Source: Holdemanella sp.
GTDB taxonomy: Bacteria; Bacillota_I; Bacilli_A; Erysipelotrichales; Erysipelotrichaceae
Reading direction: 5' to 3'
Length of the DNA: 21,549 nucleotides
NCBI GenBank assembly: GCA_021442845.1
Contig: JABUSD010000368.1
Span: 1 to 21,549 of the forward strand
In this document: positions 1 through 21,549 of the stretch, one piece after another
Layout: every line of letters begins with the position of its first letter
Numbering within the stretch: the stretch's first letter is position 1
Program-made: the position numbers and the translations under genes
Notes under the pieces: model-generated
What the model saw: the letters and a program-made list of their open reading frames with translations, nothing else
The model's database searches: none
What the model was told of the DNA's origin: nothing

Positions 1-24
1 AAGGTTCAATTGAACCTTTTTTTT
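1..24 (+). terminator. Intrinsic terminator of an upstream plus-strand gene
   Basis: A perfect palindrome AAGGTTCAATTGAACCTT at 1-18 is followed by a run of T (19-24), the form of a Rho-independent terminator read on the plus strand. The gene it ends lies left of the window. It faces the minus-strand terminator at 31-51, so the left edge is the meeting point of two convergent units. Confidence 0.7.
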
Positions 25-30
25 GTATAT

Positions 31-51
31 AAAAAGCGTGATTTCTCACGC
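31..51 (-). terminator. Intrinsic terminator of the ispD operon
   Basis: Read on the minus strand, GCGTGA-GAAA-TCACGC is followed by TTTTT: a 6-bp GC-rich stem with a GNRA tetraloop and a U-tract. The TGA stop of the IspD-like gene (46-48) lies inside the first arm. Confidence 0.85.
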
Positions 52-519
52 AATATAGTGTATAGGTGTATCGGCTAAGGCATCTACTGCCTTGGAATAC
101 GTATCCACTGCCATATTAAATTCAATGGCATATTGTAGACAGAACATCAATAATCTTGTATCAAAAGCTTCAAAGACATGATCTGTATAGGATACCGATG
201 GATATTTCTGTAAATTCTCTAATAAGGCATCTATCGATTCTCTTGTCAATTCCTTTGATAATCCAATTACGAGTACATTTTCCTGGGTAACTGCCTTTAA
301 CCCATTCAATAAGGATACATATGGCTTGTTTGACATTTGTACATACATTGATTTTGGAATGGGATTGGTTGCCAATTTTACTATCCATTCCTTATTGGCG
401 CTGATGACAATTTCTTTACAATCTGCATCTTCAATAAATAAAGAACATGCCTTCTTCATTCGATCAAATGCGATATCATCATAATGTTCTGTATCATAAA
501 TAAGTGCTGTGTATTCCAT
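46..519 (-). CDS. Degenerate IspD-like nucleotidyltransferase paralogue, probably non-catalytic
   Basis: Product of 157 aa. It has no close textbook match but aligns by eye with the IspD encoded just upstream. DADCKEIVI (31-39) matches IspD DTDCKQIII (44-52), SLLNGLK (69-75) matches SVYNGLS (84-90), and HVFEAFDTRLLMFCLQYA (114-131) matches the stretch after IspD NAQTPQ (154-159). The nucleotide-binding loop AAGxGxR, the HDxARP metal/substrate motif and the C-terminal NxKIT strand are all absent, so cytidylyl transfer is unlikely. It starts 10 nt after the ispD stop, with AGAGGG as Shine-Dalgarno, so it is co-transcribed with ispD. The open frame and good ribosome-binding site argue against a simple pseudogene. 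A regulatory or structural partner of IspD is possible but is inference only. Confidence 0.6.
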   Translation of the reverse strand: MEYTALIYDTEHYDDIAFDRMKKACSLFIEDADCKEIVISANKEWIVKLATNPIPKSMYVQMSNKPYVSLLNGLKAVTQENVLVIGLSKELTRESIDALLENLQKYPSVSYTDHVFEAFDTRLLMFCLQYAIEFNMAVDTYSKAVDALADTPIHYIA

Positions 520-529
520 AATTCCCTCT

Positions 530-1174
530 TTATTTTAAATCTGTAGGTAGTGTAATCTTTGTATTGGATGCATCTCCAATCACCACTTTTACCTTACTGT
601 TTCCATACCATTCTACAAGCTGGGCATCATCCGTGCCAATCCGGTTTTCCACTTTTGCCATTTCATGGCATTTTTTGATTAAATCGGTTTTAAAGCACTG
701 GGGTGTCTGTGCATTATAGACATTGGCTCGTATCAATGTTTCCTTGACATATCCTTCTTCTACAATCTTAACAGTATCCACACTTGGTACCATCAATAGA
801 CAGGCATCTTCTTTTTCCAATGTCTTCTTTAAATCATATATCTGTTCTTCTTTTAAATAAGGTCTAGCTCCATCATGGATGAATACATATGGACTAACTA
901 CCTTAGATAAGCCATTATATACACTTTCCTGTCGTGTACTTCCACCGATGGCTACTTCAATCTTCTCTATTTCTTTATATAGCTTTTCAACATGGTTTAT
1001 TTCATGTTCAGCACAGACAATGATAATCTGTTTACAATCTGTATCCATTAAAAATGGCTGTAGACTGACATCCAATACGGTTTTTCCTTCTTTTAATGGA
1101 TAGAACATCTTATTGTATTCAAGCTTTGTACGGCTTCCTTTTCCAGCCGCTAATAAACATACACTGTATTTCAT
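530..1174 (-). CDS. ispD: 2-C-methyl-D-erythritol 4-phosphate cytidylyltransferase
   Basis: Product of 214 aa, a little shorter than the usual 225-235. IspD makes CDP-methylerythritol from CTP and MEP in the cytosolic MEP route to isoprenoids. Visible motifs are the CTP-binding loop AAGKGSR (9-15) with Lys22, GGSTRQESVYNGL (77-89), the HDGARP motif (100-105; usually HDAARP), RANVYNAQTPQ (149-159), DD at 182-183 and NTKITLPTDL (204-213). The related TarI (ribitol-phosphate cytidylyltransferase) is an alternative, but no TarJ-like gene is adjacent. The ATG has no Shine-Dalgarno; an extended -10 element lies 9 nt upstream, so the mRNA may be leaderless. An IspD-like gene follows after 10 nt. Confidence 0.85.
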   Translation of the reverse strand: MKYSVCLLAAGKGSRTKLEYNKMFYPLKEGKTVLDVSLQPFLMDTDCKQIIIVCAEHEINHVEKLYKEIEKIEVAIGGSTRQESVYNGLSKVVSPYVFIHDGARPYLKEEQIYDLKKTLEKEDACLLMVPSVDTVKIVEEGYVKETLIRANVYNAQTPQCFKTDLIKKCHEMAKVENRIGTDDAQLVEWYGNSKVKVVIGDASNTKITLPTDLK

Positions 1175-1183
1175 AGTGAAATC

Positions 1184-1192
1184 ATTATAACA
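1184..1192 (-). promoter_or_regulatory. Extended -10 promoter of ispD
   Basis: On the minus strand TGTTATAAT is a perfect extended -10 (TGnTATAAT) ending 9 nt before the ispD ATG. The expected start of transcription is 0-3 nt before the start codon. No -35 is visible, because that region is occupied by the preceding terminator. Confidence 0.65.
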
Positions 1193-1194
1193 GA

Positions 1195-1220
1195 AAAAAA
1201 GTAGATTCTACTCTACTTTT
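1195..1220 (-). terminator. Terminator after the CmpB-like gene
   Basis: Inverted repeat AAAAAGTAGA / TCTACTTTTT around a 6-nt loop, with extra T on the minus-strand 3' side. The last codons and the TAG stop (1213-1215) of the CmpB-like gene form the first arm. It separates the activase operon from ispD. Confidence 0.7.
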
Positions 1221-1983
1221 TCAACTTTTCATCTACCCAATCGGTAAGATGTTTCGATAAGCCTACATATACATTCTTTGGGAATGCCATTGAAAGACGA
1301 CCATGCAGAATTTCCAATACTTTTTCATGAATTGCCTTTGTCTTTGCAATCAAATCAGCACGAGATTGGGTCCATTCCATAAAGACAGTCTGGCTTCCCT
1401 GTTTGATTTCAGCCATTTCCTTTTCAAACTGGTTGTATAATAAAACCAGTTCCTGCTGCACTTTTTCAATCAGTCGCTTACGTTTTACTAAGTGAATGAC
1501 TGTGAATATGCAGTCGATACATAAGATGATAGCAGCAATATTCATCATCAGCATAAGCTTATTGACAGGAATGGAATGCACGATTGCTTCCACTCTTGGA
1601 TGAACAATATAGACAGCCACAAGACACATGATGCCAAACAAAGTTGAATTCAATAGACAGACTCTTCCATGGATATTGAACTTATAGTGCGAATAATCCC
1701 ACCATCTTGTATGGAATAGTTTTTCCATAATCCAGCTTGTGAAATATTCAATAGCGGAAGTAATGATAACGCCTACTACAAAAATCAGAATAGGATATTT
1801 TTTTAGTGGCATAAGTGGATAAAGTACACATATAGCCCCTACTCCATAGACTGGACAATAAGGTCCATACATGAATCCGCTATTGGATAATTTCTTATCT
1901 AATATGCCATTATAGACAAACTCACAACACCATCCTAAAACCGAATAGATCACAAAATACGTAAAGACATACAGCAGGTCCAT
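1213..1983 (-). CDS. CmpB-like integral membrane protein (putative ABC-transporter type IV family)
   Basis: Product of 256 aa. The N-terminal half has about five hydrophobic segments (about 1-20, 43-60, 62-85, 107-127 and 143-165) and carries WWDYS...NIHGRVCL (94-110), which I recognise as the hallmark of the CmpB/'putative ABC-transporter type IV' family (PF06541). The C-terminal 90 residues are charged, look helical or coiled and are probably cytosolic. Despite the family name, transport has not been shown for most members and no ATP-binding-cassette gene is nearby. It starts 1 nt after the stop of the dehydratase-like gene, with GGGGA upstream, so it is translationally coupled as the last gene of that operon. 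Confidence 0.7.
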   Translation of the reverse strand: MDLLYVFTYFVIYSVLGWCCEFVYNGILDKKLSNSGFMYGPYCPVYGVGAICVLYPLMPLKKYPILIFVVGVIITSAIEYFTSWIMEKLFHTRWWDYSHYKFNIHGRVCLLNSTLFGIMCLVAVYIVHPRVEAIVHSIPVNKLMLMMNIAAIILCIDCIFTVIHLVKRKRLIEKVQQELVLLYNQFEKEMAEIKQGSQTVFMEWTQSRADLIAKTKAIHEKVLEILHGRLSMAFPKNVYVGLSKHLTDWVDEKLKK

Positions 1984-1984
1984 A

Positions 1985-3235
1985 TTAAATGTCCCCTAGA
2001 GTACTATTCAGTTTCGCATTGGCAAGCATTAAACGAATTCGATTTTCCTGGTTTACCTTGGATGCACTTGGGTCATAATCAATCGCAACAATATTGGCAT
2101 CTGGGAATTCTCCTTTGATTTTATGTACCATACCTTTGGCAACAATATGGTTTGGTAAACATCCAAATGGCTGGGCCGAAATGATATTATTGACACCCGT
2201 TTTAATCAATGTGACAACTTCACTTGTCAATAGCCATCCTTCTCCCATTTTTACTCCTGGATTGATAAATCCTTTTCCATTGGCAATGACTTCAGAAAAA
2301 TCATCCGGTGGAATGAAAGTTCCTTCATTCTTTACTGCATTGATAAAAGTTCTTTGCATACGGATAATGATATCTTTCCCAATCGCAATCCATGTATGTG
2401 ATTTTTCATGCATATGATAATAGTTATAGTCAATGATTGAATTCTCTAGACAATATAAACCAAAGTCAATAACACCGGATAAGACGGGTTCAAATCCTTC
2501 ATCGATTAGATAGTCTTCCAGATTGCTGTTTCCAAGTGGAGAATACTTCATATAGATTTCCCCTACAACACCAACACGGATTTTCTTCTGGGTACGATCT
2601 TGTGGTACAGCTTTCATCGCTTCAATCATATCGCGATAGATTCGCTTTGAATTGCGATAGCGCCCTGATTCAAAATCCTGAATCAGACGATCAACAAAGT
2701 CATCAATGGCTTTATCCGTATCGCCTTTATTGATTTCATATGGTTTCACCTGATTCTTTAACCACATCAAGGCATCTCCATATAAGAATCCATACAACAA
2801 GCGAATTAACATAGGGAGTGTCAATTCAAATTCACTGTCTTTTTCAAGACCGGAGAAGTTAACGGAAAGACATGGAATTCTTTCATTCCATCCTTCCATT
2901 TCCAGCGCTTTTCTTAATAAGGCAAGATAGTTGCTGGCACGGCATCCTCCCCCTGTCTGGGTAATCGCAAGAACAGTATGATCTAAATCATACTTACCAC
3001 TCTTTAAGGCATCCATCATCTGCCCAATAACCAATAAGGCTGGATAACATGTATCATTATGTACATGGGCAAGCCCTTCTTCACGGACGACATCACCGGT
3101 ATTTTCCAATACCACAATATTGAATCCGCTCTTTTTAAAAATCTGTTTCAATAATTTGAAATGGATAGGAAGCATACTGGGTACTAAGACAGTATGCGTT
3201 TCTTTCATATCTTTGGTAAAACGAGCATATTCCAC
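1985..3235 (-). CDS. 2-hydroxyacyl-CoA dehydratase-like protein, C-terminal partner of the activase
   Basis: Product of 416 aa, starting with GTG; AAGGAAGGTG upstream is the ribosome-binding site and overlaps the end of the previous gene. It matches what is usually the C-terminal third of the very large (about 1400 aa) 'acyl-CoA dehydratase activase-related' proteins of Bacillota. Candidate Fe-S or metal-binding cysteines are in NDTCYPA (Cys63), TQTGGGCRASNY (Cys98) and QPFGCLPNH (Cys359). DYDPSASKVNQENRI (387-400) is the typical C-terminal motif. The true substrate of the family is unknown to me. Only 2 nt separate it from the upstream activase gene, and it is in a different frame. The two subunits are therefore genuinely separate here and probably form one complex. 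Confidence 0.75.
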   Translation of the reverse strand: MEYARFTKDMKETHTVLVPSMLPIHFKLLKQIFKKSGFNIVVLENTGDVVREEGLAHVHNDTCYPALLVIGQMMDALKSGKYDLDHTVLAITQTGGGCRASNYLALLRKALEMEGWNERIPCLSVNFSGLEKDSEFELTLPMLIRLLYGFLYGDALMWLKNQVKPYEINKGDTDKAIDDFVDRLIQDFESGRYRNSKRIYRDMIEAMKAVPQDRTQKKIRVGVVGEIYMKYSPLGNSNLEDYLIDEGFEPVLSGVIDFGLYCLENSIIDYNYYHMHEKSHTWIAIGKDIIIRMQRTFINAVKNEGTFIPPDDFSEVIANGKGFINPGVKMGEGWLLTSEVVTLIKTGVNNIISAQPFGCLPNHIVAKGMVHKIKGEFPDANIVAIDYDPSASKVNQENRIRLMLANAKLNSTLGDI

Positions 3236-3237
3236 GC

Positions 3238-6150
3238 TTATTCACCTTCCTTCTGTGCGATAGCTTCCTTAAGCGAACGCAAACGAATGCGCGCAGCGCC
3301 TAAGTTATCAATTTCATCAATCTTAATCTGGGTATAGAATTTATTGCCTGCACGTAATATATCACGGACTTCATCACTGGTAATCGCATCGATTCCACAT
3401 CCAAAGCTGACAAGCTGTACTAAATTCATATCCTTGTTGTCGCAGACATAATGTGCTGCCTGATATAGACGAGCATGATATGTCCATTGGTTCAATACAT
3501 TGACCTTGTGTTCCTTTTGTCTTGGTACACTTTCTTCGGATACAACCACAAAGCCTAGCTGGGTTAACAGCTGGTTCATCTGGTGATTGATTAGTGGATC
3601 CAAATGATAAGGTCTACCACATAAGACAACAATTGGATAGTTATTTTCACGTGCAAAGGCAACCGCCTTTCTATGTTCTTCTACAAGTCTTTCATGGAAA
3701 GCTTCATATTCTTTCTTGGCTACTTCTAATGCCTTCATCATATCTCTTTCCTTGAAATGGATACCTACTCTATCAAAGTGCAGAACCATAGCACGAATAA
3801 ATGTAGGTATATGATCAAAGCTTAAGAATGGATAGACAAATTTCACTTTATCCAGATCCATATTCCCTGAAATTGTTTCCGGATAATAGGCAACAAGCGG
3901 ACAGTTATAGTGATTAACACCCTGGTGTTCGTTGACATTGTATGTCATACATGGATAGAAAATCGCATCAACATCATATTTCATCAGCTGTTCAATATGA
4001 CCATGAACTACCTTAGCTGGAAAACATGCCGTATCACTTGGAATTGACTGTTGCCCATCATGATACATTTCCTTTGTACTTGGTGTTGACCATACAACTT
4101 CATAACCAAGATAATCAAAGAATTTTGTCCAGAATGGAAGCAGGTCATAATTATTTAGAACAAGCGGCATACCAATCTTCTTATCATGGCATCCAGTTTT
4201 CTTTGCCTGTTCTAACATTTCTGTTTTTACCTTATATAAATCTGGTAATTCTATTGCCTTTGTCTTTGACTGGATCATCTTGTCACATTTATTACCCGAT
4301 ACTAATCTTGATCCATCAGAGAATGTATTGATTGTCAAAGAACAGTGGTTATTACATCCCTGGCATGCGATTGCCTTTGATGTATGGGTAAAATTCTTAC
4401 ATTCTTCATATGTCAATATAGAGCTTTTTGAATGATGTAAATCCTTGGCATATAAAGCAGCTCCATAGGCTCCCATTAAATGGGCAATGCTTGGACGGAT
4501 TACATTGCGCCCTAGTTCCAGTTCAAATGATCGAAGAACCGAATCATTCTGGAAAGTTCCTCCCTGAACTACGATATTCTTCCCGATATCGTTATTCTTG
4601 GCACGAATAACTTTATATAGTGCATTTTTCACAACCGATTTACAAAGTCCTGCCGATATATCTTCCATGGACATACCATTCTTCTGTGCCTGTTTAACGC
4701 CTGAGTTCATAAAGACAGTACAACGGGTTCCTAAATCCACTGGATGTTTCGCGTTTAATCCAATCTTGGCAAATTCAATCGCATCATACCCTAATGATTT
4801 GGCAAACGTTTCAATAAAGGAACCACACCCGCTTGAACAGGCTTCGTTCAATACGATATCGTCGATATTTCCATCACGGATCTTGAAACACTTGATATCC
4901 TGTCCACCAATATCCAGAATATAATCAACATCTGGATTGAATGTCTTGGCAGCGGTAAAGTGTGCCATTGTTTCAACAATACCTCCATCGAGATGGAAGG
5001 CATGGCGCATTAATTCTTCGCCATATCCTGTTGCGTAGGATCCATAAATCTGGATTTCTGGATTTGTTTCATAAATTGTGATCAATTCCTGTAATACAAC
5101 ATCCAATGGATTTCCTTTGTTGGATGTATAGGAATCATATAATATTTCATTCTTTTCATTTAATAGAACCAGCTTTGTCGTGGTTGATCCAGAATCAATT
5201 CCTAAATAAGCTTTCCCTTCATATCCCTTTAATTCACAATACTTGGCATCATGGGATTTATGACGCGTAACAAATTCATTGAATTCTTCCTCATCAATAA
5301 ATAAAGGTCGCGATTCTTCTAACTTGATAGGTGCATGTACTAGATCGTTCAACATCTTTTCAAGCTGTTCATAAGTATATTCTTCTTCCGCACATAAGGC
5401 TGCTCCTAGGGCAACAAAATTAATGGCTGTTTCAGGACAGATGATATGCTCATCTGTAATATGCAATGTTTCTTTAAAGCGTTCTCTTAATCCACTTAAG
5501 AAGTATAAAGGACCTCCTAAGAATAATAGATTTCCTTCAATCTTTCTTCCCTGGGCTAGCGATGTGATTGTCTGATCTACAACAGCCTGAAAGATGGATG
5601 CACTTAAGTCTGTCTTATCCACACCCTGATTGACTAAAGGCTGAATATCACTCTTTGCGAATACACCGCATCGTGATGCGATTGGATATAAACGGTTATA
5701 GCGAAGGCTGGCTTCATTCATTTGTTCTAAAGACATGTCTAAAAGCGAGGCCATCTGATCGATAAAGGCTCCCGTTCCTCCTGCACATGTTGAATTCATT
5801 CTTTGTTCAATACTACCTCTAAAAAATAGGATTTTGGCATCCTCACCACCTAATTCAATCGCAACATCCGCTTCTGGATAATATTTACGACACGCTCTTG
5901 CACTAGCAAACACTTCCTGAATAAATGGCAGATCGGCTTGTTCACACAAACCTAATGCACCAGACCCGCTTATCGCAAAAGTAAATGGCTCTTTACAAAA
6001 ATCTTTTAACTCCTGTATCTTTTCCAGCGTCTTCTGTCGCACCTGGGCTTTATGTCTTTCATAGCTTTTATAACAAATCTGATTGTTTTCATCTAACACT
6101 ACGGCTTTAATCGTAGTGCTTCCAATGTCAAATCCAATACGATACTTCAT
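3238..6150 (-). CDS. Double-ASKHA Fe-S activase with DUF2229-type region (2-hydroxyacyl-CoA dehydratase activator family)
   Basis: Product of 970 aa from the ATG at 6150. A TTG at 6162 is also in frame, but it lies inside the Shine-Dalgarno sequence (TTGGAGGT), so 6150 is the real start. It holds two tandem BadF/BadG/HgdC-type ATPase domains. The first has FDIGSTTIK (7-15), STCAGGTGAF (120-129) and SRCGVFAKSD (159-168). The second has GIDSGSTTTK (317-326), LDIGGQDIK (412-420), CSSGCGSF (438-445) and GTRCTVF (474-480). In the family these cysteines hold a [4Fe-4S] cluster and ATP hydrolysis drives low-potential electron transfer. A Cys cluster follows (596, 599, 603, 622), then a DUF2229-like region with PSDTACFPAKV and FYPCMTYN. 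The pathway is unknown; the context is an operon with its dehydratase-like partner and a membrane protein. Confidence 0.8.
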   Translation of the reverse strand: MKYRIGFDIGSTTIKAVVLDENNQICYKSYERHKAQVRQKTLEKIQELKDFCKEPFTFAISGSGALGLCEQADLPFIQEVFASARACRKYYPEADVAIELGGEDAKILFFRGSIEQRMNSTCAGGTGAFIDQMASLLDMSLEQMNEASLRYNRLYPIASRCGVFAKSDIQPLVNQGVDKTDLSASIFQAVVDQTITSLAQGRKIEGNLLFLGGPLYFLSGLRERFKETLHITDEHIICPETAINFVALGAALCAEEEYTYEQLEKMLNDLVHAPIKLEESRPLFIDEEEFNEFVTRHKSHDAKYCELKGYEGKAYLGIDSGSTTTKLVLLNEKNEILYDSYTSNKGNPLDVVLQELITIYETNPEIQIYGSYATGYGEELMRHAFHLDGGIVETMAHFTAAKTFNPDVDYILDIGGQDIKCFKIRDGNIDDIVLNEACSSGCGSFIETFAKSLGYDAIEFAKIGLNAKHPVDLGTRCTVFMNSGVKQAQKNGMSMEDISAGLCKSVVKNALYKVIRAKNNDIGKNIVVQGGTFQNDSVLRSFELELGRNVIRPSIAHLMGAYGAALYAKDLHHSKSSILTYEECKNFTHTSKAIACQGCNNHCSLTINTFSDGSRLVSGNKCDKMIQSKTKAIELPDLYKVKTEMLEQAKKTGCHDKKIGMPLVLNNYDLLPFWTKFFDYLGYEVVWSTPSTKEMYHDGQQSIPSDTACFPAKVVHGHIEQLMKYDVDAIFYPCMTYNVNEHQGVNHYNCPLVAYYPETISGNMDLDKVKFVYPFLSFDHIPTFIRAMVLHFDRVGIHFKERDMMKALEVAKKEYEAFHERLVEEHRKAVAFARENNYPIVVLCGRPYHLDPLINHQMNQLLTQLGFVVVSEESVPRQKEHKVNVLNQWTYHARLYQAAHYVCDNKDMNLVQLVSFGCGIDAITSDEVRDILRAGNKFYTQIKIDEIDNLGAARIRLRSLKEAIAQKEGE

Positions 6151-6170
6151 AGTTACCTCCAATAGATACT

Positions 6171-6176
6171 ATTATA
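6171..6176 (-). promoter_or_regulatory. -10 element for the activase operon
   Basis: Minus-strand TATAAT ends 20 nt before the ATG at 6150, giving a leader of about 14 nt that contains GGAGGT. No convincing -35 was found at 16-18 nt spacing, only AT-rich sequence. Confidence 0.45.
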
Positions 6177-6278
6177 CTAAATAATTCTTAAATTTTCATT
6201 GTCACATATCAATGCCTTATAATTAAATTTACCATAAAATTATCATTATTTTGTATTCAAATTATGGAAAACCTGTAT

Positions 6279-6320
6279 TATTTTATTATATTGATAAAAT
6301 GTAGAAAGAATAATAAAATA
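6279..6320 (+). promoter_or_regulatory. Promoter of the CobW operon inside an 11-bp inverted repeat
   Basis: TTGATA (6291-6296), a 17-nt spacer and TAAAAT (6314-6319) form a good sigma-A promoter. A perfect 11-bp inverted repeat, TATTTTATTAT (6279-6289) and ATAATAAAATA (6310-6320), brackets it: the left arm lies just upstream of the -35 and the right arm covers the -10. The centre spacing is 31 bp, about three helical turns. This may be an operator, but both arms are all A/T, so chance is not excluded. Confidence 0.5.
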
Positions 6321-6354
6321 CATATGCATATATACATTGGAAAGGATGATAAAA

Positions 6355-7419
6355 ATGGCAAAGGTAGATATTATTTCAGGATTTCTTGGTGCTGGAAAGA
6401 CAACCCTTATCAAAAAATTATTAGCTGGTCAGCTAAAAAATGAAAAAGTGGTATTAATAGAAAATGAATTTGGCGATGTTGGAATAGATGGAACATTTCT
6501 AAAGGAAGCAGGAATTGAAATCAAGGAAATCAATTCCGGATGCATCTGCTGTTCTCTTGTTGGAGATTTTAGAGAAGCATTGAAAAAAGTAATGGAAGAA
6601 TATGAACCAGAACGTTTGATTATTGAACCATCTGGTGTGGGAAAACTAAGCGATATTGAAGAAGCGGTAAAGGATGTCGGATTGGATGTCCATGCGCTTG
6701 TGACAGTTGCGGACGTAAATAAGATTAAGGTATATCATAGAAACTTTGGAGAGTTCTTTGATAACCAGATTGAAAATGCACAGATCATCATCTTCTCCCG
6801 TACACAGAAGGCAAATGATGAAAAAGTGGAAGAAATGGTTCATTTAGTTCATGAATTGAATCCTGATTCAAAATGCATTATTGCTCCATGGGACGATTTA
6901 AGCGATGAACAGATTTTAAAGGTAATGGATTCATTCCATCACCATGAACACGATGAAAACTGCACTTGTGGATGCCATGATCATGAACATCACCACCATG
7001 ACGAAGAACATGAGCACCATCATGATGAAGAATGCGAATGTGGGCACGAACATCACCATCATCATGATGAGGAATGCGAATGTGGACACGAACATCACCA
7101 TGAACATGATGAGAATTGCACTTGTGGATGTCATGACCATGATCATCACCATCATGGTGATGAAGAATTTACTTCCGTTGCCTATGAAAGTGCGCATAGC
7201 TATACAAAAGAAGAGCTTCAAGGTATGTTAGAACAGCTGGATGAGCATATCCTGCGTGCAAAAGGTATGGTGAAATCAAAAGATGGATGGTTGTTCTTTG
7301 ATTATGTACCTGAAGAAATCGATATCCGTGAAGGCCAGGTTCAGCCAATTGGACAGATTGTTGTGATTGGTTCAAAAGTAAATGAAAAAGAAATCAAGGA
7401 ATTGTTTAAGGTGGTGTAA
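6355..7419 (+). CDS. CobW/G3E-family GTPase metallochaperone with His/Cys-rich metal-binding insert
   Basis: Product of 354 aa from the ATG at 6355; the Shine-Dalgarno GGAAAGGA sits 7-8 nt upstream. An upstream in-frame TTG (6337) would place the start before this site, so it is rejected. Visible are the P-loop GFLGAGKTT (9-17), the conserved metal motif GCICC (62-66) and IEPSG. The usual NKxD base-recognition motif reads SRTQ here (about 148-151). Residues 195-268 form a low-complexity insert with 31 His and 10 Cys, then the C-terminal CobW domain follows. G3E GTPases insert or buffer metals such as Zn, Ni or Co. The array argues for metal binding, with zinc the likeliest but not proven. It is followed by a second CobW-like gene 3 nt downstream. 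Confidence 0.88.
   Translation: MAKVDIISGFLGAGKTTLIKKLLAGQLKNEKVVLIENEFGDVGIDGTFLKEAGIEIKEINSGCICCSLVGDFREALKKVMEEYEPERLIIEPSGVGKLSDIEEAVKDVGLDVHALVTVADVNKIKVYHRNFGEFFDNQIENAQIIIFSRTQKANDEKVEEMVHLVHELNPDSKCIIAPWDDLSDEQILKVMDSFHHHEHDENCTCGCHDHEHHHHDEEHEHHHDEECECGHEHHHHHDEECECGHEHHHEHDENCTCGCHDHDHHHHGDEEFTSVAYESAHSYTKEELQGMLEQLDEHILRAKGMVKSKDGWLFFDYVPEEIDIREGQVQPIGQIVVIGSKVNEKEIKELFKVV
6937..7155 (+). repeat. In-frame His/Cys repeat array in the CobW gene
   Basis: Five units each begin with Asp-Glu: DENCTCGCHDHEHHHH, DEEHEHHH, DEECECGHEHHHHH, DEECECGHEHHHEH and DENCTCGCHDHDHHHH. At DNA level the two central units (from 7024 and 7066) are near-identical 42-nt direct repeats, and the outer units (from 6952 and 7108) match each other. 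The array is therefore nearly symmetrical and probably grew by duplication. Confidence 0.85.
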
Positions 7420-7422
7420 TTC

Positions 7423-8364
7423 ATGCCATTACCAATTTATATCTTTACAGGATTTCTGGATAGTGGGAAAACTTCATTAATTAAAAATACCTTATTGGAT
7501 GAACAGTTCAACAATGGTTCCCGTTCGCTTATTCTTCGCTTTGAACAAGGGGAAGATGAATATGAAGAATCCTTCTTAAAAAAGGTAAATGCGTTTGTGG
7601 AAGATTTTGATAGTTTAGACGATTGTTCTTTAGAAACAATGCGTAAACTGGATAACCAGTACTGGCCTGATCAGGTTATGGTGGAATGGAATGGAACCTG
7701 GGATATTAAAACATTCTTAGATGCCCCTTTACCAGAAGACTGGATTATTGTACAGATCATCACTACAATTGATGCATCAACTTTTGAAAACTATATCAAT
7801 AATATGCGTACATTCATGTTCAATATCATCAGTACAACGGATGTGATCATCTTTAACCGCATTGAAAAGGACATGAAGAAAAATTATCTTCGTACCAATG
7901 TCAAATCAATTAATAATGCATGCCAGATTGTCTATGAAAGCATAGATGGAGACATTCTGGAATACACAGAAGAAGACCTTCCTTTTGATTTAAAATCAAA
8001 GGAATTCAAAGTAGACAATAACGATTATGGACTATGGTATGTGGATGCCTTGGAAAATGCGGATAAATATGTAGACAAAGTTGTTACAATCCAGGGAAGA
8101 GTATTAAAAGAACCTGAAAGCAAAGATCCTATCTACATCTTTGGAAGAAATGCTATGGTATGTTGTGCCGATGATATCCAGCTATATGGATATATGGTTC
8201 GAAGCCGAGATATCAATGCCTTGAAAGATCATGCCTGGATTGAATTGAAAGCAACTATGAAAGCTGTCTTTGATCCAAACTTCGCAAGAAATGTACCAGC
8301 CCTTATTGAAGAATCTGTTACTTATATGGATGCACCGGATGATGAATTAGTCTATTTCAGCTAG
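7423..8364 (+). CDS. CobW-like GTPase fused to a YcgQ/DUF1980-like C-terminal domain
   Basis: Product of 313 aa. AAGGTGG, overlapping the end of the previous gene, is the ribosome-binding site, so the two genes are coupled. Residues 1-185 are CobW-like: P-loop GFLDSGKTS (10-18), a VEWNG stretch (87-91) at the place of the usual EPSG, and FNRIEKD (144-150) at the place of NKxD. The CxCC metal motif of the family is missing. Residues about 205-305 (VDKVVTIQGRV, YIFGRNAMVCCADDIQLYGY, WIELKATM) resemble the C-terminal domain of YcgQ/TIGR03943 proteins, whose CCxAD-type motif is seen at 247-250. YcgQ/YcgR-type proteins are often under zinc control in other Bacillota, which fits a role in zinc supply with its neighbour. 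The domain match is by eye. Confidence 0.75.
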   Translation: MPLPIYIFTGFLDSGKTSLIKNTLLDEQFNNGSRSLILRFEQGEDEYEESFLKKVNAFVEDFDSLDDCSLETMRKLDNQYWPDQVMVEWNGTWDIKTFLDAPLPEDWIIVQIITTIDASTFENYINNMRTFMFNIISTTDVIIFNRIEKDMKKNYLRTNVKSINNACQIVYESIDGDILEYTEEDLPFDLKSKEFKVDNNDYGLWYVDALENADKYVDKVVTIQGRVLKEPESKDPIYIFGRNAMVCCADDIQLYGYMVRSRDINALKDHAWIELKATMKAVFDPNFARNVPALIEESVTYMDAPDDELVYFS

Positions 8365-8381
8365 AGAAATCTAGCTTTTTT
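8359..8381 (+). terminator. Terminator of the CobW operon
   Basis: AGCTAGA-GAAA-TCTAGCT plus T6; the TAG stop of the second CobW gene (8362-8364) is within the first arm. The loop is a GNRA tetraloop. Confidence 0.9.
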
Positions 8382-8387
8382 CATGTA

Positions 8388-8413
8388 AAAAAGCGAAGGA
8401 CCCTTCGCTTTTT
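8388..8413. terminator. Bidirectional terminator between the CobW operon and polC
   Basis: AAAAAGCGAAG-GACC-CTTCGCTTTTT is symmetrical, with A-tract and T-tract on both strands. It ends the minus-strand polC operon (stop at 8412-8414) and backs up the plus-strand terminator at 8359. Confidence 0.9.
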
Positions 8414-11400
8414 AAAATAATGTCATCTGATTTTCATCATCCAGATTTTCTAAGGATTGCATCTGATCAAGACGATCCAATAAAGTTTTGGATAACTGTG
8501 TTCGTTTTAATACATCTTCCTTTGATAGGAATGGTTTTTCTTCTCTTGCCTTGACAATGGATTTACCTACGTTATCACCCAGACCATCTATTGCGGTAAA
8601 TGGTGGAATAATATAGTTAGGATTATCCGGATCAATGATAAACTCATTGGCAGCACTTCGATTGATACTGATATTTGAGAAGTGGAAACCACGCAATGTC
8701 ATTTCCAGAGCTAATTCCAATGTATCATAAATGGCATTTTCCTTATCTGACACCTTCATGGACTTATCGGCCTTGGCACGTCTGATTTCTGCCATTCTAT
8801 GGCGTATCTGCTCTTCGCCAGCTATCATTGTCTGAATATCATAGGCATCGCAGCGGATTGAGAAAAACATGCAGTAGTAACAAAGTGGCATATGCACCTT
8901 AAACCATGCAATTCGTACTGCCATCATAACATAGGCAACCGCATGGGCTTTCGGGAACATATATTTAATTTTTAGACATGAATCAATATACCAGTCTGGT
9001 ACACTGTTTGCCTTCATGTCTTCAATCCATTCTGGTTTTAAACCTTTTCCTTTACGGACGCTTTCCATAATGGTAAATGCCATCTTTGGCTTTAATCCAT
9101 ACTGCATTAAGGCAACCATGATATCGTCACGACATCCGATTACTTCATTTAATAGGCACGTTCCATTATCAATTAAATCTTTAGCATTGCCTAGCCATAC
9201 ATCAGTTCCATGAGACAATCCAGAAATGGTAACCAGTTCCGCAAAGGTTGTTGGTTTTGTCATTTCCAGGATTCCACGTACAAATGGAGTACCAAACTCT
9301 GGAATACCCGCTGCACCAGTAATCTGATCATAGCGTGTTGAATCAATATTTAATGAATCGATCGATGAGAAGATTTTCATCGTTGGAATATCATTCATTG
9401 GGATTGTCTTGACATCAATTCCCGAGATTCTTTCCAGCATCTTCATGGCAGTTGGATCAACATGGCCTAAAATATCAAACTTTAAGATATTATCATGAAT
9501 CTGATGGAAGTCGAAATGAGTTGTCTTCCATTCAGCGAATGGGTTGTTGGCTGGATATTGCACAGGGGTAAAATCATGGACATCCATATCCAATGGAACA
9601 ACGACAATACCACCTGGATGCTGTCCAGTTGTTCGTTTTACCCCTTCACAGCCTTTTGCCAGATCCGTTCTTTTCGCTTCACTATATGGTTCTATTCCCA
9701 TTTCCTCTTCATAGCCTTTGATATAGCCATATGCCGTCTTTTCCTGTACAGTACCTACCGTACCAGCTCGAAAGACGTGGTCTTCTCCAAATACCTCTTT
9801 TGTATAGGCATGAGCATTTGGCTGATATTCACCGGAGAAGTTCAAGTCAATGTCGGGAACCTTATCCCCTTCAAATCCAAGGAATGTTTCAAATGGGATA
9901 TCCTGTCCATCACCGCGCATGATTTCCCCACAGACAGGGCATTTCTTATCAGGCAAATCAAAGCCTGATTTTATTTCTTCATCCTCTATCCACTCATTAT
10001 AGTGGCAATTCTTACATACATAATGTGGTGTCAGTGGATTGACTTCAGTAATTCCTGACATTGTCGCAACAAAGCTTGAACCCACCGATCCTCGCGATCC
10101 TACCAGATATCCATCATCATTGCTCTTCTTAACCAGAAGGTGAGATATATAATAGACAACGTAGTACCCCGCTCCAATGATACTGTCTAACTCTCGCTTT
10201 AAGCGCTTTTCAACAATTTCTGGTAGTTCTTCCCCATAAATAGTATGGGCTGTTTCAAAACAGATATCGGTTAATTTCTGATCAGAACCTGGTATATCGG
10301 GTGGATATAACTTATCCTTGATCGGATAAATTGGTTCTGTCATATCCTTTAACTTTCTTGTGTTCTTTATGACAAGCTCATAGGCTTTATCTTCTCCTAG
10401 CCATTCAAAGGCATTCAGCATTTCTTCTGTCGTTAACAGATGCTGATCAGGGGCTGAATGGGCTTTTCTTTCCGTTGCCTTATATCGATATAGCGGATGT
10501 CTTGCGTTTCCAATGGCTTTGGCATTGATATAGATATCACGAATGCGCTTTTCTCTTGGATCGACATAATGGGCATCACTGGTTGCGATAACGATTTTTC
10601 CTAGCTTTTCGGCTGCATCAATAATATATCGAAGAACCTGTTTTAAATTATCCACAGATTCAATTGATCCTCGATCCAATAGATTCTTATAGACTTCCAA
10701 TGGCTGTATTTCAACATAATCATAGAATTCCATCACTTCCAGAAGTTCTTTTTCACTACGTGTATGAGCAATTTCAAATACTTCCCCATTCTGGCAGGAT
10801 GTACCTATCAATAAATTTCCGTTTTTTCTAAAGTTTTCTAATTCCGCTCTAGGAATACGTGGCTCCGCCACGACATTTTCGGTTGATTTTCCATTATATG
10901 CCAGATATTTTGTATGCGATAAAGTAATCAGCTGGAACAATTCCTTTAATCCGTGCTTATTCTTTGCGTATACGGTTGTATGGAATGGACGCACCTTTTT
11001 AAAGCTGTCTTCCTTTTGCAGATCCTGGATAGTATCTAAAGTTGCATCGCTTCCTAATGTATTCATCATATGACAAAGAACCTGGGATAGTACTTCGGCA
11101 TCATAATTAGCACGGTGTGCGCCTTCGCCATCATAGCTTACATTATAATAACGGCATACACTTCCTAAATTATATCGTTTTGACTCTATCATCGCCTGTG
11201 ATAGCGGCAATGTATCAATAACAGGATTGGTAATCTCTTTTCTTCCACAGGCACGGCAGGCGGCATTCATAAAGCCTACGTCAAAGCGTGCATTGTGTGC
11301 AACTAATATCGAATCACCAATAAATGCAAGCAATTCATCAATGACATCTTCAATAGGTAAAGCCATATCCACATCATTCTGGTTGATATGGGTTAGACTT

Positions 11401-12704
11401 GAAATATTAGCAGGAATATTTCTTTTTGGATTGATAAATAGCTGTTTTCGATCAATTACACTTCGATACTGCATCTTAACAGCACCAAATTCTATAATCT
11501 TATCCAGTCTTGAGGATAATCCCGTTGTTTCCAAATCGAAAATGACAAATGTCGCATCCTCTAAACGTCTATGATCGTTATTGAATACGGATTTATATTC
11601 AGGATCCACCATACTCATTTCACATCCATACAACATTTTGAAATTTCGATTTGGATCCTTTTTATTGATTCCTGCCACTGCCTTCTGGGCAAATGGAAAG
11701 GCCTGTACAACCTGATGGTCACAGACACCAATGGCATCCATTCCCCATGCATAGGCTTGTTCAACAAACTTTTCAATGGCGCAGACACCATCCATTTCGG
11801 AAAAATTGGAATGCACATGCCATTCTACTCGCTTTTCAAAGGCATTATCTGTTCGTTTTCGATCAGAAATGACATCAATATTCTTTATTTTAAGGGCATC
11901 ATAACGGGAATATGTATCATAAGCCATATCACCAGTAATCTCTACGGTCATTCCCTTTTTTATTCGTTTTAATTCTTCTTCATCTTCCTTATGCACAAAG
12001 CGCTTTGCGATTAAGGCATCTTCATAATCACTGACATAAATTTCCTGCAGAATGTTGCCTGTCTTCAATTCTCTTTCTTCCATGGCGAAAATATGTCCTT
12101 CCACCACAACATTTCGCATTCCATCTCTTAAATCCGCAATCTTTACCTGTGTCTTCTTATTGTTGAATGTCTTTTTCTTCTGTTCTGGCTGGCTTGTTTC
12201 CATTGGAAGATCGACTTTTTTTACTTCAACCGCATCATCTTCTTCTATTAGCTTGCAGACCATATCCATCTTGATACCGAATCTGGAAAGCTTGTCTACA
12301 AGTAGCGGTAGATAGCGATTTAGAATCGTTAATCGATCCTCATCCTTGGTCGCAAAGCATACGATATCCCCTTCCAGATACGGATGTAGAAAACGGAAGG
12401 AACGCAAATTCTGTTCCCTTTCAACAAGGCGTTCTACATATTGATTCAACTCATTCATGGACAGCTTTGTATCTTTTGCGCTAACCGTAAAATCAACGGA
12501 TACCTGCAGTTTTAGCTGAAGTTCTATAATAACCTGTTCATAGACTTCATATGGAAGAATATGCTCCGTTTGAATCGCAAGTTCTAATTCTCTTCGATCC
12601 GAATAGAAAACGGGGTCCTTAGAAAATGTAGATGAAAGAAAGTAAGGAGCAAATTCATCGGATAGGAATTGTCCAAAGGATGTCCATACATTTGATTCAA
12701 TCAT
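8412..12704 (-). CDS. polC: DNA polymerase III alpha subunit, PolC type
   Basis: Product of 1430 aa, the normal length for PolC, the main replicative polymerase of low-GC Gram-positives. Domains in order: N-terminal region (1-190), OB-fold (about 195-275), first part of PHP (HVHSNFSEMDG, 296-306), inserted 3'-5' proofreading exonuclease with FDLETTG (389-395), ARFDVGF (472-478) and HRANYDAE (530-537), second part of PHP (about 570-740), a zinc finger with Cys897/900 and Cys922/925, and the polymerase core with PDIDLNF (950-956) carrying catalytic Asp951 and Asp953. All catalytic exonuclease residues appear intact. The Shine-Dalgarno AAAGGAG lies 6 nt before the ATG. It is last in the ftsW-coaD-rnc-polC operon, 12 nt after rnc. 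Confidence 0.97.
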   Translation of the reverse strand: MIESNVWTSFGQFLSDEFAPYFLSSTFSKDPVFYSDRRELELAIQTEHILPYEVYEQVIIELQLKLQVSVDFTVSAKDTKLSMNELNQYVERLVEREQNLRSFRFLHPYLEGDIVCFATKDEDRLTILNRYLPLLVDKLSRFGIKMDMVCKLIEEDDAVEVKKVDLPMETSQPEQKKKTFNNKKTQVKIADLRDGMRNVVVEGHIFAMEERELKTGNILQEIYVSDYEDALIAKRFVHKEDEEELKRIKKGMTVEITGDMAYDTYSRYDALKIKNIDVISDRKRTDNAFEKRVEWHVHSNFSEMDGVCAIEKFVEQAYAWGMDAIGVCDHQVVQAFPFAQKAVAGINKKDPNRNFKMLYGCEMSMVDPEYKSVFNNDHRRLEDATFVIFDLETTGLSSRLDKIIEFGAVKMQYRSVIDRKQLFINPKRNIPANISSLTHINQNDVDMALPIEDVIDELLAFIGDSILVAHNARFDVGFMNAACRACGRKEITNPVIDTLPLSQAMIESKRYNLGSVCRYYNVSYDGEGAHRANYDAEVLSQVLCHMMNTLGSDATLDTIQDLQKEDSFKKVRPFHTTVYAKNKHGLKELFQLITLSHTKYLAYNGKSTENVVAEPRIPRAELENFRKNGNLLIGTSCQNGEVFEIAHTRSEKELLEVMEFYDYVEIQPLEVYKNLLDRGSIESVDNLKQVLRYIIDAAEKLGKIVIATSDAHYVDPREKRIRDIYINAKAIGNARHPLYRYKATERKAHSAPDQHLLTTEEMLNAFEWLGEDKAYELVIKNTRKLKDMTEPIYPIKDKLYPPDIPGSDQKLTDICFETAHTIYGEELPEIVEKRLKRELDSIIGAGYYVVYYISHLLVKKSNDDGYLVGSRGSVGSSFVATMSGITEVNPLTPHYVCKNCHYNEWIEDEEIKSGFDLPDKKCPVCGEIMRGDGQDIPFETFLGFEGDKVPDIDLNFSGEYQPNAHAYTKEVFGEDHVFRAGTVGTVQEKTAYGYIKGYEEEMGIEPYSEAKRTDLAKGCEGVKRTTGQHPGGIVVVPLDMDVHDFTPVQYPANNPFAEWKTTHFDFHQIHDNILKFDILGHVDPTAMKMLERISGIDVKTIPMNDIPTMKIFSSIDSLNIDSTRYDQITGAAGIPEFGTPFVRGILEMTKPTTFAELVTISGLSHGTDVWLGNAKDLIDNGTCLLNEVIGCRDDIMVALMQYGLKPKMAFTIMESVRKGKGLKPEWIEDMKANSVPDWYIDSCLKIKYMFPKAHAVAYVMMAVRIAWFKVHMPLCYYCMFFSIRCDAYDIQTMIAGEEQIRHRMAEIRRAKADKSMKVSDKENAIYDTLELALEMTLRGFHFSNISINRSAANEFIIDPDNPNYIIPPFTAIDGLGDNVGKSIVKAREEKPFLSKEDVLKRTQLSKTLLDRLDQMQSLENLDDENQMTLF

Positions 12705-12716
12705 AACTACTCCTTT

Positions 12717-13400
12717 CTAACGAGCCATTTTATCGAATGCATCTTTTGCGGCTTTCTGTTCTGCCTTCTTCTTTGTTGTGCTCGTACCTACACCTAATAG
12801 GATTTCATCGAGATAAACTCCCATTGTGAAAACAGGAGCATTGCTTGGTCCTTCTTCTTTAATCATGCGATATTGGATTGTCTTTCTGGAATCCGCCTGA
12901 ATGACTTCCTGCAGATGTGTTTTATAATCCGTAACCTCATCGCTTTTTTCCTGGTCAATCAACGGTTTCATCACCTGGGTTAAAATTTCATCCACCGCAT
13001 CATAACCGATATCAATATAAATGGCTCCTATGCAGGCTTCAAACTGGTCAGCCAATAGACTGGCCCTATGTCTTCCTCCTGTTTTTTCTTCTCCTACACC
13101 TAGGCGAAGAAATTCATACCATCCTAATTTTTCATTCAACTTTGCCAGCGTTGCTTCACATACAGTCTGAGCACGTAGCGTTGTCATTTTTCCTTCTTCT
13201 AATATTGGCTTATGACGATAGAGCTGTTCGGCACTCCATACCTGTAATACGGCATCTCCCATAAATTCCAGTCGTTCATTGTCATCCGTTTCATTTGGAT
13301 GTTCATTGGCAAAGGATGAATGTGTACATGCTTCCTTATAAAGCATTGGATTATTGACTTTAAAGCCTCTTTCTCGAAGCCAGTCTATAAACATTCTCAT
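12717..13400 (-). CDS. rnc: Ribonuclease III
   Basis: Product of 227 aa, normal length. It cuts double-stranded RNA, including rRNA precursors. The catalytic domain (1-150) shows the signature NERLEFMGDAV (41-51), with the acidic residues Glu45 and Asp49, and DQFEACIGAIY (118-128), with Glu121. A double-stranded-RNA-binding domain follows (about 159-226; DYKTHLQE...KKKAEQKAAKDAF). The ATG overlaps the coaD stop (ATGA), with AAGGAG 8 nt upstream, so translation is coupled to coaD. A second Met two codons on is a worse fit for spacing. Confidence 0.95.
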   Translation of the reverse strand: MRMFIDWLRERGFKVNNPMLYKEACTHSSFANEHPNETDDNERLEFMGDAVLQVWSAEQLYRHKPILEEGKMTTLRAQTVCEATLAKLNEKLGWYEFLRLGVGEEKTGGRHRASLLADQFEACIGAIYIDIGYDAVDEILTQVMKPLIDQEKSDEVTDYKTHLQEVIQADSRKTIQYRMIKEEGPSNAPVFTMGVYLDEILLGVGTSTTKKKAEQKAAKDAFDKMAR

Positions 13401-13864
13401 AGTAGAATCTCCTTACTAACAACTTCAGGCACAAAAGGGGTAATATCCTGTCCATATTTAACATATTCCTTTATATTGGAACTGGATACATACATCCACT
13501 TTGGTTTTGTTAATAAACAGACAGTTTCAATCTTATTATCCAGATAGGCATTCATTTCAGCCATATTCTGTTCATAGGATAAATCCGCACCATTTCTGAT
13601 TCCACGAATCAATACAGTCGCATTGACACTATGGCATGCTTCAACAGACAATCCATGTTGTACACGGCATTCCACATTGGGAATGTGTTTAGTTGCCTCT
13701 TGAAGCCAATGAAGTCTTTTATCCAGAGTATATGATTCTTTTTTCGATGAATTTGGTGAAATAAATACAATTACTTTTTCAAACAATTTAGCCGATCTTT
13801 CAATCAGATCGATATGTCCATTTGTTACAGGATCAAAAGATCCACAAAATGCTGCAATTGTCAT
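13397..13864 (-). CDS. coaD: Phosphopantetheine adenylyltransferase
   Basis: Product of 155 aa, normal length. It transfers AMP from ATP to 4'-phosphopantetheine, the penultimate step of coenzyme A synthesis. GSFDPVTNGH (8-17) carries the TxGH nucleotide-binding motif; RGIRNGADLSYEQNMAEMN (87-105) and VSSSNIKE (126-133) are the other typical blocks. AAAGGAG lies 7-8 nt before the ATG. It sits 17 nt after ftsW/rodA and overlaps rnc by 4 nt. Confidence 0.96.
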   Translation of the reverse strand: MTIAAFCGSFDPVTNGHIDLIERSAKLFEKVIVFISPNSSKKESYTLDKRLHWLQEATKHIPNVECRVQHGLSVEACHSVNATVLIRGIRNGADLSYEQNMAEMNAYLDNKIETVCLLTKPKWMYVSSSNIKEYVKYGQDITPFVPEVVSKEILL

Positions 13865-13881
13865 AATAACACTCCTTTCTT

Positions 13882-15138
13882 CTATTTTCTCAATTCATAT
13901 CTTCGTATATCCGAGATACAGCGCTGGGATAGACCGATTGTAGCGCATATTGCCATCAAAGAAGATCCACCTTCACTGATAAACAACAATGGGATTCCTG
14001 TCATAGGAATCAAAGCACTTACCCCTCCTACATTCAGGGCAAAGTGAATAAATAAATAAGCACAATTTCCAGTTAATATGACCTTCTTTGAGGAATCTGT
14101 TGTCTTAAAGGCATAATATAACAGTCGATAGATTAACAGTCCATATAATAGGACCAGTAATCCTAATCCAAAGATTCCTGTTTCTTCTATCATAACCGCA
14201 AAAATATAATCACTTTCTGCCTGTGTCAGATATCCAAATTTACGGGATGAAGCGCCAAATCCCTTTCCAACAATACCAGAATCGGCAATACCATATAAGG
14301 CATTGGCTGGCTGGTATCCCTGTCCATATGGATCGTTATATGGGTTTTTGGCATTATCAATACGTACGGCAATATGGGAAAGTGGTGTATTTTCCAGAAG
14401 TTCTGTTAAGAAGTTGCTGTTTGCCATAACTATTACAACCCCTACAAATGCTCCAATAAAGGCAAATATGCAAAGCTTCTGCGCTTTTCTTGTCAATGGC
14501 ATATCAACCAGAATAAAACATATAAAAGCAATGAATCCGATGATTGCCAGCGTTCCAAAGTCTCTTTGCAAAGCAATTTCAATTCCAAAGATGATAAAGG
14601 CGACAATTGGGATTCTAAAAGCGGACTTGATTGTATTAAACTTTTTTGGCTTGTCCTCTATGCGCATAAACGCAATCGCAATTAATATAATCATCAGTGG
14701 CTTGACAAATTCAGCTGGCTGAATCGACAATCCCCCTGGCAAATGAATCCACGCACGAGATCCGTTAACGGCTGGAAACAGCAACGGCAAAGCGTTTATC
14801 ACCGCATATAACGCAACCGCTAATCCCTGAAATACCGAAAATAGGCGTAATGATAAAAAACGATTGACAAACCACAGCACTAGATATCCCGCACCCATAA
14901 AGATGATCTGTTTTATCAACGCTGTCGTTACAGCTGCATCCGATATAATCACATTTTCCCCTGCCGGTGTTCCAACTGTACCCACCGCGACAGAGGTAAT
15001 CATTAAAAGACCGATTACCATCAGTAAAAAGACGCAGACACTGATTATCTTATCGCTTTTTGGTGCTAATGCTAAAAGGCTGAATTTTCTTTTTTTCTCT
15101 GGTTTTACTCTTTTTAGTTTTCTTATTTTATTCGACAT
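13882..15138 (-). CDS. SEDS-family peptidoglycan glycosyltransferase (FtsW/RodA type)
   Basis: Product of 418 aa, with a basic N-terminal tail (1-28) and about ten membrane segments. SEDS proteins polymerise lipid II together with a class B penicillin-binding protein. Recognisable blocks are NGSRAWIHLP...SIQPAEFVKP, QRDFGT (cf. the conserved acidic site in RodA/FtsW), NPYNDPYGQGYQ, ESDYIFAVMIEETG and GIPLLFISEGGSS. The last is closer to FtsW/SpoVE than to RodA, but I do not assign one. No MreC or division genes are next to it; it heads the operon with coaD, rnc and polC. The ATG lacks a Shine-Dalgarno, and an extended -10 ends 6 nt upstream, so the mRNA is probably leaderless. Confidence 0.9.
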   Translation of the reverse strand: MSNKIRKLKRVKPEKKRKFSLLALAPKSDKIISVCVFLLMVIGLLMITSVAVGTVGTPAGENVIISDAAVTTALIKQIIFMGAGYLVLWFVNRFLSLRLFSVFQGLAVALYAVINALPLLFPAVNGSRAWIHLPGGLSIQPAEFVKPLMIILIAIAFMRIEDKPKKFNTIKSAFRIPIVAFIIFGIEIALQRDFGTLAIIGFIAFICFILVDMPLTRKAQKLCIFAFIGAFVGVVIVMANSNFLTELLENTPLSHIAVRIDNAKNPYNDPYGQGYQPANALYGIADSGIVGKGFGASSRKFGYLTQAESDYIFAVMIEETGIFGLGLLVLLYGLLIYRLLYYAFKTTDSSKKVILTGNCAYLFIHFALNVGGVSALIPMTGIPLLFISEGGSSLMAICATIGLSQRCISDIRRYELRK

Positions 15139-15144
15139 ACAACC

Positions 15145-15153
15145 ATTCTACCA
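15145..15153 (-). promoter_or_regulatory. Extended -10 promoter of ftsW/rodA
   Basis: Minus-strand TGGTAGAAT ends 6 nt before the ATG at 15138. With the usual 7-nt distance the transcript would start at the A of the ATG. No good -35 at 16-18 nt spacing; a TTGACA occurs further upstream (25-nt spacing), too far to pair with this -10. Confidence 0.55.
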
Positions 15154-15174
15154 CAAATCATAATCGTTCTACAC

Positions 15175-15202
15175 TTGTCAAAAAAAGAAAAATACATATA
15201 AT
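15175..15202 (+). promoter_or_regulatory. Promoter of def
   Basis: TTGTCA (15175-15180), a 16-nt spacer and TATAAT (15197-15202). The start of transcription would be near 15209 and GAGG at 15212-15215 serves as the ribosome-binding site, so the leader is short but not leaderless. Confidence 0.7.
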
Positions 15203-15222
15203 ATATATCGCGAGGTAAACGT

Positions 15223-15774
15223 ATGAAGATTACATGTGAAAATATAATCCTGGATACAGACCCAAGAATTCGAATGAAAAGTGAACCTGTATCCCTTCCG
15301 TTAAGTGACGAAGACAAAGAATTGTTGAGCGCTATGCTTGAATATGTACGTAATTCCCAGGATGAAGAAATTGCCCAGCAAGACAATCTACAGCCAGCCG
15401 TAGGAATTGCTGCCATCCAGGTAGGTGTTCCTAAACAGCTGATTGCGGTTGTCATCCCTGAAGAAGACAAAGTATATGAAGCGGCTCTTGCGAATCCAAA
15501 AATCATTTCTGAATCGGTACAGAATTCGTATTTAGACAATGGTGAAGGATGTTTGTCTGTTCATGATGTCCATGAAGGTCACGTATTTAGACATGCTCGT
15601 ATCAAAGTTCGCGGATATGATTTAATACAGGATAAGAAAGTAGTAATTTCTGCTGAAGGTTTCTTTGCGATTGCACTTCAACATGAAATCGATCACCTGT
15701 CTGGAAAATTATTCTATGATCATATCGATGAAAACGATCCATGGAAAGAAGATGAAGAAGCGGAAGTTATTTAA
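15223..15774 (+). CDS. def: Peptide deformylase
   Basis: Product of 183 aa, the length of the longer Gram-positive (type 2) enzymes. It removes the N-formyl group from new proteins, using a metal ion. The three motifs are present: VGIAAIQVG (60-68; usually GxGLAAxQ), EGCLS (108-112) with metal ligand Cys110, and HEIDH (154-158) with ligands His154/His158 and catalytic Glu155. The ribosome-binding site GAGG lies upstream of the ATG. It is a single-gene unit with its own promoter and terminator. The acidic tail (DENDPWKEDEEAE) is within the normal range. Confidence 0.95.
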   Translation: MKITCENIILDTDPRIRMKSEPVSLPLSDEDKELLSAMLEYVRNSQDEEIAQQDNLQPAVGIAAIQVGVPKQLIAVVIPEEDKVYEAALANPKIISESVQNSYLDNGEGCLSVHDVHEGHVFRHARIKVRGYDLIQDKKVVISAEGFFAIALQHEIDHLSGKLFYDHIDENDPWKEDEEAEVI

Positions 15775-15792
15775 TCATACTTTCGCTTTTTT
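15758..15792 (+). terminator. Terminator of def
   Basis: AAGCGGAAGT (15758-15767) pairs with ACTTTCGCTT (15779-15788) with one G-U pair, an 11-nt loop and a following T-tract. The def stop lies in the loop. Confidence 0.65.
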
Positions 15793-15820
15793 GTTGCCTT
15801 ATTAATTGATATACTATACT
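15791..15820 (+). promoter_or_regulatory. Possible promoter of the RNase J gene
   Basis: TTGTTG (15791-15796), an 18-nt spacer and TATACT (15815-15820). It would give a leader of about 25 nt with AGAGGT before the ATG. The -35 match is modest. Confidence 0.4.
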
Positions 15821-15851
15821 AAAGAAGTTTGCGCGTTAGAAAAGAGGTCAT

Positions 15852-17639
15852 ATGTCATTAAAAACAAACAATAAAGAACATATGAACACCAAAAAGAATT
15901 ATCATAATAAAAATCACAGCGAACCAAATGATACTTTAATCTATGCATTAGGAGGACTCGGTGAAGTCGGAAAGAACATGTACTGCCTGGAACATGATAA
16001 TGAAATATGCATTATAGATTGTGGTGTCTTATTTCCTGGTGATGATTTATTAGGTGTTGACTATGTCATTCCTGATTACCACCATTTGATTCGTGTCAAC
16101 AAGAAGAATAAAGTTCTTGTGATTACACACGGACATGAAGATCATATCGGAGGTATTCCATTCTTATTAAAACAGGTAAAGATTGATGCGATTTATGCAC
16201 CAAGATTTGCCAAAGCTCTTATTTCAAAGAAATTATCTGAGCATAAGGGTCTTGAAAACACAAAGATAATAGAAATTAACGAAGACTCAAGAGTAAAAAC
16301 TAAATACTTTACCGTGGGATTCTTTAATACCATCCACTCCATACCTGACTCATTGGGCGTTTTAATTACGACTCCAAATGGATCTGTTGTCCATACTGGT
16401 GATTTTAAATTTGATTTGACACCAGTAGGTACCAATGCCGATTATCAGAAGATGGCTTATATTGGCGCTTTAAGACCGGATTTATTATTATCCGATTCGA
16501 CAAACTCTGGTGTTGAAGGATTCTCCATCTCGGAAAAGAAAGTTGCCAGCGAAATCCTTGAGATTATGCATAATACCAAGAAACGACTGATTGTCGCAAC
16601 ATTCGCATCCAATGTACACCGTGTTGCACAGATTATCGAAGCCGCTACAAAATGCAATCGAAAAGTTATCGTCTTTGGACGAAGTATGGAAAACATCGTG
16701 AATATTGGAAGGCAGATGGGTACTATCCATATCAAGGATAGCGACTTACTTGCACCAGAAGACTTAAGCTTTGTACCAGATAGCCGTATCTGTATTATCT
16801 GTACTGGATCCCAGGGGGAACCGCTAGCTGCCTTGTCAAGAATTGCCAGTGGAACACATCGATTCATCCACTTAAAGCCTGGTGATACAATTGTTTTCTC
16901 AAGCAATCCGATTCCTGGAAATGCAACTAGTGTCAATAAGGTCGTTGACAAGCTATTCAGATCGGGGGCTACGGTATTGACAAAATCCGTCTTTACAAAT
17001 CTTCATACAACAGGACACGCTTCCAAAGAAGAGCAGAAACTGATGATACAGCTGATTCAGCCCAAGTACTTTATGCCAATCCATGGTGAATATAAGATGC
17101 TGATGCAGCATCGACAGACAGCCTGTGAGACAGGCATTCCAAAGGAAAACATCTTTGTATGTGCCAACGGCGATATTCTAATCCTAAGAAATCATGAAAT
17201 CATCCAGAGTGACTGGCGTTACCAGGGTGATGATATCTATGTAGATGGCAATGATATTTCCGGTTTATCTACCGCTGTATTAAAGGATCGTAAAATCCTT
17301 GCCGATAATGGACTTGTTGCGGTCATCCTTGCGATTGATTCCAAGGAGAATAAGATTCTGATGCGTCCTGTTATCGTATCTCGTGGTTTTGTCTTCATCA
17401 AAGATTCCCAATCGCTGATCAAGGAAGCTGAATTCATTGTTCACAACAGTCTTCTTGAAAAGATGAAGGAAAAGACAACATTCTCGGAAATCAAGAACTG
17501 TGTACGTTCTACCCTAGAACCATTCCTTTATAAGAAGACGCACCGTAACCCTATTGTTATTCCTGTTATCATCAACTCGAAAAAGACAATGGAAGAGCTT
17601 GCACAGGCTAGAAAAGCTAGAAACTGGCCTAATAAGTAA
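15852..17639 (+). CDS. Ribonuclease J (J1-like)
   Basis: Product of 595 aa. RNase J enzymes are metallo-beta-lactamase/beta-CASP nucleases with 5'-3' exonuclease and endonuclease activity in mRNA decay and rRNA maturation. An N-terminal tail of about 25 charged/Asn-rich residues precedes the core (ALGGLGEVGKNMY, 32-44). The metal site HGHEDHIGG (93-101) is complete, as in J1; RNase J2 has an altered site. Also present are HTGDFKFD, SDSTNSG, the beta-CASP block with CTGSQGEP, and PIHGEYKML. The start at 15852 has AGAGGT at good spacing; the next ATG (15882) has no comparable site. It is an independent gene with its own terminator. Confidence 0.93.
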   Translation: MSLKTNNKEHMNTKKNYHNKNHSEPNDTLIYALGGLGEVGKNMYCLEHDNEICIIDCGVLFPGDDLLGVDYVIPDYHHLIRVNKKNKVLVITHGHEDHIGGIPFLLKQVKIDAIYAPRFAKALISKKLSEHKGLENTKIIEINEDSRVKTKYFTVGFFNTIHSIPDSLGVLITTPNGSVVHTGDFKFDLTPVGTNADYQKMAYIGALRPDLLLSDSTNSGVEGFSISEKKVASEILEIMHNTKKRLIVATFASNVHRVAQIIEAATKCNRKVIVFGRSMENIVNIGRQMGTIHIKDSDLLAPEDLSFVPDSRICIICTGSQGEPLAALSRIASGTHRFIHLKPGDTIVFSSNPIPGNATSVNKVVDKLFRSGATVLTKSVFTNLHTTGHASKEEQKLMIQLIQPKYFMPIHGEYKMLMQHRQTACETGIPKENIFVCANGDILILRNHEIIQSDWRYQGDDIYVDGNDISGLSTAVLKDRKILADNGLVAVILAIDSKENKILMRPVIVSRGFVFIKDSQSLIKEAEFIVHNSLLEKMKEKTTFSEIKNCVRSTLEPFLYKKTHRNPIVIPVIINSKKTMEELAQARKARNWPNK

Positions 17640-17650
17640 CAAAATAGTAT

Positions 17651-17674
17651 AGGAAGTAGTCATACTTCCTTTTT
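17651..17674 (+). terminator. Terminator of the RNase J gene
   Basis: AGGAAGTA-GTCA-TACTTCCT followed by TTTT. The -10 element of the next gene begins 4 nt after its T-run. Confidence 0.85.
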
Positions 17675-17677
17675 ATG

Positions 17678-17686
17678 TGCTAAAAT
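17678..17686 (+). promoter_or_regulatory. Extended -10 promoter of the metallophosphoesterase gene
   Basis: TGCTAAAAT, matching TGnTAnAAT, ends 7 nt before the ATG at 17694, so transcription should begin at or next to the start codon. The -35 region is occupied by the RNase J terminator. Confidence 0.5.
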
Positions 17687-17693
17687 GTAAGGC

Positions 17694-18551
17694 ATGAATA
17701 AAATCCAGAAAAGACTATTGATTCTCGTTAGTATATTGACCGTTATTTCGCTTACAATCAATATAACGCTGCTCCTGTCATTCTATGTTACACCGGATAA
17801 GTTAACCATCAATAGTTATACCTTAAAAAGTGAATTGATTCCTGCATCCCTGGATGAAGTAACCATCGTATATTTTACAGATCTGCAATATGGTGAATTC
17901 CAGAATGATGAGCGCTGTGATCAGCTATTTTCTGAAATAGAGAATTTGAACCCAGACATCCTATTGTTTGGCGGGGATTTATATGATAAAAGCTATGCCT
18001 TTACAGATGATACCAACAACAAGCTTACGCAGTATCTTTCCAATATAGATGCTCCTTTAGGCAAGTTTGCCCTTTATGGAGAAAATGATATCGCTTCAGA
18101 GACATACCAGAATGCCATTAATTCCATATTCAGCAAAAGTGAATTTGAAATCATTCGCAATTCTTCCGTTAAGATTACAAACCAGAAAAATGAATATATC
18201 AATCTATTTGGATTTGATATAGACGCCAATGTAGAAAATATCAATAAGCTATCTTCAAAGACTAGCTTTGACATTCTTCTTACCCATTATCCTGATCATC
18301 TGGTAAAAGATGATCTTATGGATGAAAACATTGATTTTGCCATAGCGGGTCATTCTCATGATTCACAGATTACCTTCCCTCTTTATGGCAGCTATAAAGA
18401 AGTAAAAGGTTCAAAAAAAATGAATCGCAACAATCGGCAGAAGCTTAGTTTTGAATATATCCTATCTTCTGGTGTTGGCTGTACAGGAATCAATGCTCGT
18501 TTAGGTTCTACTCCAGAGATTCTATATATCATTTTAAAAAGCGATAAATAA
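17694..18551 (+). CDS. Membrane-anchored calcineurin-like metallophosphoesterase with altered active-site motifs
   Basis: Product of 285 aa. One N-terminal membrane segment (about 7-31) probably anchors the domain outside the membrane. The fold is of the YkuE-like metallophosphoesterase type: FTDLQYG (61-67), GGDLYD (93-98), YGEND (128-132), THYPDH (197-202), GHSHDSQI (219-226) and SSGVGCTG near the end. Against the family pattern (DxH, GD, GNHD, GHxH), the first motif has Gln65 where His is normal, and GNHD reads GEND, so the bridging Asn and catalytic His are replaced. His198, His220 and His222 are kept. Activity may be changed or lost. YkuE-like proteins act on lipid or nucleotide phosphoesters; the substrate here is unknown. 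No proper Shine-Dalgarno: AAGG ends 1 nt before the ATG. Confidence 0.85.
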   Translation: MNKIQKRLLILVSILTVISLTINITLLLSFYVTPDKLTINSYTLKSELIPASLDEVTIVYFTDLQYGEFQNDERCDQLFSEIENLNPDILLFGGDLYDKSYAFTDDTNNKLTQYLSNIDAPLGKFALYGENDIASETYQNAINSIFSKSEFEIIRNSSVKITNQKNEYINLFGFDIDANVENINKLSSKTSFDILLTHYPDHLVKDDLMDENIDFAIAGHSHDSQITFPLYGSYKEVKGSKKMNRNNRQKLSFEYILSSGVGCTGINARLGSTPEILYIILKSDK

Positions 18552-18553
18552 AA

Positions 18554-18577
18554 TAAAAGCGAGGTCCCTCGCTTTTA
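18554..18577. terminator. Bidirectional terminator between the metallophosphoesterase and hsp20 genes
   Basis: TAAAAGCGAG-GTCC-CTCGCTTTTA between two convergent genes, with T-rich tails on both strands. The stop codons lie at its two edges. Confidence 0.9.
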
Positions 18578-18949
18578 TTATTGGATTTCAATCTGTTTGA
18601 CGACTTCTTTTTGTTCCATTGGAATCACAATCTTTAATTCACCATCCGTAAAGTTTGCCTTGATTTCACTTCCATCTACTTTATGTCCTACAAAGAAGCT
18701 TCTTGTAGCCGTTCCTGTAAAACGTTCCTGACGAATCAGTTTACCATTGTCTTCCTTATTCTTTGATGCACGAACTGTAAGATATCCGTTCTTTAGTTCA
18801 ATCTGGATATCTTCCTTATTAATCCCTGGTACTTCCATATTTAGCTGGTATAATCCATCTTTTTCAAGAATATCTGTCTTTAAAGCTCCTGTGAAATCAT
18901 TTCCTTTAAAAAAATCATCAAATACACTATTTCCTACATAATATTTCAT
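18578..18949 (-). CDS. Small heat-shock protein (Hsp20/alpha-crystallin family)
   Basis: Product of 123 aa, shorter than the usual 140-150 because the N-terminal arm has only about 20 residues. Small heat-shock proteins hold unfolding proteins without using ATP. The alpha-crystallin domain spans about 24-112, with VPGINKEDI, NGYLTVRA and GELKIVIP (103-110); the C-terminal IEI (120-122) is the IxI motif that links dimers in oligomers. AAAGGAGG lies 9 nt before the ATG. Expression should be heat-inducible through HrcA: a consensus promoter and two CIRCE-like operators lie directly upstream. Confidence 0.93.
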   Translation of the reverse strand: MKYYVGNSVFDDFFKGNDFTGALKTDILEKDGLYQLNMEVPGINKEDIQIELKNGYLTVRASKNKEDNGKLIRQERFTGTATRSFFVGHKVDGSEIKANFTDGELKIVIPMEQKEVVKQIEIQ

Positions 18950-18970
18950 AGATTTGTTCCTCCTTTAAAG

Positions 18971-18997
18971 TTAGCACTCTAACTATCTAACTGCTAA
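18971..18997. promoter_or_regulatory. CIRCE-like HrcA operator 1
   Basis: TTAGCACTC-N9-AACTGCTAA, against the consensus TTAGCACTC-N9-GAGTGCTAA. The left arm is perfect and the right arm has two mismatches. It covers the expected start of hsp20 transcription (about 18992). Confidence 0.8.
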
Positions 18998-18998
18998 C

Positions 18999-19026
18999 AT
19001 TATATCACGTATATTAGCACTGTCAA
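18999..19026 (-). promoter_or_regulatory. Consensus sigma-A promoter of hsp20
   Basis: Read on the minus strand: TTGACA (19026-19021), a 16-nt spacer and TATAAT (19004-18999), both perfect, with TG just upstream of the -10. The -35 overlaps CIRCE 2, and the start region overlaps CIRCE 1, so HrcA bound at either would block it. Confidence 0.9.
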
Positions 19027-19040
19027 CAGTTAAGTGCTAA
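19014..19040. promoter_or_regulatory. CIRCE-like HrcA operator 2
   Basis: TTAGCACTG-N9-AAGTGCTAA, one mismatch per arm from the CIRCE consensus. It covers the hsp20 -35 element and faces the MATE gene. Confidence 0.8.
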
Positions 19041-19075
19041 TATTTGTTTTTACTAGTGTAAAAATGTTTATAAAA

Positions 19076-19092
19076 ATGATAGAATATATCAT
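19076..19092 (+). promoter_or_regulatory. Dyad upstream of the MATE gene, with a possible -10
   Basis: ATGATA-N5-TATCAT is a perfect 6-bp inverted repeat. It contains TAGAAT (19080-19085), preceded by TGA, a possible extended -10 for the MATE gene. A local repressor site is possible; no regulator gene is adjacent. Confidence 0.4.
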
Positions 19093-19117
19093 ACATTGTA
19101 TAAGGAGGGAGTTTACA

Positions 19118-20479
19118 ATGAGTGAAAAGAAATCGATTGGACAAGTTGATCTGCTACACGGTCCTATTTTTAAGAATTTAGTTATCTTCATGATTCCTAT
19201 TTTCATTTCTTATCTATTTCAACAATTATATAATGCCGTAGATACAGCCATTGTCGGCCATGTTCTAGGCGAAGCTTCACTAGCTTCCATTGGGGCTTGT
19301 GCATCTATCTTTGAAATGATGGTAGGATTTGCCTTGAGTTTAGGTGGAGGTTTTGCGATTGTGATTTCCAGAGCCTTTGGTTCTGGTGATGAAGCAGCCA
19401 TAAAAAAAGCTGTTGCCGGATCGATAGTGATTGGCCTTATGACAAGTGTTGCCATCACGATTCTATGTATCTTTGGACTTGGACCTTTATTGAAACTGAT
19501 CAATACCCCAGATGCTATCTTCAATGAATCGCTTCGCTATATTTCAATTATTGGCATCTTTGTTTCTGTCATGTTCATTTATAATCTGGCATCTGGTATT
19601 CTTCGTGCAATTGGAAATAGTGTCATGCCTTTAGTATTCCTTGTGTTTTCTTCTTTATTGAACATCTTTTTAGATTATGCCTTTATCGCATGGTTTGGCA
19701 TGGGTGTTGCAGGAGCCGCTTATGCTACTGTCATTTCCCAAGGGATTTCAGCAATCCTATGTGTTCTATATATCTTTTTAAAGGTTAAAATCCTTGTTCC
19801 AGAAGCCAGACATTTTGCCTTTGATAAGGAAATGTATCTCGATCTTGCAGGACAAGGATATGCCATGGCGATTATGGGTTCTATTGTATCGGTTGGTTCC
19901 ATCATTCTTCAATCCGGTATCAATTCACTAGGACAGGAAATTATTGCTGGTCATGTTGCTGCACGTAAAGCCTATGCCTTATTCAACCTTCCTTTCATTT
20001 CTATGGGAATTGCGGTATCTACTTTCATCGGACAGAACAAGGGGGCCAATCAGGGAAAACGTATCCTGCAGGCTCTTCGTGATGCGTTTATCTATGATAT
20101 TATCGGGGCTGGCTTTATCACAATCCTTTTATTCTTTACGGCACCATCCATTATTAAACTGATTTCGGGATCTTCCAATCCTGTCATATTGGAAAACGGA
20201 GCAAAATACCTTCGTGTTGTAGGCCCTTTCTATGCCGTACTTGGTATTCTTGTCCAGTTAAGAATGTCCTTGCAGGGTGTCGGTGCTAAAGTAATTCCAA
20301 TCATTTCCAGTGTCATTGAATGCGTTGGTAAGATTGTCTTCAACTTTGTCTTCATCCCTATGTTTGGCTATGCCGCTGTCATCTGGTGCGAACCGCTCAT
20401 CTGGTGTCTGATGACGATGCAGCTCTACTATGCCTATAGAACCAACGCCTATTTCAAATCGATTCGAAAAGAAAACTAA
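19118..20479 (+). CDS. MATE-family multidrug/Na+ or H+ antiporter
   Basis: Product of 453 aa from the ATG at 19118, which has AAGGAGGGAG upstream. The frame is open for a further 28 codons upstream, but these overlap the CIRCE and promoter region and precede the ribosome-binding site, so they are rejected. The protein has about 12 membrane segments and the typical MATE opening (GPIFKNLVIFMIPIFISYLF, then QQLYNAVDTAIVGH). MATE proteins export cationic drugs or metabolites by exchange with Na+ or H+; the substrate cannot be read from sequence. It diverges from hsp20, shares its regulatory region, and could be partly controlled by HrcA. It ends at a strong hairpin. Confidence 0.92.
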   Translation: MSEKKSIGQVDLLHGPIFKNLVIFMIPIFISYLFQQLYNAVDTAIVGHVLGEASLASIGACASIFEMMVGFALSLGGGFAIVISRAFGSGDEAAIKKAVAGSIVIGLMTSVAITILCIFGLGPLLKLINTPDAIFNESLRYISIIGIFVSVMFIYNLASGILRAIGNSVMPLVFLVFSSLLNIFLDYAFIAWFGMGVAGAAYATVISQGISAILCVLYIFLKVKILVPEARHFAFDKEMYLDLAGQGYAMAIMGSIVSVGSIILQSGINSLGQEIIAGHVAARKAYALFNLPFISMGIAVSTFIGQNKGANQGKRILQALRDAFIYDIIGAGFITILLFFTAPSIIKLISGSSNPVILENGAKYLRVVGPFYAVLGILVQLRMSLQGVGAKVIPIISSVIECVGKIVFNFVFIPMFGYAAVIWCEPLIWCLMTMQLYYAYRTNAYFKSIRKEN

Positions 20480-20510
20480 AAGGTCCGGAAATTCCGGACC
20501 TTTATTTTCC
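20479..20510. terminator. Bidirectional terminator of the MATE gene and rnpB
   Basis: AAAGGTCCGG-AAATT-CCGGACCTTT, with T-rich sequence after it on both strands (TTTATTTT on plus, TAGTTTTCTTTT on minus). It ends MATE in one direction and rnpB in the other. Confidence 0.85.
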
Positions 20511-20862
20511 AAATTAATAAGCCATGTTCTGTTCTAGTTTCCTAGCGATAGTCATTTATCTATAACATATGTTATCCAGCCTTCATTTCGTTTCACTTCA
20601 GCCGGTTCCCCTACCAAATTTGGGTTTCTCGCTTGTGGGGTTTACCCGTTCCACCCAATATGTTTCCATATTGACTCCGTCTCTGTGGCACTTTTAAAGT
20701 CCTTATTCCATGGACGAGCTTTAGGAATAAGGAACAGCCGTCAGGATTTCTCCTGCCTAGACTTATTGATTCATCTAGCACAAACACTACAATCATCACA
20801 GATTGTGCGAGCATGGACTTTCCTCTAACAATTATTGCCAGCGACTATCTAATTTGGATTCT
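20507..20862 (-). ncRNA. rnpB: RNase P RNA, type B
   Basis: Catalytic RNA of RNase P, which makes tRNA 5' ends. On the minus strand the P4 5' strand GAGGAAAGTCCATGCTCGC lies at 20825-20807 and its partner ACAGAACATGGCTTAT at 20532-20517. GTGCCACAGAGACGGAGTC and CGAGAAACCCAAATT...GGTAGGGGAACC are other blocks conserved with Bacillus subtilis. AGTCCATGCTCGCAC and the overall layout mark it as type B. The P1 helix TCCAAATTA / TAATTTGGA sets the ends to within a few nt. The 5' end is only about 3-7 nt after the gpsB stop and I see no good promoter in between, so it is probably made from the gpsB transcript or from a promoter inside gpsB. Confidence 0.95.
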
Positions 20863-20864
20863 TT

Positions 20865-21200
20865 TTATTCTTTGTTAAAAACTGCCTGTTCCAGACGAGC
20901 GATACGTTTTAAGATATCAACCATATCACTATTGGCACCAGCCATAGAAGTTCCTAACTGTTTATTTAGGTTACTATTTTCATTTGTTAAGGCGATAATC
21001 TGTGACTGAAGTTCTTTAATCTTTTCTTCATAGCGAATTAAAGCTTGTCCGAACTCTTCAATCTTCTCATCATAAGCCTGATAATCTTCAATAACCTGAT
21101 CTAGAAAATCGTCAACTTCTTCTGGAGTATAGCCTTTCAAATCCACATTAAACTCTTTTTCATAGATTTGTTCAGCCGTTAAATTCATTTCTCTAGCCAT
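20865..21200 (-). CDS. gpsB: Cell-division/cell-wall coordinator GpsB (DivIVA family)
   Basis: Product of 111 aa. The N-terminal DivIVA-like domain (about 5-50) has LTAEQIYEKEFNVDLKGY and EEVDDFLDQVIEDY, followed by a coiled coil (about 45-82) and a C-terminal block, DILKRIARLEQAVF, typical of GpsB trimerisation regions. GpsB shuttles between septum and side wall and positions penicillin-binding proteins. Length, C-terminus and location next to rnpB (as in B. subtilis) favour GpsB over DivIVA, which is longer. GGGAGG lies 7 nt before the ATG. Confidence 0.92.
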   Translation of the reverse strand: MAREMNLTAEQIYEKEFNVDLKGYTPEEVDDFLDQVIEDYQAYDEKIEEFGQALIRYEEKIKELQSQIIALTNENSNLNKQLGTSMAGANSDMVDILKRIARLEQAVFNKE

Positions 21201-21227
21201 AGGTATTCCTCCCCAGTCTCTTTTCTA

Positions 21228-21256
21228 ATTATGCCATTTATACAGTAAAAAAACAA
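21228..21256 (-). promoter_or_regulatory. Promoter of gpsB-rnpB
   Basis: On the minus strand TTGTTT (21256-21251), a 17-nt spacer and CATAAT (21233-21228), with TGG before the -10. The transcript would start near 21221, leaving a leader of about 20 nt with the GGGAGG site. Confidence 0.6.
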
Positions 21257-21265
21257 GAATGCTTT

Positions 21266-21294
21266 TTGATTGTTTACATACAACAATCTATATA
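21266..21294 (+). promoter_or_regulatory. Possible plus-strand promoter with an internal 7-bp dyad
   Basis: TTGATT (21266-21271), a 17-nt spacer and TATATA (21289-21294). The spacer holds GATTGTT-N7-AACAATC (21268-21288), a perfect inverted repeat that could be an operator. The region from here to about 21390 shows no convincing gene. Confidence 0.35.
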
Positions 21295-21392
21295 AGGGTG
21301 TTGCATTCTGTATTATTCCAGACAATGATGAAAAAGGATACGCATATTCAAAAAAAGTTTAAATTCTAACAAACATCTATAAAGAAAACAAC

Positions 21393-21403
21393 TGGTATAT
21401 AAT
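21393..21403 (+). promoter_or_regulatory. Extended -10 element before the right-edge RNA/ORF
   Basis: TGGTATATAAT contains TGnTATATA and TATAAT. Transcription would start about 21408-21410, at or next to an ATG (21408). The -35 position shows no match. Confidence 0.5.
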
Positions 21404-21549
21404 TTCCATGAAAGAGAAGATGCAAAACGAGGTTGCTGTGAGAAGGAGAATTCATCATATTTCGACAGGCGGCCTACCCACAGTGAAAAGTGCCGACGAA
21501 TCCTTCACGTTGTATCCAGGGCATACAACAGACTGAAGATTTATGGAAT
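21404..21549 (+). ncRNA. Candidate structured RNA (or 42-codon ORF), cut by the window edge
   Basis: This stretch is more GC-rich than the intergenic DNA around it. Helices can be drawn: GTGAGAAGGA (21438-21447) with TCCTTCAC (21501-21508, one bulge); a 7-bp hairpin GTTGTAT-CCAGGGC-ATACAAC (21509-21529); and a possible closing pair TTCCAT / ATGGAA (21404-21409 with 21543-21548). I do not recognise a known RNA family. Alternatively, an ORF runs from ATG 21408 to TGA 21536 (42 aa, beginning MKEKMQNEVAVRRR) without Shine-Dalgarno; its codon choice (AGG, CTA, CCC, GGC) differs from the neighbours, which favours RNA. It may be a leader of a gene beyond the window. Confidence 0.35.

Follow-up and report, generated by a model that had tools for sequence, protein, structure and literature searches.

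Leaderless genes have been predicted in 56 of 209 Firmicutes genomes, at a mean of 4.2% of genes and mostly in Lactobacillales and Mycoplasma, with a predicted mean of 18.3% in five Mycoplasma genomes (Zheng et al. 2011, PMC3160421; here as for the other sources, the figures are those of the available text). Measurements gave 8.6% leaderless mRNAs in Streptococcus pyogenes (PMC6431027), 70 leaderless operons out of 768 (9%) by RNA sequencing in Streptococcus pneumoniae D39, where a reporter showed efficient translation of the leaderless pbp2A (PMC6212727), under 1% in Enterococcus (PMC7724050), and nine leaderless transcripts in Mycoplasma gallisepticum (PMC4245973). The original prediction had held that leaderless mRNAs are not a standard feature described for Bacillota, which is wrong in view of these predictions and of the 8.6-9% measured in streptococci. 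During leaderless translation in other bacteria, the 5' AUG is thought to be bound directly by a 70S or an initiator-tRNA-loaded ribosome, favoured by IF2, and the process depends on the IF2/IF3 ratio (PMC6431027, PMC10783764).

The starts analysed here resemble those of Zheng et al., in which Firmicutes genes carry TAtAAT at a constant distance from the start, preceded by TG in several low-GC genomes; in contrast, the Firmicutes cases of that study are mostly Lactobacillales and Mycoplasma, and the word Erysipelo is absent from its main text (PMC3160421). In Mesoplasma florum (PMC7745072) and M. gallisepticum (PMC4245973), leaderless transcripts likewise begin with the first base of the start codon, and M. 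florum transcripts start for the most part at a distance of 6 or 7 bases from the -10. These are the two spacings enriched here, although in those species few genes are concerned (nine in each) and both genomes are reduced. The leaderless operons of S. pneumoniae D39 belong to another family and were established by RNA sequencing, whereas the class described below is known from sequence alone. No description of leaderless mRNAs in Erysipelotrichaceae was found in the open-licence papers searched, and sequence statistics point to this family as another branch, beside streptococci and mycoplasmas, of the Bacillota with leaderless starts.

The window is a stretch of 21,549 nt from Holdemanella sp. 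(Erysipelotrichaceae; contig JABUSD010000368.1 of assembly GCA_021442845.1), whose genome (G000, 2.2 Mb in 430 contigs) is called the own genome below. It contains the cell-wall gene ftsW/rodA, with the following features in and around its start:

13882..15138, minus strand: ftsW/rodA coding sequence, 418 aa (Pfam FTSW_RODA_SPOVE, E 3.5e-64)
15136..15138, minus strand: ATG of ftsW/rodA, its A (15138) being the predicted transcription start (spacing, pyrimidine before the A, in-frame TAG)
15145..15153, minus strand: extended -10 TGGTAGAAT of ftsW/rodA, hexamer TAGAAT at 15150-15145 (sequence, and five further orthologues)
15175..15202, plus strand: promoter-like pair TTGTCA-16-TATAAT of the divergent gene at 15223 (sequence; its complement gives the TTGACA-like word on the ftsW strand)

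As the original prediction stated, TGGTAGAAT lies 6 nt before the ATG with no Shine-Dalgarno site, an arrangement seen directly in the sequence: the order is TGGTAGAAT, GGTTGT, ATG, and the words AGGA, GGAG and GAGG are absent both between the -10 and the ATG and just upstream of the -10. The -10 contains a TAG that stops the reading frame of ftsW, so the ATG at 15138 is the first possible start. A TTGACA considered as the -35 of ftsW was rejected, because 25 nt separate it from the -10 and its complement is the -35 of the divergent gene. This gene, which we take to encode peptide deformylase, has a leader with GAGGT.

We consider it very probable that ftsW/rodA, a metallophosphoesterase gene of the same window and about 4% of the sampled genes of the own genome have a sigma-A promoter that sets +1 on the A of the start ATG, giving a leaderless mRNA. 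In this promoter, often with an extended -10, 6-7 nt would separate the -10 from that A. Transcripts would have the AUG at their very 5' end and would be translated without a Shine-Dalgarno site by ribosomes recognising the 5'-terminal AUG. For these genes, we infer both where the RNA begins and how ribosomes load. That such starts form a recurring class, as first proposed from the window, has good support from positional statistics in three genomes belonging to two genera, from an effect restricted to ATG, from the pyrimidine at -1 and from orthologue comparison.

Two further cases in the window are listed here:

1184..1192, minus strand: extended -10 TGTTATAAT of ispD, 9 nt before the ATG at 1174 (sequence; Pfam IspD)
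17651..17670, plus strand: terminator-like hairpin behind the preceding gene, its T run adjoining the metallophosphoesterase -10
17678..17686, plus strand: extended -10 TGCTAAAAT of the metallophosphoesterase gene, 7 nt before the ATG at 17694 (sequence; Pfam Metallophos)

The gene that precedes the hairpin is presumably RNase J-like. With its 9 nt, ispD is a near case rather than a strictly leaderless one, as its predicted leader is about 3 nt (ACU). The layout proposed to recur elsewhere in the window thus holds for ispD and the metallophosphoesterase gene, but not for the ATG at 21408 (TGGTATATAATTTCCATG). We discarded this example since 4 nt lie between TATAAT and the ATG, the TG, 3 nt rather than 1 nt away from the hexamer, makes no extended -10, and the frame stops after 42 codons. 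The only Rfam match in this region was tsr26, on the other strand (21.6 bits against a gathering threshold of 141, E 0.48). From 21380 to 21549, the -10-like TATAAT is followed by no long frame and no credible Rfam match up to the end of the window; perhaps the stretch is an unlisted RNA. In line with the earlier observation that genes inside operons have Shine-Dalgarno sites, downstream genes of the same run (which we take to be polC, rnc and coaD) carry AAGGAG-type sites. Elsewhere in the window, at 6337-7419, lies a nucleotide-binding protein, CobW-like to our eye, with a long His/Asp/Cys-rich insert built of repeats.

The genome-wide enrichment scan suggested with the original prediction was run on the whole own genome with the reversed pattern as comparison, and gave an excess: TGNTANAATN{5,9}ATG had 97 matches versus 23 for the reversed pattern, and the extended pattern at a fixed 6 nt had 36. 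In order to count TAnAAT by distance, we sampled 681 open reading frames whose likely first start is an ATG from 61 stretches (820 kb) of the own genome, 699 frames (800 kb) from Floccifex porci (G001), of the same genus as the own genome, and 298 frames (332 kb) from G045, which belongs to another genus. In the own genome, 23 of 681 frames had TAnAAT at a distance of exactly 6 nt from the first ATG, versus 3.69 per position at 0-5 and 8-14 nt (Poisson P 1.3e-11), with a shoulder at 7 nt (count 10, P 0.005). The count at 6 nt was 25 of 699 frames in G001 (3.38 per nearby position), which had no clear shoulder at 7 nt (count 5, P 0.25), and 25 of 298 in G045 (0.31 per nearby position). A second, broad mode of TAnAAT at 17-30 nt from the ATG corresponds to ordinary leadered promoters. 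With one mismatch to TATAAT allowed, a -10 lay at 6-7 nt in 41/681, 42/699 and 40/298 frames of the own genome, G001 and G045, and the leaderless-type share after subtraction of the background at 45-65 nt was about 4.1%, 3.5% and 12.2% of sampled frames, respectively.

One could object that AT-rich intergenic DNA yields TAnAAT ahead of ATG by chance: the sample has a G+C content of 36.5%, in which TAnAAT is common, and raw counts of the word at 6 nt reach just 1.96 times the 40-44 nt background in the own genome. A spike that is sharp to a single base in three genomes, with P of 1.3e-11 or less, and the independent base preference at -1 described below leave this explanation with hardly any credibility; chance is refuted at the level of the class, and single sites may be due to it.

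Bacterial leaderless mRNAs begin with AUG and rarely with GUG. The spike at 6 nt was present for ATG and absent for GTG, TTG and the control codons CTG and ATT. Bacterial transcription start sites usually prefer a pyrimidine at -1 and a purine at +1. The base at -1 of the 6-nt sites was a pyrimidine in 29/30 cases in the own genome, 33/35 in G001 and 29/32 in G045, versus 289/444, 282/437 and 83/152 in genes with a Shine-Dalgarno site (65, 65 and 55%; P about 1e-4 for each difference). In base composition, positions -35 to -33 showed a weak TT(G)-like -35, which corresponds to a 17-nt spacer. Promoters of the 6-7 nt group matched TTGACA in 13/33, 15/30 and 7/30 cases, about as well as leadered promoters (66/182, 61/187 and 16/38), and a TG preceded the -10 in 12/33, 11/30 and 9/30, versus 44/182, 44/187 and 7/38 where the -10 was 17-40 nt from the ATG (own genome, G001 and G045 throughout).

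The spike and its base preferences would be compatible with ordinary leadered mRNAs if the -10 words were real promoters and the true starts were later in-frame codons. Indeed, 12 of the 41 leaderless-type genes of the own genome have a later in-frame start with a Shine-Dalgarno site within 40 codons (14/42 in G001, 9/40 in G045), but downstream starts of this kind, named as a possible refutation in the original prediction, are no commoner there than in Shine-Dalgarno genes (134/443, and 135/437 and 34/149 in the other two genomes). The spike moreover requires ATG. Among leaderless-type proteins with Pfam assignments are a PP-loop protein, an amino acid kinase and a CobW GTPase, whose active-site motifs we recognise as SGGPDS, KYGGTS and GFLGAGKT, within about 10 residues of the Met; with a motif so close to the start there is no room for a later one. 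Nearly all ispD orthologues, too, align from residue 1 to 3. We therefore regard later true starts as very unlikely. Pfam was run on 19 of the 41 leaderless-type genes of the own genome and on ispD, and these showed no evident common theme, comprising transporters, regulators and enzymes.

Leaderless transcription from the ATG could also be a minor product, with translation mainly from a leadered mRNA made at a promoter further upstream, as in Clostridium phytofermentans, where 4% of starts are potentially leaderless and, in the available text, generally have another upstream start and a retained ribosome-binding site (PMC5171806). In the own genome, by contrast, a Shine-Dalgarno match of at least 5 nt was found in just 1 of 33 genes of the 6-7 nt group, versus 73% of 160 genes with a -10 at 17-40 nt. 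This deficit is in part unavoidable, as the -10 takes up the place of a Shine-Dalgarno site, and on account of the overlap we left it out as independent evidence. A terminator-like hairpin also ends within 40 nt upstream of the ATG in 12 of the 41 leaderless-type genes, which leaves little room for another promoter. The stem ends 20-40 nt before the ATG in these 12/41 versus 12/140 leadered genes (P 0.0014), a comparison in which the 80-nt stretch gives leadered genes less room; the excess was not significant in G001 (5/42 versus 9/157) or G045 (3/40 versus 2/34). A dominant leadered mRNA is thus improbable for the class, at about the same low level as later starts, and a single leaderless-type gene may have a second, upstream promoter that gives a leader.

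A pair of leaderless promoters may occur in the own genome at positions 5000-5105 of L016 (G000:C16), where a regulator gene (CoA_binding and Put_DNA-bind_N domains), presumably Rex-like, is divergent from a prephenate dehydratase gene, each with a -10 at 6 nt from its ATG. With this layout, one 80-bp gap would hold two leaderless promoters.

Returning to the leaderless reading, we compared orthologous loci across 57 searched genomes, using the best 30 of 53 matching genomes for ftsW, of 50 for ispD and of 54 for the metallophosphoesterase gene. The automatic label "leaderless" went to loci in which an ATG preceded by a near -10, 6-9 nt away, came before any Shine-Dalgarno start. TGnTAnAAT stood exactly 6 nt before the ftsW ATG in 6 of the 30 loci (G000, that is the own genome, G042, G001, G051, G047 and G045), and the own genome and G001 share the same sequence upstream of ftsW. 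For ftsW, the label was leaderless in 8 loci (these six plus two with 9 nt), Shine-Dalgarno in 18 and unclear in 4. With six of 30 orthologues in the 6-nt layout and 18 labelled Shine-Dalgarno, genes switch state. Several of the Shine-Dalgarno loci (G022, G053 and G044) have an extended -10 further upstream of the leader. A tree was built from the 27 of 30 FtsW proteins longer than 300 aa. On it, the leaderless label requires 5 changes, of which well-supported branches force at least 3; a number as low was reached in 26 of 500 shuffles.

For ispD, 10 loci were labelled leaderless (doubtfully in G050, G005 and G054), 16 Shine-Dalgarno (doubtfully in G011 and G013, which have 9 nt by eye) and 4 unclear. 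The element lies at 9 nt in the own genome, G001, G042, G011 and G013 and at 6 nt in G029, G021 and G028, all closer relatives, and more distant relatives have mostly Shine-Dalgarno leaders. The 9-nt spacing of the own genome, G001 and G042 (L092, L093 and L095) has ACT before the ATG in all three, which suggests a constant leader of 3 nt. The metallophosphoesterase loci gave 8 leaderless labels (doubtful in G024 and G039), 17 Shine-Dalgarno and 5 unclear; leaderless-type starts occur in the own genome (7 nt), G013 and G021 (6 nt) and G011 (9 nt), and G001 and G051 have Shine-Dalgarno leaders. The copy of G013 has one in-frame stop.

Among reciprocal best pairs between the own genome and G001, the leaderless-type state was present in both members in 4 of 227, versus 0.6 expected (P 0.001). 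Twenty pairs had the state in at least one member (both 4, own genome only 12, G001 only 4), as counted with strict TAnAAT, which misses some likely cases, such as a TATATT at 6 nt in G001 for the own gene L067:9812. The same strict count found the state in both members in none of 59 pairs between the own genome and G045 and none of 70 between G001 and G045, of which 8 and 8 had it in at least one member. The leaderless-type state is kept above chance within the genus, yet often switched.

We surveyed the extended word at 6 nt versus 40-44 nt in 247 genomes of the class that were at least 90% complete. Ratios were computed for 135 of the 247, confined to the genomes listed from families f1, f2, f5, f8, f9, f13, f16 and f19 and the first few of f11 and f12, and they are cautious because the 40-44 nt control includes real promoters. 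The ratio was raised in f1, the family of the window (1.58, 23 genomes), and in f8 (1.98, 28 genomes), and not in f2, the other family drawn from the order (0.82, 10 genomes), or in f5, which has small genomes (0.63, 21 genomes). The remaining values were 1.19 (f19), 1.07 (f13), 0.91 (f16), 0.68 (f11), 0.63 (f9) and 0.61 (f12). Within f1, ratios spread from 5.8 (G045) down to 0.49 (G041), and the trait is therefore patchy.

A bolder picture, which we put forward tentatively and think will probably not hold in full, is that the Erysipelotrichaceae have a patchy, fast-switching leaderless system. More than one in ten genes might be leaderless in some genera, orthologues might switch back and forth between a leaderless start and a Shine-Dalgarno leader under a retained promoter, ribosomes or initiation factors might be tuned accordingly, and the family might form a bridge between Lactobacillales and Mollicutes. 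Gene finders that expect Shine-Dalgarno sites may misplace starts in such genomes. With ftsW and ispD orthologues in both states within one clade of gut bacteria, the cost and regulation of leaderless translation could be compared.

Outside the order, family f8 had raised counts at 6 nt, and its genus g140 combined high ratios with low counts. Among the matches listed, identical words occurred at least six times in G215 (TGGTATAATTATAGTATG) and at least three times in G168 (TGATATAATTGAAGTATG), which suggests a repeated gene or element with this start.
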